DNA of 64,000 nt from Marinitoga piezophila KA3 (GTDB lineage: Bacteria; Thermotogota; Thermotogae; Petrotogales; Petrotogaceae), in contig NC_016751.1 in assembly GCF_000255135.1 (NCBI RefSeq), positions 1,116,001 through 1,180,000 on the forward strand, written 5' to 3'. The position numbers were made by a program, and so were the translations under genes. The notes under the pieces were generated by a model. The model saw nothing but the letters and a program-made list of their open reading frames with translations. It made no database searches and was not told where the DNA came from. Below, in pieces: positions 1 through 64,000 of the stretch (the first letter of the stretch is position 1; every line of letters begins with the position of its first letter).

Positions 1-125
1 TAGCAAAAGATAAGGTAGTAATAAAAGCCCACATTAAAGATTCTATATGGGATAAATATAAATTTGATAAAGTAGATGGAAGCAAAAATTCAGGGGTATA
101 TTATGGAGTGATATACTTAAAATGA
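1..125 (+). CDS. C-terminal end of an unidentified protein (partial)
   Basis: A reading frame enters from the left edge (first full codon at 3) and ends in TGA at 123-125. About 40 residues are visible, ending in YYGVIYLK. The stop overlaps the miaA start as ATGA, so the two genes are translationally coupled. The tail is too short to assign a family. Genes of the mutL or methyltransferase type often sit in front of miaA in other bacteria, but nothing in this fragment decides the question. Confidence 0.6.
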   Translation, partial: AKDKVVIKAHIKDSIWDKYKFDKVDGSKNSGVYYGVIYLK

Positions 126-1030
126 AACTAACGGCAATATTAGGTCCTACTGCAGTTGGAAAAACAAATATACTCACTAACCTCGGCGAAAAGTTCGAGG
201 TTATTTCTTGTGATTCAAGGCAAATTTATAAATATATGAATATAGGTACAGCAAAGCCAACACCAGAAGAAAGAGAAAAAATTCCACATCACTTAATTGA
301 TTTCGTTTCACCTGATGAACATTATAATGCATACATGTATAGAGTAGATGCATTAAAAAAAATAAAAGAAGTCCTTAATAAAGGAAAGATTCCTATAATT
401 TCAGGCGGAACTGGATTATATTTTGATGCAGTATCACGAGGTTTTTTTGAAGCACCATCTTCTTTAAGTTTAAGAAGCTATTTAAAAAAATTAGAATATT
501 CTCAGCATGGTATAATAAGAGAAATATTAAAAGATGTGGATCCAGAAAGTTATGTAAGAATACATCCCAATGATTTAAAAAGAAGCATTAGAGCGTTGGA
601 AATATATATACTTTCCGGCAAAAGAATGTCAGACTTAATAAAAAGCCAGAAAACAGAAAATCCTTACGAATTTCAAATTATAATTTTAGACAGAGATAGA
701 AAAGAATTACATGAAAGGATAAATACACGTGTTGAAAAAATGATAGAAATGGGTTTAATTGACGAAGTAAAAAATCTATTAAGAATGGGTTATAACAAAA
801 ACTTAAATTCAATGAATACTATTGGATATAAAGAAGTATTAGAATATATTGAGGGAAAAGTTGATTATGATAAAATGATACATTTAATAAAAAGAAATAC
901 AAGAAGGTATGCACGACGCCAGATTATTTATTTTAGAGGATATAAAAACGCTATATGGATAAATCTTTCAGAAGAAAAAAATCCTGTTGAAAAAATCAAA
1001 AAAATCATTAAGAATGGTTTTAATGAATAA
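122..1030 (+). CDS. miaA: tRNA dimethylallyltransferase MiaA
   Basis: MiaA transfers a dimethylallyl group to A37 of tRNAs that read UNN codons, which helps keep the reading frame. The 302-residue protein has the usual length. A P-loop GPTAVGKT lies at residues 8-15, the DSRQIY motif at 31-36, GTAKP at 42-46 and a GGTGLY loop near 95-100; a basic helix with RNTRRYARRQ near residue 260 matches the tRNA-binding end. The start overlaps the stop of the upstream frame (ATGA). The order miaA-hfq-hflX is the classical conserved cluster. Confidence 0.97.
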   Translation: MKLTAILGPTAVGKTNILTNLGEKFEVISCDSRQIYKYMNIGTAKPTPEEREKIPHHLIDFVSPDEHYNAYMYRVDALKKIKEVLNKGKIPIISGGTGLYFDAVSRGFFEAPSSLSLRSYLKKLEYSQHGIIREILKDVDPESYVRIHPNDLKRSIRALEIYILSGKRMSDLIKSQKTENPYEFQIIILDRDRKELHERINTRVEKMIEMGLIDEVKNLLRMGYNKNLNSMNTIGYKEVLEYIEGKVDYDKMIHLIKRNTRRYARRQIIYFRGYKNAIWINLSEEKNPVEKIKKIIKNGFNE

Positions 1031-1077
1031 AAAAACTTATATTACTTTTTTCAATATTATTTAAGGGGGGTATGACC

Positions 1078-1338
1078 ATGGCAGAAAAATTTAATTTGCA
1101 AGAACGTTTTTTAAATTTATTGAGAACAAATAAAATTGAATGTAAAATCTATTTTGAAGGTGGATTTCAGACATCAGGATACATAAAATCATTTGATAAT
1201 TTCACCATTCTTTTAGAGAAAAAAGGACAACAATCATTAGTTTATAAACATGCAGTAAAAATGATTGTTCCTATGAAATACGTAAAGCTTTTCCAGCAGC
1301 AACATCAGGAAAATCAATCAGGAGGTAATGAGAATTAA
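1078..1338 (+). CDS. hfq: RNA chaperone Hfq
   Basis: Hfq is a hexameric Sm-like RNA chaperone that helps small RNAs pair with mRNAs. The 86-residue product shows the Sm1 region (NLLRTNKIECKIYFEGG) and an Sm2 motif YKHAVKMI close to the standard YKHAI. Two ATGs, at 1072 and 1078, are in frame. The ribosome site AAGGGGGG ends at 1070, so the second ATG has normal spacing (7 nt) and the first has almost none; 1078 is chosen. The tail after residue 70 is short and Gln/Asn-rich. The gene overlaps hflX by 11 bp. Confidence 0.95.
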   Translation: MAEKFNLQERFLNLLRTNKIECKIYFEGGFQTSGYIKSFDNFTILLEKKGQQSLVYKHAVKMIVPMKYVKLFQQQHQENQSGGNEN

Positions 1339-2539
1339 GAAAGGTGTATTAGTTCTCATAAACAGCAAAAACTTAAGAGAAGATGTTGAGGAGATAATAG
1401 AATTATCCAAAAATATAAATATAGAAATCGTTGAATACATACATCAAAATTTAAATAAACCAGACCCTCTCACTTTTATTGGAAAAGGAAAGTTTGAAGA
1501 TTTGAAAGAACTTATTGCGTTTGTTGATGCAGAAGTGCTCGTTATAAATTCTGAATTATCTCCGAGACAATATATTCATATTTCAAAAGAGCTTAATATT
1601 GAAGTATACGATAGAACAGATGTAATATTAAAGATTTTTTCGGAGCATGCCGAAACTCAGGAAAGCAAGTTACAAATAAAACTTGCTACTCTCAAGCACA
1701 TACTTCCAAGGATATATGGTCTTGGAAGCGAAATGTCCAGAACCGGCGGGGGTATTGGAACAAGAGGTCCAGGTGAACAGGAAAAAGAATACAAAAAAAG
1801 AACCATAAAAAATGAAATATCTAAAATTCAAAATAAACTAAAAAAGATTAAATCCCAAAGAGAACTTACAAGAAAAAACAAAAAAGACATAATAAAAGTT
1901 TCCATTGTGGGATACGCAAGTGCTGGAAAATCAACTTTATTAAAAGAATTAAGCCATGAAAACAAGATAAAAATTTCTGAAAAAATGTTTTCAACTCTGT
2001 CTCCAAAGTCCAGGAGAGTAATGCTTCCTTCTGGACTCTTTGTTATATTATCTGACACGGTAGGATTTATTAGAAATCTTCCTCATGAATTAATAGAAGC
2101 ATTTAAATCCACGCTGGAAGAAATAAAATATTCCGATCTAATCATACATCTCGTAGATATTTCATCTCAAAATATTGAAGAAAGAATAAGTACCGCATAT
2201 GATGTTTTAGAGAATATTAAAGCTTTAGATATTCCACGTATACTGGTTTTTAATAAAATAGATAAAATTAATGATGAACAACTTTCAATTTTAAAAAACA
2301 TATATAAAAACGCTATTTTCATTTCATGTAAAACCGGCGAGAACATTGAAAATTTAAAAAAAGCTATACAGGATAAATTAATTGAAGAAGAGATAATAAA
2401 AACTTTTGAAATTGAAGAAGAATATAAAAATGTTCAAAATTGGTTTAAAAAACGTGGTAAAATTGGTATAGAGGAAATTGCATTCAATAATACAGATATA
2501 AAATTAAAGATATATGCGCGCAATGGAGGTGCTTTATGA
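1328..2539 (+). CDS. hflX: GTPase HflX
   Basis: HflX is a ribosome-associated GTPase that splits or rescues stalled 70S ribosomes, often under heat stress. The 403-residue protein has the N-terminal HflX domain with the family motif GTRGPGEQE near residue 145, a basic coiled linker, then a G domain with G1 GYASAGKST near 195, G3 DTVGF near 240 and G4 NKID near 307. The ATG overlaps the end of hfq. Its GGAGG lies only 2 nt upstream, which is unusually close, but no other in-frame start fits. It overlaps the next gene by ATGA. Confidence 0.96.
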   Translation: MRIKKGVLVLINSKNLREDVEEIIELSKNINIEIVEYIHQNLNKPDPLTFIGKGKFEDLKELIAFVDAEVLVINSELSPRQYIHISKELNIEVYDRTDVILKIFSEHAETQESKLQIKLATLKHILPRIYGLGSEMSRTGGGIGTRGPGEQEKEYKKRTIKNEISKIQNKLKKIKSQRELTRKNKKDIIKVSIVGYASAGKSTLLKELSHENKIKISEKMFSTLSPKSRRVMLPSGLFVILSDTVGFIRNLPHELIEAFKSTLEEIKYSDLIIHLVDISSQNIEERISTAYDVLENIKALDIPRILVFNKIDKINDEQLSILKNIYKNAIFISCKTGENIENLKKAIQDKLIEEEIIKTFEIEEEYKNVQNWFKKRGKIGIEEIAFNNTDIKLKIYARNGGAL

Positions 2540-3528
2540 AAAAATTTTTAGTATTTACCGTAATTTTATTAAGTGTTTTAACGGTATTTTCTCAAAGGTT
2601 TTTACCGCCGGTTAAGGATTCATATCTTACATCTTCATTTGGAGAATATAGAGATACTGGAGATAAACCACATTTCCATCTGGGAATAGATTTTTCATCT
2701 TTTTCAAGAATTGGTTATCCTGTAAATGCCGCAGCTGATGGATATGTGTGCAAATTATGGGTAAATCATAAGGTTTATGGAAATACTATATTTATATATC
2801 ATCCAGACTATGATTTAATAAGCGTATACGCCCATTTAAATTCTTTCAAAGGACTAATGGCAGAAATCGCAAATTCTGTGGTAAGCGAATTTGGAAATAC
2901 ATTTGCAGAAATAAAATTTCCTGATGATGAAATAAGGGTATCAAAAGGTGAAGAAATTGGATATTCTGGAAAAAGTGGTGAAGCTGAAGTTCCACATGTT
3001 CACTTTGAAATTAGAGAAGTTAAAAAATCGGGAAATAATGAAATAGAAATAGTAAGAGATGCACTTGAATTTGTTGATTATGTTGAAATGAGACCAAGAA
3101 AATTACAGGCATTTGAAATTAGATCAAATAATAGAACATATAAATTATTAGATGATCAGGTAACTGAAGTTCCATTTACCACTTTACCAAAACTCGAAGT
3201 AAAAGTTTCAGAAAAAGTTGGTGATAATACAACAATAATTCCAAGAAAGATTTCATTAAGGGTTAATGATGAATTAGTATATGAAATAGAATTCGATGCA
3301 ATAAGAGAAGACGAAATGTATTCACCAAATGCTATTTATGGTTATGGTTCAAATTTATTTACGTATTGGATTAAATTATATTCTTCATCATTTATTACAC
3401 CAATAAAGGTAAATAGATGGAATGAAATAGCCTTTACTTTAAAAGATAAAAATCCTGCAGAACTAATACTTGAAGATATCTGGGGAAGTATAAAGGTATA
3501 TAAATTAATACTGGTAAAAGAAATGTAA
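2536..3528 (+). CDS. secreted M23-family (LytM) metallopeptidase
   Basis: Probable peptidoglycan endopeptidase or peptidase-like protein acting outside the inner membrane. Residues 1-20 form a signal peptide (Lys-Lys, hydrophobic core, FSQ end). The Zn site of the LytM fold is complete: H48 and D52 (HLGID), H100 (YAHL) and the HxH pair H154/H156 (HVHFEI). About 160 C-terminal residues are beta-rich and not assigned. The start overlaps the hflX stop (ATGA), so it appears to be the last gene of the miaA operon. Its substrate cannot be read from sequence. Confidence 0.9.
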   Translation: MKKFLVFTVILLSVLTVFSQRFLPPVKDSYLTSSFGEYRDTGDKPHFHLGIDFSSFSRIGYPVNAAADGYVCKLWVNHKVYGNTIFIYHPDYDLISVYAHLNSFKGLMAEIANSVVSEFGNTFAEIKFPDDEIRVSKGEEIGYSGKSGEAEVPHVHFEIREVKKSGNNEIEIVRDALEFVDYVEMRPRKLQAFEIRSNNRTYKLLDDQVTEVPFTTLPKLEVKVSEKVGDNTTIIPRKISLRVNDELVYEIEFDAIREDEMYSPNAIYGYGSNLFTYWIKLYSSSFITPIKVNRWNEIAFTLKDKNPAELILEDIWGSIKVYKLILVKEM

Positions 3529-3590
3529 CTCAAAATACAACAGATTTTATTTTAACGTTAATTTTTTATACGCCTATTGATTCATATTTT

Positions 3591-3599
3591 TGGTATAAT
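3591..3599 (+). promoter_or_regulatory. extended -10 promoter for metK
   Basis: TGG-TATAAT, with TATAAT at 3594-3599, 44 nt before the metK start. No good -35 is found at 16-18 nt spacing, so recognition probably relies on the extended -10. I see no SAM riboswitch in the leader. Confidence 0.65.
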
Positions 3600-3642
3600 A
3601 ATAATTCGGATATTAATAAATTTTCATAAAGGAGGAAGAGAA

Positions 3643-4839
3643 TTGAAAAAAAGACTTTTCACAAGCGAAAGTGTAACAGAAGGACATCCAGATAAAGTAG
3701 CAGACCAAATTTCCGACGCAATCTTAGATGCTTTATTGGAAAAAGACCCATTCTCAAGGGTTGCAGTTGAAACATTGGTGACAACAGGTGTTGCTGTAAT
3801 AGCTGGAGAAATTTCAACAAAAGCTTATGTAGATATACCAAAAATCGTAAGACAGACAATATTAGACATTGGATATACAAGAGCAAAATTTGGTTTTGAT
3901 GGAGAAACTTCAGCAGTTTTAGTGTCAATAGACGAACAATCACCTGATATTGCAATGGGTGTTGATAAAGCTTTAGAAGTAAAAGAAGGAAAAATCAAAG
4001 AAGAGGATCCTTACGAAAAGCTTGGCGCTGGTGACCAGGGTATTATGTTTGGTTACGCAACAAATGAAACACCTGAAATGATGCCTTTACCAATAGTTCT
4101 TGCTCACAAATTAGCATACAGACTTGCAGAAGTTAGAAAAAATGGCACATTAAAATTCTTAAGACCTGATGGAAAAACACAGGTTACTGTTGAATATGAT
4201 GAAAACAATAAACCAATAGAAGTTGAAACAGTATTAATTTCCACTCAACACGAACCAGACGTAACAATTGAAGAAATTAGAGAAGCTTTAATTGAACACG
4301 TAATTAAACCAATAATTCCAGAACATTTATTAACAAAGAATACAAAAATATTGGTAAATCCAACAGGAAGATTTGTTCTTGGAGGGCCACACGCTGATAC
4401 AGGATTAACAGGAAGAAAAATTATAGTTGATACATACGGTGGTTGGGTTCCACACGGTGGAGGAGCATTCAGTGGAAAGGATCCAACAAAGGTTGACAGA
4501 TCAGCACACTACATGGCACGTTACGTTGCTAAGAACATAGTAGCTGCTGGATTAGCCGATGAAGTAATGATTCAATTAGGATATGCTATTGGTGTAGCTG
4601 AACCAGTATCAATATTAATTGATACAAAAGGTACAGCAAAGGTTGACGAAGAAAAATTATATGAAGTAGTAACAACAATGTTTGATTTCAGACCTGGTGC
4701 AATAATTAAAAACTTAGACCTATTAAAACCTATTTACAGAAAAACAGCAGCATATGGACATTTTGGAAGAACAGATGTTGAATTCCCATGGGAAAGAACA
4801 GATAAGGTTAATGAATTAAAAGCTGCATTTGGATTATAA
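3643..4839 (+). CDS. metK: S-adenosylmethionine synthetase
   Basis: MetK makes S-adenosylmethionine from methionine and ATP. The protein has the family signatures [12 protein letters not shown] near the N-terminus, [11 protein letters not shown] in the middle and [16 protein letters not shown] in the C-terminal third. The chosen start is the TTG at 3643, 7 nt after GGAGG at 3631-3635. It gives 398 residues beginning [11 protein letters not shown], the normal start for the family. Frames opening further upstream lack a ribosome site and add non-homologous residues. rpsT follows after a short gap with its own ribosome site. Confidence 0.97.
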
Positions 4840-4872
4840 TTAATAAAATAATATAAAAGGAGGAAAATCAAA

Positions 4873-5151
4873 GTGCCAAACGTAAAATCAGCTAAAAAAA
4901 GAGTTAGACAAACAGCAAAAAGAAGATTAAGAAACAAATCATACAAAACAAGAGTTAAAAACTCAATTAAAAAAGTATTAGCAGCAGTAGAAGCTAAAAA
5001 AGAAAGAGAAGAAGTATTAGAATTATTAAACAATGCATTTTCTGTAATTGATAAAGCAGCTAAAAAAGGTGTTATTCACAAGAATAACGCTGCAAGAAAG
5101 AAAGCAAGAATCCACAGAAAAGTAAAAGAACTTCTTGGCGAAGTGCAATAA
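4873..5151 (+). CDS. rpsT: 30S ribosomal protein S20
   Basis: Small, very basic, helical primary 16S rRNA-binding protein of 92 residues. It begins [12 protein letters not shown], typical for S20. The start is GTG at 4873, preceded by AGGAGG. A strong terminator follows directly. GTG starts are common for rpsT, whose translation is autoregulated in other bacteria; no such control can be shown here. Confidence 0.97.
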
Positions 5152-5152
5152 T

Positions 5153-5185
5153 AAAAATGGTTCGGCAAAAGCCGAACCATTTTTA
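5153..5185 (+). terminator. terminator after rpsT
   Basis: A 10-bp GC-containing stem (ATGGTTCGGC / GCCGAACCAT) with an AAAA loop is flanked by A and T runs. It can end both rpsT and the convergent FolD-like gene. Confidence 0.9.
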
Positions 5186-5189
5186 TTTA

Positions 5190-6188
5190 TTATAGACTAA
5201 GTATATTATCTTCAAATTTTCTTAATTCCAATAAATCATTATCTGGAAGTTTCCTATTTACAAGATAAAACATATTTGAAATAAGCCTGTGCAATGTCAT
5301 ATCATTAATACGATTTCCTTTTTTAACAAGATTCCATTTAGGTGAAATCTTATATACTTTATCAAATATAGAAGGATACTCAAAATTTCCTTCAAAAGAA
5401 ATATCAAATACTATAGAATTTTGAGGCACCTTTTCTGTTGGAATAATAAATTTTGACGATGGAACTGCAGAAACTATTATATCTGAAATAGAAACAAACT
5501 TTAAAATATCCTCATAATCTGTATATTTCTGACAAACCCTTACACTGGCATTTTCATTTAACAACATTAAAGCCAGGGATCTTCCAACAGCAAGTGAATC
5601 ATTAATTACAACTATTTTTTTGCCTTCTAAAGAAAATGGATTTCTATCAAAATTATCTGGATAATTTCCTGTTTTTCTTTTTATATTCTCAAATATTAAT
5701 CTATATCGTTTTAATACATATAATATTCCTTTTGCTGTTGGTGGTATTACTAATTTTCTTAAATGCTTTGGATCTTCATAACCTTCATGTTGAACAAGAT
5801 ATCCCATATATGAATGATGCAGCCCTTCTATATCCTTTTCAGGGGAAATCATATTCATAAAATGCGTATCTTTAACCTCAAAGGGTGTAGGGTACATAAC
5901 AATAATACCATGTGTTTGAACATCTTTATTATAGTATTCTATCTTTTCTTCCAGCTCTTCTCTGCTGTGTACCACAACGCTTTCAAATTCTATATTATAT
6001 CTTTTACATATACCCTTAATACCCCTGGAATAAGAAACACTTCCAGGATCATCAGAAGTTAGAATACATACCAATTTTGGATGTATATTATTCTTCTCTA
6101 ACAATTCAAGATTTTTATTAAAAATAGGCTTATCAAAACGATCCAGAATAAACTTTATATCAAATAGTTTCGCCGCATTTTCCATCAT
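5190..6188 (-). CDS. divergent FolD-like protein (methylene-THF dehydrogenase/cyclohydrolase fold)
   Basis: The 332-residue protein matches FolD over its length: an N-terminal catalytic-domain block with an SVSYSRG stretch, GIIVMYPTP, KDIEGLH, PPTAKGIL and a Rossmann segment NDSLAVGRSLAL. Normal FolD is about 280-290 residues. Several FolD signature residues are changed. In the Tyr-x3-Lys active site, Y53 is present but the Lys position is I57, with K58 next to it. The QLPLP block reads MYPTP, DVDGFH reads DIEGLH, and the C-terminal GGVGP block is lost. It may be a paralogue with altered chemistry, or a FolD with rearranged catalysis. The start is the first of two adjacent ATGs, 5 nt after AGGTG. 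Confidence 0.7.
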   Translation of the reverse strand: MMENAAKLFDIKFILDRFDKPIFNKNLELLEKNNIHPKLVCILTSDDPGSVSYSRGIKGICKRYNIEFESVVVHSREELEEKIEYYNKDVQTHGIIVMYPTPFEVKDTHFMNMISPEKDIEGLHHSYMGYLVQHEGYEDPKHLRKLVIPPTAKGILYVLKRYRLIFENIKRKTGNYPDNFDRNPFSLEGKKIVVINDSLAVGRSLALMLLNENASVRVCQKYTDYEDILKFVSISDIIVSAVPSSKFIIPTEKVPQNSIVFDISFEGNFEYPSIFDKVYKISPKWNLVKKGNRINDMTLHRLISNMFYLVNRKLPDNDLLELRKFEDNILSL

Positions 6189-6206
6189 TCTTTCACCTGT
6201 CTATAA

Positions 6207-6536
6207 TTAATTATTATCTTTTGAATCGTCATCCTCTATCAAAAAAAATTCTTCATTTTCATCAATATCGACATCTTCCATTACCTTTTTCCATTCTTCT
6301 TCAACTAATTCAAGTTCTTCATCATCTTCAACAGCATCTAAGAACAATTCACCCTTTTCTGAATTTACCTTAAATGCAACTGTATCTCCTAACACTATAT
6401 CTTCACTATCTTCTTCCTTAAAAGCTTCATAACAAATCCAATACCTTTGATTATTAATCTTTAATTCTTCCAAAAACATAAAATTATATTCATTTCCGTC
6501 TTCGCCTGTAATTGTGAAAAATTCTAATCTTTCCAT
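6207..6536 (-). CDS. DUF1292 family acidic protein
   Basis: A 109-residue, strongly acidic protein. The N-terminal 60 residues (FFTITGEDGNEYNF, then YWICYEAF) fit the DUF1292 domain of unknown function, common in Firmicutes and Thermotogota. The C-terminal third is almost all Asp/Glu. GGAGGG lies 7 nt before the ATG. An extended -10 (TGATATAAT, - strand, 6576-6584) lies inside the end of the phosphatase gene, so it may have its own promoter. Confidence 0.75.
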   Translation of the reverse strand: MERLEFFTITGEDGNEYNFMFLEELKINNQRYWICYEAFKEEDSEDIVLGDTVAFKVNSEKGELFLDAVEDDEELELVEEEWKKVMEDVDIDENEEFFLIEDDDSKDNN

Positions 6537-6565
6537 TTTTTATCCCTCCGATAAATAAAATACCT

Positions 6566-7219
6566 CTATATTGATATTATATCATACTTATTATCATTTG
6601 ATATACCAAGAGCCGATAACTTACCGCCATATACACAACCGGTATCTATATCTATGCTGAGAATTTTATCATCTAACTTTCTAAAATATACCTCGTATTC
6701 ACCGGTAATATATTTTGTTGGTGTATGACCATGTATAACAATGTAATCTTCATAAGGCTGATCACTCATATAAAAATCATCTCTTATCCACAACAAATCA
6801 CGCTCCGCTTGATCAGAAAGAGAAATTCCTGGTCTAATACCTCCATGTACAAACAAATATTTTTGAGTTCCAATTTTTTCAATATGATAAAGCTTTAAAT
6901 TTCTAATAAAATCAAGATATTTTTCTTCAATATCATTATTAAAACTATCAAGTGTTGCCTGGGCACCATTTCTAAACCATGCACCCTCTTTATATTTACC
7001 CGTATTTTCAAAATAATCAAGCATCATATCTTCATGATTTCCTTTTAAAAACACCGCTCTATTTTTTAATTTAAATAAAAGATCAAGGACCTGTCTTGAA
7101 CCAGGCCCTCGATCCACATAATCTCCAAGAAATATTATTTTATCATTTTCCGGTATTTGATTTAAAACCTTTATCAAATTATCATACATTCCATGAATAT
7201 CAGATATTGCCCATATCAT
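6566..7219 (-). CDS. PP1-like serine/threonine or bis-nucleotide metallophosphatase
   Basis: Calcineurin-fold phosphoesterase of 217 residues. It has the dinuclear metal motifs in order: DIHG near residue 7, GDYVDRG near 33, GNHE near 62 and GHTPT near 165. This is the PP1/ApaH/PrpA subgroup. Targets could be phosphoproteins or Ap4A; the sequence does not decide. The ATG directly follows the TAA of the upstream membrane-protein gene, so the two are cotranscribed. Confidence 0.85.
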   Translation of the reverse strand: MIWAISDIHGMYDNLIKVLNQIPENDKIIFLGDYVDRGPGSRQVLDLLFKLKNRAVFLKGNHEDMMLDYFENTGKYKEGAWFRNGAQATLDSFNNDIEEKYLDFIRNLKLYHIEKIGTQKYLFVHGGIRPGISLSDQAERDLLWIRDDFYMSDQPYEDYIVIHGHTPTKYITGEYEVYFRKLDDKILSIDIDTGCVYGGKLSALGISNDNKYDIISI

Positions 7220-7840
7220 TTATAACACCACATTCATAAATAATATCCATATCGAAGATACTATAACACCATAAATTGGAGAAAAAATCCATTCCTTTGA
7301 TTTTTCTTTTACAAAGAAAAAACGATATAAAAGTCCTGCAAAAATCGATACCAGTACAAGTTCCGCTTTAAATTTACTTAAGAATATATATATAGCCAAT
7401 CGTTCTGAAGCACCTGCTGTATCCTTCATTTGTGGATCTATTATATTAAATGTCCTTTCAATAAAAGAGCCAAAACTCGTTGCAAACATCATCCCTATTA
7501 AATAATACACAAACTCCTTTGATATATAGGAATGTATATATACTTCAAAAAATACTACATTTATCAAAAAAGCCCCGGCTAAATATGCTAATTCTTTCTT
7601 AAAATCAGTCCCTTTCTTTGATCTGTAAATATCTACACCTACATGATAAGATACAAGCACAAAAAATGCTATTATTCCCGCAACGCTTTTTAAGGATTCA
7701 AATGTAAATGTCAATATTACAAAGAAACTCCACAATATATGGGTCATTAATTTATTTTTATCCTTTAATGTATCAGAATATACATTTGTAAATGCATGAT
7801 CTGCAATAAAATGTGCAAGAAATCCATTTAATGGAATCAT
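7220..7840 (-). CDS. multi-pass membrane protein, DUF3307-like
   Basis: Integral membrane protein of about 206 residues with around six hydrophobic segments. The N-terminal part, with FLAHFIADHAF and a following HILWSF, resembles the DUF3307 family of unknown function. The ATG at 7840 is preferred: the ribosome site GAAGGTG lies 9 nt upstream. A GTG at 7852 overlaps that site. The gene sits between pdxT and the phosphatase in one - strand run. Confidence 0.65.
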   Translation of the reverse strand: MIPLNGFLAHFIADHAFTNVYSDTLKDKNKLMTHILWSFFVILTFTFESLKSVAGIIAFFVLVSYHVGVDIYRSKKGTDFKKELAYLAGAFLINVVFFEVYIHSYISKEFVYYLIGMMFATSFGSFIERTFNIIDPQMKDTAGASERLAIYIFLSKFKAELVLVSIFAGLLYRFFFVKEKSKEWIFSPIYGVIVSSIWILFMNVVL

Positions 7841-7858
7841 TAAACAATTCACCTTCTT

Positions 7859-8431
7859 TTATTTTGACTTTTTAACCATCTCTTCCACAAAGTATTCATG
7901 AACAGATGGATCATCTTCTATTTCAGGGTGAAATGAAGCTGCTAAGATATTATTTTGCCTTACAAGTACAGGTGCATCTTTATATTCTATTAATTTTTCA
8001 ACATTTTCACCGTATTCAACAATTTTTGGTGCTCTTATAAATGTTACCTTTATATCATTACCTCTAAATTTTAATATTTCTTCAAATGAAAATACCTGTC
8101 TTCCGTAAGCATTTCTTTCAACAATTATATCAATAAGCTTCATTGTATCCTGTTTTTCATACTTTTTTATTCCATTTGAAAGCACTATCATCCCGGCGCA
8201 TGTGCCAAAAATAGGAAATCCTTCTTTTGCTTTCTTTATAATTTCATCCCATAATCCTGTTTTCTTGAGTAACTTTGTGATAGTGGTACTTTCACCGCCA
8301 GGAATAATAAGCCCTTCTACTTCATTTAATTTTTCTATTGACTTAACTCTTATAGGTGTATGACCTATCTTTTCAATCATATTTGCATGTTCACGGATAT
8401 CTCCCTGAACTGCCAATACACCTATTTTCAC
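7859..8431 (-). CDS. pdxT: pyridoxal 5'-phosphate synthase glutaminase subunit PdxT
   Basis: Class I glutaminase that supplies ammonia to PdxS for de novo pyridoxal phosphate synthesis. The 190-residue protein begins KIGVLAVQGD. It has the oxyanion motif PGGESTT near residue 46, the nucleophile Cys in FGTCAGMI near 76-83, and the C-terminal His/Glu in SFHPEI. The start is GTG at 8431, one base after the pdxS stop; the longer frame starting at 8461 would add non-homologous residues. The two genes form the usual two-subunit synthase. Confidence 0.95.
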   Translation of the reverse strand: MKIGVLAVQGDIREHANMIEKIGHTPIRVKSIEKLNEVEGLIIPGGESTTITKLLKKTGLWDEIIKKAKEGFPIFGTCAGMIVLSNGIKKYEKQDTMKLIDIIVERNAYGRQVFSFEEILKFRGNDIKVTFIRAPKIVEYGENVEKLIEYKDAPVLVRQNNILAASFHPEIEDDPSVHEYFVEEMVKKSK

Positions 8432-8432
8432 A

Positions 8433-9308
8433 TTACCATCCTCTTTCCTGTAAGTGTACATCTAATTTATCAATTTCCAATCCTTCCATAGCTTCTCCAA
8501 CGTCTTCACTGATCTTTACTAATTTTTCTGGATCGTCATAATGCAATACAGCTTCAACTATAGCCTTTGCCATTCTCTTTGGATCTTTTGATTTGAAAAT
8601 ACCTGAACCAACAAATACACCATCTGAACCGAGCATCATCATTAATGCTGCATCAGCAGGTGTTGCTACTCCACCAGCTGCAAAGTTAACTACAGGTAAT
8701 CTTCCTAATTTTTTAACTTCTGCAACTAAATCTACAGGAGCTCCTATCTGTTTTGCATATGTTACCAATTCTTCTTCTGGCATATTTTGAACTAATCTTA
8801 TTTCATCCATAACCTGTCTCATGTGTTTTACTGCTTCAACAATATTACCTGTTCCAGCTTCACCTTTTGTTCTAATCATTGCAGCACCTTCTGCAATTCT
8901 TCTTAATGCTTCACCAAGGTTTCTTGCACCACAAACAAAAGGAACTTTGTAATCGTGTTTATTTATATGATATTTATCATCAGCAGGAGTTAAAACTTCT
9001 GATTCATCTATAAAATCAACACCTAAAGCTTCCAACACTCTTGCTTCAGCAATATGTCCAATTCTAACCTTTGCCATTACAGGAATAGAAACTGCTTCCA
9101 TGATTTCTTTTATCTTTGAAATACTTGCCATTCTTGCAACTCCACCAGCTTTTCTAATATCTGCTGGAACTCTTTCAAGAGCCATAACTGCAACTGCACC
9201 AGCTTCTTCAGCAATCTTTGCCTGTTCTGCAGTTGTAACATCCATTATAACTCCATTTTTGAACATTTCAGCAAAACCCTTTTTAACAACCCATGTACCT
9301 TTTTCCAT
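8433..9308 (-). CDS. pdxS: pyridoxal 5'-phosphate synthase subunit PdxS
   Basis: The TIM-barrel synthase subunit that condenses ribose 5-phosphate, glyceraldehyde 3-phosphate and ammonia into pyridoxal phosphate. The 291-residue protein shows [17 protein letters not shown], the catalytic-Lys stretch MAKVRIGH near residue 80 and [15 protein letters not shown]. The ATG at 9308 has AGGAGG at 9317-9322 and gives the standard start ([15 protein letters not shown]). A longer open frame into pncB has no ribosome site. Several PLP enzymes occur in this window. Confidence 0.97.
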
Positions 9309-9348
9309 TTTATAATCCTCCTTTAATAATTTAATTTTATATTTTAAT

Positions 9349-10644
9349 TTATTCTTCCCAATATTTTTTTGAAACCACTGATAATCTTGATAAATCTCCT
9401 TTTTTTCTTCCCACCTTGGCACAATGTTTTCCATTTACTTCAACAATATCTGCAGTAAAATCTATCTTTTCTTTTAACAATTTTGAACCCACACCATAGC
9501 TATCAACGGGTACATCTAAAGTTTCAAATAATTTTATTTTCTCAGCATCAAAACCGCCTGAAACTAAAATCTTTAAATCCTTTAAACCATTTTCATCAAA
9601 AACCTGTCTTGCACGCCATACGAGCTCAGGATTAACCCCAAGAGAAGATTTGTCCTTTGGAATAACGCTCTTATCCCTTAAACTTCCAGATGTATCAAAA
9701 CGCACACCCCATATTTTGTTTTTTCCCGGTCCTATTATAACAGAAGGATCTGTTTTACCTAGAATAAATTTTTCACCTGTTACATATTCATAAAACCTTG
9801 ATACAAGCTTCATCGTCGTTCCAATTACATCATTATCCCAATCTACAAGAACTATTCTATTTACATTTCCTTCAATATGTTTATCAAAGGCTATTGCAGC
9901 TGCTGTTGTATCACCATCATATGAAGCAATTAATGCGTGCGGAATTGTACCCAATGATTCTATTCCCCAATAATCTGCATTAGCGTCTGTTGATACACCA
10001 AAAGCACCTGCTTTTAACGCCGCATAACCATCGGTTGCCTGTACCCAGAAATGGTCAAATCTTGCACTAAAAAATAATATAGGCTTTCCATTGGCAACAT
10101 CTACAACCTTTTTAACAGCAGTGGCAGTTGAGGTAGCCCTTGCCAATACTCCCAATAAAATTGTTTCAAGATATCCAAAATATGACGGATCTCCTTCAAT
10201 AGTCAAAACCGGTTCCATATCCTTTGCTTCGTCACCATCAAATAGTGCTTTAACTTCTATTTCATTCCATTTATCAACCCATAAATCATTTAACATCATC
10301 CTTAAATCCCATTTTTTTGACGTTATTTCAAGCAATTCCTCTTTATCCATCTTATGAGCTGCATTTTGTAAAGCTTTCTCCAATTCTAAAATACTGTTAA
10401 ACAATTCATTAGCTTTTTCTTCATCCCTATAATAACCAGTTCCAAATCTTAAAATAGCAAGTGCTTCATCAATTCCTACAACAACACAATCCTTTCTGGG
10501 AAAATACTGATAAAGCACGTTAACATGCTTATTGTCTTTTTTTAACACCTCAACATATCTTGTAAAATACTTATCCGAATAATAACCCATTCTAATCCTG
10601 TCAATAGGGACTTTAAAAACTTTTGGATGTAAGCGTTTTGACAT
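9349..10644 (-). CDS. pncB: nicotinate phosphoribosyltransferase
   Basis: Makes nicotinate mononucleotide from nicotinate and PRPP in NAD salvage. The 431-residue protein has the family barrel with the [27 protein letters not shown] and [10 protein letters not shown] segments; the GTIPHA loop and late SGGFD phosphate-binding loop are typical. The ATG at 10644 lies 6 nt after GAGGTG, while a GTG three codons upstream overlaps that site. It lies 40 nt ahead of pdxS, so NAD and PLP supply genes are grouped. Confidence 0.9.
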
Positions 10645-10711
10645 TATTATCACCTCAAAGATATTATATATTCCAATTTATTCTTGAATGTTTTATAAAG
10701 GTTAAAGTTTG

Positions 10712-11170
10712 TTACACAATATATTTTTCAATTTTTAACAAAAACTCTTTCCAGTGTTGCCCGGGTCCAAAATTTCCAATCCTTCCATCGCTTTTAATAA
10801 CCCTATGACACGGAAATATCAATGGAAGATTATTATGTGCCATAACAGTTCCAACAGCTCTTGCTGCGCGCGGATACCCTGCCATAACTGCTAGCTCTCC
10901 ATAAGATACAACATGTCCAAATAATACTTTATTTTTTAAAGTCTTCATTACTCTTTCCTCAAAAACAGTTTTAAAATACTTTTCATAAGGCAATTCATCA
11001 AGAACATCGTATCCTTTAAAATACTTTTTTATAGTTTTATAAAACAAAGCCGTATGATTATCATAATATTCTTCAAGATAATCATTATAAAATTTTATTT
11101 CTATAATCTTATTATTTTTCACAAATCCTTTAATACTTCCAGCTTCGGTTGTAATTACAAAAATCTCCAT
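10712..11170 (-). CDS. ogt: methylated-DNA--protein-cysteine methyltransferase
   Basis: Suicide DNA-repair protein that removes the methyl group from O6-methylguanine. The 152-residue protein has the active-site PCHRV with C121, the preceding AARAVGTVMAHN helix-turn-helix/Arg-finger region and the GNFGPG segment after the site. It is the Ogt/MGMT core without an Ada regulatory domain. Confidence 0.93.
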   Translation of the reverse strand: MEIFVITTEAGSIKGFVKNNKIIEIKFYNDYLEEYYDNHTALFYKTIKKYFKGYDVLDELPYEKYFKTVFEERVMKTLKNKVLFGHVVSYGELAVMAGYPRAARAVGTVMAHNNLPLIFPCHRVIKSDGRIGNFGPGQHWKEFLLKIEKYIV

Positions 11171-11262
11171 AATAATAACCCCGTAAATAATATTTCACAA
11201 ATGTAGTATACCAGAAAAAATGAAATATTCATATACTTAAATTAATTAAATATACCTGATTA

Positions 11263-11271
11263 TGGTATAAT
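11263..11271 (+). promoter_or_regulatory. extended -10 promoter
   Basis: TGG-TATAAT (TATAAT 11266-11271), 69 nt upstream of the protease gene. It faces away from ogt. No clear -35. Confidence 0.6.
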
Positions 11272-11340
11272 AGATTTAAAAAAGATTAAAAAACATTATT
11301 ATTAATAACAATGAAAAATTTTTCATAGGAGGTGGTATAA

Positions 11341-12162
11341 GTGACAACAGGTTTAGGTTCTTTATTGTGGCTCATATTTATGTTCTATATTTTACTCGGG
11401 CCACAGTTTAAATTTGCACAGTTAATTGCTTCAAGGAAAGGTCTTTTGTCCTCGTTATCTAAAAAGAGGAATTCAACAGTTATTACTCTTATACACAGAC
11501 AGGAAAGTATGGGATTTTTAGGAATGCCATTCTATAAATTCATTAATATAGAAGATAGCGAAGAAATATTAAGAGCTATAAGAAAAGCACCTAAAGATAA
11601 GCCTATAGATTTAATTATACACACACCAGGAGGCCTTGTATTAGCTGCTACACAAATTGCCAAGGCTTTACACGATCATCCAGCAGAAACACGGGTAATT
11701 GTTCCTCATTATGCAATGAGCGGCGGAACATTAATCTCATTATCAGCAGACAAAATAATAATGGATCCCCATGCCGTTTTAGGTCCTGTTGATCCACAAT
11801 TAGGCCAAAATCCCGCTCCAAGTATCGTTAGAGCAGTTGAACAAAAAGGTGTGGATAAAGTCGATGATCAAACATTAATACTTGCAGACGTTGCAAAAAA
11901 ATCCATTCATCAGGTTCAGAAATTTATATATGAATTATTAAAGGACAGATTCGGAGAAGAAAAAGCTAAAAAATTATCAGAAACCTTAACAGAAGGAAGA
12001 TGGACTCATGATTACCCAATAACAGTTGAAGAAGCAAAAGAATTGGGATTAAATGTAGAAACAGATGTTCCAGATGAAGTTTATATGTTAATGGATTTAT
12101 ATACACAACCTGTAAGACAAAGAGGAACTGTTGAATTCGTGTCATTTACCGACAAAAAATAA
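11341..12162 (+). CDS. SDH-type Clp-fold serine protease, membrane-anchored
   Basis: The 273-residue protein starts with one membrane segment (residues about 5-20). A Clp/crotonase-like serine protease domain follows, as in the DUF114/SppA-related SDH family. The oxyanion motif HTPGG is at 94-98 and the nucleophile S127 is in YAMSGGT. The MDPHAVLGPVDPQLG block holds candidate Asp/His partners. The start is GTG at 11341, after GGAGGTGG. Archaeal and thermophilic relatives are thought to act in membrane protein quality control; the substrate here is unknown. Single-gene unit with its own promoter and terminator. Confidence 0.8.
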   Translation: MTTGLGSLLWLIFMFYILLGPQFKFAQLIASRKGLLSSLSKKRNSTVITLIHRQESMGFLGMPFYKFINIEDSEEILRAIRKAPKDKPIDLIIHTPGGLVLAATQIAKALHDHPAETRVIVPHYAMSGGTLISLSADKIIMDPHAVLGPVDPQLGQNPAPSIVRAVEQKGVDKVDDQTLILADVAKKSIHQVQKFIYELLKDRFGEEKAKKLSETLTEGRWTHDYPITVEEAKELGLNVETDVPDEVYMLMDLYTQPVRQRGTVEFVSFTDKK

Positions 12163-12172
12163 ATAAAATAAT

Positions 12173-12207
12173 AAAAACCGGGACTTTTTAAAGACCCGGT
12201 TTTTTTA
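12173..12207. terminator. bidirectional terminator
   Basis: AAAAACCGGG and CCCGGTTTTTTT arms around an AT-rich loop lie between two convergent genes (the SDH protease and ugpE). The A run and T run allow termination from both sides. Confidence 0.85.
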
Positions 12208-13050
12208 TCCTTTAAGCCCTGAACTAACAAGACTCTTAACAAATAGGTTCTGGATGGCAAAGAATATAATCAATGTTGGAACAAGCGCTATCATTGTACC
12301 AGCCATTATTATTCCCCAATTATTAGCAGCATCAGAACTAATTAACATCTTTATACCAATTTGAACAGTTTTCATTTTATCGTCCATTGTTACTATCAAT
12401 GGCCATAAATAGAGATTCCATGCATAAACAAAGTTGATTAACGCTGCACCACCAAGCATTGATTTGGATAATGGCAATAAAATCTTCCAGAAATATTGCA
12501 TTGACGTTGCGCCATCTATCTTAGCAGCATCGCTTAATTCTTTTGGTATTGTCATAAAATGCTGTCTCATTAAAAATGCATTTGTGGCACTTGCAGTAAA
12601 AGGTATAATAAGCGCATAATATGTATTGATCCAGCCAAATTGCTTCATTATAAGGAATAATGGCAAAATCATAACTGTTTCTGCCGGCAAAAATAAGGTT
12701 ATAAATAATAACATAAATGACAAATTCTTTCCTCTAAATTGAAAGTTTGCAAAGGCATAACCTGCAAGCGTTCCTGTAATCAACTTACCAAATGTAATAA
12801 AAAATGCTATAATTGACGAATTAATAAGCATTCTTCCTAAATCAACTAATTTTAAAGCCTCTGCATAATTCTGCCAGTGAAATGTACTTGGAAATAATTT
12901 AGGTGGAAATGTATAAACCTCTGTATAAGTCATAAAACTCATACTAAACGCCAATAATATTGGAGCCATAACTATTAATGAAATAAGTATTAATATTATT
13001 TCAGATAAAATTAAATTAACTTTTTTTCTCCTTGAAATACTTGAAGCCAT
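12205..13050 (-). CDS. ugpE: sugar/glycerol-3-phosphate ABC transporter permease (UgpE/MalG type)
   Basis: Inner-membrane permease of a CUT1 ABC importer with six hydrophobic segments. The 281-residue protein carries the permease EAA loop (ELSDAAKIDGATSMQYFWKI) that contacts the ATPase. The ATG at 13050 is 6 nt after GAGGTG. The gene follows ugpA after a 10-nt gap. No ATPase gene lies nearby, so the importer probably uses an ATPase shared with other sugar systems. Confidence 0.88.
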   Translation of the reverse strand: MASSISRRKKVNLILSEIILILISLIVMAPILLAFSMSFMTYTEVYTFPPKLFPSTFHWQNYAEALKLVDLGRMLINSSIIAFFITFGKLITGTLAGYAFANFQFRGKNLSFMLLFITLFLPAETVMILPLFLIMKQFGWINTYYALIIPFTASATNAFLMRQHFMTIPKELSDAAKIDGATSMQYFWKILLPLSKSMLGGAALINFVYAWNLYLWPLIVTMDDKMKTVQIGIKMLISSDAANNWGIIMAGTMIALVPTLIIFFAIQNLFVKSLVSSGLKG

Positions 13051-13060
13051 TAAGATCACC

Positions 13061-13936
13061 TCACTGATAGTGGACGGATTTTTCGACGCCTTTGAAATAG
13101 ATTACTGTGATAACTCCCATAATGGCAAACATTATAACAGATTGAGCTGCGGCAGAACCATTATTTGTATAGGTAAATGCATCTAAGTATAATTTATATA
13201 TCAAAGTTGTTGTAGTTCCTGAAGGTCCACCCTTTGTCATAATATCAATAATACCAAATGAAGTAAACATAGTTGTTGTAAAATTCATTATAAACAAATA
13301 AAAACTTATAGGTGATAACAATGGAAATTTAATTTTCCACATACGTTGCCAGAGATTTGCACCATCTATCATAGAAGATTCCAACAAAGAATCAGGAATC
13401 GATTGTAGTCCAGCTATATAAAAAATCAAATCAAAAGGTAACATCTTCCATATTGTTGCAAGCATTACAGCAATAAATGCATACGGCGTAGTTGTAAGCC
13501 AATCTGTATCTATACCAAAAAACTTCATAAATATATAGTTTAAATATCCAACAGTTGGAGTTAATAAAAATGACCATAATATACCAGCAATTGCTGGAGA
13601 GATTGCATACGGGGCAAAGATAAATAACCTAAAAAATCGTGTTCCAGGAATATTTTGAACTAATAATTGTGAAATTAAAAATGCTAAAAACATCGTTAAA
13701 AAAACAGTGGAAAACGAATAAATCGCAGAAGTCAACAGAGCCTTATAATACGCAGGATCTGTAAATAACTCTGTATAATTTTCCAGACCAACAAAAATAC
13801 TTCGATTTCCAAAAAAAGATTCCTGATAAAAACTTAATTTAAAAGAATATGTTGCTGGCCAATAAATAAATAAAATAATTATAACAAAGGTTGGTACAAG
13901 TAATAAATATGGAGTTAATTTACTTTTCCACGACAT
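13061..13936 (-). CDS. ugpA: sugar/glycerol-3-phosphate ABC transporter permease (UgpA/MalF type)
   Basis: The partner permease, 291 residues with six membrane segments and an EAA loop near residue 200 (LLESSMIDGANLWQRMWKI). AAGGAGGA lies 8 nt before the ATG. A hairpin with a T run separates it from the upstream binding-protein gene, so permease expression should be lower than that of the binding protein. Confidence 0.88.
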   Translation of the reverse strand: MSWKSKLTPYLLLVPTFVIIILFIYWPATYSFKLSFYQESFFGNRSIFVGLENYTELFTDPAYYKALLTSAIYSFSTVFLTMFLAFLISQLLVQNIPGTRFFRLFIFAPYAISPAIAGILWSFLLTPTVGYLNYIFMKFFGIDTDWLTTTPYAFIAVMLATIWKMLPFDLIFYIAGLQSIPDSLLESSMIDGANLWQRMWKIKFPLLSPISFYLFIMNFTTTMFTSFGIIDIMTKGGPSGTTTTLIYKLYLDAFTYTNNGSAAAQSVIMFAIMGVITVIYFKGVEKSVHYQ

Positions 13937-13956
13937 ATGAAGATTCCTCCTTCTTT

Positions 13957-13980
13957 AAAAAAAGGGCGGAAAACCGCCCT
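13957..13980 (-). terminator. attenuating terminator between ugpB and ugpA
   Basis: On the - strand, AGGGCGG-TTTT-CCGCCCT is followed by seven T. It lies in the 65-nt gap after ugpB. Such partial terminators often set a high ratio of binding protein to permease in ABC operons. Confidence 0.8.
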
Positions 13981-14001
13981 GGTATAATTATAACTTAAAA
14001 A

Positions 14002-15315
14002 TTATTTATAAAGTCTGTTGTATCTCTTCAATTCTAATGTAACCTGTCTTGCGGCATCATTAAGAGCTTGTTCTACAGATTTCTTTCCATTAATTACATT
14101 TTCATATTCTGTTTCGATAACTTCTCTTGTTTTTGGGAATACACCCATAACTGCTCCATTTGTATTAACTGTCTGTTTTGATAAGAGTAATTCCATTATA
14201 GCTGTTAAGTAATTTGGATGTTCTGAATAGAATCCGCTGAACAATAATTGTTCTATAGCATCTTTTCTAACTGGGAAGTATCCTGTTTCAAGGTGCCATC
14301 TAATCTGCTGTGCTGGTTCTGTCATCCATTTTACAAATTCCCAAGCTGCATCAATTTCTTCTTTTGGATGATTCTTAAGAATCCATAATGATCCTCCACC
14401 TATAACTGATCCACCCTGTACTGATTCATCTGGTTTTGGTAAGAATGCAGTTCCAACTTCAAAACCATTTTCTTTTGCTGATTCATCAAAGAATTTAACA
14501 TCTGATGTTGAGTATAATAACATACCAGCTTTTTTAGCTAAGAAAATCTGACTTGCACCATTCCAGTCTTCTCTCTTTGTATTTAATAACAAACCTTCGT
14601 CTGTCATCTTTTTGAATAAATTGAATATGTTTTTACCAGCTTGACTATTGAAAACTGCTTGTGTAGGTCTTACTCCTGCTCTACCATTTCCATTATTTAC
14701 TAATGGAGCATTCTGTACAGCCATTAATTGTTCAAAGAACCATGAATGTGTTGGCCATGTTAAACCGTATCTAATAACCTTACCATTTGCATCTTTCTTC
14801 TGTAATTTTCTTGCATATTCTATTAATTCATCATATGTTCTTGGTGGTTTATCAGGATCTAATCCAACTTCCTTGAACATTGTTTTATTATAGAATAAAA
14901 TAGCTGTTGATGAGTTAAATGGCATTGAATATAATTTTCCATTAACTGTATAGTAATTAGCTACCTGTTCTAAAAATGCTCCTTTATCTATAGTTGGATC
15001 TTGTTCTATTAAATCACCAATTGGAATAGCGATTCCACCATCAATCATTGCCTGTGTTCCAATATCGTATATTTGTACAATATGTGGAGCTTTTCCTGCT
15101 TTTACAGCTGCAATTGTTTTGTTGAAAGTATCAAGATATGAACCTGTGTATTGTACATTAACCTTGATATCTGGATGAGTTTTCATGAAATCGTTTGCCA
15201 TGTCCTGTAATAATTCAATTCTCCACCCACTCATAGCATGCCAGAATTCGATAGTAACCTGTGCAAACATAGAAACACTTAAAATAACAACCAATAATAC
15301 TGCCAGTTTTTTCAT
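14002..15315 (-). CDS. ugpB: extracellular solute-binding protein, UgpB family (sn-glycerol-3-phosphate type)
   Basis: Periplasmic binding protein of a CUT1 importer, 437 residues, with a signal peptide at 1-19 (MKKLAVLLVVILSVSMFAQ). It follows UgpB of E. coli in order: IEFWHAMSG, IVQIYDIGTQAM, PFNSSTAILFYNK, GGGSLWILK, WHLETGYFPV. The close match in the ligand-contact segments supports glycerol-3-phosphate or a glycerophosphodiester as ligand; other phosphorylated or plain sugars remain possible. It is the first gene of ugpB-A-E. Confidence 0.88.
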   Translation of the reverse strand: MKKLAVLLVVILSVSMFAQVTIEFWHAMSGWRIELLQDMANDFMKTHPDIKVNVQYTGSYLDTFNKTIAAVKAGKAPHIVQIYDIGTQAMIDGGIAIPIGDLIEQDPTIDKGAFLEQVANYYTVNGKLYSMPFNSSTAILFYNKTMFKEVGLDPDKPPRTYDELIEYARKLQKKDANGKVIRYGLTWPTHSWFFEQLMAVQNAPLVNNGNGRAGVRPTQAVFNSQAGKNIFNLFKKMTDEGLLLNTKREDWNGASQIFLAKKAGMLLYSTSDVKFFDESAKENGFEVGTAFLPKPDESVQGGSVIGGGSLWILKNHPKEEIDAAWEFVKWMTEPAQQIRWHLETGYFPVRKDAIEQLLFSGFYSEHPNYLTAIMELLLSKQTVNTNGAVMGVFPKTREVIETEYENVINGKKSVEQALNDAARQVTLELKRYNRLYK

Positions 15316-15433
15316 ATACTTTCCCCCCTTGATAAGATGATTTCTTAATAGAAAATATCATATATACAATAAACGAATAAAAAGAAATATTAAGAAATAT
15401 TAATTTGTGTTAAAGTTTTTTTACCGTATCTTT

Positions 15434-15462
15434 ATTATACTACTTTTTTTTAAAAGAATCAA
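15434..15462 (-). promoter_or_regulatory. promoter of the ugpBAE operon
   Basis: On the - strand, TTGATT (15457-15462), a 17-nt spacer and TATAAT (15434-15439). It lies about 120 nt before ugpB. The remaining gap up to 15558 shows only AT-rich sequence. Confidence 0.75.
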
Positions 15463-15558
15463 ATGTTATGTGAAAAAGAAAAAATGAAAATTAATACTGT
15501 TTTTCGCACTCTTTGCGTTTTAATGTCTTTTATTATAAATTGAGAAAATACATCGGTA

Positions 15559-16902
15559 TTATTTATTTAAATTTTTATAATACTTATAATATGGTTTTAT
15601 ATAAAATACCTCCTGCAAATCCATTAGATGTTCTATTATCTCATTTAATCTTTTGGTATTTTCTGTATTGTATATGTACTTTGAAGCTATTGGAAGATTT
15701 TTTTCATGAATATCTTCCTCTTTTAATATGCTTTTTAAATAGAAAGCTTCAACAGCTGTTTTAAAATCTTCATAATCAGCATTTAGATACACAGGTGTTT
15801 TCATACTTACATAGTCACTTCCATCTTTACCAAGAAATTTACCGGAAAACTTTAATGCTATACCAAATGAACCAACTACTTTATTGGTAAGATTTAATTC
15901 CTTTTTTGCAGTATGTATAGCTTCAATTATAGAATTTGCTTTTCCAGCTTTAAACAAGTTATACACAAATTCAACAAACTTATCCCTGTGCTCAGGATAA
16001 GGAAGTATCTTTTCATGTTTTATTTCCCATCTTCTTGGAATAGGAACTATTATATATCCACGAGAATTCTTCCATAATCTCTTTTCCTCTATCATTTTTT
16101 GAATTAATTCCTTTAATGAATATTTTGAATTTTTGGTAATCCACGGATTCTTTTCCTGTGCTTTTTTTACAAGATCATCCAATCTCAATGGCATAACACT
16201 GGTAGCAAGAAACCGTTCTATATATCGCATATAATTTTCTTCATATTCGCTATATTCACCATTATTAGAATAAAATTCATCACGAACCTTTTTTATTAAA
16301 TTATCAACAAAATCGCTAAAAGATAAAAACCCAAAATCCCTATAATCGATCTTCATACCGGTTACTATTCTTTTTATAATATGCTCATTTACATCTTCAT
16401 AATTATGTTCTTCAATAATCCTTATAACCTCTTCAACAATATCTTCAATAGAATCCTTATCCTCAATCTTTTCAGATTTTACTATATCCTCATAAGGAAT
16501 AAACATATCTGCAGATAATTCCATTTCTTTTGAAGTATTTTTACTTCTACTTACAACAATAACCTCTTTTCCATATATTCGAAGTTTTTTTACAAGTGGA
16601 ACAAAATCAGCATCTCCCGTTACCAGAACAAACATATCAATATGAGGCAAAGAAAACATTGTTTCAATTGCATCTATTGCAAGTTTTATATCATTGCCTT
16701 TTTTATTTTCAAAACCGTCTTCTGGCATTTCTATTAATTCAATACCATGTCTTGAAAATGAAAACATTGTTGCGGGATATTTTGACCAATGTGCATAAGC
16801 CTTTCCCCCAACAATTTTCCCCAATTCCTTTATTTTTTCAATAATCAACTCCGGATCAACCGGTTGATTTTGATAGTCCATAAAAATAAATATGCTTTTG
16901 AT
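15559..16902 (-). CDS. NYN/LabA-type (PIN-like) nuclease-domain protein with C-terminal winged-helix regions
   Basis: The N-terminal ~135 residues are a NYN domain: DYQN near the start, KGNDIKLAIDA in the middle and VLVTGDADFVPLV give the acidic metal site (Asp, Asp, Asp). Such proteins are predicted RNases. The rest is helical with repeated basic winged-helix-like stretches (SLKELIQKMIEEKRLW; ELNLTNKVVGSFG), resembling LOTUS/HTH units of LabA-like proteins. The first ATG (16881) has no ribosome site and cuts into the first beta strand. The frame continues upstream as IKSIFIFMDYQN, with ATC at 16902 just after GGTGAT. The start is therefore probably non-standard. It follows the COG2509 gene closely. 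Confidence 0.7.
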   Translation of the reverse strand: MKSIFIFMDYQNQPVDPELIIEKIKELGKIVGGKAYAHWSKYPATMFSFSRHGIELIEMPEDGFENKKGNDIKLAIDAIETMFSLPHIDMFVLVTGDADFVPLVKKLRIYGKEVIVVSRSKNTSKEMELSADMFIPYEDIVKSEKIEDKDSIEDIVEEVIRIIEEHNYEDVNEHIIKRIVTGMKIDYRDFGFLSFSDFVDNLIKKVRDEFYSNNGEYSEYEENYMRYIERFLATSVMPLRLDDLVKKAQEKNPWITKNSKYSLKELIQKMIEEKRLWKNSRGYIIVPIPRRWEIKHEKILPYPEHRDKFVEFVYNLFKAGKANSIIEAIHTAKKELNLTNKVVGSFGIALKFSGKFLGKDGSDYVSMKTPVYLNADYEDFKTAVEAFYLKSILKEEDIHEKNLPIASKYIYNTENTKRLNEIIEHLMDLQEVFYIKPYYKYYKNLNK

Positions 16903-16906
16903 ATTA

Positions 16907-18502
16907 TCACCATCCCTTTTTATATCTTTTTATAATACTTTCTGCAACTCGAATGCCATCTACTGCAGAAGATGTAATTCCTCCTGCATATCCGGCACCT
17001 TCTCCTATAGGATATAACCCTTCAGTTGAAATACTTTCATAATTTTCATTTCTTTCAATTCTTACAGGAGATGAACTTCTTGTTTCAACACCTGTCAACA
17101 ATGAATCATATGAAGAAAACCCTCTTAGTTTTTTTCCCATTGCTAAAATACCTTCTTTTAAAGCGTCGGTAATATATTCTGGATATATATTATTAATATC
17201 ATAAAATATCGTTCCCGGCTTATATGAAGGCTTAACTGCTTTAAATTTTACAGATTTTTTGTTTCTTAAAAAATCACCAAATAATTGAACAGGTGCATAA
17301 TAAGAATTAGAAATGGCATATGCTTTTTTTTCAAAATTCCTTTGAAATTCAACACCTGCTAATGGATGATTTGAAGGATAATCTGAAGGTTCGACACTTA
17401 CTAATATAGCACTGTTAGAATTGACATTATCTCTTGCAAATTCACTCATTCCATTTGTAACAACCATATTCTCTTCTGAAGCCGATGCAACAACATATCC
17501 CCCCGGACACATACAAAAAGTATAGACAGCTCTTCCATTTTTCGCCCTATGAGAAAGCTTATAATCTGCAGCCTTTAATCTCGGATGATTATAAAATTTA
17601 CCATACTGACTTTTATCAATTAATTCCTTTAAATGTTCAATCCTTACACCAATAGAAAATGGTTTTTGTTTGATTGTTATTCCTTTGTTGAATAACAATT
17701 CAAAAGTATCTCTTGCACTGTGACCAATAGCTAAAATTATTACATCAGAATATATTTTTTCATTACCGTTTACAACAACACCTTTTACCTTTCCATTTTT
17801 GATAATAATATCGGTAACCTTGCTTTCAAATAAAACACTCCCACCAAGAGAAATTATTTTTTTTCTTATATTCTTCACAGCTATTTCCAGTTTATCAGTA
17901 CCAATATGCGGTTTGTTGACATATAGTATCTCTTCTGGAGCACCGGCCTTTACAAATTCTTCAAGCATCTTCCTAATTCTATTATTCTTATCCTTTATAA
18001 GCGTATTTAACTTGCCATCAGAAAATGTTCCAGCTCCACCTTCACCAAATTGAACATTACTTTCTATATTTAAAACACCCTTTTTCCAGAAAAGATTTAC
18101 GTCTTTTTTTCTTTCTTCAACCGCCTTTCCTCTTTCCAATATTATAGGCTCAAACCCTGCTTCGGCAAGTATTAATCCAGCAAATAACCCGGAAGGTCCG
18201 GAGCCTATTATTATCGGTCTCGTAGTCAAAAGTTCCTCTCCCTGAGCTGGTAATATATACTCTTTCTCTGGAGATATCATAACAAGGGAATTATTTTTTA
18301 ATTTATCTTCATCTTCCACTTTAAAATCCACATTATACACAAAATAAATCATATCATTCTTTTTACGCGCATCAATAGAGCGTTTTATAATTCTAACTTC
18401 TTGAATTTCTTTTGATGAAATATTCAACTTTTTTGCAATTTCTTTTTTTATATCTTCATCTTGATGATCAATAGGTAATTTTATATTATTTATTCTCAAC
18501 AT
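16907..18502 (-). CDS. uncharacterised FAD-dependent dehydrogenase (COG2509 type)
   Basis: The 531-residue protein has an N-terminal ~90-residue alpha/beta domain, then a Rossmann FAD motif GSGPSGLFAGLILAEAG near residues 97-113. QFGEGGAGTFSDGKL and a C-terminal GEGAGYAGGITSSAVDG complete the FAD site. This is the COG2509 family of unknown substrate. AGGAG lies upstream of the ATG at a long spacing (12 nt). An extended -10 (TGATATAAT, - strand, 18537-18545) drives it. Confidence 0.85.
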   Translation of the reverse strand: MLRINNIKLPIDHQDEDIKKEIAKKLNISSKEIQEVRIIKRSIDARKKNDMIYFVYNVDFKVEDEDKLKNNSLVMISPEKEYILPAQGEELLTTRPIIIGSGPSGLFAGLILAEAGFEPIILERGKAVEERKKDVNLFWKKGVLNIESNVQFGEGGAGTFSDGKLNTLIKDKNNRIRKMLEEFVKAGAPEEILYVNKPHIGTDKLEIAVKNIRKKIISLGGSVLFESKVTDIIIKNGKVKGVVVNGNEKIYSDVIILAIGHSARDTFELLFNKGITIKQKPFSIGVRIEHLKELIDKSQYGKFYNHPRLKAADYKLSHRAKNGRAVYTFCMCPGGYVVASASEENMVVTNGMSEFARDNVNSNSAILVSVEPSDYPSNHPLAGVEFQRNFEKKAYAISNSYYAPVQLFGDFLRNKKSVKFKAVKPSYKPGTIFYDINNIYPEYITDALKEGILAMGKKLRGFSSYDSLLTGVETRSSSPVRIERNENYESISTEGLYPIGEGAGYAGGITSSAVDGIRVAESIIKRYKKGW

Positions 18503-18536
18503 AATTTTTTAATCTCCTTCTATAATCTTCAAATGT

Positions 18537-18545
18537 ATTATATCA
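18537..18545 (-). promoter_or_regulatory. extended -10 promoter for the COG2509 gene
   Basis: TGA-TATAAT on the - strand, 35 nt before the gene start. Confidence 0.6.
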
Positions 18546-18546
18546 T

Positions 18547-18572
18547 AAAATAAAACGACCTTTGCAGGCCGC
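18547..18572 (-). terminator. terminator after the cysteine-synthase-like gene
   Basis: On the - strand, CGGCCT-GCAA-AGGTCG (one G-U pair) is followed by TTTTATTTT, just after the gene that ends at 18576. Confidence 0.7.
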
Positions 18573-18575
18573 TTA

Positions 18576-19751
18576 TTATATCTTGCACTCATCAAATAAC
18601 TTTCTCAAAATTATTTCATCATTAACTTCCAAGTTATTATCTTTCATCCATTCATCATTAAAAAATTTTGTTAAATAGCTTCTTCCACTATCAGGAAAAA
18701 TTACAACAGCTTTTTTATTCTTTATATTATTTTCTTTTAAATACTTTATCATTCCAAATAATGCTGCCCCAGAAGAGCCACCGACCAATATCCCTTCTCT
18801 TTTTGATAAAAATCTCGCCATTGAAAATGCTTCCTGATCATTAATCACAACTATATCATCTATAATGTCTAAATTTATGGTTTTTGGGATAATATTTTTT
18901 CCTATTCCTTCAACTAAATATGGATGAGAATGTTTCAATGCTTCCTCAACTGTAAGACCAGCTTTTACGTGATGATATATTGACCCCTCTGGATCTACTC
19001 CTATTAATTTTATATCCTTTCTTTCTTTAAAATATTTACCAATTCCAGAAATTGTTCCGCCTGTACCCAATCCAGCAAAAATATAGTCAAGCTCTCCATT
19101 AAATTGTTTCCATAATTCTGGTGCAGTTGTTCTATAATGAGCTTTTGGATTATTTTTATTAAAATATTGATTGGGGATAAACGCATAATTGTTTGGATCT
19201 ACAGCCTTTTCAAAAATCTTTTTTAATTCTTTTTCATTATTTTGATTTATTAAAATCTGGATATAGCTTACTATTCCTTCTATTTCTGATTTTGATAAAG
19301 GCTTTCTCTTTTCCCAGATTATATTTCTAATAATTTCAGCGATTTTATATTGCGACATTACAGAAAATGGGGAAACATTACCTGGGACTCTTATTATATA
19401 TGCTCCATATGCTCTTAGCAATAATTCCTTTTCCATGCTTATTTTTTGGGGCATTATGAATATTACAGAATTTCCTTTTTTTACAGCATATAAAGCTAGC
19501 CCTATTCCTGTATTTCCAGATGTTGGTTCAATAATAACTGTATTAGTTGTTATTAAATTTTCTTTTTCAGCCATTTGAAGCATATATGCTCCAACTCTAT
19601 CCTTTATGCTACCTCCAGGATTAAAATACTCCACTTTTGCATATAATTCATTTTTTACATTAAAATACTCTTCTATATTCTTCAAACGAATAACAGGTGT
19701 TTCACCCATTAATTCCAATATTTCATTGTATATTTCCTTATTCTTTTTCAT
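18576..19751 (-). CDS. PLP-dependent cysteine synthase / cystathionine beta-synthase-like enzyme
   Basis: Fold-type II PLP enzyme of 391 residues. The PLP lysine is K50 in GGSIKDR. The TSGNTGIGLA substrate loop, GTGGTISGIG phosphate loop and GGSSGAA serine loop are intact. Compared with ordinary CysK or CBS there is about 50 extra residues near 135-190 (between RVPGNVSPFSVMSQ and IPNQYFN). That region normally leads straight from the Asp/Ser loop to the DQY segment, so substrate access may differ. No CBS domains. GAGGTG precedes the ATG. It could be an O-acetylserine sulfhydrylase, a CBS or a related lyase. Confidence 0.8.
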   Translation of the reverse strand: MKKNKEIYNEILELMGETPVIRLKNIEEYFNVKNELYAKVEYFNPGGSIKDRVGAYMLQMAEKENLITTNTVIIEPTSGNTGIGLALYAVKKGNSVIFIMPQKISMEKELLLRAYGAYIIRVPGNVSPFSVMSQYKIAEIIRNIIWEKRKPLSKSEIEGIVSYIQILINQNNEKELKKIFEKAVDPNNYAFIPNQYFNKNNPKAHYRTTAPELWKQFNGELDYIFAGLGTGGTISGIGKYFKERKDIKLIGVDPEGSIYHHVKAGLTVEEALKHSHPYLVEGIGKNIIPKTINLDIIDDIVVINDQEAFSMARFLSKREGILVGGSSGAALFGMIKYLKENNIKNKKAVVIFPDSGRSYLTKFFNDEWMKDNNLEVNDEIILRKLFDECKI

Positions 19752-19861
19752 ATAATCACCTCTTGTGAATATTTTCTTTTTTATATTGGCAATATTTTTT
19801 CCTTAGTATATCAAATTGGATTAAAAATGTCAATATTTAATTATTTATATTTATATAATAT

Positions 19862-21199
19862 TTACATTTTGTTTATGTATTCTAACCCGGCAACATTTAG
19901 AAAATTCCAAGGTTTTCCATAATGTGGTTGGAAAAAAAAGTCTATAAAAGCCAATTCATTCATTTTCATATTATTTTGTATAATTACAGACATTGTGTTA
20001 ATTGCTTGAGTTAAATTTGCTTTAGAAATTATTTGAGCACCTAATATTTTTCCATCATCTTTTTCAAAAACAACCTTGAGTTTTAAATTTTCATATGACG
20101 GCATAAATTCTGGTCTATTATTTTCTGTTATGGTTATAGAATCAACATTTATTCCCTGAATTTTTGCTGCAAATTCAGTTAAACCTGTAGAAGCAATATT
20201 ATTTTCATATATTTTTATTCCTGATGTACCTTGCGTTCCTAAATGTTTTAATCGTTTTTCTTTTAAATTATGAGCGGCTATAGTTCCCATTCTAATTGCA
20301 TTTGTTGCAAGTGGAATATATCTATATTCTTTAGTAGGATTATAATAAACCGCACAACAATCTCCTGCAGCAAAAACATCTGTTTCACTTGTTTCCATAT
20401 ATTCATTTACTATAATAGCTCCATTTTCCAGCATTTTCAATTGATTTGAAAATAGTTCTGTACTTGGCTTAAATCCTATTGATAATATAACAAGATCTGT
20501 TTCATACTCATTTTTAGTAGTTATAACCTTTTTTACTTTATTATCTTCACCTTCAAATTTTATAACCTTTTCACCTAATGCGAGTTTTATGCCATGTTCT
20601 TTTAAGGATTTTTCTGCAATATCAGTAAATTCTTTATCTAAATATTTACTTAAAATCCTATCTTCTACATCTATTAAAACTACATCTTTTCCATTTTTTC
20701 TAAAGGCTTCTACAAGTTCTATTCCTATATATCCAGCACCAACTACTACTATTTTTTTTACATTTCTCATTTTATTTATAATATTTTGTGCGTGATAATA
20801 ATTTTTAGATAATAATATATTTTCCAAATTAATACCTTCAATATTCGGTATAATAGGCCATGAACCTGTTGTAATTATTAATTTATCATAATTATCTTCA
20901 AATTCTTTTCCAGTTTTCAAATCTTTTACAATTAACTTTTTATTTTTTATATCTACTTTCTCTACCGAATGTTTCATTTTTGTAGTAACTCCAATATTTT
21001 CTAATTCTTCTGGCGAAGAATAAAATAGCCCTTTTGGATCTTTTACTACTCCTTCTACATGCAATGCAATTCCACAAGATAAAAATGAAACATTATCATT
21101 TCTTTCATATATTGTAATTTCTGCATCTTTATACAACTTTGCCGAATTTATTGCTGCTGCAGTTCCTGCGTGAGTACACCCAATAATAACAATTTTCAT
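19862..21199 (-). CDS. nox: NADH oxidase / CoA-disulfide reductase family flavoprotein
   Basis: Pyridine nucleotide-disulfide oxidoreductase of 445 residues: an FAD motif IIGCTHAGTAAA at the N-terminus, the single redox Cys C42 (SFLSCGIAL) typical of NADH oxidase and NADH peroxidase, an NAD motif VVGAGYIGIEL near 158, and FAD-binding VFAAGDCCA near 283. In anaerobes it reduces O2 (to water or peroxide) or CoA disulfide. The second ATG (21199) is chosen because AAGGAG lies 9 nt before it and runs into the first ATG (21208). Confidence 0.88.
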   Translation of the reverse strand: MKIVIIGCTHAGTAAAINSAKLYKDAEITIYERNDNVSFLSCGIALHVEGVVKDPKGLFYSSPEELENIGVTTKMKHSVEKVDIKNKKLIVKDLKTGKEFEDNYDKLIITTGSWPIIPNIEGINLENILLSKNYYHAQNIINKMRNVKKIVVVGAGYIGIELVEAFRKNGKDVVLIDVEDRILSKYLDKEFTDIAEKSLKEHGIKLALGEKVIKFEGEDNKVKKVITTKNEYETDLVILSIGFKPSTELFSNQLKMLENGAIIVNEYMETSETDVFAAGDCCAVYYNPTKEYRYIPLATNAIRMGTIAAHNLKEKRLKHLGTQGTSGIKIYENNIASTGLTEFAAKIQGINVDSITITENNRPEFMPSYENLKLKVVFEKDDGKILGAQIISKANLTQAINTMSVIIQNNMKMNELAFIDFFFQPHYGKPWNFLNVAGLEYINKM

Positions 21200-21339
21200 A
21201 CAAATCATCTCCTTATTGTGATTTTTTGAACTTTATACCTTTCAAGTTAATACCGACATTTTTTATCATATTTATGATATCACATTTTATACTCAATACA
21301 ATTAAAATTTTTTTACAATTTTATTATAAATAAATTGTT

Positions 21340-21366
21340 AAAAAAATAGCCAGCAAAAGCTGGCTA
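21340..21366 (-). terminator. terminator after the DUF362 gene
   Basis: TAGCCAGC-AAAA-GCTGGCTA. On the - strand the stem is followed by seven T, directly downstream of the DUF362 gene. Confidence 0.85.
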
Positions 21367-21378
21367 AGACTAAAAATC

Positions 21379-22416
21379 TTAAAATATTTTTCTAACTAAT
21401 TTTATTGCATCTTGAGGGCATACTTCATGACAAACATAACATCTTATACACTTTGAATAATCTATATACTTATCGTTATCAATATTTATAGCCTCAGCAG
21501 GGCATCTGCTTTCACAAATTTTACATTCAACACATTTATCTTTATTGATTTTTGGAACTCTTTCAAAAACTCTTGTTATATTGGTTACAGTTTCAAAAAT
21601 AGGTGTTGTAAGAGGAAGTTTTATTCCTGGCGCATTCCAATTAGATATAAGGTTATAGTCAGGTATTAAATTTCTTCTTGCAGCTTCTTTTATAATATAA
21701 ACATATTTTTCTTTTATTTTTAATGATTTTATAATTGCATGATCAAGTGCATAAGCACTTTCTGAAATGCCTATCACATTAAATTTCTTCTTTTTACCAT
21801 TTGCCGGTCCGTTACCTTCCATTCCTTCTATACCATCTATTATATTTAATGTTGGATTAACTATATTATGTATATCTATTAAAACATTGGCAAAATTGGT
21901 ATTTGTTTTTGCCCTGAAATGCCATGCAGACTTTTCCTTGCCAACAATACAGCCAAATGTATTTTTTACTGCTAATGTCATTATCATTTGAACGTGTGTC
22001 TTTAATTTAGCAATATTTACTATTTTATCTGCCTCTAAAACCTTTCTCGAAACCTTAAATCCCCTGAAATTTTCTCCATCTACCTCCACAGGATCATCTA
22101 ATTCTACAATAGGAATATCAAGTTCTTTACAAATTTCGTAGACGCCATTAGCCTTTGCAACAGATATTGCATTTCCTGTAGCAGGGCTATCACCAACAAA
22201 AGGCTTTGTTCCAAGAGATAATAAAAACTTTAAAACAATTTCTACAATTTTCGGATTAGTTGTAATACCGCTTCCAACATGATTAGGAGACAACATATTT
22301 GGTTTAACAAGAACTCTGTCATTCTTTGAAAATAAGTCTTTATATTTTTCCAACAATGGAAGCAAAACTTCTTCAGCATTTGTATAATCGGTACATTGCT
22401 TTAAATAGACATCCAT
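21379..22416 (-). CDS. DUF362 protein with C-terminal 2x[4Fe-4S] ferredoxin domain
   Basis: The 345-residue protein has a DUF362 domain (VLVKPNMLSPN near 37; GDSPATGN; KLKTHVQMIMTLAVKNTFG near 140) followed by two CxxCxxCxxxCP clusters (CVECKICESRCP; CIRCYVCHEVCP) in the last 55 residues. Such proteins are probably cytoplasmic electron-transfer or maturation factors with no fixed function. It is a single-gene unit with an extended -10 (- strand, 22453-22461) and a terminator. Confidence 0.85.
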   Translation of the reverse strand: MDVYLKQCTDYTNAEEVLLPLLEKYKDLFSKNDRVLVKPNMLSPNHVGSGITTNPKIVEIVLKFLLSLGTKPFVGDSPATGNAISVAKANGVYEICKELDIPIVELDDPVEVDGENFRGFKVSRKVLEADKIVNIAKLKTHVQMIMTLAVKNTFGCIVGKEKSAWHFRAKTNTNFANVLIDIHNIVNPTLNIIDGIEGMEGNGPANGKKKKFNVIGISESAYALDHAIIKSLKIKEKYVYIIKEAARRNLIPDYNLISNWNAPGIKLPLTTPIFETVTNITRVFERVPKINKDKCVECKICESRCPAEAINIDNDKYIDYSKCIRCYVCHEVCPQDAIKLVRKIF

Positions 22417-22452
22417 AAGCCTTTTCTCCTTTTTTTAATATATAAATATTAT

Positions 22453-22461
22453 ATTATATCA
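22453..22461 (-). promoter_or_regulatory. extended -10 promoter for the DUF362 gene
   Basis: TGA-TATAAT on the - strand, about 37 nt before the gene start. Confidence 0.6.
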
Positions 22462-22471
22462 TATTCTTAAT

Positions 22472-22510
22472 AACAAAATCCCCGGAGTTAAATTGACAAC
22501 TCCGGGGATT
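22472..22510 (-). terminator. terminator after folT
   Basis: A 13-bp stem (AATCCCCGGAGTT / AACTCCGGGGATT) with an 8-nt loop, then a T-rich tail on the - strand, 10 nt past the folT stop. Confidence 0.85.
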
Positions 22511-22519
22511 GGATTTATT

Positions 22520-23050
22520 TTATATACTTGGATGTGTTAATTTTTCAAGTTGAGGTATTCGTTTATACAAAATTACCATAATTGCTGGATATAAGAAAAA
22601 CTTAATTGAAAGCGAAACTATTCTTGGAGGCATCAAAACTCCATATGGAACACCAAAAAGAGTATGTATAAAATACGGTGTTAATGTAACTCCAACCAAA
22701 GCGCCTGCTAAATATGAAAATGCAAAACTCCAGAAATTTGTTTCTTTCTTAAATACATACCAGAACACAAGACCAGGCAATAACCCATGCAATCCAGAAG
22801 TAAGAGTGAAATGTGGCATAAATGGTCCCATTGGGTTTATCCAATATCCAAAGAAATCAGCCAGAGCCCCTACCATAAAACCATACCATGGTCCAAGAAT
22901 CAATGCTGAGAGGAATATTGGCAATGTTCCAAACCCAATTCTGATACTTTCAACACCAAATAGACTGAATCTAAAGGATAATAATCTTGTTAAAATAATA
23001 CTTAAAACAATGAATAAAGCGCTTAAAATCATTTTCTTGGTTTTTGTCAC
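22520..23050 (-). CDS. folT: ECF transporter S component, folate (FolT) type
   Basis: Substrate-binding membrane subunit of an energy-coupling-factor vitamin importer. The 176-residue protein has six hydrophobic segments. The block RIGFGTLPIFLSALILGPWY followed by GALADFFGYWINPMGPFMPH is characteristic of folate-type S components. The start is GTG at 23050 with GGGAGGG 6 nt upstream. The EcfT subunit is encoded 5 kb away and no EcfA ATPase is in the window. The divergent FolD-like protein also touches folate metabolism. Confidence 0.85.
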   Translation of the reverse strand: MTKTKKMILSALFIVLSIILTRLLSFRFSLFGVESIRIGFGTLPIFLSALILGPWYGFMVGALADFFGYWINPMGPFMPHFTLTSGLHGLLPGLVFWYVFKKETNFWSFAFSYLAGALVGVTLTPYFIHTLFGVPYGVLMPPRIVSLSIKFFLYPAIMVILYKRIPQLEKLTHPSI

Positions 23051-23120
23051 TTTATTCCCTCCCAAAATTAAATTTCAGAGTGATTATATCAAAATTTGAA
23101 ACTTTTTTCAATACTTTTCT

Positions 23121-23597
23121 CTAAAATTCATATTCACTTTTAATAAAAGGCACCGGTATAATTCCCATTCCTTTTTCCCATGCACGTTTTCCAGCACTTA
23201 AAGGAAGTATAAATTCACCATACACACCCAGATTAAATGATTGATTATTAATTGGAATTTTATACTTTATTCCTCCTCCCATTAAATACAACTGTTCAAA
23301 ATGATATGGAACAACCACTAATGCTTTTAAATTAGCCTCAATAGTAAAATTATATGGCAAAGAATATCCTGCTTCTATTGTAGGAGCAAAAATATAATCT
23401 AATTGTTCAGGATTTTTTTCATCTGGACCAAAAATAAATCCCAGAGTTGCACCAACATTATATGATTCATTATTATAACTAACCCCCACAAATGGCAATA
23501 TCGCCCCGGATAACTCTATTCCCAACGAGTAAGAAAAACTTCCTGCAAATATTACAAGATTGAAGACCAAAAAGGTTATTAATAACATTCTTTTCAT
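23121..23597 (-). CDS. small secreted beta-rich protein, possible outer-membrane barrel
   Basis: Unrecognised family, 158 residues. It has a clear signal peptide (MKRMLLITFLVFNLVIFAGS) followed by alternating polar/hydrophobic stretches like barrel strands, and ends in a terminal Phe, as many outer-membrane proteins do. The ATG at 23597 follows GGAGGGTG, one base after the stop of the upstream membrane-protein gene. It is the third gene of an XRE regulator-membrane protein unit. Function unknown. Confidence 0.55.
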   Translation of the reverse strand: MKRMLLITFLVFNLVIFAGSFSYSLGIELSGAILPFVGVSYNNESYNVGATLGFIFGPDEKNPEQLDYIFAPTIEAGYSLPYNFTIEANLKALVVVPYHFEQLYLMGGGIKYKIPINNQSFNLGVYGEFILPLSAGKRAWEKGMGIIPVPFIKSEYEF

Positions 23598-23598
23598 T

Positions 23599-24246
23599 TT
23601 AATCACCCTCCTTTCTTAATGATTGAAGAGATAAAAACAATAAAGGAATACCAATAAATGAATAAACGACTATTTTCATATCATTAATACTTCCTCTGAT
23701 GAAATAATAGCTTACAACAACAAATGCAACAAAAAACATAAAACTTCCTATTTTTCTGTATCGAGTTGCTACAAACGTTGAAATTATTAAGTAAATCCAT
23801 GGCATCGCCTCTATTAACCCCGCAAATGAAAATCCTTCAGATAAAATAGTAAAAATCAGCAACAACAAACTCAATGAATACCCAACACGTTTAATTACAG
23901 TTTCTCTTTCAAAAATATATCCTGCATATAGCATACTCTTCAGAACCAATGGAAACGCCATATAAAAAAGCAGCACATTATAAACGGAAAGCATTTTTAT
24001 ATTAAAAGAATAAAGAATTATTGAAAATACAACTGTTGAATACAAAACTACATTTGAAATTTTAAACCGCAAATATCTTTCCATTTCGTCAATTTCTTTC
24101 GAAAAAATATCCTTGTATATTTCAATAACAACAGCTAAAATTAAAAATAAACCATAAACTCTATTTTCACCAGTAGCTAAAAGAACAGCATATATAAATA
24201 AAAGCTCAAAAAGATAAAAATATTTGTTAAAGAATAAACTCTTCAT
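23599..24246 (-). CDS. integral membrane protein in XRE-regulated unit
   Basis: Unrecognised family, about 215 residues with six or seven hydrophobic segments and a cytoplasmic acidic stretch EIDEMERYLRFKI after the second. The phrase KEIDEMERY recalls DUF2178-like membrane proteins often encoded after small XRE regulators. The ATG at 24246 is chosen (GGGGAG 8 nt upstream); a GTG at 24255 overlaps the regulator gene. Likely controlled by that regulator. Confidence 0.6.
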   Translation of the reverse strand: MKSLFFNKYFYLFELLFIYAVLLATGENRVYGLFLILAVVIEIYKDIFSKEIDEMERYLRFKISNVVLYSTVVFSIILYSFNIKMLSVYNVLLFYMAFPLVLKSMLYAGYIFERETVIKRVGYSLSLLLLIFTILSEGFSFAGLIEAMPWIYLIISTFVATRYRKIGSFMFFVAFVVVSYYFIRGSINDMKIVVYSFIGIPLLFLSLQSLRKEGD

Positions 24247-24247
24247 A

Positions 24248-24484
24248 TTATTCACTCCCCTTTGAAATTGAAATTACTTCCTTCAATTCATCTTCTTCCA
24301 GGAAAAAAATGTCTTCAACAGAGCATTCAAACACCTTTGAAAGTTTTAATGCGAGTACAACTGAAGGCGTATATTTACCTTTTTCTATATAATTAATTGT
24401 CTGTCTTGACACTCCTACAAGATTTGCAAGTTTTTCCTGACTTAAATCATACATTGCTCTATAAACCTTTAATTTATTTTTCAT
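24248..24484 (-). CDS. small XRE-family transcriptional regulator
   Basis: The 78-residue protein is almost only a helix-turn-helix: LSQEKLANLVGVSRQTINYIEKG, then a short acidic tail. This is the YozG/Cro type that usually sits before a multi-pass membrane protein gene. The ATG at 24484 follows GGGAGGG. The longer frame reaching 24544 would run through the promoter and operator and is rejected. A 30-bp palindrome over its own -35 suggests autoregulation. Confidence 0.85.
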   Translation of the reverse strand: MKNKLKVYRAMYDLSQEKLANLVGVSRQTINYIEKGKYTPSVVLALKLSKVFECSVEDIFFLEEDELKEVISISKGSE

Positions 24485-24502
24485 ATAATCCCTCCCATTA
24501 TT

Positions 24503-24531
24503 ATTGTATAATATTTTTGATATAATGTCAA
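24503..24531 (-). promoter_or_regulatory. promoter of the XRE unit
   Basis: On the - strand, a perfect TTGACA (24526-24531), a 17-nt spacer and TACAAT (24503-24508). The -35 is part of the palindrome at 24520-24549. Confidence 0.8.
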
Positions 24532-24549
24532 GTATACTTGACATTATAT
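24520..24549. promoter_or_regulatory. 30-bp perfect palindromic operator
   Basis: A perfect inverted repeat with the core TGTCAAGTATACTTGACA and arms extending to 24520 and 24549. It embeds a TTGACA on each strand and lies between the XRE gene and the divergent PyrD-like gene. It is the obvious binding site for the small XRE regulator and could affect both directions. Confidence 0.75.
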
Positions 24550-24603
24550 ATGATAAAAAGATAAATTTTGTGCAACCATACTATAAAGATATGGTTAAAT
24601 TTA

Positions 24604-24612
24604 TGATATAAT
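24604..24612 (+). promoter_or_regulatory. extended -10 promoter of the PyrD-like gene
   Basis: TGA-TATAAT with TATAAT at 24607-24612, 35 nt before the start codon. No convincing -35. Confidence 0.6.
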
Positions 24613-24646
24613 AATGATAGTCTACAATACTCAAGGGGGGGAAGTT

Positions 24647-25738
24647 ATGGATTTAAGTACAGAATTTGCCGGAATAAAACTTAAAAATCCTTTAATGCCA
24701 GCTTCAGGACCTTTAGTTGGCGATGATGAAAAGATGTTATATCTTGCAAGACTTGGTGTTGGCGGAATGGTTACGAAAACGATTTCAACAAAAGATGCAG
24801 AAGTTCCAAGACCCTGTATTTATGGAACAAACAATTATATTGTTAATGCAGAACTATGGTCAGAATTACCACCAGAAAAATGGATAAATGAAATCCTGCC
24901 AAATCTAAAAAAAGAATTGGATTTACCTTTAATAGTAAGTGCAGGATACACCAAAGAAGATATGGAAGTATTAATACCTCAACTCGATAAATTTGCAGAT
25001 GCATTTGAAATTTCAACACATTATGTTGGAAAGAATCTTGATACAATAGCTGAAACTGTGAGAACCATAAGAAAACATACAGATAAACCTATATTTATGA
25101 AAATGAGTCCACATATTCCTGATCCTGTAGAATTTGCAAAAATGGTTCTCAAAAACGGCGGAACAGGTGTGGTAGCAATAAATTCATTAGGACCTACAAT
25201 GCTTATTGATCTGGAAAATAGAACAAATTTAATAGGTAATGATAAAGGACAGGTATGGATTTCAGGACCGGTAATTAAAAATCTTGGCCTTGCCCTGGTA
25301 AATACAATAAAAGAAGCAGTTCCTGAAATCACAGTTATAGGTGTCGGTGGAGTGGCTTCAGCAGATGATGTATTGGAATACTTATTAGCAGGTGCTGATG
25401 CTGTTCAAATGCTATCTGCAGCATTAATCAGAGGAAAACAATTATATAAAACCATAGTTGATCAGCTTCCAAAAGCACTTGAAAAGTATGGTTTTTCTTC
25501 TATTGAAGAAGTTAAAAAAGTTGGATTAAAAAAGAAAGAGGTTGTTTTTGAACCAAAATATCCACAAATTGATCTTAACAAATGTACTTTCTGTAAATTA
25601 TGTGAAATGGTATGTCCATATTGGGCAATTACTGTTGATAAAGAAAATAAACAGGTAATAGTCGATGAAAGCAAATGTTTTGGTTGTAGCCTGTGTCAGA
25701 GCAGATGTCCTGTAAAGGCTATTAGCGGAGTAATATAA
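24647..25738 (+). CDS. dihydroorotate/dihydropyrimidine dehydrogenase-like flavoprotein with 2x[4Fe-4S]
   Basis: An FMN TIM barrel of about 300 residues (AGIKLKNPLMPASGP at the start; GVGGVASADDVLEYLLAGA near 235) is followed by two ferredoxin clusters (CTFCKLCEMVCP, CFGCSLCQSRCP). The layout is PreA-like. The catalytic-loop signature N-x-S-C-P-N/H of DHODH is replaced by FEISTHYVG, so the usual Cys/Ser base is absent. The start is the ATG at 24647 after GGGGGG; the frame open upstream runs through the promoter. No pyr genes are nearby. Substrate uncertain. Confidence 0.75.
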   Translation: MDLSTEFAGIKLKNPLMPASGPLVGDDEKMLYLARLGVGGMVTKTISTKDAEVPRPCIYGTNNYIVNAELWSELPPEKWINEILPNLKKELDLPLIVSAGYTKEDMEVLIPQLDKFADAFEISTHYVGKNLDTIAETVRTIRKHTDKPIFMKMSPHIPDPVEFAKMVLKNGGTGVVAINSLGPTMLIDLENRTNLIGNDKGQVWISGPVIKNLGLALVNTIKEAVPEITVIGVGGVASADDVLEYLLAGADAVQMLSAALIRGKQLYKTIVDQLPKALEKYGFSSIEEVKKVGLKKKEVVFEPKYPQIDLNKCTFCKLCEMVCPYWAITVDKENKQVIVDESKCFGCSLCQSRCPVKAISGVI

Positions 25739-25749
25739 TTTAAAATCAA

Positions 25750-25785
25750 AAAAATGGCAAGAATTTTTTATTCTTGCCATTTTTA
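25750..25785 (+). terminator. terminator after the PyrD-like gene
   Basis: AAAATGGCAAGAA and TTCTTGCCATTTTTA arms with a T-rich loop. Confidence 0.85.
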
Positions 25786-25787
25786 TT

Positions 25788-26039
25788 GATTATATAAGTA
25801 ACAATTGAGTAACAATTCACTAAAAATAACTTATAAAGAAATATTTCACTTTATTAGACTTGTTTCTAGAATTAGCTAATAAACCGAAAGATGATTCACC
25901 ATAATATTAATATTATTAAAAATAGCAGTAAATCAAGGAATGCAAGCATTTATTACTTAGCAGAAAAAATAAAATACAATTATAGTCAAATATCTTTCAT
26001 TTATTAATAATAATAATGTGTAATATAGATTAAAGAATT
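25788..26039. other. 250-bp non-coding stretch before the NhaC gene
   Basis: No plausible gene. A direct repeat, GTAACAATTGA then GTAACAATTCA (25798-25819, 11-bp period), and a 12-bp palindrome AATGCAAGCATT (25939-25950) are the only ordered features. Both could be regulator sites. Confidence 0.4.
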
Positions 26040-26069
26040 TTGACAATAATGTCTAAAATGTGTTATAAT
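26040..26069 (+). promoter_or_regulatory. strong promoter of the NhaC-type antiporter
   Basis: TTGACA (26040-26045), an 18-nt spacer and TATAAT (26064-26069) with an upstream TGT, so both a consensus -35 and an extended -10. A small inverted repeat GACA-ATAA-TGTC (26042-26053) overlaps the -35. Confidence 0.85.
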
Positions 26070-26100
26070 AATTAAAAATCTATTAAGGGGAGGTAGAGTT

Positions 26101-27786
26101 ATGAGGAAAAGACGGTTGGTAGCGTTATTTATCATGGCAGCATTTATAATGTTAGCTACCATGGCCTTTGCAGCAGGGGGAGATGCAGAAGCTGTAAATT
26201 ATGGTTTCTGGTCAATTATTCCACCTCTATTAGCCATTGTTTTGGCATTTGTGACAAAAGAAGTTATTTTATCATTATTGTTGGGAGTATTTTCGGGAGC
26301 TCTTATTAGTGTTTTTGCAACATCTAACTCAGGATTCTTTATGAAACTCATAGAAAGTTATACAAAAACATTTGAGTATCCTGTAAATGCATTAGCAGAC
26401 AGCTGGCATGCAGGTATTATTGTATTTACACTTACAATTGGTGGTATGGTTGGCGTTATAGCAAAAATGGGCGGAACAAGAGCTATAGCAAATGCACTTG
26501 CTAAAAAAGCTCAAACAGCAAGAAGTGCACAGCTTGCAACAGCATTAATGGGTGTTGTAGTATTCTTTGATGATTATGCAAATACATTGATAGTTGGACC
26601 TACAATGAGACCTTTAACAGATAAATTAAGAGTTTCAAGGGAAAAATTATCATATATTGTTGACTCAACAGCAGCACCAGTAGCAACAATGGCTGCAATA
26701 TCAACATGGATAGGTTATGAATTGGGATTAATAGGAGACGCATTTAAATCATTAGGCGTAGAAGTTAATCCATATTCAGTATTCTTCCAATCAATTCCTT
26801 ACAGAATGTATGGTATATTTGCTCTTGTAATGGTATTCATGGTTGGTGCAATGATGAGAGATTTTGGACCAATGTATGAAGCAGAAAAAAGAGCAAGATT
26901 AACAGGAAAAGTATTGGCAGACGGAGCAGAACCAATGCTTTCAACAGATTTTGAAAAAGATCTTGAAAGCAAAAACATTCCTTTAAGAGTTTCCAATGCT
27001 TTAGTACCTATTTTAACACTTGTTATTTTTGCATTTATCGGATTATGGTATTCAGGTGGAGGATTAGAACAACCATTTACATGGGATGGAATAAGGGATG
27101 CATTTGGTAATGCTGACGCATCAGCTGCATTAATCTGGGCTTCTGCATTAGCAAGTATCGTTGCAGTAGTAATGGCTATTTCTCAAAATATAATGACATT
27201 AAAAGAAGCTTTAGAAGCATGGGTAGAAGGAGCAAAATCATTGGTAATAACAACAATAATCCTTATACTCGCATGGTCAATTGGATCAATAGCTTCTGAC
27301 TTAGGAACAGCTGAATACTTAGTTCAGGTAATTTCAAGCTCATTACCATCATGGACAATTCCAGTATTGGTATTTGTAATTTCTGCAATAGTTGCATTTG
27401 CAACAGGAACATCTTGGGGAACAATGGCTATTATGTTACCTTTAGCAGTACCTCTTGCAGCAGCATATACAGGCGGAGAACCTTCAACATTAGTATATGC
27501 AACACTTGGTGCTGTATTAACAGGTTCAACATTTGGAGACCACTGTTCACCTATTTCAGATACAACAATTATGTCATCAATGGCATCATCAGCTGACCAT
27601 ATAGATCACGTTAAAACACAGTTACCATATGCATTAACAGCAGCAGGTCTTGCAGCAGTAGTTGGATACATACCAGTTGGACTTGGAATGCCTGTATGGC
27701 TTTCATTAATCCTTGGTGTTGCCGGTATCTGGGCTATCCTTAAATTCTACGGTAAGAGTACAGATCCTAAAGACCTTAAAGCTTAA
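26101..27786 (+). CDS. NhaC-family Na+/H+ antiporter
   Basis: Inner-membrane antiporter, 561 residues with about 11-12 membrane segments. The FFDDYANTLIVGPTMRPL segment near residue 155 and the FATGTSWGTMAIMLPLA and GSTFGDHCSPISDTT blocks identify the NhaC/YheL family. These exchange Na+ for H+, or an organic anion/amine in some members. Unusually, the first ~24 residues look like a cleavable signal peptide (MRKRRLVALFIM..AFAAG). A strong promoter suggests high expression, fitting a marine or saline life. Confidence 0.88.
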   Translation: MRKRRLVALFIMAAFIMLATMAFAAGGDAEAVNYGFWSIIPPLLAIVLAFVTKEVILSLLLGVFSGALISVFATSNSGFFMKLIESYTKTFEYPVNALADSWHAGIIVFTLTIGGMVGVIAKMGGTRAIANALAKKAQTARSAQLATALMGVVVFFDDYANTLIVGPTMRPLTDKLRVSREKLSYIVDSTAAPVATMAAISTWIGYELGLIGDAFKSLGVEVNPYSVFFQSIPYRMYGIFALVMVFMVGAMMRDFGPMYEAEKRARLTGKVLADGAEPMLSTDFEKDLESKNIPLRVSNALVPILTLVIFAFIGLWYSGGGLEQPFTWDGIRDAFGNADASAALIWASALASIVAVVMAISQNIMTLKEALEAWVEGAKSLVITTIILILAWSIGSIASDLGTAEYLVQVISSSLPSWTIPVLVFVISAIVAFATGTSWGTMAIMLPLAVPLAAAYTGGEPSTLVYATLGAVLTGSTFGDHCSPISDTTIMSSMASSADHIDHVKTQLPYALTAAGLAAVVGYIPVGLGMPVWLSLILGVAGIWAILKFYGKSTDPKDLKA

Positions 27787-27799
27787 TAATATTAATAAT

Positions 27800-27827
27800 A
27801 AAGGGTTCTCCATTTGGAGAACCCTTT
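27800..27827. terminator. bidirectional terminator
   Basis: AAAGGGTTCTCC-ATTT-GGAGAACCCTTT lies between the convergent antiporter and ecfT genes. Confidence 0.85.
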
Positions 27828-28619
27828 TTATAAAATAATTACCAAAATTCCTACTGTTATATATGATAATGTAAAAAGTGTATCTTTAAACTTCCAGTTA
27901 AACTGTTTATATCGTGTTCTTCCTTCCCATCCATTATAACATCTCGATTCCATAGCTATACTCAACTCATCAGCTCTTCTCAGTGCAGATACAAGCAATG
28001 GAATTATAATTGCCACCATACCTTTTAATCTTCCAGAAAACTTCCTTGAATCAAAATCTGCACCTCTGCTCATTTGAGCTTTAAAAATCCTTTCAGCTTC
28101 ACTTGCCATTACCGGAATAAATCTAATTGCTATAGTCATAACCATGGATAATTCATGTGCAAATGATTTTTTTACCCTGAACCAGATTAAAACATCTTCC
28201 ATTGCATTTGCCAGCGATGTTGGAGAAGTGGTAAGGGTCAAAACAGAAGATAGCATTATGGCAAAAAATAATCTAAATGTAATAATAGCCGCATTTGATA
28301 AACCAACATCTGTAATTTTTATAAACCACAATTGATAAATCACATTACCTTCATAATTAAAAAGTTGAATAACAAAAGCAAAAACAATAAGCATCCACAT
28401 TGATTTTAAGGATTTACCATACATTTTAAGACCTATTCGAGAGAGCAACATCAAAAGAAAGGTATAAAAAGACATTATTGCAACATCATAAAAACTATTT
28501 ATGGTAAAAGCAAATCCTGCAAGAAAAAACAAACCTATTAATTTTGAACGCGGATCAAGACTATGCATCAAAGATTCTTTTTCCACATAACGTCCTATAG
28601 CTATATTTTCAGAAAACAT
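27828..28619 (-). CDS. ecfT: ECF transporter T component (EcfT/CbiQ family)
   Basis: Membrane-coupling subunit of energy-coupling-factor vitamin importers, 263 residues with about five membrane segments. The two coupling-helix motifs that bind the EcfA ATPases are visible as AQMSRGAD near 182 and AMESRCYNG near 225 (consensus Ala-Arg-Gly; here Ser-Arg-Gly and Ser-Arg-Cys). It probably serves several S components, including the FolT encoded 5 kb away. No ATPase gene is in the window. Confidence 0.88.
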   Translation of the reverse strand: MFSENIAIGRYVEKESLMHSLDPRSKLIGLFFLAGFAFTINSFYDVAIMSFYTFLLMLLSRIGLKMYGKSLKSMWMLIVFAFVIQLFNYEGNVIYQLWFIKITDVGLSNAAIITFRLFFAIMLSSVLTLTTSPTSLANAMEDVLIWFRVKKSFAHELSMVMTIAIRFIPVMASEAERIFKAQMSRGADFDSRKFSGRLKGMVAIIIPLLVSALRRADELSIAMESRCYNGWEGRTRYKQFNWKFKDTLFTLSYITVGILVIIL

Positions 28620-28710
28620 TATTTACACCACCTGTTATAACATTTACTACATTCTATTTTACTATTTTATTTTATCCTTTGAAGTATTTTTTGTTAAGAT
28701 TCTATAAAGG

Positions 28711-28745
28711 AAAAAAATAAAGGCATGAGTTCAACTCATGCCTTT
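28711..28745 (-). terminator. terminator overlapping the end of the coiled-coil gene
   Basis: AAAGGCATGAG / CTCATGCCTTT. The stop codon of the small gene lies within the stem. On the - strand the stem is followed by TATTTTTTT. Confidence 0.8.
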
Positions 28746-28912
28746 TTTAACTCTTCAATCTTCTTTTCAATTTCTTCTAATTCTTTGTTGATTTCTTCCC
28801 ATTTTTTATCAAGGTTTTCATCATGTTCATGAGGCCCCATATACTTTTTAATAGCTTCTTTTTCTGATTCTAAAAATTTCTTTCTTTCAAGTAACTTTTC
28901 TAATTCACCCAT
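28736..28912 (-). CDS. small coiled-coil protein of unknown function
   Basis: 58 residues, MGELEKLLERKK then KWEEINKELEEIEKKIEEL, nearly all charged heptads with a central MGPHEHDENLD break: a short helical hairpin. The ATG at 28912 follows a GGGGGG ribosome site. An in-frame ATG further upstream (28981) has no ribosome site. It has its own terminator. No family is recognised. Confidence 0.6.
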   Translation of the reverse strand: MGELEKLLERKKFLESEKEAIKKYMGPHEHDENLDKKWEEINKELEEIEKKIEELKKA

Positions 28913-29037
28913 ATAAGTCCCCCCTGTTTTTAGTTGTGAAAAAATTCTTTTATCACTTACTAATTTACTCCCCATATTCATTATAACATAATTTTCAAAA
29001 AATTACAAATCAATTAATATATCAAAACAAAAACATT

Positions 29038-29823
29038 TCACCAATTTTTTAAATTTCTTTTTGCGTCCATATATCCCATTTTTATCAATCTTTTTGCATC
29101 TTCAGGAGAAAAATTCATAGGTGAGGGAACATTTCCTGAAGGTGTTATAATAACCATATTCTCAGATTTTTTCATATCAAGCATTATTTTAAAAACCAAA
29201 TCTGCCGGACTATTAATAACAGGAAATACAGCTATCATTCTATCATATCCATATTTTTCTGCTAATAATGCCGGATATACGTTTGAAAAAACGCCTCCAT
29301 CTGTATATTTTTTACCATCAATTTCAATTGCTCCAAATAGCGGATAACTTGCACTTGCAAAGATATAATCCACCATATGCTCTTTCATATCCTCTTTTTT
29401 TAAAAAAACAACCTTAAATTTATCAAGGTTAAAGGTTAAAATCCCATAGTCTATAGGGGATTTGAGAATTTCTTCTTCTGATATATATCCCTTTAAAAAT
29501 GTATATAACGGTGTTGGATCCAGAATAAATGGTTTAAGATTTGGCGCATGGTTAAATGGATCAAAATCAAATATATCCTCTTTTTTCATAGAAGTCCATA
29601 GTTCCTCTATTTCATCTAATCTTCCCATTACAAATCCTGCTCCATTTAAAGCACCAGCTGATACGCCATATACACCATCTATTTTAATATTTTTTTCGAC
29701 AATATATCTTAAAACACCTATTTCATACGCTCCAGCAGCACCACCACCGCCTAAAACAAGAAGGGTTTTTGAGTATGATATTATCCCTATAATTACAAAA
29801 ATAAATAATATTATCTTTTTAAT
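29038..29823 (-). CDS. patatin-like phospholipase with signal peptide, non-ATG start
   Basis: Serine acyl hydrolase of about 261 residues. The oxyanion loop GGGGAAGAYEIGVL, the nucleophile elbow GVSAGALNG and the later Asp loop DGGVFSN are present, giving a Ser-Asp dyad. The first ATG in the frame (29628) lies after the nucleophile motif, so a protein starting there would be inactive. The frame runs upstream to a TGA at 29839-29841, and the best start is ATT at 29821-29823, 5 nt after GAGGTG. It gives a signal peptide KKIILFIFVIIGIISYSK, so the enzyme is probably exported. The alternative is a mutated start codon. Confidence 0.75.
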   Translation of the reverse strand: MKKIILFIFVIIGIISYSKTLLVLGGGGAAGAYEIGVLRYIVEKNIKIDGVYGVSAGALNGAGFVMGRLDEIEELWTSMKKEDIFDFDPFNHAPNLKPFILDPTPLYTFLKGYISEEEILKSPIDYGILTFNLDKFKVVFLKKEDMKEHMVDYIFASASYPLFGAIEIDGKKYTDGGVFSNVYPALLAEKYGYDRMIAVFPVINSPADLVFKIMLDMKKSENMVIITPSGNVPSPMNFSPEDAKRLIKMGYMDAKRNLKNW

Positions 29824-29870
29824 AATTTCACCTCGCTTTCAAAAGATATTTTTATTATAATATTCTAAAA

Positions 29871-31040
29871 TTACCATAAAAATCCCAATAACCATAAAGG
29901 TATCTTATTCTTTAATGGCAAATCTATATCATCACGAATAACAAAATCCGAATTTTTAATCTTTTTATTTTTCCCACCAACCTCTATTTTTATTCCATTC
30001 CACACAAAATCTCCGTCCTGCTCATTCTTTGATGAAAATATTTTTCCTTTTTCTTTTAAAGCAAAAACAGTAAATGCTTCTCTGAACTTACCAATTTCGC
30101 CATTATATATATAATAATACGAAGGATCAGCCAGAAATATCTTTTCTCCTTTTGAATTTATTTTAAAATCCTTTTCCTTTAATACTATATTTATTAATTC
30201 GGCCTCTTCCATCACATTTAACAACTCATACAGTTTATTTTTGCTTAATTGCCATTCTTTTCCCATTCTTTCCACATTTATTGTAGGAATTTTAGAATAT
30301 ATTAAATATCCTATTATCGCTTTCATTAATTTTAAATGATTTTCTTTTATAGTATTTAAGAAAAAAGGAATATCGCTATATAATGTCTTTTCAAGAATAT
30401 TTTCCATTTTTTCAACATAATTATTTTCGAGAAAAAACGGACGTGTTCCAGAAGAAGCATAATCCTTAAACAATTTTAAAATATCCATATCTCTTATTTG
30501 ATTCATAAATCTGTCTTTTTCAATATTAAATGGATTTTCAATCTCCATAATCTCTTTATTTGTTAAAAAATGTATATACTCCCTAAAAGATAATAACGGT
30601 ATTCTAACCTTTACAAATCTCCTTGAAAGGTCAGCTATTCCTGTTCTAAGAATAATAGAACTACTATCGCTTATCCATATTTTCTTATCAGGATACGAAT
30701 CATACAATGCCTTTATATGTATACTCCATTTATTTAAATAATGCACTTCATCTATTATTATTCCATTATATCCCTGCAGAAAAACCTTTTCTCCAAGATC
30801 AAACAATGGAATAGCCGCTACTTTCGGATCATCACCAGATAGATAAAAAAAATTATTTTCCGCAGCCTTCATAAGCAAATATGTTGTCTTTCCAACACCA
30901 CGCGGCCCATATAATAACATCCCTCTTGTATCATCATATTTTTCTATTTTTTGAAAATACAACCTTTTTTTTTCAGGCAATGCATTTAAAAGCCTTTCTT
31001 TTTTCAATTCAAGCTGTTCAATAACATCTTCAATTTCCAT
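29871..31040 (-). CDS. AAA ATPase with DUF4143-like C-terminal domain
   Basis: The 389-residue protein has Walker A GPRGVGKTT near residue 46 and Walker B GIIIDEVHYL near 98. A winged-helix middle part and a C-terminal restriction-endonuclease-like region (FVWNGIKIEVGGKNKKIK) are as in the large AAA_14/DUF4143 family. These proteins are common in thermophiles; their role is unknown, possibly nucleic-acid or toxin-antitoxin related. The ATG at 31040 follows CGGAGGTG. An extended -10 lies at 31070-31078 (- strand). Confidence 0.8.
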   Translation of the reverse strand: MEIEDVIEQLELKKERLLNALPEKKRLYFQKIEKYDDTRGMLLYGPRGVGKTTYLLMKAAENNFFYLSGDDPKVAAIPLFDLGEKVFLQGYNGIIIDEVHYLNKWSIHIKALYDSYPDKKIWISDSSSIILRTGIADLSRRFVKVRIPLLSFREYIHFLTNKEIMEIENPFNIEKDRFMNQIRDMDILKLFKDYASSGTRPFFLENNYVEKMENILEKTLYSDIPFFLNTIKENHLKLMKAIIGYLIYSKIPTINVERMGKEWQLSKNKLYELLNVMEEAELINIVLKEKDFKINSKGEKIFLADPSYYYIYNGEIGKFREAFTVFALKEKGKIFSSKNEQDGDFVWNGIKIEVGGKNKKIKNSDFVIRDDIDLPLKNKIPLWLLGFLW

Positions 31041-31064
31041 TTTCTCACCTCCGTTCTCTTCCAA

Positions 31065-31293
31065 TACTTATTATATCACAATTCGTATTATTTTAATACT
31101 ATTTTTGATATTATTTTTATTTATCGTATTAATATAGAACGATTTTTATGATAAATCGTTCTGTTTTGATACGTGGCAAAACTACAAATCATTGAAAAAA
31201 AATTTAAAGTTCTTTTTTATTTTAAATTAGATATAAAAAATAGAAATAATAATATGAGAGAAGGCTTGAAAATTCCCGAAGAGAAACAATTAT
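31065..31293. other. non-coding stretch with promoter and hairpin
   Basis: Holds the extended -10 of the ATPase gene (TGATATAAT, - strand, TATAAT at 31070-31075). There is a 9-bp hairpin GAACGATTT / AAATCGTTC (31137-31161) and a degenerate piece (31176-31203) like the spacer of the repeat family at 54.2 kb. No gene seen. Confidence 0.5.
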
Positions 31294-31487
31294 GATTGAG
31301 AAAAATAAAAACGAACGAAAACTCGCAGGTTGCCCGAGAAAATCACGAATGGAGGCTGTCAAAAAAACAGGATGTTTTTTTGAGCGCAGCTTCTGCAGGG
31401 ATGCAGAATCTAAGCGACAGCCGGGAATGAGTGATTTTCGAGGATCAGCAACCAAGTCGTTTGAGGGAGTTTTTATTTTTCTCAATC
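31294..31487. repeat. structured dispersed element, copy A (candidate ncRNA or quasi-palindromic repeat)
   Basis: The 194-bp element folds into nested stems. P1 (19 bp) is GATTGAGAAAAATAAAAAC (31294-31312) with 31469-31487. P2 is GGTTGC (31328-31333) with GCAACC (31448-31453). P3 is GAAAATCAC (31338-31346) with 31431-31439. P4 is GGCTGTC (31354-31360) with GACAGCC (31416-31422). P5 is an 11-bp A/T hairpin (31359-31383). P6 is TTCTGCA-GGGA-TGCAGAA (31391-31408) with a GNRA-type loop. A second copy at 54311-54498 keeps P5-P6 but has different, still paired, outer stems. The element is noncoding in my reading. Confidence 0.8.
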
Positions 31488-31514
31488 AACAACAAAAAAG
31501 ACGAACATGGATGT

Positions 31515-31596
31515 GAGTCTGCAACGACCCCTGAGAACGAGCAATTTTCGAAGATTAGCACTCAAGTCGCATGAAAGAGCTTTTATTTTTTCCAAC
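31515..31596. repeat. 3' half-copy of the structured element
   Basis: Resembles the 3' arm of the element only: GACCCC, then GCAATTTTCG, GATTAGCACTCAAGTCG, and ends in GCTTTTATTTTTTCCAAC. It has no 5' arm beside it. Its last 18 nt are the exact reverse complement of the first 18 nt of the 5' half-unit at 54195. Confidence 0.7.
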
Positions 31597-31607
31597 ACAA
31601 AGAAACT

Positions 31608-32447
31608 TCAAAGGTAAATTATAAATGCTCCCAATATCAAAAATACCGTTCCAACAATTCTAATAGCAATCCTCTCCCCAAAAACAAACCTCGCCATTAT
31701 CGCCGTAACCAACGCCGACAACATAGAAACAGGTTCTGCAATACTTACATCAATATATCTAAACATATTCAACAATGCCACATAAGAATATGCATTAGAA
31801 ATTCCGCCGTTTATAAGTGGAAATATCTTTCTTTTCACAATAGAAATATGCGGTTTTATTGATTTAAACTTTATCAATGTAAAAATTAAAAAATACGTGC
31901 TAACAATTAAATATATGCTTATAGAATAACTCATAGAATCTATACCTTTTGCAAAATAACCATCAAAAGTCCTTCCAATTGCCATAAGCATGGAAGAAAT
32001 CAACATGGCAACAGCGCCTTTACTCTTTAGCAGATTTTTATAGGATTCCTTCATATTTACATCCTTTTTTAAATAAGAAACACCATAGAGCATAAATAAG
32101 CTTCCAAAAATCTTTTGAATAGTTATTGGCTCTCCTAAAAATATAAATGTTGTAATTATTAAAAAAATAACGTTCATATTATAAAGTGGCGCTATAACAG
32201 AAGCGTCCTCATTAGCCAATGCATAAACGTATAAATAAAAAGAAATTGCATAAATACTTCCACTTATCAGCGCAGCAATTATAGAATCTATTGTTAATTT
32301 ATAAAAAAACGGAAAAAAGGATAAAAATGAAAAAAAGAAAAACGCCCATGAAGAAATGAGCGCATCATCATCTGTTGTTATCTGCTTTCCTGCTATTCTC
32401 TCATATCCCAATAATATAATCCTTATTGCAGTCCATAAATACACCAT
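31608..32447 (-). CDS. EamA/DMT-family transporter
   Basis: Integral membrane protein of 279 residues with about ten hydrophobic segments arranged as two EamA repeats. The conserved Pro/Glu near the end of each repeat is visible (IFLGEPITIQKIFGS near 103-118 and VFGERIAIRIVGTVF near 255). Substrate unknown; family members export amino acids, nucleosides or other metabolites. It directly borders the repeat region. Confidence 0.8.
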   Translation of the reverse strand: MVYLWTAIRIILLGYERIAGKQITTDDDALISSWAFFFFSFLSFFPFFYKLTIDSIIAALISGSIYAISFYLYVYALANEDASVIAPLYNMNVIFLIITTFIFLGEPITIQKIFGSLFMLYGVSYLKKDVNMKESYKNLLKSKGAVAMLISSMLMAIGRTFDGYFAKGIDSMSYSISIYLIVSTYFLIFTLIKFKSIKPHISIVKRKIFPLINGGISNAYSYVALLNMFRYIDVSIAEPVSMLSALVTAIMARFVFGERIAIRIVGTVFLILGAFIIYL

Positions 32448-32462
32448 ATTTATCTCCTTTTC

Positions 32463-33236
32463 TTATCCTAAAGCATTATCTAAAATCATCATTACAAGAA
32501 ATCCAAATATAAGAGAAAAGGTTGCAGCTCTTTCATTATTGTGAGCATGTGTTTCAGGAATAATTTCATCGCTAATAACATAAAGCATAGCTCCTGCAGC
32601 CAATGCCAAAAAGAACGGTAAAGCTGGTTTCATTAAAACAATAAATGTTGCTCCAATTATTCCACCTATTGGTTCTACAAAGCCAGAAAAAGCTGAATAC
32701 CAGAATGCCTGTTTCTTAGTATAGCCTGCTTTTATAAACGAAACAGCTGTTGCTGTTCCTTCGGGAATATTCTGAATTCCAATGGCTGTTGCAACTACAA
32801 TACCATTTTTTATCATCTCTGTGGTTCCACCACCAAAACTCACACCAACAGCCATTCCTTCCGGAAAATTATGTAATGTAATAGCAATTACAAATAACCA
32901 TACCTTTTTTACCACAGCAAGATTTGGACCTTCATGACCTTTTAAAAAGTGTTCATGTGGAGCATATGTATCCATTAATTCAAGAATTATTGCACCTATA
33001 ATAATTCCAATTACTGTTATTGTAATACCTCCAAACTCTATAGCCGGAACAATCAAGGAAAACATAGTAGCTGCAAGCATAACACCAGCAGCAAACCCCA
33101 AAGCCATGTCCAGCTGCTTTTCTGTTAGCGTTTTTTTCATAAAAAATATTGGCAATGCTCCCAGAGAAGTTGCCGCTCCCGCAATTAAACTTGCAATTGT
33201 ACCATAACTCCAGACTTGAAATCCTGTTAATTCCAT
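32463..33236 (-). CDS. ZIP-family metal transporter (ZupT-like)
   Basis: Divalent metal (zinc/iron) uptake protein of 257 residues with eight membrane segments. The two intramembrane metal-site motifs are clear: HNFPEGMAVGVSFGGG and QNIPEGTATAVSF. The ATG at 33236 follows GAGGTG. An upstream open frame lacks a ribosome site. The cytoplasmic loop has only a few His residues. Confidence 0.9.
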   Translation of the reverse strand: MELTGFQVWSYGTIASLIAGAATSLGALPIFFMKKTLTEKQLDMALGFAAGVMLAATMFSLIVPAIEFGGITITVIGIIIGAIILELMDTYAPHEHFLKGHEGPNLAVVKKVWLFVIAITLHNFPEGMAVGVSFGGGTTEMIKNGIVVATAIGIQNIPEGTATAVSFIKAGYTKKQAFWYSAFSGFVEPIGGIIGATFIVLMKPALPFFLALAAGAMLYVISDEIIPETHAHNNERAATFSLIFGFLVMMILDNALG

Positions 33237-33300
33237 TTTCTCACCTCTCTTTTCATTTTTATTATATACTAAAATATTATTTTTATCAACAGAAATATTA

Positions 33301-33309
33301 TGATATAAT
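33301..33309 (+). promoter_or_regulatory. extended -10 promoter of the YugP-like gene
   Basis: TGA-TATAAT, 67 nt before the start codon at 33376. Confidence 0.6.
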
Positions 33310-33375
33310 ATATTGAACATATTAGCGATTTTTATGTCTAAATTATCTGGAAAAAATAACGGAGGTGGTTTATAG

Positions 33376-34071
33376 ATGTTCTATCCATTTTGGCTTGATC
33401 CTACTTTTATAATTTTATTGCCAGGACTAATTTTATCTATTATAGCTCAAATGGCTGTTCAAAGTACTTTTTCAAAATATTCGAGAGTAATATCTTCAAC
33501 AGGAGAAACTGGCGCTGAATTTGCAACGAGAATGTTAAACAACCTTGGATTATATGATGTTCGTGTTGAAGCTGTTTCTGGATTTTTAACCGATCATTAT
33601 GATCCAAGAAACAAGGTTCTAAGATTATCTTCTGCAACATATTCAAGTCGTTCTGTTGCAGCATTGGGAGTTGTAGCCCACGAAGTTGGTCACGCAATAC
33701 AACATCAGGAAAATTATTTACCTTTAGTATTAAGAAATTATTCTGTTCCATTTGCCTCTATTGGTTCTAACTTATCATGGATTATATTTATAATTGGATT
33801 TTTATTTTCAAGTCCTGCATTAGTTCAAACTGGTATAATTTTATTTTCATTTGCTGTATTGTTTACAATAATTACATTACCTGTAGAGTTCAATGCAAGT
33901 GCAAGAGCAATAAAGATTTTACCTATGATGGGAATGCCAACATCTGAAGTTGTTCACGTAAAAAAGGTTCTTGGTGCAGCAGCTATGACATATGTTGCTT
34001 CAGCAGCAATGGCAATTTTGCAATTATTAAGAATGCTAATGCTCGCAGGTTTAATGGGAGATAGAGATTAA
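33376..34071 (+). CDS. neutral zinc metallopeptidase, YugP family
   Basis: Membrane-bound peptidase of 231 residues. A first membrane segment is followed by VVAHEVGHAIQHQE, which carries the HExxH zinc site near residue 98-106, then two or three membrane segments and a conserved LPVEFNASARA block. This is the Zn_peptidase_2/YugP family of unknown substrate. The ATG follows GGAGGTGG. Confidence 0.88.
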   Translation: MFYPFWLDPTFIILLPGLILSIIAQMAVQSTFSKYSRVISSTGETGAEFATRMLNNLGLYDVRVEAVSGFLTDHYDPRNKVLRLSSATYSSRSVAALGVVAHEVGHAIQHQENYLPLVLRNYSVPFASIGSNLSWIIFIIGFLFSSPALVQTGIILFSFAVLFTIITLPVEFNASARAIKILPMMGMPTSEVVHVKKVLGAAAMTYVASAAMAILQLLRMLMLAGLMGDRD

Positions 34072-34085
34072 AATAAAATTAGAAT

Positions 34086-34120
34086 AAAAATACCGCCATT
34101 TAAAAATGGCGGTATTTTTT
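34086..34120 (+). terminator. terminator after the YugP-like gene
   Basis: AAAAATACCGCCATT-TAAA-AATGGCGGTATTTTT, directly followed by the promoter of the serine dehydratase genes. Confidence 0.9.
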
Positions 34121-34121
34121 A

Positions 34122-34130
34122 TGATATAAT
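34122..34130 (+). promoter_or_regulatory. extended -10 promoter of sdaAB-sdaAA
   Basis: TGA-TATAAT with TATAAT at 34125-34130, 30 nt before the start codon. Confidence 0.65.
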
Positions 34131-34159
34131 TATTATATATTATTAATCGAGGTGATAGC

Positions 34160-34810
34160 ATGGGAATGCTTGACGTAGTTGGACCTGTAATGGTTGGCCC
34201 TTCCAGCTCACATACACTTGGTGCATTAAAAATAGCAAGATTTGCTCACAAATTATTTGGTGAAAAACCAGATAAGGTTATTTTTTATCTTCACGGGTCA
34301 TTTGCCCAGACATATTTAGGACATGGTACAGACAGAGCTTTAATCGCAGGAATTTTAGGATTAAGAGAATATGATTACAGAATCAAAGATGCTTATAATC
34401 TCGCTAAAAAAGAAAATCTTAATTATTCTTTCGTAAAAACAGACCTTGGAGATGTTCATCCAAATACCGTTTTAATAAGAATGGAAAAAGAAGGAAAGGT
34501 AAATGAAGTCCAGGGTGCCTCAATTGGTGGTGGTGCAATTTTAATCACAAAAATTAATGGCGTTGAATGTGAATTAACAGGAGATTATAATACATTAATC
34601 ATTGTAAATAAAGATAAAAAAGGAGCTCTTGAAAATATTTTGGGCGTGCTGGAAGTAAATATAGCTAATTTATACTTAAAACGAACAAATATTATAGAAG
34701 GAAAGGCTTTAACCATTCTGGAATTAGATGAAATTCCTTCAAACCTTGAAAAACTAAATAATCTCGATTGTGTTTTAAGATACTTTTATATTGGAAGTGA
34801 TAAGGAATGA
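34160..34810 (+). CDS. sdaAB: L-serine dehydratase beta subunit
   Basis: One half of the iron-sulfur L-serine dehydratase that converts serine to pyruvate and ammonia. The 216-residue protein begins with the diagnostic VVGPVMVGPSSSHTLGA and has GSFAQTYLGHGTDRA. The last ~70 residues form an ACT-like domain (LIIVNKDKKGALENILGVL). GAGGTG precedes the ATG. It overlaps the alpha-subunit gene by ATGA. Confidence 0.95.
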   Translation: MGMLDVVGPVMVGPSSSHTLGALKIARFAHKLFGEKPDKVIFYLHGSFAQTYLGHGTDRALIAGILGLREYDYRIKDAYNLAKKENLNYSFVKTDLGDVHPNTVLIRMEKEGKVNEVQGASIGGGAILITKINGVECELTGDYNTLIIVNKDKKGALENILGVLEVNIANLYLKRTNIIEGKALTILELDEIPSNLEKLNNLDCVLRYFYIGSDKE

Positions 34811-35670
34811 CATTTAAACAAATACTTGAAATGTGGAAAGAAACAAATATCCCTTTTGATGAAATTGTTCTCACAGAAGAAATGGTTGAAACTGGAATTG
34901 ATCCTGTTGATTTAAAAAATAACATGAGAAAAATAGTTCAGGTGATGATTACAGAAGCAGAAAAGAATTATGGTAAAAAACACGAAAGTTTAACGGGATT
35001 AACAGGCGAAAATGCTCCAAAACTGTTAAATCACACGCCAAAAATGCTAAGCGAATTTAATTATGTCGCAACTATTACGGCAATTTCCACAGCAGAAAAT
35101 AATGCAGCAATGGGAAGAATTGTAGCCTGTCCAACAGCTGGTGCATGTGGTGTAGTTCCCGCCTCATTATATGCATTAAAAAAGGTTTATAATGCCACAG
35201 AGGATGAACTGTTATCCTCTTTTATAGTTGCCGGAGCTATTGGCAGTATCATCGCTAAAAAAGCCACTATTTCCGGTGCTGCCGGTGGCTGTCAGGCCGA
35301 AATTGGAACCGCTGCAGCTATGGCATCAGCAGCTTTGACTTATTACTTTTCAAAAGATGCAGAAAAGTGCGGCAATGCAGCAGCATTAGCTCTAAAATCA
35401 TTAATGGGACTTGTTTGTGATCCAGTAGGTGGATTTGTTGAAGTGCCATGTGTAAAAAGAAATGGCTCTGCTACAAATGTCGCTATTGTTGCTGCAGAAA
35501 TGGCATTAGCAGGTATTGAAAGCGTTATTCCATTTGATGAAGTTGTCGATGCAATGTATAAGGTAGGAAAGATGATGCATGAAGATTTAAGAGAAACAGG
35601 AAATGGCGGAATTGCCGCAACACCAACTGCACAAAAATTAGTTCTTGAAATAAAGAAAAATTGGAAATAG
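34807..35670 (+). CDS. sdaAA: L-serine dehydratase alpha subunit
   Basis: The catalytic, 4Fe-4S-carrying half of the two-subunit serine dehydratase, 287 residues. The CPTAGACGVVPA block near residue 110, the GAAGGCQAEIGTAAAM block and GLVCDPVGGFVEVPCVKRN hold the cluster cysteines. The ATGA overlap with sdaAB ensures equal synthesis. A long terminator follows. Confidence 0.95.
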   Translation: MTFKQILEMWKETNIPFDEIVLTEEMVETGIDPVDLKNNMRKIVQVMITEAEKNYGKKHESLTGLTGENAPKLLNHTPKMLSEFNYVATITAISTAENNAAMGRIVACPTAGACGVVPASLYALKKVYNATEDELLSSFIVAGAIGSIIAKKATISGAAGGCQAEIGTAAAMASAALTYYFSKDAEKCGNAAALALKSLMGLVCDPVGGFVEVPCVKRNGSATNVAIVAAEMALAGIESVIPFDEVVDAMYKVGKMMHEDLRETGNGGIAATPTAQKLVLEIKKNWK

Positions 35671-35684
35671 CTACTCAAAAACGC

Positions 35685-35732
35685 GAATACATCTATGTAA
35701 TTTTTAAGTTACTTAGATGTATTCTTTTTTTT
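35685..35732 (+). terminator. terminator after sdaAA
   Basis: A 16-bp stem with one mismatch (35685-35700 with 35709-35724) is followed by eight T. Confidence 0.85.
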
Positions 35733-35743
35733 ACCTGAAATCA

Positions 35744-35772
35744 TTGACAAATCTAAAAAATAAATGTATAAT
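35744..35772 (+). promoter_or_regulatory. consensus promoter of the peroxiredoxin gene
   Basis: TTGACA (35744-35749), 17-nt spacer, TATAAT (35767-35772). It is a perfect match to the housekeeping consensus and one of the strongest promoters in the window. Confidence 0.9.
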
Positions 35773-35777
35773 AAAAA

Positions 35778-35790
35778 TGTAATCATTACA
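35778..35790. promoter_or_regulatory. PerR/Fur-like operator candidate
   Basis: TGTAATCATTACA is a perfect 6-1-6 inverted repeat at the likely transcription start. It shares the TAATnATTA core of the PerR box of Bacillus. Binding here would block transcription of the peroxiredoxin gene until peroxide inactivates the repressor. Confidence 0.6.
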
Positions 35791-35821
35791 AAATTAAAAA
35801 ACTAACACGGAGGTGTTTAAA

Positions 35822-36463
35822 ATGGCAAATATACCATTAATAGGAGAAAAGTTTCCAGAATTAGAAGTTGTTACAACACACGGAGTAATGAAATTACCTG
35901 AAGCATTTAAAGGCAAATGGTTTGTATTATTCAGTCACCCTGCAGATTTCACACCAGTATGTACAACAGAATTTGTAGGTTTTCAAAAAAGATATGATGA
36001 ATTCAAAAAATTAAACACAGAATTAATAGGATTAAGTATTGACCAGGTATTCTCACACATTAGCTGGATTAACTGGATTAAAGAAAAATTAGGTGTTGAA
36101 ATTAAATATCCTGTTATTGCAGACGACAGAGGAATTGTAGCTGAACAGTTAGGATTAATTCATGCTGTAGGTAGTCACACAGTAAGAGCTGTTTTCATTG
36201 TTGATCCTAACGGAATTGTAAGAGCAATTATTTATTATCCACCAGAATTAGGAAGAAATCTTGACGAAATTATTAGAGCAGTTAAAGCTTTACAAATTTC
36301 AGATAAATCAAAAGCAGCAATGCCAGCAAATTGGCCAGAAAATGAATTAATAGGCGATAAAGTTATTATTCCACCAGCAGCTGATGTAAAAACAGCTGAA
36401 GAAAGATTGAAGAATTACGAAGGATACGATTGGTGGTTTGTTTATAAAAAACTTGAAGATTAA
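35822..36463 (+). CDS. 1-Cys peroxiredoxin (Prx6/AhpC-TSA family)
   Basis: Reduces hydrogen and organic peroxides. The 213-residue protein has the peroxidatic motif [13 protein letters not shown] near residues 39-51. It contains only this one Cys, so it needs an external thiol partner. The long C-terminal domain ([13 protein letters not shown] end) fits the Prx6 type found in thermophilic bacteria and archaea. The ATG at 35822 follows GGAGGTG. A consensus promoter and a PerR-like box precede it. Confidence 0.92.
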
Positions 36464-36512
36464 TCAAATAGCGTTTTACAGTAATTCATCCCCTAAATAG
36501 AATGAAACATTG

Positions 36513-36540
36513 GGCTTCCTGTAACAGGAAGCCTTTTTTT
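36513..36540 (+). terminator. terminator after the peroxiredoxin gene
   Basis: GGCTTCCTG-TAA-CAGGAAGCC followed by seven T. Confidence 0.9.
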
Positions 36541-36541
36541 G

Positions 36542-36550
36542 TGTTATAAT
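36542..36550 (+). promoter_or_regulatory. extended -10 promoter of the HD-GYP gene
   Basis: TGT-TATAAT directly after the terminator, 31 nt before the start codon. Confidence 0.6.
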
Positions 36551-36580
36551 TAAATAAAGAAAAATTACGAGGTGGATATA

Positions 36581-38788
36581 ATGAAAACACTTGAAAGATC
36601 CTTTATAAAACTTGTAACCATATACTATTTAATACCTTTTTTATTAATAGCTTTGTATTTATCAATTAATACATATAACAAAGATATATCCTTCAAAACA
36701 ACAGTGATAGAAACAAAGATAAACAATTTAAAAGGTGTAATAGAACTTGTTTTAGAAAGCAAGATGACCATCATTGACAATCTTGCCGAAAATATAAAAG
36801 AAGGAGCTTCTGATATAAAAACCATTTTAAATGGAACGTATATAATTAATTCACCAGATTTACGATTAATATATTTTGTAGATAACAAAGGTAATCTCAC
36901 AGTGGCTCCACAGATTGAAATACCAGAAAATTTTGATTTTAAAAAAACAAAATGGTATCAGACAGCTTTAAAAGAAGGTTTTTCTCTCACAACCTCCTTT
37001 GAAGATCCTGAAAAAACAAAAATGGTTGTAACTCTCTCAAAAGCTATTTATGATGATAATAACAATTTTTTAGGCATTATATCTCTTGATATGACTTCTG
37101 AAAAAATGAAGAAAATTCTTCAAAAATTTGATCTATACAAAGATGAAAATCTTTATATTATAAATACAACTGGAGATGTAATATTTAATAACGTTGATAA
37201 AAAACTTAAATTCGATATAGATTTTAAAACACTTCCAGATGATACAAAAATAATAAATTCAAATGGAAAAAAAATGTACTATACAAATATTAAAAACAGA
37301 CTTTTTGTAATATATGTATTTGATAACGTTGCAATCATTAAAAATGCTTTAATAAAATCTGTTGCGTATTTTATAGTTTTCCTTTCTTTTGTACTAATTG
37401 GTTCTTATTTTATCCAGAAGCATTTAAAGAAAAATATTGTTATACCTTTAGAATCGCTTTCAAATACAATGCAGGGATTTGTTAAAGATATTAATAAGAA
37501 AAAATTTGGTGGTTTTAGACTACCAAAAACAGATATACAGGAAATTAATGATATAATCGTTTCTTTTAGAACACTTTCCAGCACAATTATAGCAACAACT
37601 ACAAATATGAATCTATTAAATGATCAACTTAAACGAATTTATAAGGTTACACAGGATGTAAATAGATTCTTCTTTAAATTTATCGATATAATTATTTCAC
37701 TGGATAAGAAAGATTTAACAATTGAAGAGTTCTTTGAATCAACTCTGGAAATATTAATATCTCAAATAAAAGAAGCAAAATATGGAAGCATCTCTATTTT
37801 ACAGGGAAATAAATGGAAATATATTGCTGCAGTTGGGCATGATATTGAAAAATTAAATGAATTAAATCTCGAAAATTCTATTGATTTGCATTTTGAGGAA
37901 AAAGTAAATATTATAAGATATAATGAAATGTTTGAATATAACAAAAAAATATTAAACGAAGAAGAATTTAAAAAATTAAAAGAAGCTACCAAACCATTTA
38001 AAGAAGCTATGACATATATAGGCAATCTTGAATGTTGTAAATTAATGATTTCCGTAGAAATCCCTGAAGAAGAAAAGATCAGATTTTCAGCAGAAAGCAG
38101 AGAAATATTTACAGCATTTATTGTATTATCAAAAATATTTATAGAGCAAAAATTTGAAATTGAAAAAATCGAAAAAATTTACTTTAAATTTGCTCAAAAA
38201 CTTGCTTCTATCGCAGAAGGGCATGACGACGTTACCGGAAAACATATATTTAGAGTTGGTAAAATTTCCGCATTTATTGCTAAAAAAATGGGCTTTGACG
38301 ATAAAACCGTTGAATTATTTGAAAAGTATGCTCCTTTACACGATATTGGTAAAATATACGTTCCACATGAAATATTAAATAAAGAAGGAAAATTAACTGA
38401 CGAAGAATTTGAAGAAATGAAAAAACACACCATTTATGCCAAAAAACTTTTAGATGATGATAAACAATTTAAATTTGCACTTAATATAGCTCTTTATCAT
38501 CATGAAAATTGCGACGGAAGCGGATATCCATATGGATTAAAATGTGAGGAGATTCCTATAGAAGCCGCAATAGTAAAGGTTGTAGATGTATATGATGCCC
38601 TTCGTGCCAAAAGACCATATAAACGTGCATTTTCACATAAAGAAGTTATGAAGATAATTACTCAAGGTGATAATAGAACCAATCCAACTGACTTTCATAA
38701 AGAAGTATTAAAAGTATTTATCGAAAATGAAAAGGAAATAGAAAAATTATGGGATGAAATAAATAACAGCGGAGGTGAAGAGGTTTGA
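36581..38788 (+). CDS. membrane sensor HD-GYP protein (predicted c-di-GMP phosphodiesterase)
   Basis: 735 residues. In order: a membrane segment (about 10-30), a periplasmic Cache-like sensor (about 35-255, with [13 protein letters not shown] and [11 protein letters not shown]), a second membrane segment (about 260-280), a HAMP-like linker, a GAF-like region (about 370-530) and an HD-GYP domain. The HD-GYP motifs are intact: GHDDVTGKH near 547, LHDIGKI near 585, HHEN near 640 and DGSGYPYG. It should sense an external signal and hydrolyse cyclic di-GMP. The ATG at 36581 follows GAGGTGG. It overlaps the next gene by 4 bp. Confidence 0.88.
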
Positions 38789-39276
38789 GCATTAATATTG
38801 AAGCAGTTGATATTAAATTTCCAGAAGATTGTAATGTTATTGTTGGGCAATCTCATTTTATAAAAACCGTTGAAGATATTTATGAAAAAATAGTAACAAC
38901 AAACCCGGGAATGAAATTTGGTATTGCTTTTAATGAAGCAAGCGGTCCAAGATTAATTAGATTTGACGGCAACGATGAAGAATTAATCAATGTTGCCATT
39001 GAAAACGCTAAAAAGGTTGGCGCTGGACACTTTTTCATTATAGTATTAAGAGATGGATATCCTATAAACATACTTCCTGGATTAAAACAGGTTCAGGAAA
39101 TAGTAAATATCTTTGCAGCAACAGCTAACCCTTTACAGGTATTAGTTGCTGAAACAAATTCAGGAAGAGGAGTAATAGGTGTTGTAGATGGTCAGCCTCC
39201 TCTGGGAGTTGAAGGAGAAGAAGACAAGAAAAAAAGATGGGAATTCTTAAGAAATATAACAAAATATAAAAGGTGA
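38785..39276 (+). CDS. adenosine-specific kinase family protein
   Basis: The 163-residue protein belongs to the small adenosine-specific kinase family (PF04008 type) described in Pyrobaculum, with [21 protein letters not shown] and [17 protein letters not shown] conserved. The start is TTG at 38785 after GGAGGTG; the TTGA overlaps the HD-GYP stop, so the two are translationally coupled. Why a nucleoside kinase is coupled to a c-di-GMP enzyme is not clear; both handle adenine or guanine nucleotides. Confidence 0.85.
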
Positions 39277-39297
39277 GGCCTTAAGGCTTCACCTTTT
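39268..39297. terminator. bidirectional terminator
   Basis: AAAAGGTGAGGCC-TTAA-GGCTTCACCTTTT (one mismatch). It contains the kinase stop codon and also ends the tRNA transcript from the other strand. Confidence 0.8.
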
Positions 39298-39307
39298 ATA
39301 TTTAATC

Positions 39308-39383
39308 TGGTCGGGGCGACCGGAGTCGAACCGGCGACCTTCAAATCCCGAATTTGACACGCTACCATCTGCGCTACGCCCCG
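39308..39383 (-). tRNA. tRNA-Pro(CGG)
   Basis: A 76-nt cloverleaf read on the - strand: acceptor CGGGGCG (39377-39383) pairs with CGCCCCG before the discriminator A and an encoded CCA. D arm GCGC..GCGT, anticodon stem TCAAA/TTTGA with loop TTCGGGA giving anticodon CGG, and a T arm with GGTTCGACTCC. It reads the CCG proline codon. Confidence 0.93.
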
Positions 39384-39406
39384 AACTATAATAAAATTTT
39401 AGCATA

Positions 39407-39443
39407 TAAATTATATCATAAAAAGCAAAAAATGTGATATAAT
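39407..39443. promoter_or_regulatory. divergent extended -10 promoters (tRNA-Pro and H-NOX receptor)
   Basis: TGATATAAT occurs on the - strand (TATAAT 39410-39415) in front of tRNA-Pro and on the + strand (TATAAT 39438-39443) in front of the H-NOX chemoreceptor gene, about 25 bp apart. Confidence 0.7.
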
Positions 39444-39493
39444 TATTAAGAGAAAGTGAATTTAAAAAGATAAATATGAATGGAGGAAAAGTC

Positions 39494-41311
39494 ATGAAAA
39501 GATTGTTGGTTTTCACATGGATTGAAACATGGGAAAAGCTTTTTGGAGAAGATACTGTAAAAAAAATTCTCGAAAGAAATAATGTTAATATCAATGAAAA
39601 AGGATCCCCGCTTGAAGATTTTGATGAAAACTTACTGGAAAAAATCATCAGGGAAATTGCAGACTCTGCCGGCATTAGTCGATTTGAAATGATGAAAAGA
39701 ACCGGAAAGGCCAATATACAAACATTCTCAAAATGGTATCCTTTATTCTTTAAAAAACCAAATGCTTTATCTTTTTTAGCAGCCATGGACACAGTTCATT
39801 TATTACTTACACGAAGGCTTAAAGGTCTTGTCCCACCAAGAATTATATTTGAACCAATAAAAGAAAATAGTGCATATCTTACATATAAATCCAGAAGAAA
39901 CTTTCAACCATATTTTCTTGGTTTAATCGATGGCGTCTCAGAATATTTCAACGAACGAGTTGAAGTTGAAAAAATCGAAGAAAAACAGGAAGATGGTATG
40001 AATGTTTTAAAGGTGAAAATCACAGGTGAAAAACCTTATGTTCGAATTGAAAAAATGTCTATTTTTAACACTATCTCTTTAGGATTAATAAAAACATTTG
40101 AAAATTTATTTGTAATACTAATACCATTATTTGCATTTATTGTTTCTTATCTTTCTTTTAAGTTTATAAGCAACGATATTATAGCCGGTATTGTAACAGC
40201 AGTTATTTTAGGAGCACTTTCCTATATAGGGGTCTTTGATTATAAAAAAGGAAGAAAGATTATAAAAGACATATTTGAAAATTACAAAAAAAGGAATTTC
40301 GATTATCCTGTTGTTGTAAAAGGTGCAAAAGAAATATCAGAAATTACCGATGAATTTTATGAATTAACCGATGAACTCAGAAAAATTTTACTTGGTGTTA
40401 CCGGTGATGTGCAGGAAATCGAAGGCTCTGTAGATAACGTTACTAACTCAGCACAAAATCTAAAAGATTTAATAGATACCATGCGTGACCTTGCACAACA
40501 GGTAGCAGATACATCCGTCCAAATTAGTTCTGATACAGAATATGTTTCAGAAGCTATTAATTCAAACGTTGACACATTATCAGAAATAGTTGTAAAAGAA
40601 AGCGATATGGTTGGTTCATTAAATGAAGCAGTAAATTCTATTATGGACTCAGCTAAAAACGTTGAAGAATCTTCCATAGGTATTTTTGAAATGAGCAAAA
40701 GATTTAAAGAGCTTGTTGATTTAGGCGATACACTTCAAAATGAAGCAGAACAAATCAAAGAAATTGCAGCAACAGTTATGAATATTGCAGAACAAACAAA
40801 CTTACTGGCGTTAAACGCTGCTATAGAGGCTGCAAGGGCAGGAGAAGCTGGAAAAGGCTTTGCAGTTGTTGCAGATGAAATTAGAAAACTTGCAGAAGAA
40901 TCTAAAAAATCCGCAAATAATATATCCGAATTCCTCGGTTCAGTTTCAAATGGTATTAACGATTTAACGACAAAACTCACAAGTGAGTTTGAAGAAATGA
41001 AATCACAATCAGAACAGTTAAAGAAAAATTCTGATGAAAATAAAGCAGCAAGTGAAGAGATATCTCAAATTGCCGAAGAAATTTCCGTTCTCATTACACG
41101 TTTAAAACAGGAAGAAGAAAAACTGGAAAATACCACTCAAAATATAGAAAGTTTATTGGCTATTTCAGAAGAAAGTGCAGCCACAGCACAGGAAATCAGC
41201 GCATCTATACAAAACTTCTTATTTAATACCAAAGAGATACTTGAAGAAGTTGATAAAATCGGCGGTTACATAAAGATACTTTATGACAACTTTGAAGGTA
41301 TTAATATATAG
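39494..41311 (+). CDS. H-NOX (heme NO/O2-binding) domain methyl-accepting chemotaxis protein
   Basis: 605 residues: an N-terminal cytoplasmic H-NOX heme domain (1-185), two membrane segments (about 205-250), then a chemoreceptor signalling domain with the hairpin tip [20 protein letters not shown] near 435. The heme ligand H102 and the propionate-binding Y131-x-S133-x-R135 are at canonical positions. W9, N74 and Y140, which hold O2 in the Thermoanaerobacter H-NOX, are all present. The protein should therefore bind O2 and steer chemotaxis. The ATG at 39494 follows GGAGG; an ATG at 39476 lies before it. Confidence 0.93.
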
Positions 41312-41330
41312 GAATTAAGGGGGAAATTAT

Positions 41331-42128
41331 ATGGAATACAACAAAAATTTAATTTATCAATTAGCAATTTATTTAGGAACACCATCATTCTATAATCTTC
41401 TTGGCGATTTATTAAAGGATGAATCAAAAAGCGAAAAGGTTGTTATTGTAAGAGCAGAAAGAGACAAATGGATAATTCTTGACGCAAAAGGTTTTGCACC
41501 AGAAAAGCTAGCATATGATTCATTAGAAGAACTATTGATAAAATTAGAAGATGTAAACATGCATAAATTCCCATTTAACACATATGTACTATTTGACGGA
41601 CAATTTGAAGATAAGGCTATATTAAGAATTCTTATGATGCTATTTGAAAAAGAAGCTGAACTATACGAAAAGTATAGACTTGAAACAATTATTGATAGAT
41701 TATCCTATCAGCTGGCAGGTCTTGAAAATCTAATTAAATACCTTTCAAAACAAATAAAGGAAGAGGATTTTGTTGAAGCTATACTTGGAAGTCTTTCTGA
41801 AATGTTCTTCTCTACAGTTGCTGTATATAGTCCAGAAAAACAATTAATAAAAAAAGTTGGAAAATTAACTGTTCCTGATGAATTAGAACTCTTTGAAGGT
41901 ATGAATCTCGAAAAAGGTGACGGATACTATACCTTTAATTTCACCGAAGAACAAAAACTATATTATGATGTATTCAACATAAAATGCCTTTTACCATATT
42001 TAAAACATGGAGAATTAAAATATATTTATGTAATTTCAAGAGACACACCTTTTGAAAAGGAAGAAACAGAAATTCTTGAAACAATAAAAAGAATTACACA
42101 GTTTTTCTTTGAAGAAAATGCTATATAA
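41331..42128 (+). CDS. unknown protein encoded with the H-NOX receptor
   Basis: 265 residues, no family recognised, no signal peptide or membrane segment. The first 110 residues look alpha/beta, a helical stretch follows (FEKEAELYEKYRLETIIDRLSYQ), and the last 120 residues have a GAF-like pattern (FVEAILGSLSEMFFSTVAVYS to a helical end). It lies 19 nt after the H-NOX receptor gene with its own GGGGG ribosome site and before the terminator, so the pair is an operon. It may be a cytoplasmic partner of the receptor. Confidence 0.6.
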   Translation: MEYNKNLIYQLAIYLGTPSFYNLLGDLLKDESKSEKVVIVRAERDKWIILDAKGFAPEKLAYDSLEELLIKLEDVNMHKFPFNTYVLFDGQFEDKAILRILMMLFEKEAELYEKYRLETIIDRLSYQLAGLENLIKYLSKQIKEEDFVEAILGSLSEMFFSTVAVYSPEKQLIKKVGKLTVPDELELFEGMNLEKGDGYYTFNFTEEQKLYYDVFNIKCLLPYLKHGELKYIYVISRDTPFEKEETEILETIKRITQFFFEENAI

Positions 42129-42131
42129 CAT

Positions 42132-42165
42132 AAAAAGAGGATTCCTGAATTGGAATCCTCTTTTT
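42132..42165. terminator. bidirectional terminator
   Basis: A 14-bp stem AAAAAGAGGATTCC / GGAATCCTCTTTTT with loop TGAATT lies between convergent genes. Confidence 0.9.
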
Positions 42166-42167
42166 AT

Positions 42168-43514
42168 TTATGACACTGCGTTTTCATATTTTTTTTCAAA
42201 TATTTTGCTTATCTTTTTTGCAACGTTGGTAATATCCCCTGCACCCAGGAATAAAAATACACCGTTTTCAATATCAAGTATCCTATCAATCATTTCATTT
42301 TCAGAATCTACAAATTCAGAGTCAGTTATTAACTTCGCCATTTTCCTTTCATCTACACCATCAATAGGATCTTCAAAAGCTGAATAAATCCTATATACAA
42401 AAACTTTATCCGCATTTTCAAGAACCTGACTGAATTTCTTATAATTCCTGAATAATCTTGTATATCTATGGGGCTGAAAAATAGCTATTATTGGAAAATC
42501 TGGAAAATACTCCTTTGCCGCTTTTATAGTATATTCAACCTCTTCTGGTGTATGTGCATAATCATCAACTACAAATATATGGCTATTTTTAAATAATACA
42601 TTAAACCTTCTATTTACTGAATTAAATGTTTCAAGCGCCTTTTGAATCTTTTCAAATGAAATTCCATGTTCTAAGGCATATGCAACTGCAGCTATTGCAT
42701 CATATGCATAATGTATTCCTGGAAGATTTATTTTTATCATTCCAACATATTTATTTTTATAATTAACCTCAAATGTTTGATAATACCCATGTGGTTGTCT
42801 ATTAAAGAAATAATAATCAGATTTATCGTCCGAACCAAAAGATACCACTAAATTATCATTAAAAACATTCAAAATGGAATCATCGCCATTTAATAATACA
42901 AAGTCCTTTGCATGTGAAGCGTGGGTATATATAGAATCAATAAGATTTTCAAATGAATTATTATAATGTTCAAGATGATCAGGTCTGAGATTGGTAATTA
43001 TAGAAACATCTGTAATGGTATTTCTTATAAAACCATCGCTTTCGTCAACTTCACTGATAATAGGACCTGTTCCCATTCTAAAATTTCCATCTTCAAGATT
43101 ATCATGTATTCCACCAAGAAATACCGTAGGATTACATCCAGATTCCTTTAAAATATGGGAAATCATCGCCGTAGTTGTTGTCTTTCCATCAGTTCCAGTA
43201 ATACCAATACTATAATTGGTTTTTAATATATAATTCAAATATTCCATTCTATTTAGAATAGTTATATTATTTTTTTGCGCATATAAAATTTCAGGGTTAT
43301 CAGATTTTATAGCGGTGCTTTTTATTACTAAATCTGCATCTTTTACATTTTCTTCAGAATGTCCTATAGAAATATCTATATCTTTATTCTTTAAATATTG
43401 TGTCCTTTCGCTATTTGCATTATTGGAACCAGCTACATCATAACCCTTATATTTTGTATAAAGAGCTAATGAACTCATCCCTATACCGCCAATTCCAGAA
43501 AAGAAGTATTTCAT
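42168..43514 (-). CDS. murC: UDP-N-acetylmuramate--L-alanine ligase
   Basis: Adds the first amino acid of the peptidoglycan stem peptide. 448 residues: N-terminal GIGGIGMSSLALY, ATP loop GITGTDGKTTTT near 103-114, EVDESDGF and the FQPHRYTR block near 345, typical of Mur ligases. The order on this strand is murD-ftsW-murG-murC, the end of a dcw-type cluster. The usual C-terminal partners (murB, ddl, ftsQ) do not follow here. Confidence 0.95.
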   Translation of the reverse strand: MKYFFSGIGGIGMSSLALYTKYKGYDVAGSNNANSERTQYLKNKDIDISIGHSEENVKDADLVIKSTAIKSDNPEILYAQKNNITILNRMEYLNYILKTNYSIGITGTDGKTTTTAMISHILKESGCNPTVFLGGIHDNLEDGNFRMGTGPIISEVDESDGFIRNTITDVSIITNLRPDHLEHYNNSFENLIDSIYTHASHAKDFVLLNGDDSILNVFNDNLVVSFGSDDKSDYYFFNRQPHGYYQTFEVNYKNKYVGMIKINLPGIHYAYDAIAAVAYALEHGISFEKIQKALETFNSVNRRFNVLFKNSHIFVVDDYAHTPEEVEYTIKAAKEYFPDFPIIAIFQPHRYTRLFRNYKKFSQVLENADKVFVYRIYSAFEDPIDGVDERKMAKLITDSEFVDSENEMIDRILDIENGVFLFLGAGDITNVAKKISKIFEKKYENAVS

Positions 43515-43526
43515 TTCAGGTTCCTC

Positions 43527-44564
43527 CTATTGAATTTCATTCAAAATTTTTTTAGCTATAATTGAACCGGGGTTTTCCTTATTTATTGTATAATCATTTC
43601 TTTTTTTAAATAAACGTATTATATTTTTTATTTTATCAAGTTCAACCTCATCCTCTTTAAAAACATGGATATCATTTTTGAGATTTTCAAGGTTTTTCGC
43701 ATTTAAATATTGCTGATTCTCTGCAGACTGCCCCCAGGGTATAATTATAGCAGATAATTCAAAAAAATCAATCTCTGATAATGAAGTTGCTCCTCCTCTA
43801 CATATGACAAAATCACTTATAGCTAAGTATTCATGCAATTTATCTACATATTCAAAAATTCTCACATTTGAAAATTTTTCTTTAATATTTTTTGAAACAT
43901 GTAGGAAATTTATATCCTTTATTTCATTATAAACCTTAATCATCATATTGTCAATAAATTCAGACCCCAAACTTCCACCAAAAACAACTCCAAACTTTTC
44001 TTCCGGATTAAAACCCAGGTTTTCCAAAAGTCTTTTTCTATCCACATTTTCTGGAATTCGAATAGGATTTCCGCTATATATACTTTTCTCAGGGTATTTA
44101 TTCCCTATAGTCTTTTCATAAGATAAAAATATCTTTGACGCATACTTACTTAAAACTTTATTAGCAATCCCCATTATACTATTCTGTTCAAGTAAAAAAA
44201 TGGGAATATTCAAATCTTTAGCTGCCATCCCAACTGGAACTGTAACATACCCTCCAGTTAAAACAACAAAATGTGGTCTTATTCTCTTCAAATATCTTTT
44301 AACTTTAAGATAATTAATAAAAGTATTGCTTAATACATAAATATTTTTTAAGGAATATAAAGGCCTTTTTAACCCATAAACCTTTAAAGGTATCATATTA
44401 GCCTCTGGCAAATCTTCTGGAACTTTATAATAATCAAGTCTATTATATATAGTAAAATATGTTAAATCTAAATCAACAATCTTTTTGAATTCATTTATTA
44501 AAGATAATGCCGGATAATAATGACCACCAGTACCGCCACCAGAGAAGACAACTCTATACTTCAT
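43527..44564 (-). CDS. murG: undecaprenyl-PP-MurNAc-pentapeptide GlcNAc transferase
   Basis: Membrane-associated glycosyltransferase that makes lipid II from lipid I. 345 residues; the N-terminal GGGTGGHYYPAL loop, VLTGGYVTVPVG near 100, and CRGGATSLSEIDFFELSAI near 265 are MurG signatures. The start overlaps ftsW by 11 bp, so the genes are coupled. Confidence 0.94.
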   Translation of the reverse strand: MKYRVVFSGGGTGGHYYPALSLINEFKKIVDLDLTYFTIYNRLDYYKVPEDLPEANMIPLKVYGLKRPLYSLKNIYVLSNTFINYLKVKRYLKRIRPHFVVLTGGYVTVPVGMAAKDLNIPIFLLEQNSIMGIANKVLSKYASKIFLSYEKTIGNKYPEKSIYSGNPIRIPENVDRKRLLENLGFNPEEKFGVVFGGSLGSEFIDNMMIKVYNEIKDINFLHVSKNIKEKFSNVRIFEYVDKLHEYLAISDFVICRGGATSLSEIDFFELSAIIIPWGQSAENQQYLNAKNLENLKNDIHVFKEDEVELDKIKNIIRLFKKRNDYTINKENPGSIIAKKILNEIQ

Positions 44565-45720
44565 CTATTTTTTCCACCTTTTCAAGATTAGTTTGTGTTT
44601 CATTCTGTTTTTCAGGATTATTTCTAATAATTTCATAAAAAACCATTCCCATAATATATCCAATGGAAACAATAGTAATCAACAATGAAGAATTACCATA
44701 GCTCATAAGCGGCAAGGTTATTCCAGTAGTTGGCAACAAACCAACTGAAACACCAACATTTACAAAACTCTGAATAAATATCCAGAATGCAAAAACAACC
44801 ATAAAACTCTTTGCAGCCTGATTCTTTATATGATATGACATTAAAATCAATTCCCTTGAAATTAAGAAATAAAGGGTTATTATCATAATAATTCCAAATT
44901 TTCCCCACTCTTCGCCAATAACAGCAATAATAAAATCACTATAAGAATATGGCACGGTATATTTTTCCTCTCCAATAAATGTTCCTGAGCCAAAAAAACC
45001 ACCATTGCTAATTGCATCAAGAGATTGTTGTAACTGATAATTTTCCTCTTTATTCTTAAACTTTTCTATACGCTCCTGCTGATATCCATGTAAAATATCA
45101 GTATTTAAAAAAATCAAAACCCCTATAACCAAAAGCAAAAATATAGTTAAATAAAAATGTATATTTCTAACTCCATTTATATAAATAGTTAATAAAGCAA
45201 GAAAGAATATCAATAATGACGTACTTAAATCAGGTTCAAGAAAAATTAAACCCACAGTTAATATGGTTATAGCCATTGGAATAACAATTCCATATAAAAA
45301 TGTATTCTTCTTCTCTTTTATCTTATAAAAATACCATGAAAGATATAAAGGCAAATATAATTTCATAAATTCTGACGGTTGAAGCTGAAAACCTGCAATA
45401 GTTATCCATCTTCGAGTTCCATTAATTGGAGTTTGAGTTAATGCAAGAACCAGTAATGCAACAAAAAACAAAAACAACGCATTCATTAGATGTTTTCCTC
45501 TGGTAACAAAACTGGAAAACAGAAATGCAAATATTCCTAACACAGCAGAAATACCTATTGTCATAACATGTTTTTGAAACATTCTATCTATCTGTGCAGA
45601 TGAAAAAGTGTATTCCATTGCATTTAAAGAACTATATACAAAAAATGTTCCCAATATTAATGCCATTCCAATATATAATATAAACAACAAAGCCCTGCTT
45701 TTTAATACATTTATTTTCAC
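44554..45720 (-). CDS. ftsW: peptidoglycan glycosyltransferase FtsW (SEDS family)
   Basis: Polytopic division protein that polymerises lipid II. 388 residues with about ten membrane segments. NGTRRWITIAGFQLQPSE near residue 100, DLSTSLLIF, FIVAVIGEEWG-like IIAVIGEEWGKFG and the late GITLPLMSYGNSSL are hallmark SEDS motifs. Its place between murD and murG favours FtsW over RodA. Confidence 0.93.
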   Translation of the reverse strand: MKINVLKSRALLFILYIGMALILGTFFVYSSLNAMEYTFSSAQIDRMFQKHVMTIGISAVLGIFAFLFSSFVTRGKHLMNALFLFFVALLVLALTQTPINGTRRWITIAGFQLQPSEFMKLYLPLYLSWYFYKIKEKKNTFLYGIVIPMAITILTVGLIFLEPDLSTSLLIFFLALLTIYINGVRNIHFYLTIFLLLVIGVLIFLNTDILHGYQQERIEKFKNKEENYQLQQSLDAISNGGFFGSGTFIGEEKYTVPYSYSDFIIAVIGEEWGKFGIIMIITLYFLISRELILMSYHIKNQAAKSFMVVFAFWIFIQSFVNVGVSVGLLPTTGITLPLMSYGNSSLLITIVSIGYIMGMVFYEIIRNNPEKQNETQTNLEKVEKIDEV

Positions 45721-45724
45721 ATTA

Positions 45725-47023
45725 TCATCTCCATTTTAAACTCTTTACAGCCTCTTTGAAAATTCTTCCACGTTCCTTATAATTTTCAAAAAGGTCAAAA
45801 CTTGCCCCTGCAGGGGATAAAATTACGCTATCTCCTCTTTCCGCCCATTCTAATGCAAGTTCAAAAGCCTTTTCAAAAGTATCTGTAATAATATAATTAT
45901 TAAAAAATTCATACTTTTTAATCTCATCAACCATCTTTCCAAAAACTATGGTTTTTTTTGCATATTTCTGCAATTCCTGCAATAACATAGTCATATCCTC
46001 ATTTTTTGGAATACCAGAAAGCATAGCAATATAACCTTTATTTCTAAATGACTTATATGCAGAATATGCTGCATGTGCATTTGTCGCTTTTGAATCATTA
46101 AAAAATCTAATTCCGTTATACTCTTCTATAAATTCCAGTCTATGTTCAAGTGTCTTAAAAGTTGAAATAAACTCTTCTATAACATTCTTTGAAATATCCA
46201 GGTTCAACGCAACTCCAACAGCAGCCATAACATCTTCCTGATATAGCTCAAATTGCAAACTTAAATTGTTTATATTAATTACAATATTCCCTGCTTCTAT
46301 CATGTTATTTTTCCATACAATATTACCATTTTCCCCAAATAGAACAATTCTTTGTAAATTATCAAAATAACCTCTTAAATTGGCATTTACAAATGCCATT
46401 CCATTACCCATAACCGTTCGCTTTACCATATTGATTTTTGTATTATAGTACTCTTCCAAAGAAGAATGCCAGTTTAAATGATCAGGCATAAGATTTAGCA
46501 AAACAGATATCTCTGGAGTAAAGGTTGAACCCCAGAAAAGCTGAAAGCTTGAAACCTCTACAACATAAATTTCTTTATCCAGCGGCGCGGAACTTAACGG
46601 TGTCCCTATATTCCCACAAACAAATGTATTATATGTACTGCTAAGAATATGACCGGTTAATTGAGTTGTTGTTGATTTTCCATTTGTTCCTGTAACCCCA
46701 ACAAAAACAGCCTCAGGATTATGTTTCTTTATATAATTCCATGCAAATTCTATTTCAGTAGAGATTTTAATATTTGAGGTTTTTAAAATGTTTACAACTT
46801 CACCATCTGGTTTTACACCAGGACTTAAAATAGCAAGATCGCAATTTCTTAGCAATTTTCCATGCGTTTCTTCATACTGTATATTATGTAAATCCAAAAA
46901 TTCCTTATCCTCTTCTTTCAAAGGTTTATTATTACTAATAAAAACTTCATAGTTCTCTTTTAATAATATATTTTCAAGCAACGCTTTATTGCTAACACCG
47001 TATCCTACAAGGCATATCCTCAT
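45725..47023 (-). CDS. murD: UDP-N-acetylmuramoylalanine--D-glutamate ligase
   Basis: Adds D-glutamate in peptidoglycan precursor synthesis. 432 residues with GVTGTNGKSTTTQLTGHIL near 105-123, NLMPDHLNWH and the FFNDSKATNAHAAYSA block near 305. First gene of the four-gene murD-ftsW-murG-murC run; ftsW follows after 4 nt. Confidence 0.95.
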   Translation of the reverse strand: MRICLVGYGVSNKALLENILLKENYEVFISNNKPLKEEDKEFLDLHNIQYEETHGKLLRNCDLAILSPGVKPDGEVVNILKTSNIKISTEIEFAWNYIKKHNPEAVFVGVTGTNGKSTTTQLTGHILSSTYNTFVCGNIGTPLSSAPLDKEIYVVEVSSFQLFWGSTFTPEISVLLNLMPDHLNWHSSLEEYYNTKINMVKRTVMGNGMAFVNANLRGYFDNLQRIVLFGENGNIVWKNNMIEAGNIVININNLSLQFELYQEDVMAAVGVALNLDISKNVIEEFISTFKTLEHRLEFIEEYNGIRFFNDSKATNAHAAYSAYKSFRNKGYIAMLSGIPKNEDMTMLLQELQKYAKKTIVFGKMVDEIKKYEFFNNYIITDTFEKAFELALEWAERGDSVILSPAGASFDLFENYKERGRIFKEAVKSLKWR

Positions 47024-47129
47024 TTCAATCCCTCCGATAAATATAAGTCAATTAAATATTATACATTAAAAAGGATATTAATATATTAATTTTTTTTGAA
47101 ATTAGAAAAATATATTTCTCTATATCCAC

Positions 47130-47159
47130 TTGACACTGCAACAAATACCATGCTATAAT
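47130..47159 (+). promoter_or_regulatory. promoter of the hexapeptide acyltransferase gene
   Basis: TTGACA (47130-47135), 18-nt spacer, TATAAT (47154-47159) with an upstream TGC extended -10. Confidence 0.85.
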
Positions 47160-47194
47160 TCACTCAGTGAATAAAAAAATCGCGAGGTGAAAAA

Positions 47195-47944
47195 ATGATA
47201 TCAGAATATGCAAAGATACACGATACTGTAAAACTCGGTCATAATATAGAAATTGAAGAAAATGTCGTCATAGAAGAAGGAGCTATAATAGGTAATAACG
47301 TAGTTATAAAAAAGGACACAATAATAAAAAAAGGATGTGTAATAGCAGACAATACAGTTCTTGGAAAAAAGCCCTTTAAAGCCTCTGCGTCAGCTGTAAC
47401 CATAGAAAAAGAACTACCTCCACTTGAACTTGGAGAATATGTAACTATTGGTGCAAATTGTGTGATATACAGAGGGGCAAAATTATCCAATTTTGTTTTT
47501 GTAGGTGATCTTGCAAGTATTAGAGAAGATGTTGAAATCGGTGAATATACCATTATAGGAAGGGGCGTTGCAGTCGAAAACCAAACAAAAATAGGAAAAC
47601 GAGTAAAAATAGAGACAAACGCTTATATAACAGCATTATCAACTATAGAAGATTATTGTTTTGTGGCTCCAGAAGTAACCTTTACAAACGACAACTTCCT
47701 CGGTAGAACCGAAGAAAGAAAAAAATACTTTAAAGGAGCTACATTGAAAAAAGGTGCAAGAATCGGTGCAAACTCAACAATATTACCAGGAATTACAATT
47801 GGTGAAGATGCCCTTGTAGCAGCAGGTTCAGTAGTTACAAAAGATGTTCCTTCTAAAAAAATTGTTCTTGGAAGTCCTGTTAAAGTATATAAAGACGTTC
47901 CTGAAGAACAATTATTAGAAAATCAAAGTTATTATAATGAATAA
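47195..47944 (+). CDS. left-handed beta-helix (hexapeptide repeat) N-acyltransferase
   Basis: 249 residues, dominated by imperfect hexapeptides ([37 protein letters not shown]) that form a trimeric beta-helix. The pattern resembles WlbB/WbpD-type UDP-amino-sugar N-acetyltransferases and other acyl-CoA acyltransferases. A loop [16 protein letters not shown] interrupts the helix near residue 70. Exact acceptor unknown; no LPS cluster lies nearby. Single-gene unit. Confidence 0.8.
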
Positions 47945-47947
47945 TCA

Positions 47948-47977
47948 AAAAAGGCTGTTCAAATGAACAGCCTTTTT
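47948..47977. terminator. bidirectional terminator
   Basis: AAAAAGGCTGTTC-AAAT-GAACAGCCTTTTT lies between convergent genes. Confidence 0.9.
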
Positions 47978-47989
47978 AATTATAATTAT

Positions 47990-49648
47990 TTAAAATTTAA
48001 ATTCAGCAAGTGCATTATTTAAAAGGTCTACACTCATCTGTAAATCCTCTGCGATTTCTGCAAGATTATCTGCCATATTCTGAATTTCATTGCTTGATTC
48101 CTTCATATTCTGAACATTTTCAAAGTATCTGTTCAATGAATCATTTACATTTGAGAAAGATTCTGCAATTGTCTGTGAAGAAGCATTCTGTTCTTCTGCT
48201 GATGCTGCCAATGATTGTGAACGTTCAGAAACTATAGCAGTTTGACTTAAAATATTATCCAATTCTCCAGTTAATACCTTTGAATTTTCAGTAACCTTTT
48301 CAACTGTTTCTTTTACCGTATATATTTGTTTTGTAGATTTGTCAACATTAGCCTTAATTGACCCCAATATACCAGCAATTTCATCTGTAGCTTTTCTTGT
48401 TTCTTCTGCAAGCTTTCTAATTTCATCAGCAACAACAGCAAAACCTTTTCCTGCTTCTCCTGCTCTTGCAGCTTCAATTGCCGCATTTAATGCCAATAAG
48501 TTTGTCTGTTCTGCAATATTAGAAACCTGTTCAATAACTTCTGTTATATTACTTGCGTAATTTTCAAGTTCTTTAATTTCATTTATTGTTTTCATTGTTT
48601 CTTCTGTTGCAGCATTTACAGCTTCTTCAAGTGATTTCATTACCTCTTTACTTGTATTTGTAGCTGTTTCAAGAACACCTGCAACATCAGCCAGTTCAAT
48701 TGCTGCATTTGCAACTTCATCTGTAGAACGTGAAATTTCAGCAATTGCATCATTGGTATTATCTGTTTCTCTTCTCATTATCTCAGCTTCTTCTGCCATC
48801 ATATCAAATGAAGCTTTGAATTCTTCAATAATTGCATTTGATTCCTGAGCACTTGAAGAAACATTATCCGCTGATATCTTAATTCCTTCCATTGATTTCT
48901 TTATAAATTCAAATGTTGGTCTTAATTTTTCACCAACAAGAGCATACATCTTTTTGGCAATAACCCCTATTTCATCATCTGAATGAATCTTAGCAGATAC
49001 TGTTAAATCACCTTCTGCAATCTTTTCAAGTTCTTTTAATGGTGACAATGATTTTCTAAGCATATAAAATGCAAAAAGGCCTACCAACAAATTAATAGCA
49101 AAAACAACAAATTGAATTCTTCTCATTAAAAGAACCTTTTTTTCAGATTCCTTCTGGAATAATGTAACTGCAGTATTCATTTCAACCAAGAGTGGAACAT
49201 TGTGTTCTACAATATACTTCATTGATTCTTCACTATGTGTGGTTCTAAAATCTTCAATATGCTTATAAAATTCATCCCACATTGACTTTACCTTTTCCAA
49301 TTGCTTTTTTACTGTAGGAGGAGCTTCAGGAACATCAACCATTTTTTGCCAGGCAAGATCAAATGGGGCTTTTCCTCCGTCTTTTAACGCATTAAGCGTT
49401 GTATCAAACACCTTTATAGTATTATCCAAACTCTTATTCAAAGCTTCATCTTTTAAAATATGATAAGCCAATGCTTCTTTGGTCATTCTTTGTGTAAGCA
49501 TTCTCTGCCTTCCAGCAAGATTAATTACAAGTCCATCATAAGCCTGGGCTTTCGTAATCGTTCTCGTTGAAAAGTAAGTAAACAATGATAACAGAATAAA
49601 TAGAACTATAGGTACTCCGAGTTTAACATATAAGCTGCTCTTTTTCAT
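47990..49648 (-). CDS. methyl-accepting chemotaxis protein with PilJ-type sensor
   Basis: 552 residues: a membrane segment at 10-28, a periplasmic helical sensor starting with [19 protein letters not shown] (PilJ/NarX-like P-box signature), a second membrane segment near 180, a HAMP domain, and a signalling domain with the conserved tip [20 protein letters not shown] and methylation helices. PilJ-type sensors of NarX sense nitrate; the ligand here is unknown. An extended -10 (TGGTATAAT, - strand, TATAAT 49706-49711) precedes it. Confidence 0.9.
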
Positions 49649-49705
49649 ATTTTCTCCTCCCTGAATATTTAAAATTATATTAAATTTAAAATCTTTATCG
49701 CATAT

Positions 49706-49714
49706 ATTATACCA
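49706..49714 (-). promoter_or_regulatory. extended -10 promoter of the PilJ-type receptor gene
   Basis: TGG-TATAAT on the - strand, 58 nt before the start codon. Confidence 0.6.
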
Positions 49715-49871
49715 TCTCCCAACAAAAAATCAACAATATTTTTAATTATATATATGAAGATTATAATCATAATAAAAATCCATTATCTATGAAATTATAC
49801 AATATTTTTAAGAAAAAGTAAAGATTGAAAATAATTTCAGTATAGTATATAAATAATAAAATAAAAATTAA

Positions 49872-49902
49872 TTGACAAAATTCAGAAATAATGTGGTAAA
49901 AT
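49872..49902 (+). promoter_or_regulatory. promoter of the riboswitch-AOR transcript
   Basis: TTGACA (49872-49877) and TAAAAT (49897-49902) with an upstream TGG. The 19-nt spacer is long, offset by the extended -10. Transcription would start just before the riboswitch. Confidence 0.65.
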
Positions 49903-49927
49903 ATATATAGAACATATATAGACAAAA

Positions 49928-50048
49928 TACCCCTTCCGAGCCTTTTCTCCTAAAACGCAAGCTGCGTCATGGAAAAAGGCCAATGGGTATAACTGGAAAC
50001 GGTTATGCCTCCCGTGTTTGGAAAGGAAGGAAAATTCTAAAGGGGGGG
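49928..50048 (+). ncRNA. molybdenum/tungsten cofactor (Moco/Tuco) riboswitch
   Basis: The leader of the AOR gene fits the Moco RNA motif. P1 is CCTTCC (49932-49937) with GGAAGG (50025-50030). P2 is GCCTTTT (49940-49946) with AAAAGGC (49974-49980). A small P3-like hairpin ACGCA-AGC-TGCGT lies at 49955-49967. ATAACTG-GAAA-CGGTTAT (49989-50006) is a GNRA hairpin, and the conserved GCCTCCCGTGTTTGGAAAGG follows. The E. coli moaA leader has nearly the same GCCUCCCG..UGGAAAGG end. CCCCTT (49930-49935) can instead pair with the ribosome site AAGGGG (50040-50045), which suggests translational switching. The downstream AOR favours a tungsten form. Confidence 0.88.
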
Positions 50049-50053
50049 TAAAA

Positions 50054-51853
50054 GTGTCATTTAACGGAAAAGTATTAAGAGTAAATCTTACCGAAAAAAG
50101 CGTAAAGGTTGAGAAACTGCCAGAGGATTATGAGCTCTATCTTGGTGGAAGAGGCCTTGCAACAAAGATGTTCTACGACGAAGTAGGCCCTCAAGTGGAT
50201 CCCTTCTCACCTGAAAACAAATTATTCTTTGCAACAGGTCCTTTAACAGGAACTGCCGCACCAACAGGTGGAAGATATATGGTAGTAACCAAAGGTCCGT
50301 TGACAGGCACCATAGCTTCAAGTAACTCAGGTGGTTATTTTGGTGCAGAATTGAAATTTGCAGGTTATGACATGATTATTATTGAAGGAAAAGCTGAAAA
50401 ACCTGTATACCTTATGATTAAAGATGATCATGTAGAACTTAAAGATGCTTCTCATCTCTGGGGAAAAGACGTATTTGAAACCACTGATATAATGATGGAA
50501 GAAATTGGAGATCCAAGAGCAAGAGTTGCATGTATTGGACCAGCAGGAGAAAAATTGGTAAAATTTGCAGCTATTATGAACGATAAACATAGAGCTGCAG
50601 GTAGAACCGGTGTTGGTGCAGTAATGGGGAGCAAAAACTTCAAAGGTATCGTTGTAAGAGGAACAAAGAGACCTGAGGTAAAAGATCCAGCAAAATTCAT
50701 GGAAGTTGTAAAAGAAAAAATCAAAAAATTAAGAGAAAATGGAATTACCGGTGAAGGTTTGCCTAAACTGGGAACCAAGGTTCTCGATAATATTATTAAT
50801 CAAAACGGATTATATCCAACAAGAAACTTCCAGGATTCAGTATTTGAATTTACAGATGAAGTTTCCGGCGAAGCGCTTGTTGAAAAAGGATATCTCGTTA
50901 AAAATATGCCATGTTTTGGCTGTCCTATAGCCTGTGGAAGAAGAGTAACACTTCCTAACGGCATTGAAACAGAAGGTCCAGAATATGAAACTGGTTGGGC
51001 ATTTGGGCCAGATTGTGGCGTTTCAGACTTAATTGCTATAGTTGAAGCAAACCATCTATGTAATAAATATGGTTTAGACACAATTTCAGCAGGTTCAACA
51101 ATTGCATGTGCAATGGAAATGTATGAAAAGGGCATTGTAAAGAAAGAAGAATTAGGAAATGGTCCTGAATTGAAATTTGGAAGTTCAGAAGCTGTAGTAT
51201 TCTATACAAAACAAATTGGATTAAGAGAAGGAATTGGCGACAAATTAGCAGAAGGTTCTTATAGATTTGCAGAAAGTTATGGACATCCTGAATTTGCCAT
51301 GGTTGTTAAAAAACAGGAAATTCCTGCATACGATCCAAGGGGTGCTCAGGGACATGGTCTTGAATACGCAACAAGTAACAGAGGCGGATGTCACGTTAGA
51401 GGTTATATGATTTCTCCTGAAATTCTCGGTGCTCCTGAAAAAATAGATCCACAAGCACTTGAAGGAAAAGCAGAATGGGTTAAAGCATTCCAGGATTTAA
51501 CAGCAGTTATAGATGCTGGAGGATTATGTTTATTCACCTCATTCGCATTAGGTGCTGACGATTATGCTGATTTAATAAACGCTGCATTGGGATGGAATAA
51601 ATCAACAGAAGAAATATTAAAAATTGGCGAAAGAATATGGAATCTTGAAAGAAAATTCAATTTAGAAGCAGGAATCGATCCTTCACAGGATACACTTCCA
51701 AAGAGATTGCTCGAAGAACCTGTAAAAGAAGGTCCAAACAAAGGTCAGGTTGTTCATCTTGATCAATTGCTTCCAAAATATTACGAAGTAAGAGGATGGA
51801 GCAAAGAAGGTATTCCTACAGAAGAAAAACTCAAGGAGTTAGGAATTCTATGA
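50054..51853 (+). CDS. aor: aldehyde ferredoxin oxidoreductase family protein (tungsten enzyme)
   Basis: Oxidises aldehydes to acids with ferredoxin as acceptor, using a tungstopterin and a 4Fe-4S cluster. 599 residues, standard length. The N-terminal half has LYLGGRGLATKMFYDE and NSGGYFGAELKFAGYD. Cluster ligands are CFGCPIACGR (CxxCxxxC) near 290 and the later Cys in GGLCLF near 490. GTG at 50054 after AGGGGGGG gives the usual start SFNGKVLRVNL; longer frames run into the riboswitch. moaD overlaps its stop by ATGA. Confidence 0.94.
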   Translation: MSFNGKVLRVNLTEKSVKVEKLPEDYELYLGGRGLATKMFYDEVGPQVDPFSPENKLFFATGPLTGTAAPTGGRYMVVTKGPLTGTIASSNSGGYFGAELKFAGYDMIIIEGKAEKPVYLMIKDDHVELKDASHLWGKDVFETTDIMMEEIGDPRARVACIGPAGEKLVKFAAIMNDKHRAAGRTGVGAVMGSKNFKGIVVRGTKRPEVKDPAKFMEVVKEKIKKLRENGITGEGLPKLGTKVLDNIINQNGLYPTRNFQDSVFEFTDEVSGEALVEKGYLVKNMPCFGCPIACGRRVTLPNGIETEGPEYETGWAFGPDCGVSDLIAIVEANHLCNKYGLDTISAGSTIACAMEMYEKGIVKKEELGNGPELKFGSSEAVVFYTKQIGLREGIGDKLAEGSYRFAESYGHPEFAMVVKKQEIPAYDPRGAQGHGLEYATSNRGGCHVRGYMISPEILGAPEKIDPQALEGKAEWVKAFQDLTAVIDAGGLCLFTSFALGADDYADLINAALGWNKSTEEILKIGERIWNLERKFNLEAGIDPSQDTLPKRLLEEPVKEGPNKGQVVHLDQLLPKYYEVRGWSKEGIPTEEKLKELGIL

Positions 51854-52131
51854 AGGTTGAAATAAAATTTTTCGCTACCCTGAGATTACATCTCAGGGTA
51901 GCTTCATTATCTTTAGATTTAAATGAAAATACAACTGTAAATGAATTAATAGACATACTTGTAAAACATTTCAACGATGAAAAGGTGCGAGAATACCTTA
52001 TTGATGAAAATGGTATTAGAAAAGGAACAATGATATTAATAAACGGAAAAAACATATTACATCTAAATGGTTTAGATACAAAAATCGAAGAAGGCGTTAT
52101 TTCAATTTTTCCACCAGCAGGTGGGGGGTAA
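51850..52131 (+). CDS. moaD: MoaD/ThiS-family sulfur carrier protein
   Basis: Small ubiquitin-like sulfur carrier for pyranopterin synthesis, 93 residues, ending FPPAGGG. The terminal Gly residues are the thiocarboxylation site; the extra final Gly is slightly unusual. Short start MKVEIKFFATLRLHL. The start overlaps the AOR stop (ATGA). Such AOR-linked MoaD proteins are common beside tungsten enzymes. Confidence 0.88.
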   Translation: MKVEIKFFATLRLHLRVASLSLDLNENTTVNELIDILVKHFNDEKVREYLIDENGIRKGTMILINGKNILHLNGLDTKIEEGVISIFPPAGGG

Positions 52132-52134
52132 TTT

Positions 52135-54045
52135 TTATTCCTTTATAAAATTCCCTGTATCTTTTAAGAGATATCCACCCAGCTTCTCTGCATCTCTTTT
52201 AAACTCCTCAGAACCTATTATTTCCTGAATCAACTTAAATCTCGGATCATCTATAAAAGAAGGATGTATTAAAAGATCATATCTCTCATGTGCCACTGGC
52301 ACAAAATCAAGATCATAAATATTGGCAGCTGCTTTTATTCCAAGACCCACATCTGCCATATCTTTTTTTATTTTCAATGCAAGATTAACATGTGAATACT
52401 CTTCATCAGAATAACCATGAATCCTATCCGGAGAAATACCTTCCTTCTCAAGATGATAATCCAATAAAATCCTTGTTCCTGCAGTTTTTTGCCTGTTAAT
52501 ATATCTAACTCCGTCCTTTGTAAGATCTGAAAAAGTCTTTATACCTTTAGGATTTCCTTTTTGAACAATAAATCCCTGTTCCCTATACGAAAGATTCATC
52601 AATGTATACTCATCAATATACTCTTCAATATAACTGATATTATACTCACCACTTTCAGGATCAAGAAGGTGCATTCCAGCCATATGAGCATACCCTTTTG
52701 CTATAGCCATTATTCCACCAATACTTCCAACATTAGCAGAAACAATATTTATATTCTTATCATATCTCTTTATATAATCAGCAAGTAAATCTATCAACAA
52801 ATCATGACTTCCAATAACAAGAATATTATTATCCACTATTTCTTTAGAACGCTTAAGATGTATATTTATCTCTTCGCCATCTTCCAATACCTCTATACCC
52901 TTTTCTATATACACAACACCATCCTGTTTCGATACTGCTGAAATATTAGCGGCACCTCTCTTTAAAGGAATAGCTACATATCTATCTTCAACCTTACCAA
53001 CACCAACCCTTAAATATTCCTTTTCTGTAATGGAAGAATGAATTCTCTTTCCAGATACACCTTCAATAATTTCATTGTCATAATATACTTCTTCCTTTGT
53101 TTTATTCAATATCAAAGGTTTCACTATATCCTCAAGTATTATATTGCACGAAACAGGAAATCCCGGCAACCCAATAACAGGTTTATCCTTAACAATACCT
53201 AAAATAGCAGGTTTTCCCGGTTTTATATTCAATCCATGAACAATAACCTTACCCAGCTCATTTACCGCATGAAAGGTAAAATCCTTTGAACCAGCTGAAG
53301 AACCAGCATTTAAAAGAATTAGATCATATTTTTCTATATTCTCTTCTATTGTTTTTTTCAAAACTTCCAGATCATCCGGCAATATACTATGCACATCAAC
53401 ACTTGCATTGTATTTCTCAATAAAATTCTTAATCATAGCAGAATTGGTTTCTGGAATCTGAAATTCTTCTGTTTTCTCTTCTGGTTTAACAATTTCATTT
53501 CCTGTTGGAATTAACAACACATTTAATTCTCTTAAAACAGGAATCTTAAATACGCCAGCCATCAATAAAAAGGATATATCATTTTCTGTAAGGGTATGAT
53601 ATCTTGGGAATAACATTTCGCCTTTACATATATCCTCTCCAACCTTTCGAACATCCTTATACGGAAAAACGCTATTTCTAATTTTAATCTTCGTATCATC
53701 AATAATCTCTATATTCTCTATCATTATTACCGCATCATATGGCTTATTAATAGGATAACCAGTATTTATATATTCAAAATCCTTCTCTAATTCCAGAATC
53801 TTTGGACTGCTTTCTGTTGCACCATATGTATGTTTGCTGATAACCGCCACACCATCCATAGCGCTACTATTATAAGACGGAACATTCTCATTGGCAAAAA
53901 TTGGTTCAGCAGTAACCCTACCAGAACTTTCTCTTACATCGATAACTTCTTTTTCATCATTCCTAAAATACTCTTCCAGCTTACTAAAAAAGAGTTCAAC
54001 CCCCGCTTCAATATCCATCTTATTCAAATAAAATCTCCTTTTCAA
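52135..54045 (-). CDS. moeA: molybdopterin molybdenumtransferase MoeA fused to a PBP-like domain
   Basis: Inserts the metal into molybdopterin. 636 residues: MoeA domains (about 1-400) with YNSSAMDGVAV, LLIPTGNEIV, NAGSSAGSKDFT and the LPGFPVSC loop. A C-terminal ~220-residue periplasmic-binding-like domain follows (PF12727 type: ILVIGSHDLLIDLLADYI; GTRILLDYHLEKEG), which may bind molybdate or tungstate or a precursor. The start is TTG at 54045 with AGGGGGG 6 nt upstream. Convergent with moaD; only 3 nt separate the stop codons. Confidence 0.9.
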   Translation of the reverse strand: MKRRFYLNKMDIEAGVELFFSKLEEYFRNDEKEVIDVRESSGRVTAEPIFANENVPSYNSSAMDGVAVISKHTYGATESSPKILELEKDFEYINTGYPINKPYDAVIMIENIEIIDDTKIKIRNSVFPYKDVRKVGEDICKGEMLFPRYHTLTENDISFLLMAGVFKIPVLRELNVLLIPTGNEIVKPEEKTEEFQIPETNSAMIKNFIEKYNASVDVHSILPDDLEVLKKTIEENIEKYDLILLNAGSSAGSKDFTFHAVNELGKVIVHGLNIKPGKPAILGIVKDKPVIGLPGFPVSCNIILEDIVKPLILNKTKEEVYYDNEIIEGVSGKRIHSSITEKEYLRVGVGKVEDRYVAIPLKRGAANISAVSKQDGVVYIEKGIEVLEDGEEINIHLKRSKEIVDNNILVIGSHDLLIDLLADYIKRYDKNINIVSANVGSIGGIMAIAKGYAHMAGMHLLDPESGEYNISYIEEYIDEYTLMNLSYREQGFIVQKGNPKGIKTFSDLTKDGVRYINRQKTAGTRILLDYHLEKEGISPDRIHGYSDEEYSHVNLALKIKKDMADVGLGIKAAANIYDLDFVPVAHERYDLLIHPSFIDDPRFKLIQEIIGSEEFKRDAEKLGGYLLKDTGNFIKE

Positions 54046-54078
54046 AACTATCCCCCCTATTTTTTATGTGTTAATAAA

Positions 54079-54087
54079 ATTATATCA
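54079..54087 (-). promoter_or_regulatory. extended -10 promoter of moeA
   Basis: TGA-TATAAT on the - strand, 33 nt before the TTG start. Confidence 0.6.
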
Positions 54088-54194
54088 CAATAAAAAAGAT
54101 TAGGAATTTCCTTCAGCAGATATCAATATAGTTGAAAAAAGAAAAATGATGTAAATGAAAACTAAGAATTTCCCGCAGCGGGGATTACAGGATA
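54088..54194. repeat. degenerate leading copies of the element's 5' arm
   Basis: Two related segments, about 50 bp apart: GGAATTTCCTTCAGCAGAT, then a GTTGAAAAAAG; and GAATTTCCCGCAGCGGGGAT, then a GTTGG that begins the next unit. They look like decayed versions of what precedes each 5' half-unit; copy A at 31 kb has a similar AATTCCCGAAGAG upstream. Confidence 0.5.
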
Positions 54195-54310
54195 GTTGGA
54201 AAAAATAAAAGCGAGTGAAGGCTCGCAGAGTGTCCAAGGTAAAATTACAAACGATTGAAAAAATAAAAGTGAATGAATACTCGCAGAGTGTCCAAGGTAA
54301 AATTACAAAT
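54195..54310. repeat. two tandem 58-bp half-units of the element's 5' arm
   Basis: Units start at 54195 and 54253 and lead into a third at 54311 that continues as the full element. Each has a P1 5' arm (GTTGGAAAAAATAAAAGC or GATTGAAAAAATAAAAGT), the conserved CTCGCAG, a P2 5' arm (AGTGTCC) and the spacer AAGGTAAAATTACAAA. No 3' arms follow them. Confidence 0.75.
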
Positions 54311-54498
54311 GATTGAAAAAATAAAAGTGAATGAATACTCGCAGAGCACCCGAAAAAAACTGCGAATGGAGAGGGTCAAAAAAACAGGATGTTTTTTTGA
54401 GCGCAGCTTCTGCAGGGATGCAGAATCTAAGCGACCCCGCGAATATGAGCAGTTTTTGAGGATTAGTGCTCAAATCGTATGAATGAACTTTTATTTTT
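54311..54498. repeat. structured dispersed element, copy B (candidate ncRNA or quasi-palindromic repeat)
   Basis: Folds as copy A. P1 is AAAAATAAAAGT (54317-54328) with ACTTTTATTTTT (54487-54498). P2 is GAGCAC (54344-54349) with GTGCTC (54466-54471). P3 is AAAAACTGC (54355-54363) with GCAGTTTTT (54449-54457). P4 is GGGTC (54373-54377) with GACCC (54433-54437). P5 (54376-54400) and P6 (54408-54425) are identical to copy A. P2, P3 and P4 differ from copy A on both arms, so pairing is kept by compensating changes. Confidence 0.8.
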
Positions 54499-54502
54499 CT
54501 TC

Positions 54503-54702
54503 TTTTGAAATTAACAATCAATGTTTAAGCGTTTTTAATTGTTAGATATCATAGACTTTTAAGAATAAAAGAATTATAAAACAATAATCACCTTTTATTG
54601 ACACTAATTAATTACCACAACCTTTAAGCAACATTTAATTAAACTATAAAATAATGTAAAATTTAATATAGTTGAAAAGAGAAAAAAACAGGAGGTTGAG
54701 AA
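54503..54702. other. non-coding stretch before the threonine-synthase-like gene
   Basis: AT-rich, no gene. A TTGACA occurs at 54598-54603, but no -10 is found at proper spacing. TATAAA (54645-54650) is a possible -10. An AGGAGG ribosome site precedes the next start. Confidence 0.4.
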
Positions 54703-55935
54703 ATGAACAAGTATAAACTTCGTTGTATAAGTTGTGGAAAAGTATATGAACCTGATGAAGTTGAATATACATGTCCAGTTTGCGGAGATAGGTTAGGAAC
54801 ACTTGAAGTAATATATGATTATGATGAAATAAAGGTTAAAAAGGAAGACTTTGGAAAATTCGATAATATATGGCAGTTTGAGAAAATTTTACCAATAAGC
54901 GACAAAGCTTACAAAACGCCTTTGCATGTTGGCGGAACACCGTATTACGAACATAAAAAACTCGCTGAAGAATTAGGAATTAAAAATCTTTTTATAAAAT
55001 ACGACGGAACAAATCCAACTGCATCTTACAAAGATAGAGCATCAGCCCTGGCTATAGCCAAGGCATATGAAAAAGGATATGAAACAATATATTGTGCTTC
55101 AACAGGCAATGCAGCCAGTTCTTTAGCAGGATTATCAGCACCAACAAAATTAAAAACATATATATTTTTACCCGCTTCAGCACCAATTGCAAAAATATCA
55201 CAACTTTTCATATACGGTGCAAACGTTATCCCAATAGACGGTACATATGATGAAGCATTTGATATTTCACTAAAAATTGGTGAAGAAAATGGATGGTATT
55301 GCAGAAACTCGGCAATTAATCCATATTTACTTGAAGGCAAAAAAACCGGAGCTCTTGAAATAGCTGTTCAAAGCAATTGGGATGTTCCAGATTACGTACT
55401 TGTAAGCGTTGGCGATGGTACAGTTATCAGTTCATTCTACAAAGGATTTTACGATTTCTATAAACTTGGATTAATAGATAAAATCCCAAGAATTATTGGT
55501 GTTCAGGCTGAAGGTGCCGCTGCAATAAAAAGAGTATTTGATAAAGGTGAACCATTTATGCCTGACGACATAGAAACACATACAATTGCAGATAGCATAA
55601 GCGTTGGAAAACCGCGCGATGTAGTAAAAGCCTGCAAATACGTAAAAGCAAGTGGCGGATATTTCGTAAGTGTAAGTGATGAAGAAATATTAAATGCTAT
55701 ATATGAATTATCAATAAAGACCGGTATATTTGCCGAACCCGCCGGAGCTACTTCATACGCTGGTCTGAAAAGGATTTCAGAAAAAATTGGAAAAGATTCA
55801 ACTGTTGCAATTGTAGTAACAGGAAATGGATTAAAAGATGTAAAAGCAATAGAAAGCTTTGTAAATCTAAAAAAAGTAAAACCAGACTTAAATGCTGTTA
55901 GAGAGGTGATTAAGGAATATGAAAATAAAATTTAA
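54703..55935 (+). CDS. thrC: threonine synthase-like PLP enzyme with zinc ribbon
   Basis: 410 residues: an N-terminal Cys4 zinc ribbon (C8, C11, C24, C27), then a fold-type II PLP domain with K110 in TNPTASYKDRA, STGNAASSLAGL, the SVGDGTVISSFYKGF phosphate region and EPAGATSYAGL. Threonine synthase normally has NPTGSFKDRG; the changed residues around the lysine and the operon context leave room for another substrate. The end overlaps the next gene by 17 nt, so it is coupled to a molybdenum hydroxylase operon rather than to threonine genes. ridA, encoding an enamine/imine deaminase, lies downstream. Confidence 0.75.
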   Translation: MNKYKLRCISCGKVYEPDEVEYTCPVCGDRLGTLEVIYDYDEIKVKKEDFGKFDNIWQFEKILPISDKAYKTPLHVGGTPYYEHKKLAEELGIKNLFIKYDGTNPTASYKDRASALAIAKAYEKGYETIYCASTGNAASSLAGLSAPTKLKTYIFLPASAPIAKISQLFIYGANVIPIDGTYDEAFDISLKIGEENGWYCRNSAINPYLLEGKKTGALEIAVQSNWDVPDYVLVSVGDGTVISSFYKGFYDFYKLGLIDKIPRIIGVQAEGAAAIKRVFDKGEPFMPDDIETHTIADSISVGKPRDVVKACKYVKASGGYFVSVSDEEILNAIYELSIKTGIFAEPAGATSYAGLKRISEKIGKDSTVAIVVTGNGLKDVKAIESFVNLKKVKPDLNAVREVIKEYENKI

Positions 55936-56386
55936 GTTAAACGGTAAAGATGTTGAATACGATGTTGCTGAACATAAAAGGGCTCTTGATTTTTTGAGAG
56001 ATGATATGAGAATGACCTCCGTAAAAGAAGGTTGCGGCGAAGGGGAATGTGGTGCATGTACAATTATCTTAAATGGCAAAAACGTCAATTCCTGTATGGT
56101 TTTAGCAGTTGAACTCGATGGTCAGGAAGTATGGACCCTTGAAGGGTTAAATGAAAAGGGCGACACCATAATTCAGGAATCATATATTGAAAAGGGAGCT
56201 ATACAATGTGGATTCTGTACTCCTGGATTCATAATGTCCACAAAAGTATTGCTTGATAACAATCCTTCACCAAAAGAAGAAGAAATAAAAGAAGCTCTTG
56301 AAGGTAATCTATGTAGATGCACAGGATACACCAAGATAATAGAAGCGGTAAAACTCGCTGCAGAGAAACGAGGTGAGTCCAGATGA
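55919..56386 (+). CDS. molybdenum hydroxylase 2Fe-2S small subunit (first copy)
   Basis: CoxS/XdhC-type small subunit, 155 residues. The plant-type cluster motif is CGEGECGACTIIL near 38-50 with its fourth Cys in NSCMV. The second helical cluster has QCGFCTPGFIMS and GNLCRCTGYT. It passes electrons between the Mo subunit and the FAD subunit. Overlaps both neighbours (17 nt upstream, 4 nt downstream). Confidence 0.92.
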   Translation: MKIKFKLNGKDVEYDVAEHKRALDFLRDDMRMTSVKEGCGEGECGACTIILNGKNVNSCMVLAVELDGQEVWTLEGLNEKGDTIIQESYIEKGAIQCGFCTPGFIMSTKVLLDNNPSPKEEEIKEALEGNLCRCTGYTKIIEAVKLAAEKRGESR

Positions 56387-57219
56387 AAAACATAAAATAC
56401 TTCAAACCAAAAACAATAGAGGAAATTTCAAAAATAAAATCTGAAAACGATGCCAGACTTTTATCAGGCGGAACAGATTTAATGGTAAAAATGCGAGCAG
56501 AAATATTTAATCCAGAAGTAATTATAGACACCAAAGGTCTCGAGAAGGAAGAAGTAAAATTCTATAATGGAAGAGTAAGAATTCCTATAAACACAACATA
56601 TGATGAATTAATAAAAAATGAAGAATTCAACAAACGATTTCCTATGATAGTGGAAATAATTAAAAAAATAGGTTCTCCACAAATTAGAAACAGAGCTACT
56701 CCAATAGGCAATATAGCAAACGCTTCACCAGCAGGCGATTTCCTATTAAGCATGTACCTCTTTGATGGAAATGTGGAAATTAAACCTTCAAACAAAATTA
56801 TGAAAATATCCCATTTTGTTACCGGTCCGGGAAAAATAAAACTTAAAAACGATGAGTTTATATATTCAATAGAATTAAAGGAAATGGAAGGATACAAATA
56901 CTACTATGAAAAAGTTGGAAAAAGAAATGCAATGAACATATCCATTATCAGCATAGGCGTTCTTTTAAAAACAGATAATGATGGAAAAATAGAAGATATA
57001 AAAGTTGCATATGGCTCTGTTGGACCAACAGTTGAAAGATTCGAAGAAATAGAAGAAAAAATGAAAGGCAAAAAAGTATCAAAAGAATTATTTGAAGAAA
57101 TGGGAGAAGAATATATGAAAGTTATAAACCCTATAACCGATGTTAGAGCTACAGCGGAATACAGGAAAAAAATGGTTAAAAACCTGCTTATAAAAGCATA
57201 TTATGAATTAATAAAATAA
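56383..57219 (+). CDS. molybdenum hydroxylase FAD-binding medium subunit (first copy)
   Basis: CoxM-type FAD subunit, 278 residues. The flavin motifs LLSGGTDLMVKM near 27-38 and RNRATPIGNIANASPAGD near 105-122 are intact, followed by the CO-dehydrogenase flavoprotein C-terminal domain. It starts inside the small-subunit stop (ATGA). Confidence 0.92.
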   Translation: MKNIKYFKPKTIEEISKIKSENDARLLSGGTDLMVKMRAEIFNPEVIIDTKGLEKEEVKFYNGRVRIPINTTYDELIKNEEFNKRFPMIVEIIKKIGSPQIRNRATPIGNIANASPAGDFLLSMYLFDGNVEIKPSNKIMKISHFVTGPGKIKLKNDEFIYSIELKEMEGYKYYYEKVGKRNAMNISIISIGVLLKTDNDGKIEDIKVAYGSVGPTVERFEEIEEKMKGKKVSKELFEEMGEEYMKVINPITDVRATAEYRKKMVKNLLIKAYYELIK

Positions 57220-57246
57220 ACTTATTTCAAGGGAAGGGTGATAAGG

Positions 57247-58038
57247 GTGATTGAGATTAAGGATTATATCAGGCCAAAAAGTATCGAAGAAGCCTATGAA
57301 AAATTGGTTTCAGTGGACGGTGCCGAAATAATAGGAAGCGGTGCCTTTATGCGATTATCTTCGAGAAAGATAGAACTTGCCATTGATTTACAGGATGCAG
57401 GTGTAAATTATATAAAAGAAGAAAATGGCGAAATAAAAATTGGAAGCGCTACGCCTCTTGGCGAAATAGAAAAAAGCGAAATAATAAAAAACGCTTTTGA
57501 CGGAAAATTAGCCGAAATTATGAAATACATCTGGTCCGTTCAATTGAGAAACATTGCCACTCTTGGTGGAACGGTATTTCCAAAACTTGGATTCTCTGAT
57601 TTGCTTACAGTATTACTTGTTTTAGATACAGATATTGTATTGCACAAAAACGGCAGAATGCCACTTGAAAAATTCCTCGAAGAAAAAATCAGAAAAGACA
57701 TTATGGTTGAATTGATAATAAAAAACAACGGAAGAAAATTATCATTCCAGAATATGAGAAATTCATTCTATGATTTTTCAATATTAAATGCTGCTGCATC
57801 TAAATTGGACAATGACATTAAAATTGCTATAGGTGCCAGACCTGGCGTTGCAAGATTAACCAGGAAAACAATGGAAGAACTCAAAACACTTGAAAATATA
57901 GAAGAAAAATTACAGGAAATATCAGAAAAAGCCGCTTCAGAAGTTGAATATGGTTCAAATATAAAAGGTTCAAAGGAATACAGAGAAATGATTGCGCCAG
58001 TACTTGTTAGAAGGGCTTTAGAGGAGGTAATAAAATGA
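57247..58038 (+). CDS. molybdenum hydroxylase FAD-binding medium subunit (second copy, divergent)
   Basis: A second CoxM-type subunit, 263 residues. It keeps LRNIATLGGTVFPKLGFSD, but the first flavin loop (usually GGTDL) reads IIGSGAFMRL, so FAD binding may be weaker. Two GTGs, at 57238 and 57247, are possible; GGGAAGGG is 8 nt before the second, which is chosen. Overlaps the next gene by ATGA. Confidence 0.85.
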   Translation: MIEIKDYIRPKSIEEAYEKLVSVDGAEIIGSGAFMRLSSRKIELAIDLQDAGVNYIKEENGEIKIGSATPLGEIEKSEIIKNAFDGKLAEIMKYIWSVQLRNIATLGGTVFPKLGFSDLLTVLLVLDTDIVLHKNGRMPLEKFLEEKIRKDIMVELIIKNNGRKLSFQNMRNSFYDFSILNAAASKLDNDIKIAIGARPGVARLTRKTMEELKTLENIEEKLQEISEKAASEVEYGSNIKGSKEYREMIAPVLVRRALEEVIK

Positions 58039-58493
58039 AAATAACCTTAACAGTTAATAATACAAAACATGAAGTTGAAATAAACCCTTCTGAGTTTCTT
58101 CTCGATGTATTAAGAAGACTTAATTATATGAGTGTCAAAAAAGGTTGTGACACAGGAACATGTGGCGTATGTACAGTACTCATGGACGGAAAACCTGTCC
58201 TTTCCTGTTCTGTACTCGCAGCATCTGCTGACGGACATGAAATTACCACAGTAGAAGGGCTAAAAGATGATCCGGAATACAAGAAATTTACAGAGGCATT
58301 ACTTGCCCAGGGAGCTGATCAATGTGGTTTCTGTAGCCCTGGATTAATTTTAAGCGTATATGCAATGAAAAAAGAATTAAAAAATCCAACAGAAGAGGAA
58401 ATGAAAGAATACCTTGTTGGAAACTTATGTAGATGTACAGGATACGCAAGTCAAATGAGAGCAATAAAACAATTTTTTGAGGTGAAAGCATGA
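58035..58493 (+). CDS. molybdenum hydroxylase 2Fe-2S small subunit (second copy)
   Basis: Second small subunit, 152 residues, with CDTGTCGVCTVLMDG near 38-52, QCGFCSPGLILS and GNLCRCTGYA. It is clearly paralogous to the one 2 kb upstream, and the middle of the same operon separates them. Confidence 0.92.
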   Translation: MKITLTVNNTKHEVEINPSEFLLDVLRRLNYMSVKKGCDTGTCGVCTVLMDGKPVLSCSVLAASADGHEITTVEGLKDDPEYKKFTEALLAQGADQCGFCSPGLILSVYAMKKELKNPTEEEMKEYLVGNLCRCTGYASQMRAIKQFFEVKA

Positions 58494-60790
58494 AAGAAGT
58501 AAAAAGAACTATCAAAAAAATAGACGGTTATGGACTTGTTAGTGGAAAACCTGTATATACAGATGATTTAGCGCCAAAAGACGCTTTAATAGTAAAAATT
58601 CTTAGAAGCCCTCATGCATTTGCAAAAATTAAAAACATAGATACGTCAGAAGCAGAAAAAATGGACGGCGTTGAATGTGTATTAACATATAAAAACGTTC
58701 CAAGAAATATCATTACCCGTGCAGGTCAGGGATATCCTGAACCTTCACCATATGACAAATTTGTGCTTGACGAATATGTAAGATATGTTGGCGATGAAGT
58801 TGCAGTTGTAGCAGCAAGAGATGAAATAACTGCAGAAAAAGCTTTAAAATTAATAAAAGTTGAATATGAAGTGCTTGAACCTGTGTTGGATTTTGAAAAA
58901 AGCAAGGGGTCAAAAAGTATAATACACCCTGAAGCAGATTATAAAAGTGAAGGATTTATTAGTTCTGACCCCAAAAATAATATTGCAGCCTCATACGAAA
59001 TGAGTGTAGGTGATGTGGAAGAAGAAATTGAAAAATCGGAAATTGTAGTAAAAGAAAGATTCTACACACAGGCACAGGCACATGTAATGATGGAACCACA
59101 TGCAGCATATACATATCTTGATATGCAGGGAAGGCTTGTAGTTGTTTCTTCAACGCAGGTCCCATTCCACGTCAGAAGAATTCTGGCAAGAGCATTAGGC
59201 ATGGAAATTAGCAAAATCAGAGTAATAAAACCACGTGTAGGTGGCGGTTTTGGTGGAAAACAGGGAATACACGGCGAACCATATGCAGCACTGGTTACCT
59301 TAAAAACCGGAAAACCTGCAAAAGTTTATTATACAAGAAAAGAAGTATTTGAATCAACATATACAAGACATCCTATGAGATTTGACGTAACTATCGGTGC
59401 AGATAAAGATGGAAAAATAAGAGTAATAGACGTAAGGGGACTTTCAGACACAGGTGCATATGGTGAACATGCATTAACCACATTTATGGTTGCAGGTTCA
59501 AAAGTATTGCCTATGTATAATAAAGTAAAAGCTGTAAGATTTGGTGGAGATGTAGTTTACACAAACCATCCACCAGCAGGTGCATACAGGGGATATGGTG
59601 CTATACAGGCAAACTTTGCAATAGAATCTGCCATGGATATGCTTGCAGAAAAATTAGGCATGGATCCTGTAAAATTAAGAGAAATAAATATGATTCGCGA
59701 AGGCGAAACATCACCTATATTCAAAATAATGGGTGAAGGCCGCGAAGGCGTTGAAATGATTGTTAATAGCTGTAAATTAGATGAATGTATAGAAAAAGGC
59801 GTAAAGAAAATCAACTGGGAAGAAAAATTCAAAGCAGAAAAGAAGGGCACAAAAGTAAAAGGTGTGGGTATGGCAATAGCCATGCAGGGATCAGGAATTG
59901 CAAAAATAGATATGGCAGCCGCCACATTAAAATTAAATGATGATGGTTCATTTAATTTGCTTATAGGCGCAACAGATATAGGAACAGGTAGTGACACAAT
60001 ATTATCTCAAATAGCAGCAGAAGCATTAAATGTTCCAACTGAAATGATAATACCATATTCATCAGATACAGATACCACACCATTTGACACAGGTGCATAC
60101 GCATCAAGTACAACATATGTTTCAGGTAATGCCGTAAGACTTGCAGCAGAAAAAATGAAAAATGAAATCATAAAAGCCGGTGCAGAATATTTTGAAGTAC
60201 CTGAAGAAGAGGTTGAATTTGACGGTAAAGAAATAAAAACAAAAGATAAAAAAATAAGCCTTAAAAAACTTGCTGAAATACTATATTACAACGAAAACCA
60301 AAAACAATTAAGCGTAACAGCGTCTTACGTTGGTGAAGAGTCTCCACCACCATTTATGGCTGGTTTTGCAGAAGTTGAAGTTGATACAGAAACAGGTAAA
60401 GTAGATCTGCTAAATTATGTAGCTGTTGTGGATTGTGGGACACCAATAAATCCAAACCTCGCCAAGGTCCAGGTAGAAGGCGGTCTTGCCCAGGGAATTG
60501 GAATGGCAATGTACGAAGAGGTTATTTACGATAAAAACGGAAGATTGTTAACAAACAATCTTATGAATTACAAAATTCCTTCAAGACCGGACATTAAAAA
60601 TTTAGATGTGGAACTTGTGGATAGTTATGAACCAACAGGACCTTATGGTGCAAAAAGTGTAGGTGAAATCGGAATTGACACACCTCCAGCAGCAATTGCA
60701 AACGCTGTGTATAATGCAGTTGGTGTAAGAATAAAAGATCTGCCAATTACACCAGAAAAAGTATTAAAAGCATTAAAAGAAAAGAAATAA
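58490..60790 (+). CDS. molybdenum hydroxylase large (molybdopterin-binding) subunit
   Basis: XdhA/CoxL-type catalytic subunit, 766 residues. It has VGDEVAVVAARDE, the pterin-binding GGGFGGKQGIHGEPYAAL, AYRGYGAIQANFAIE and the catalytic Glu region SVGEIGIDTPPAAIANAV near the end. The active-site loop lacks the AYRCSFR loop of CO dehydrogenase, so it is xanthine-dehydrogenase-like. The substrate could be a purine, aldehyde or other N-heterocycle. Only one large subunit for two FAD and two FeS subunits. Overlaps the previous gene by ATGA. Confidence 0.9.
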   Translation: MKEVKRTIKKIDGYGLVSGKPVYTDDLAPKDALIVKILRSPHAFAKIKNIDTSEAEKMDGVECVLTYKNVPRNIITRAGQGYPEPSPYDKFVLDEYVRYVGDEVAVVAARDEITAEKALKLIKVEYEVLEPVLDFEKSKGSKSIIHPEADYKSEGFISSDPKNNIAASYEMSVGDVEEEIEKSEIVVKERFYTQAQAHVMMEPHAAYTYLDMQGRLVVVSSTQVPFHVRRILARALGMEISKIRVIKPRVGGGFGGKQGIHGEPYAALVTLKTGKPAKVYYTRKEVFESTYTRHPMRFDVTIGADKDGKIRVIDVRGLSDTGAYGEHALTTFMVAGSKVLPMYNKVKAVRFGGDVVYTNHPPAGAYRGYGAIQANFAIESAMDMLAEKLGMDPVKLREINMIREGETSPIFKIMGEGREGVEMIVNSCKLDECIEKGVKKINWEEKFKAEKKGTKVKGVGMAIAMQGSGIAKIDMAAATLKLNDDGSFNLLIGATDIGTGSDTILSQIAAEALNVPTEMIIPYSSDTDTTPFDTGAYASSTTYVSGNAVRLAAEKMKNEIIKAGAEYFEVPEEEVEFDGKEIKTKDKKISLKKLAEILYYNENQKQLSVTASYVGEESPPPFMAGFAEVEVDTETGKVDLLNYVAVVDCGTPINPNLAKVQVEGGLAQGIGMAMYEEVIYDKNGRLLTNNLMNYKIPSRPDIKNLDVELVDSYEPTGPYGAKSVGEIGIDTPPAAIANAVYNAVGVRIKDLPITPEKVLKALKEKK

Positions 60791-60799
60791 TTTATTTAA

Positions 60800-60833
60800 A
60801 AAATCCCCTTTCGCTTTTTCGAAAGGGGATTTT
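60800..60833. terminator. bidirectional terminator
   Basis: A 14-bp stem AAAATCCCCTTTCG / CGAAAGGGGATTTT with loop CTTTTT lies between the convergent Mo hydroxylase and MFS genes. Confidence 0.9.
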
Positions 60834-60834
60834 A

Positions 60835-62006
60835 TTATTTATACAAATTCAAGAATATTTTATCTTTTTTTATAGGTCTAAATAATTCTATTAAGAAATA
60901 AAGAGAAATTATATAAAACACCGAACTCACAAGAAATAGATATGTATATCCATTACTCAATGAAGTTATAAATCCAAAAACAACAGCTGCAAGAGAACGT
61001 GAAATAAAATTCAAAAAATTTCTTATACTGCTAATAGTAGTAACCTTTTTTTGTGGAATATAACTCATTACAATAGTGGTCGATACCGGATTAGTCATAT
61101 TCATAAACGAAAACCTCAAAGCATATAATACCGTAAATGCATAAGGATCTCTAACAAAAGCAAAGGAGATAATCAACGGTATAACAAGGATATTCATAAT
61201 AAGCGAAAATTGATAAGCACCGATTTTTCTCGATATTTTCGATGAAAATATCGATCCTACCGCTGCGCCAAACTGCGCAAAAGCAAGAGCTGCTCCTATC
61301 ATAGTAGGTTGTAAATTAAACAGGTCCTTAAATATAATATTCCCAAAATTCACAAATAATCCCGCACCAAATCCTATTAAAAAGGTTCTTATTAAATGTA
61401 TCTTTACTATATGATATTGCAACTTATCAAAATCTTTTAAATTAAATAAATCCTTTAAACGCAAAGTCTGTCTGTGTTCGCTTTCATGAATAAAAATCAA
61501 AAATATATTTGAAGAAAGATGAAGCATCGCTGTAAAAACTAATGCATTTCCAAGCCCTAAAAACTCGCCCATTGTCCGCCAATTAAATTACCAACAAGAC
61601 CACTTCCCATTACAAGACCAAAGTTATAACCAAAATACTTCCCTCTATTTTCATGTGTGGTAATATCAACTATTAATGAATTTAATAAAATCATCCTTGA
61701 AGTTAAAAAGCCACCATTTAAAAAGGCCGTAAGCAGTAATATATTTTCAGAGGGATGAAATACTCTGAATAATAAAATTGTTGTAAATACCAATGAGGAA
61801 ATTAACAACATAATCTTTTTTCCAAATTTATCTCCGGCAATTCCTATGAACAATCCAAGAATTGCTGAACCAATCATTTCAAGTGAAGTAATATGGCTTA
61901 TAAATGAATTGGTATAACCAATATCCCTTAAAAAAAGATTAAAAACTACCCTATATATAGATTCAGCAAGTCCTGTTAAAACTGTATAAAACAATAGCTT
62001 TTTCAT
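60835..62006 (-). pseudogene. MFS transporter split by a frameshift
   Basis: Two overlapping frames, 62006-61557 (149 residues) and 61572-60835 (245 residues), together make one ~390-residue, 12-segment major facilitator. The first ends NLIGGQWASF and the second continues at once with FLGLGNALVFTAML. Adding one T to the T5 run (complement of 61559-61563) joins them. The second frame has no ribosome site. It is a disrupted gene, a homopolymer sequencing error, or a gene needing slippage. Substrate unknown. Confidence 0.8.
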
Positions 62007-62133
62007 TTTATACCTCCAAATTAATTCGTAAAACTAACAAAGTTTATTATAGTATACTACAAAAAATCCCTCTTAATGTTAAACCGAAATTAAAATCTTC
62101 CTAAAAATTATAGTTTGCTTTACTAAGAATATA

Positions 62134-62142
62134 TGTTATAAT
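62134..62142 (+). promoter_or_regulatory. extended -10 promoter of ridA
   Basis: TGT-TATAAT with TATAAT at 62137-62142; a weak TTGCTT lies 16 nt upstream. Confidence 0.65.
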
Positions 62143-62180
62143 AAAAGCGTGAAAAATTTTTCTTAGAAGGGGGAATTAAA

Positions 62181-62555
62181 ATGGAATTATTAAATCCAGA
62201 AAATGCACCAAAAGCAGTAGGACCATATTCAATAGCAGTAAAAAGCAATGGTTTCATCTTCGTTTCAGGACAGCTTCCTGTAGACGTTGAAACAGGAGAA
62301 TTTATAAAAGGCGATATTGCAAAAGCAACAACAACAATCTTAAACAACATCAAAAACATTCTCGAAAGCGCTGGAAGCAGTGTAAATAAAATTGTGAAGG
62401 TTAATGTATTTATGACAGACCTTTCAAAATTCGATGAATTTAATAAAGCTTATGGCGACTTCTTCAACGGCCATAAACCAGCAAGAGCAGCTATACAGGT
62501 TGCAGCATTACCAAAGGGCGCAGATATAGAAATAGAAGCTATTGCTGAAGCATAA
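62181..62555 (+). CDS. ridA: RidA family reactive enamine/imine deaminase
   Basis: Hydrolyses enamine/imine intermediates, such as 2-aminoacrylate, released by PLP dehydratases. 124 residues with NAPKAVGPYSIAVKSNGFIFVSGQLP at the start and the catalytic Arg in KPARAAIQVAALPKGADIEIEAIA (Arg near 105). It forms trimers. Serine dehydratase-type and PLP enzymes elsewhere in the window give it likely substrates. Confidence 0.95.
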   Translation: MELLNPENAPKAVGPYSIAVKSNGFIFVSGQLPVDVETGEFIKGDIAKATTTILNNIKNILESAGSSVNKIVKVNVFMTDLSKFDEFNKAYGDFFNGHKPARAAIQVAALPKGADIEIEAIAEA

Positions 62556-62570
62556 TTTTTAATTAAAATA

Positions 62571-62605
62571 AATACCCGGAATTTCAATTAATTCCGGGTA
62601 TTTTA
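62571..62605. terminator. bidirectional terminator
   Basis: A 13-bp stem AATACCCGGAATT / AATTCCGGGTATT with loop TCAATT lies between ridA and the convergent gene. Confidence 0.9.
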
Positions 62606-63331
62606 TTATGCAAGTATTTTGTTTAATATTTCCCTATACTTTCCGTTTAAATATATCTTTCCTTTCTCACCATATATAATCTTCTCCTTATTATGAGGCG
62701 AATTTCTCGAAATAGCGCTCGTAAATGCAGAAATGGAACGCGAATCCTTCAAGTTTAACTCTTTTATAATCTCATCTTTCGAAGAACTTCCAACTTTAAC
62801 CATATATCTTAAAAATTCTCTGGTAGAATCAGTCAACGAATTCACAAGACCTTTTAATTCATTCTCTGACCATTTCTCTTCCATAACCTTTGACCCTTTT
62901 ATCAATTCCTTAAAATATTTAATCCGTATTGCAAGGTCATTTGACAAAATCCCAAATAATATTTCTGTTGGTAAATTTTCATATTCTATCAATTCTATCA
63001 TCTCATACAAAAACGGTTCTATTTCCACAATACTCTTATCAAGATTTAAGTTTTTCATGTTAATTTTCTCATTTCCATATATTAAAACTTCATTTTCCAT
63101 ATCAGCTGCTATTCTTAATCGCTCAAATAATGATATAATAAATAATGAGAGGAATTTTCTTTCCACTTCCTCAGGAAAGGTTTCGCTCTTTAAATATTCA
63201 AGAATCTCATAAAAATCATCTTTTGTTGTTAATTTATCAAAAATCTCGCTCTTTACCTTTTTTTCTTCTTCTACTATATTTTTTCCAAGAAATGTATATA
63301 ACGTAGAAAGTATTTCTTTATACAAAATCAT
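62606..63331 (-). CDS. unknown helical protein with C-terminal winged-helix-like domain
   Basis: About 241 residues, no family recognised. The N-terminal 170 residues are helical and charged. The end (STREFLRYMVKVG, then DEIIKELNLKDSRSISAFTS) looks like a winged helix, so nucleic-acid binding is possible. ATG at 63331 is adjacent to GGGGTG; a TTG at 63325 has better spacing and may be the real start. An extended -10 (TGGTATAAT, - strand, TATAAT 63364-63369) precedes it. Confidence 0.55.
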   Translation of the reverse strand: MILYKEILSTLYTFLGKNIVEEEKKVKSEIFDKLTTKDDFYEILEYLKSETFPEEVERKFLSLFIISLFERLRIAADMENEVLIYGNEKINMKNLNLDKSIVEIEPFLYEMIELIEYENLPTEILFGILSNDLAIRIKYFKELIKGSKVMEEKWSENELKGLVNSLTDSTREFLRYMVKVGSSSKDEIIKELNLKDSRSISAFTSAISRNSPHNKEKIIYGEKGKIYLNGKYREILNKILA

Positions 63332-63363
63332 CACCCCGTTTATAATTTTATAACTTAATATAT

Positions 63364-63372
63364 ATTATACCA
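63364..63372 (-). promoter_or_regulatory. extended -10 promoter
   Basis: TGG-TATAAT on the - strand, about 33 nt before the unknown gene's ATG. Confidence 0.55.
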
Positions 63373-63388
63373 AAAAGGAGAGTAAAAT

Positions 63389-64000
63389 ATGCAAAAATCT
63401 ATAATTGTAAAAGAAGGAAATTATTATAAAAGATTGGATAAATTCTTAAGAAATAACTATGAAAATCTAAAACTCGGGTTTATATACAAATTACTCAGAA
63501 AAGGTTTTGTATATGTAAACGGAAAAAGGGTAAAAAAACAGGATTTCGTTTTGAATATAGGTGACAAAGTTGAAATTAGATATAACGGTCCTCTTGAAGA
63601 AAGAAAAAAGGAAAAAAGCATATTGCCAAGACCTTTAGACCTGGAAATAATATTTGAAGATAAAAATATCCTTGCAATAAACAAACCAAATGGAGTTTCA
63701 GTGCATCCTGGAACAGGAGAAGAAAAGGTTACAATAATAGAAGGTGTTTTACATTATGCAAATGGCGAATTTGAACCACATCTTGTTCATAGACTTGACA
63801 AACATACATCTGGCGTTCTTGTAATAGCTAAAAACAAACAAATTGCACGAGAATTAACAGAAATAATCAGAGGAAGAAATATATTGAAGAAATATCAGGC
63901 ATTGGTATTGGGAAAATTAAAAGGAGAAAAAAATAAATTAGAGGACATACTTGACGATAAAAAAGCTGTATTATATTATGATGTCTTAAATACATACAGA
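63389..64000 (+). CDS. RluC/RluD-type rRNA pseudouridine synthase (partial)
   Basis: Converts specific uridines of large-subunit rRNA to pseudouridine. The visible 204 residues hold an N-terminal S4 RNA-binding domain (KRLDKFLR to KVEIRYNG, about 1-65), then the catalytic domain start LAINKPNGVSVHPG and the active-site HRLDKHTSGVLVIAK with its catalytic Asp. AAGGAG precedes the ATG. The gene runs off the right edge. Confidence 0.9.
   Translation, partial: MQKSIIVKEGNYYKRLDKFLRNNYENLKLGFIYKLLRKGFVYVNGKRVKKQDFVLNIGDKVEIRYNGPLEERKKEKSILPRPLDLEIIFEDKNILAINKPNGVSVHPGTGEEKVTIIEGVLHYANGEFEPHLVHRLDKHTSGVLVIAKNKQIARELTEIIRGRNILKKYQALVLGKLKGEKNKLEDILDDKKAVLYYDVLNTYR

Follow-up and report, generated by a model that had tools for sequence, protein, structure and literature searches.

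The two multi-stem elements in the window, which is the whole stretch of 64,000 nucleotides from Marinitoga piezophila KA3 analysed here, are members of an interspersed family with about 35 copies in this genome. Judged by its matches to the Rfam model, the family is RF01731 (TwoAYGGAY), the class that the preliminary description had left unrecognised. The reading that we place just on the probable side is that of a nonautonomous mobile element that carries, as its payload, an RNA of the TwoAYGGAY type with predicted CsrA binding.

Copies in the window and across the genus

Copy A occupies positions 31293-31488 (+), with outer inverted arms at its two ends (31293-31333 and 31448-31488). The conserved structured core at 31313-31467 (+) is matched by the covariance model with 180.4 bits. 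It contains hairpin 1 at 31361-31381 (+; AAAAAAACA-GGA-TGTTTTTTT), with the CsrB-type repeat CAGGATG at 31368-31374, and hairpin 2 at 31391-31408 (+; TTCTGCA-GGGA-TGCAGAA), with a match to CANGGANG at 31396-31403. Copy B spans 54317-54498 (+; arms 54317-54349 with 54466-54498), and its core at 54329-54485 (+) reaches 175.0 bits. Both hairpins have the same sequences as in copy A; hairpin 1 lies at 54378-54398 (+; CAGGATG at 54385-54391) and hairpin 2 at 54408-54425 (+; CANGGANG match at 54413-54420).

Inspection of the sequence located both copies at the places given in the preliminary description. They share a centre of approximately 60 nt that is essentially identical (TCAAAAAAACAGGATGTTTTTTTGAGCGCAGCTTCTGCAGGGATGCAGAATCTAAGCGAC), and the surrounding stems differ between the copies yet pair in each, namely GGTTGC/GCAACC in A versus GAGCAC/GTGCTC in B, AAAATCAC/GTGATTTT versus AAAAACTGC/GCAGTTTTT, and GGCTGTC/GACAGCC versus GGGTC/GACCC. 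The covariance model finds exactly two full-length matches in the window (A and B, 180 and 175 bits). The claim of two copies thus stands in so far as both are real, but there are more of them, both in the genome as a whole and as fragments adjoining each window copy. Immediately after copy A the 3' half of a second copy is found (31500-31595, +), which includes the hairpin GACGAACATGGATGTGAGTC at 31500-31519; its stems are unlike those of copy A and it resembles the 3' half of the copies of the L070/L071 type. Two tandem 58-nt repeats consisting of 5'-arm fragments of the element immediately precede copy B (54199-54314, +), and this array seems to have grown by partial duplication. A further inverted repeat was observed upstream of copy A at 31125-31173 (21 nt, 7-nt loop, 86% complementary; CGTATTAATATAGAACGATTT / AAATCGTTCTGTTTTGATACG).

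Neither copy overlaps a plausible gene. The neighbours, named from their translations, are an ATPase-like ORF (29871-31064, −) and an EamA-type transporter ORF (31608-32447, −) for copy A, and a moeA-like ORF (52135-54045, −) and a threonine-synthase-like ORF (54703-55935, +) for copy B.

Genome-wide, BLAST returned 21 matches and the covariance model R1, built from an alignment of 25 copies (A1), returned 35; the copy counts reported here are those of model searches. R1 also matched the other Marinitoga genomes, with 39 matches in G003, 71 in G005, 24 in G002, five in G004 and one each in G001 and G006. In a first survey of relatives, each of the seven Marinitoga genomes had matches and genomes outside the genus had none. 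When 103 genomes of the phylum were searched with R1, just one from beyond the genus was matched, G010 from a sister genus, with six matches of which five are full length (best E 2e-8, a rough value as R1 was calibrated briefly). The covariance-model search proposed in the preliminary description therefore yields tens of copies per genome, throughout the genus and also in a sister genus.

Covariation and the nature of the structure

The copies share a fold that consists of a long stem, internal loops and a three-way junction with two hairpins, and the predicted folds are very stable (about −68 to −83 kcal/mol per 250 nt). RNAalifold assigned 46 pairs to A1, 24 of them with changes on both sides. 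Standard pairing is kept in 99.0% of the pair cells of A1 compared to 87.1% in 500 shuffles, and shifting the partner strand by 1-3 columns lowers it to 33-50%. The alignment has a covariation score of 0.399 compared to 0.165 in the shuffles, none of the 500 being as high; the copies are related to each other and all such counts are non-independent. Covariation is far above both controls, and together with the copies found by model search across the genus and the sister genus it supports the earlier claim of a structure under selection, in RNA or in single-stranded DNA.

On the element strand A1 has 13 G·U cells against 2 A·C cells, and A2, an alignment of 114 matches obtained after adding 80 further stretches, has 72 against 34; 10 of the 34 A·C cells in A2 fall on the loop-closing A position (GGATG to GGACG). 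This excess of G·U on the element strand favours RNA. Tandem G·A motifs make up the internal loops and all lie on one strand, e.g. CGAATG with ATATGA.

It had been cautioned that a DNA mechanism, template-switch repair of quasi-palindromes, can also create matching changes. This applies in part to the outermost stems, which are locus-specific and derive in part from an invaded hairpin (L072, L075). It does not explain the core, in which both the loops and the unpaired G·A motifs keep their sequence on a single strand and G·U intermediates predominate. The evidence favours a structure formed by RNA rather than by duplex DNA, with single-stranded DNA as a less probable alternative.

The TwoAYGGAY family and its CsrA-type loops

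The relation to RF01731 first surfaced through a scan of the relatives' subfamilies. Four copies of M. piezophila exceed the gathering score of 43 bits (L008 with 50.8, L006 with 48.0, L010 with 45.5 and L002 with 43.4 bits) and align with the window copies, copies A and B themselves being below that score. The cut-off is also passed by copies from G002, G003 and G005 (L111 with 46.2 bits, L136, L094, L110, L092, L106 and L109). A scan of the window with Rfam at gathering scores returned just a Moco riboswitch and a tRNA. The former, a molybdenum/tungsten cofactor riboswitch (RF01055, 49922-50044, +, 84.5 bits), immediately precedes an ORF at 50018-51853 that is aldehyde:ferredoxin oxidoreductase-like by translation.

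Across the phylum the RF01731 model matches in Marinitoga only. In the reverse direction R1, which contains Marinitoga copies only, recovers RF01731 members from one Lachnospiraceae MAG and two Oceanospirillaceae MAGs (E 5e-8 to 3.5e-12). The assignment is thus reciprocal, with copies of M. piezophila and of sister species exceeding the gathering score along the entire length of the model, and the two-hairpin core, the GGAY loops and the tandem G·A motifs are common to the Marinitoga element and TwoAYGGAY. The pair of hairpins with AYGGAY-type terminal loops on a short linker is likewise present, judged by loops of the type CA(N)GGANG. In the original report TwoAYGGAY was described as probably RNA and as occurring in the human gut, in gamma-Proteobacteria and in Clostridiales (Weinberg et al. 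2010, PMC2864571); Thermotogota are not among these published taxa, and the family is found there here. For TwoAYGGAY the accessible literature makes no mention of tens of copies, of terminal inverted repeats, of target duplications or of nesting, and we found no prior report of its mobility there.

A connection with CsrA was already proposed in 2014 by Gardner and Eldai. There, the loops were classed as CsrA-type, tandem G·A motifs were noted, and TwoAYGGAY was proposed to comprise CsrA-binding small RNAs in Clostridia (Gardner and Eldai 2014, PMC4333381). On sequence grounds the Marinitoga copies lend independent support to this proposal.

The consensus CA(N)GGANG is present in both loops in 97 of 111 near-complete copies and in at least one loop in 110 of the 111. 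The GGA is missing from hairpin 2 in seven copies (ACACGATGT). In the window copies hairpin 1 has CAGGATG and hairpin 2 has CAGGGATG; their hairpin 1 (ACAGGATGT) is without the Y preceding GG. The exact motif ACANGGATGT alone is too weak a criterion, with one match in the window against 0.36 expected. Around the loops the stems are highly diverse, both in hairpin 1 (AAAAAAACA/TGTTTTTTT, AAAATCACA/TGTGATTTT, AATTTTGCA/TGCAAAATT) and in hairpin 2 (TTCTGCA, TTCCCCA, CGAACA, CGAGCA, TTATCCA and others). The loop-closing C-G pair is near-invariant (105 and 101 of 108 distinct rows for the two hairpins), and in hairpin 2 the next pair outward covaries (A-T 52, G-C 28, C-G 13, T-A 13). Loops that stay constant while the stems change are the pattern predicted by CsrA recognition. 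On the element strand 114 CsrA-type hairpins occur in 14.4 kb of elements, compared to none on the antisense strand and five in 397 kb outside, a count that is biased, since copies with GGA loops had gone into the search model.

The GGA loops fit the consensus of CsrA/RsmE, as expected for a CsrA-sequestering small RNA. The CsrA consensus is (A/U)CANGGANG(U/A) (PMC6692469), and the repeats of CsrB are CAGGA(U/A/C)G with an ANGGAN hexaloop (PMC7652899). A CsrA dimer bridges sites that are 10-63 nt apart (PMC7652899), and the GGA motifs within one RNA of the present family are spaced 26-29 nt. Very stable stems are possibly suboptimal for CsrA (PMC7652899). RF01731 and CsrB are placed in a common Rfam clan (CL00106, checked on the csrB locus of E. 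coli), and the loop hairpins of type CAGGA(U/A/C)G or ANGGAN are shared with CsrB, CsrC and RsmX/Y/Z. There is no sequence homology to these RNAs, however, and RNAs of the CsrB type have been reported from Gammaproteobacteria. The arrangement also differs, as CsrB carries 22 GGA motifs on one long RNA (PMC7652899), whereas the Marinitoga element has two per RNA and many gene copies. CsrA-site loops alone are no proof of a sequestration role.

The host encodes CsrA. Each of the seven Marinitoga genomes has a csrA gene, and the protein of M. piezophila (L037, 1426-1683) retains M-L-x-L-x-R and YREE and matches CsrA and RsmE structures by sequence, including the RsmE-RNA entry 2JPP. It adjoins a FliW-like ORF (L037, 1667-2647, −, 326 aa), which overlaps the csrA start and apparently comprises two tandem FliW domains. 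Co-occurrence with csrA was discarded as evidence, since csrA is present in 20 of 21 genomes of the bacterial family, element-free ones included. Literature searches on Marinitoga and either CsrA or interspersed repeats found nothing relevant.

Mobility, alternative readings and biological meaning

The copies end in terminal inverted repeats of several kinds, and target duplications comprise either 9-12 bp or an entire transcription-terminator hairpin (18-24 nt). The evidence for duplication comes from two shells, the CAGACTG and the TGTC shell, the window copies being situated in mosaics. The CAGACTG shell (CAGACTGTTGACAAA) of G002 and G003 is located at intrinsic terminators, whose hairpin is duplicated in full, one copy on each side of the shell. 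Exact boundary duplications of 18-24 nt were found in 7 of its 18 copies, and words of at least 12 nt are shared by the flanks in 10 of 18, compared to 1% for mismatched flanks. In the TGTC shell, mostly from G005, the two flanks of most of its 15 copies have words of approximately 9-12 nt in common, which lie at a fixed offset. We know of no transposase that duplicates a whole terminator hairpin upon insertion. Shells with the ends CAGACTGTTGACAAA ... TTTGTCTACAAACTG were observed to insert at terminators at L101, L103, L104, L105, L144, L149 and other loci of G002 and G003. In M. piezophila, L072 and L075 are apparent insertions into the loops of terminator-like hairpins, and copies are nested in one another, as in L014, where an A-type element replaces hairpin 1 of a larger relative. 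The element is absent from the loci of relatives that are orthologous to those of both window copies, where the gene order differs too. Searches with two terminal sequences gave no evident autonomous, transposase-bearing partner.

With these features the element resembles MITEs and REP/BIME sequences, which are likewise short, non-coding, intergenic and multicopy with inverted termini and target duplications. It could be a palindromic MITE at the level of DNA, with its hairpins recognised by a transposase as cruciform or single-stranded DNA and without a role as RNA. Inverted termini, target duplications, insertion at or inside terminator hairpins, nesting and an orientation to genes that is not fixed all agree with this. 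Tandem G·A pairs are stable in single-stranded DNA too, which counts in the same direction. We nevertheless consider this reading unlikely. A cruciform is strand-symmetric, yet the loops, the G·A motifs and the G·U bias are all one-stranded. The same core with its three-way junction is conserved within shells that have different ends and duplication lengths, and one shell duplicates a complete terminator hairpin, both of which set the element apart from MITEs and REP/BIME. Moreover, the CAGACTG shell is equally mobile with an unrelated interior (L176-L183, with hairpins of the TTTCGCTTCGCGAAA type and without GGA loops), so that the core is dispensable for movement.

A second alternative is a cis-acting mRNA element, copies of which would provide particular genes with CsrA sites in 5' or 3' untranslated regions. 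Rfam labels RF01731 as Cis-reg, and, on the basis of ORF calls, all copies are intergenic and 29 of 30 scored contexts in M. piezophila are upstream of at least one gene, with one convergent. In every species, however, the copies face their neighbouring genes in either direction, G003 and G002 have many convergent sites, and orthologous genes of relatives have no copies upstream. The published score of the family likewise reads 'probably not' cis-regulatory (Weinberg et al. 2010, PMC2864571). We give this alternative little credence, and a fixed cis-regulatory position was rejected on account of the mixed orientation and the absence of the element from orthologous upstream regions. Least credence is given to a REP-like terminator or mRNA-stabilising palindrome, useful or neutral to the host and spreading with it, since the very stable folds, the U-rich 3' arms and the position between genes and at terminators would suit it, but terminators require neither a three-way junction, nor conserved asymmetric internal loops, nor CANGGANG loops, and one subfamily already has genuine terminators flanking the element on both sides.

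A mobile element with a CsrA-binding RNA as payload could act as follows. Moved by a putative mobilising enzyme and once transcribed, it would form a long stem, interrupted by tandem G·A internal loops, and a three-way junction presenting two (A)CA(N)GGANG(U) hairpins, and a single CsrA dimer would be expected to grip both loops of one RNA. Many copies would then titrate CsrA, or put CsrA sites into neighbouring transcripts, alongside the protein antagonist FliW. A promoter-like sequence (TTGACA-16/17-AATAAT/TAATAT) ending just upstream of the RNA start, together with a terminator copy downstream of the RNA, was found in the CAGACTG subfamily of G002 and G003 only; a conserved promoter common to all copies was not found, nor is one recognisable at the window copies.

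RF01731 is multicopy elsewhere as well, with 23 and 7 matches in the two Oceanospirillaceae MAGs and 8 in the Lachnospiraceae MAG. At L211, L214 and L217 of the latter the outermost stem of approximately 20 bp is perfect and locus-specific, e.g. GTGCTTGGGGGATTAGCAT/ATGCTAATCCCCCAAGCAC. A wider reading, possible though doubtful, is that the TwoAYGGAY class as a whole comprises mobile genes for CsrA-binding RNAs that insert at terminator hairpins, one subfamily forming promoter-RNA-terminator units insulated by the duplicated terminator, and that copy number sets the titration of CsrA alongside FliW. The multicopy occurrence fits this (up to 71 in Marinitoga, 23 in an Oceanospirillaceae MAG, 8 in the Lachnospiraceae MAG).

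In the literature since 2010 we found no tested function for TwoAYGGAY, and the link to CsrA made in 2014 rested on loop motifs alone. The Marinitoga copies add independent evidence in that the identity of the loops is held while the stems change. They also add Thermotogota to the range of the family and document its spread, in at least one genus, as a mobile element that nests. Should the RNA bind CsrA, a global RNA regulator would receive binding sites from a transposable element, in lineages that are thought to control CsrA mainly via FliW. The wider reading of the class, if true, would amount to a transposable element that tunes a global post-transcriptional regulator.
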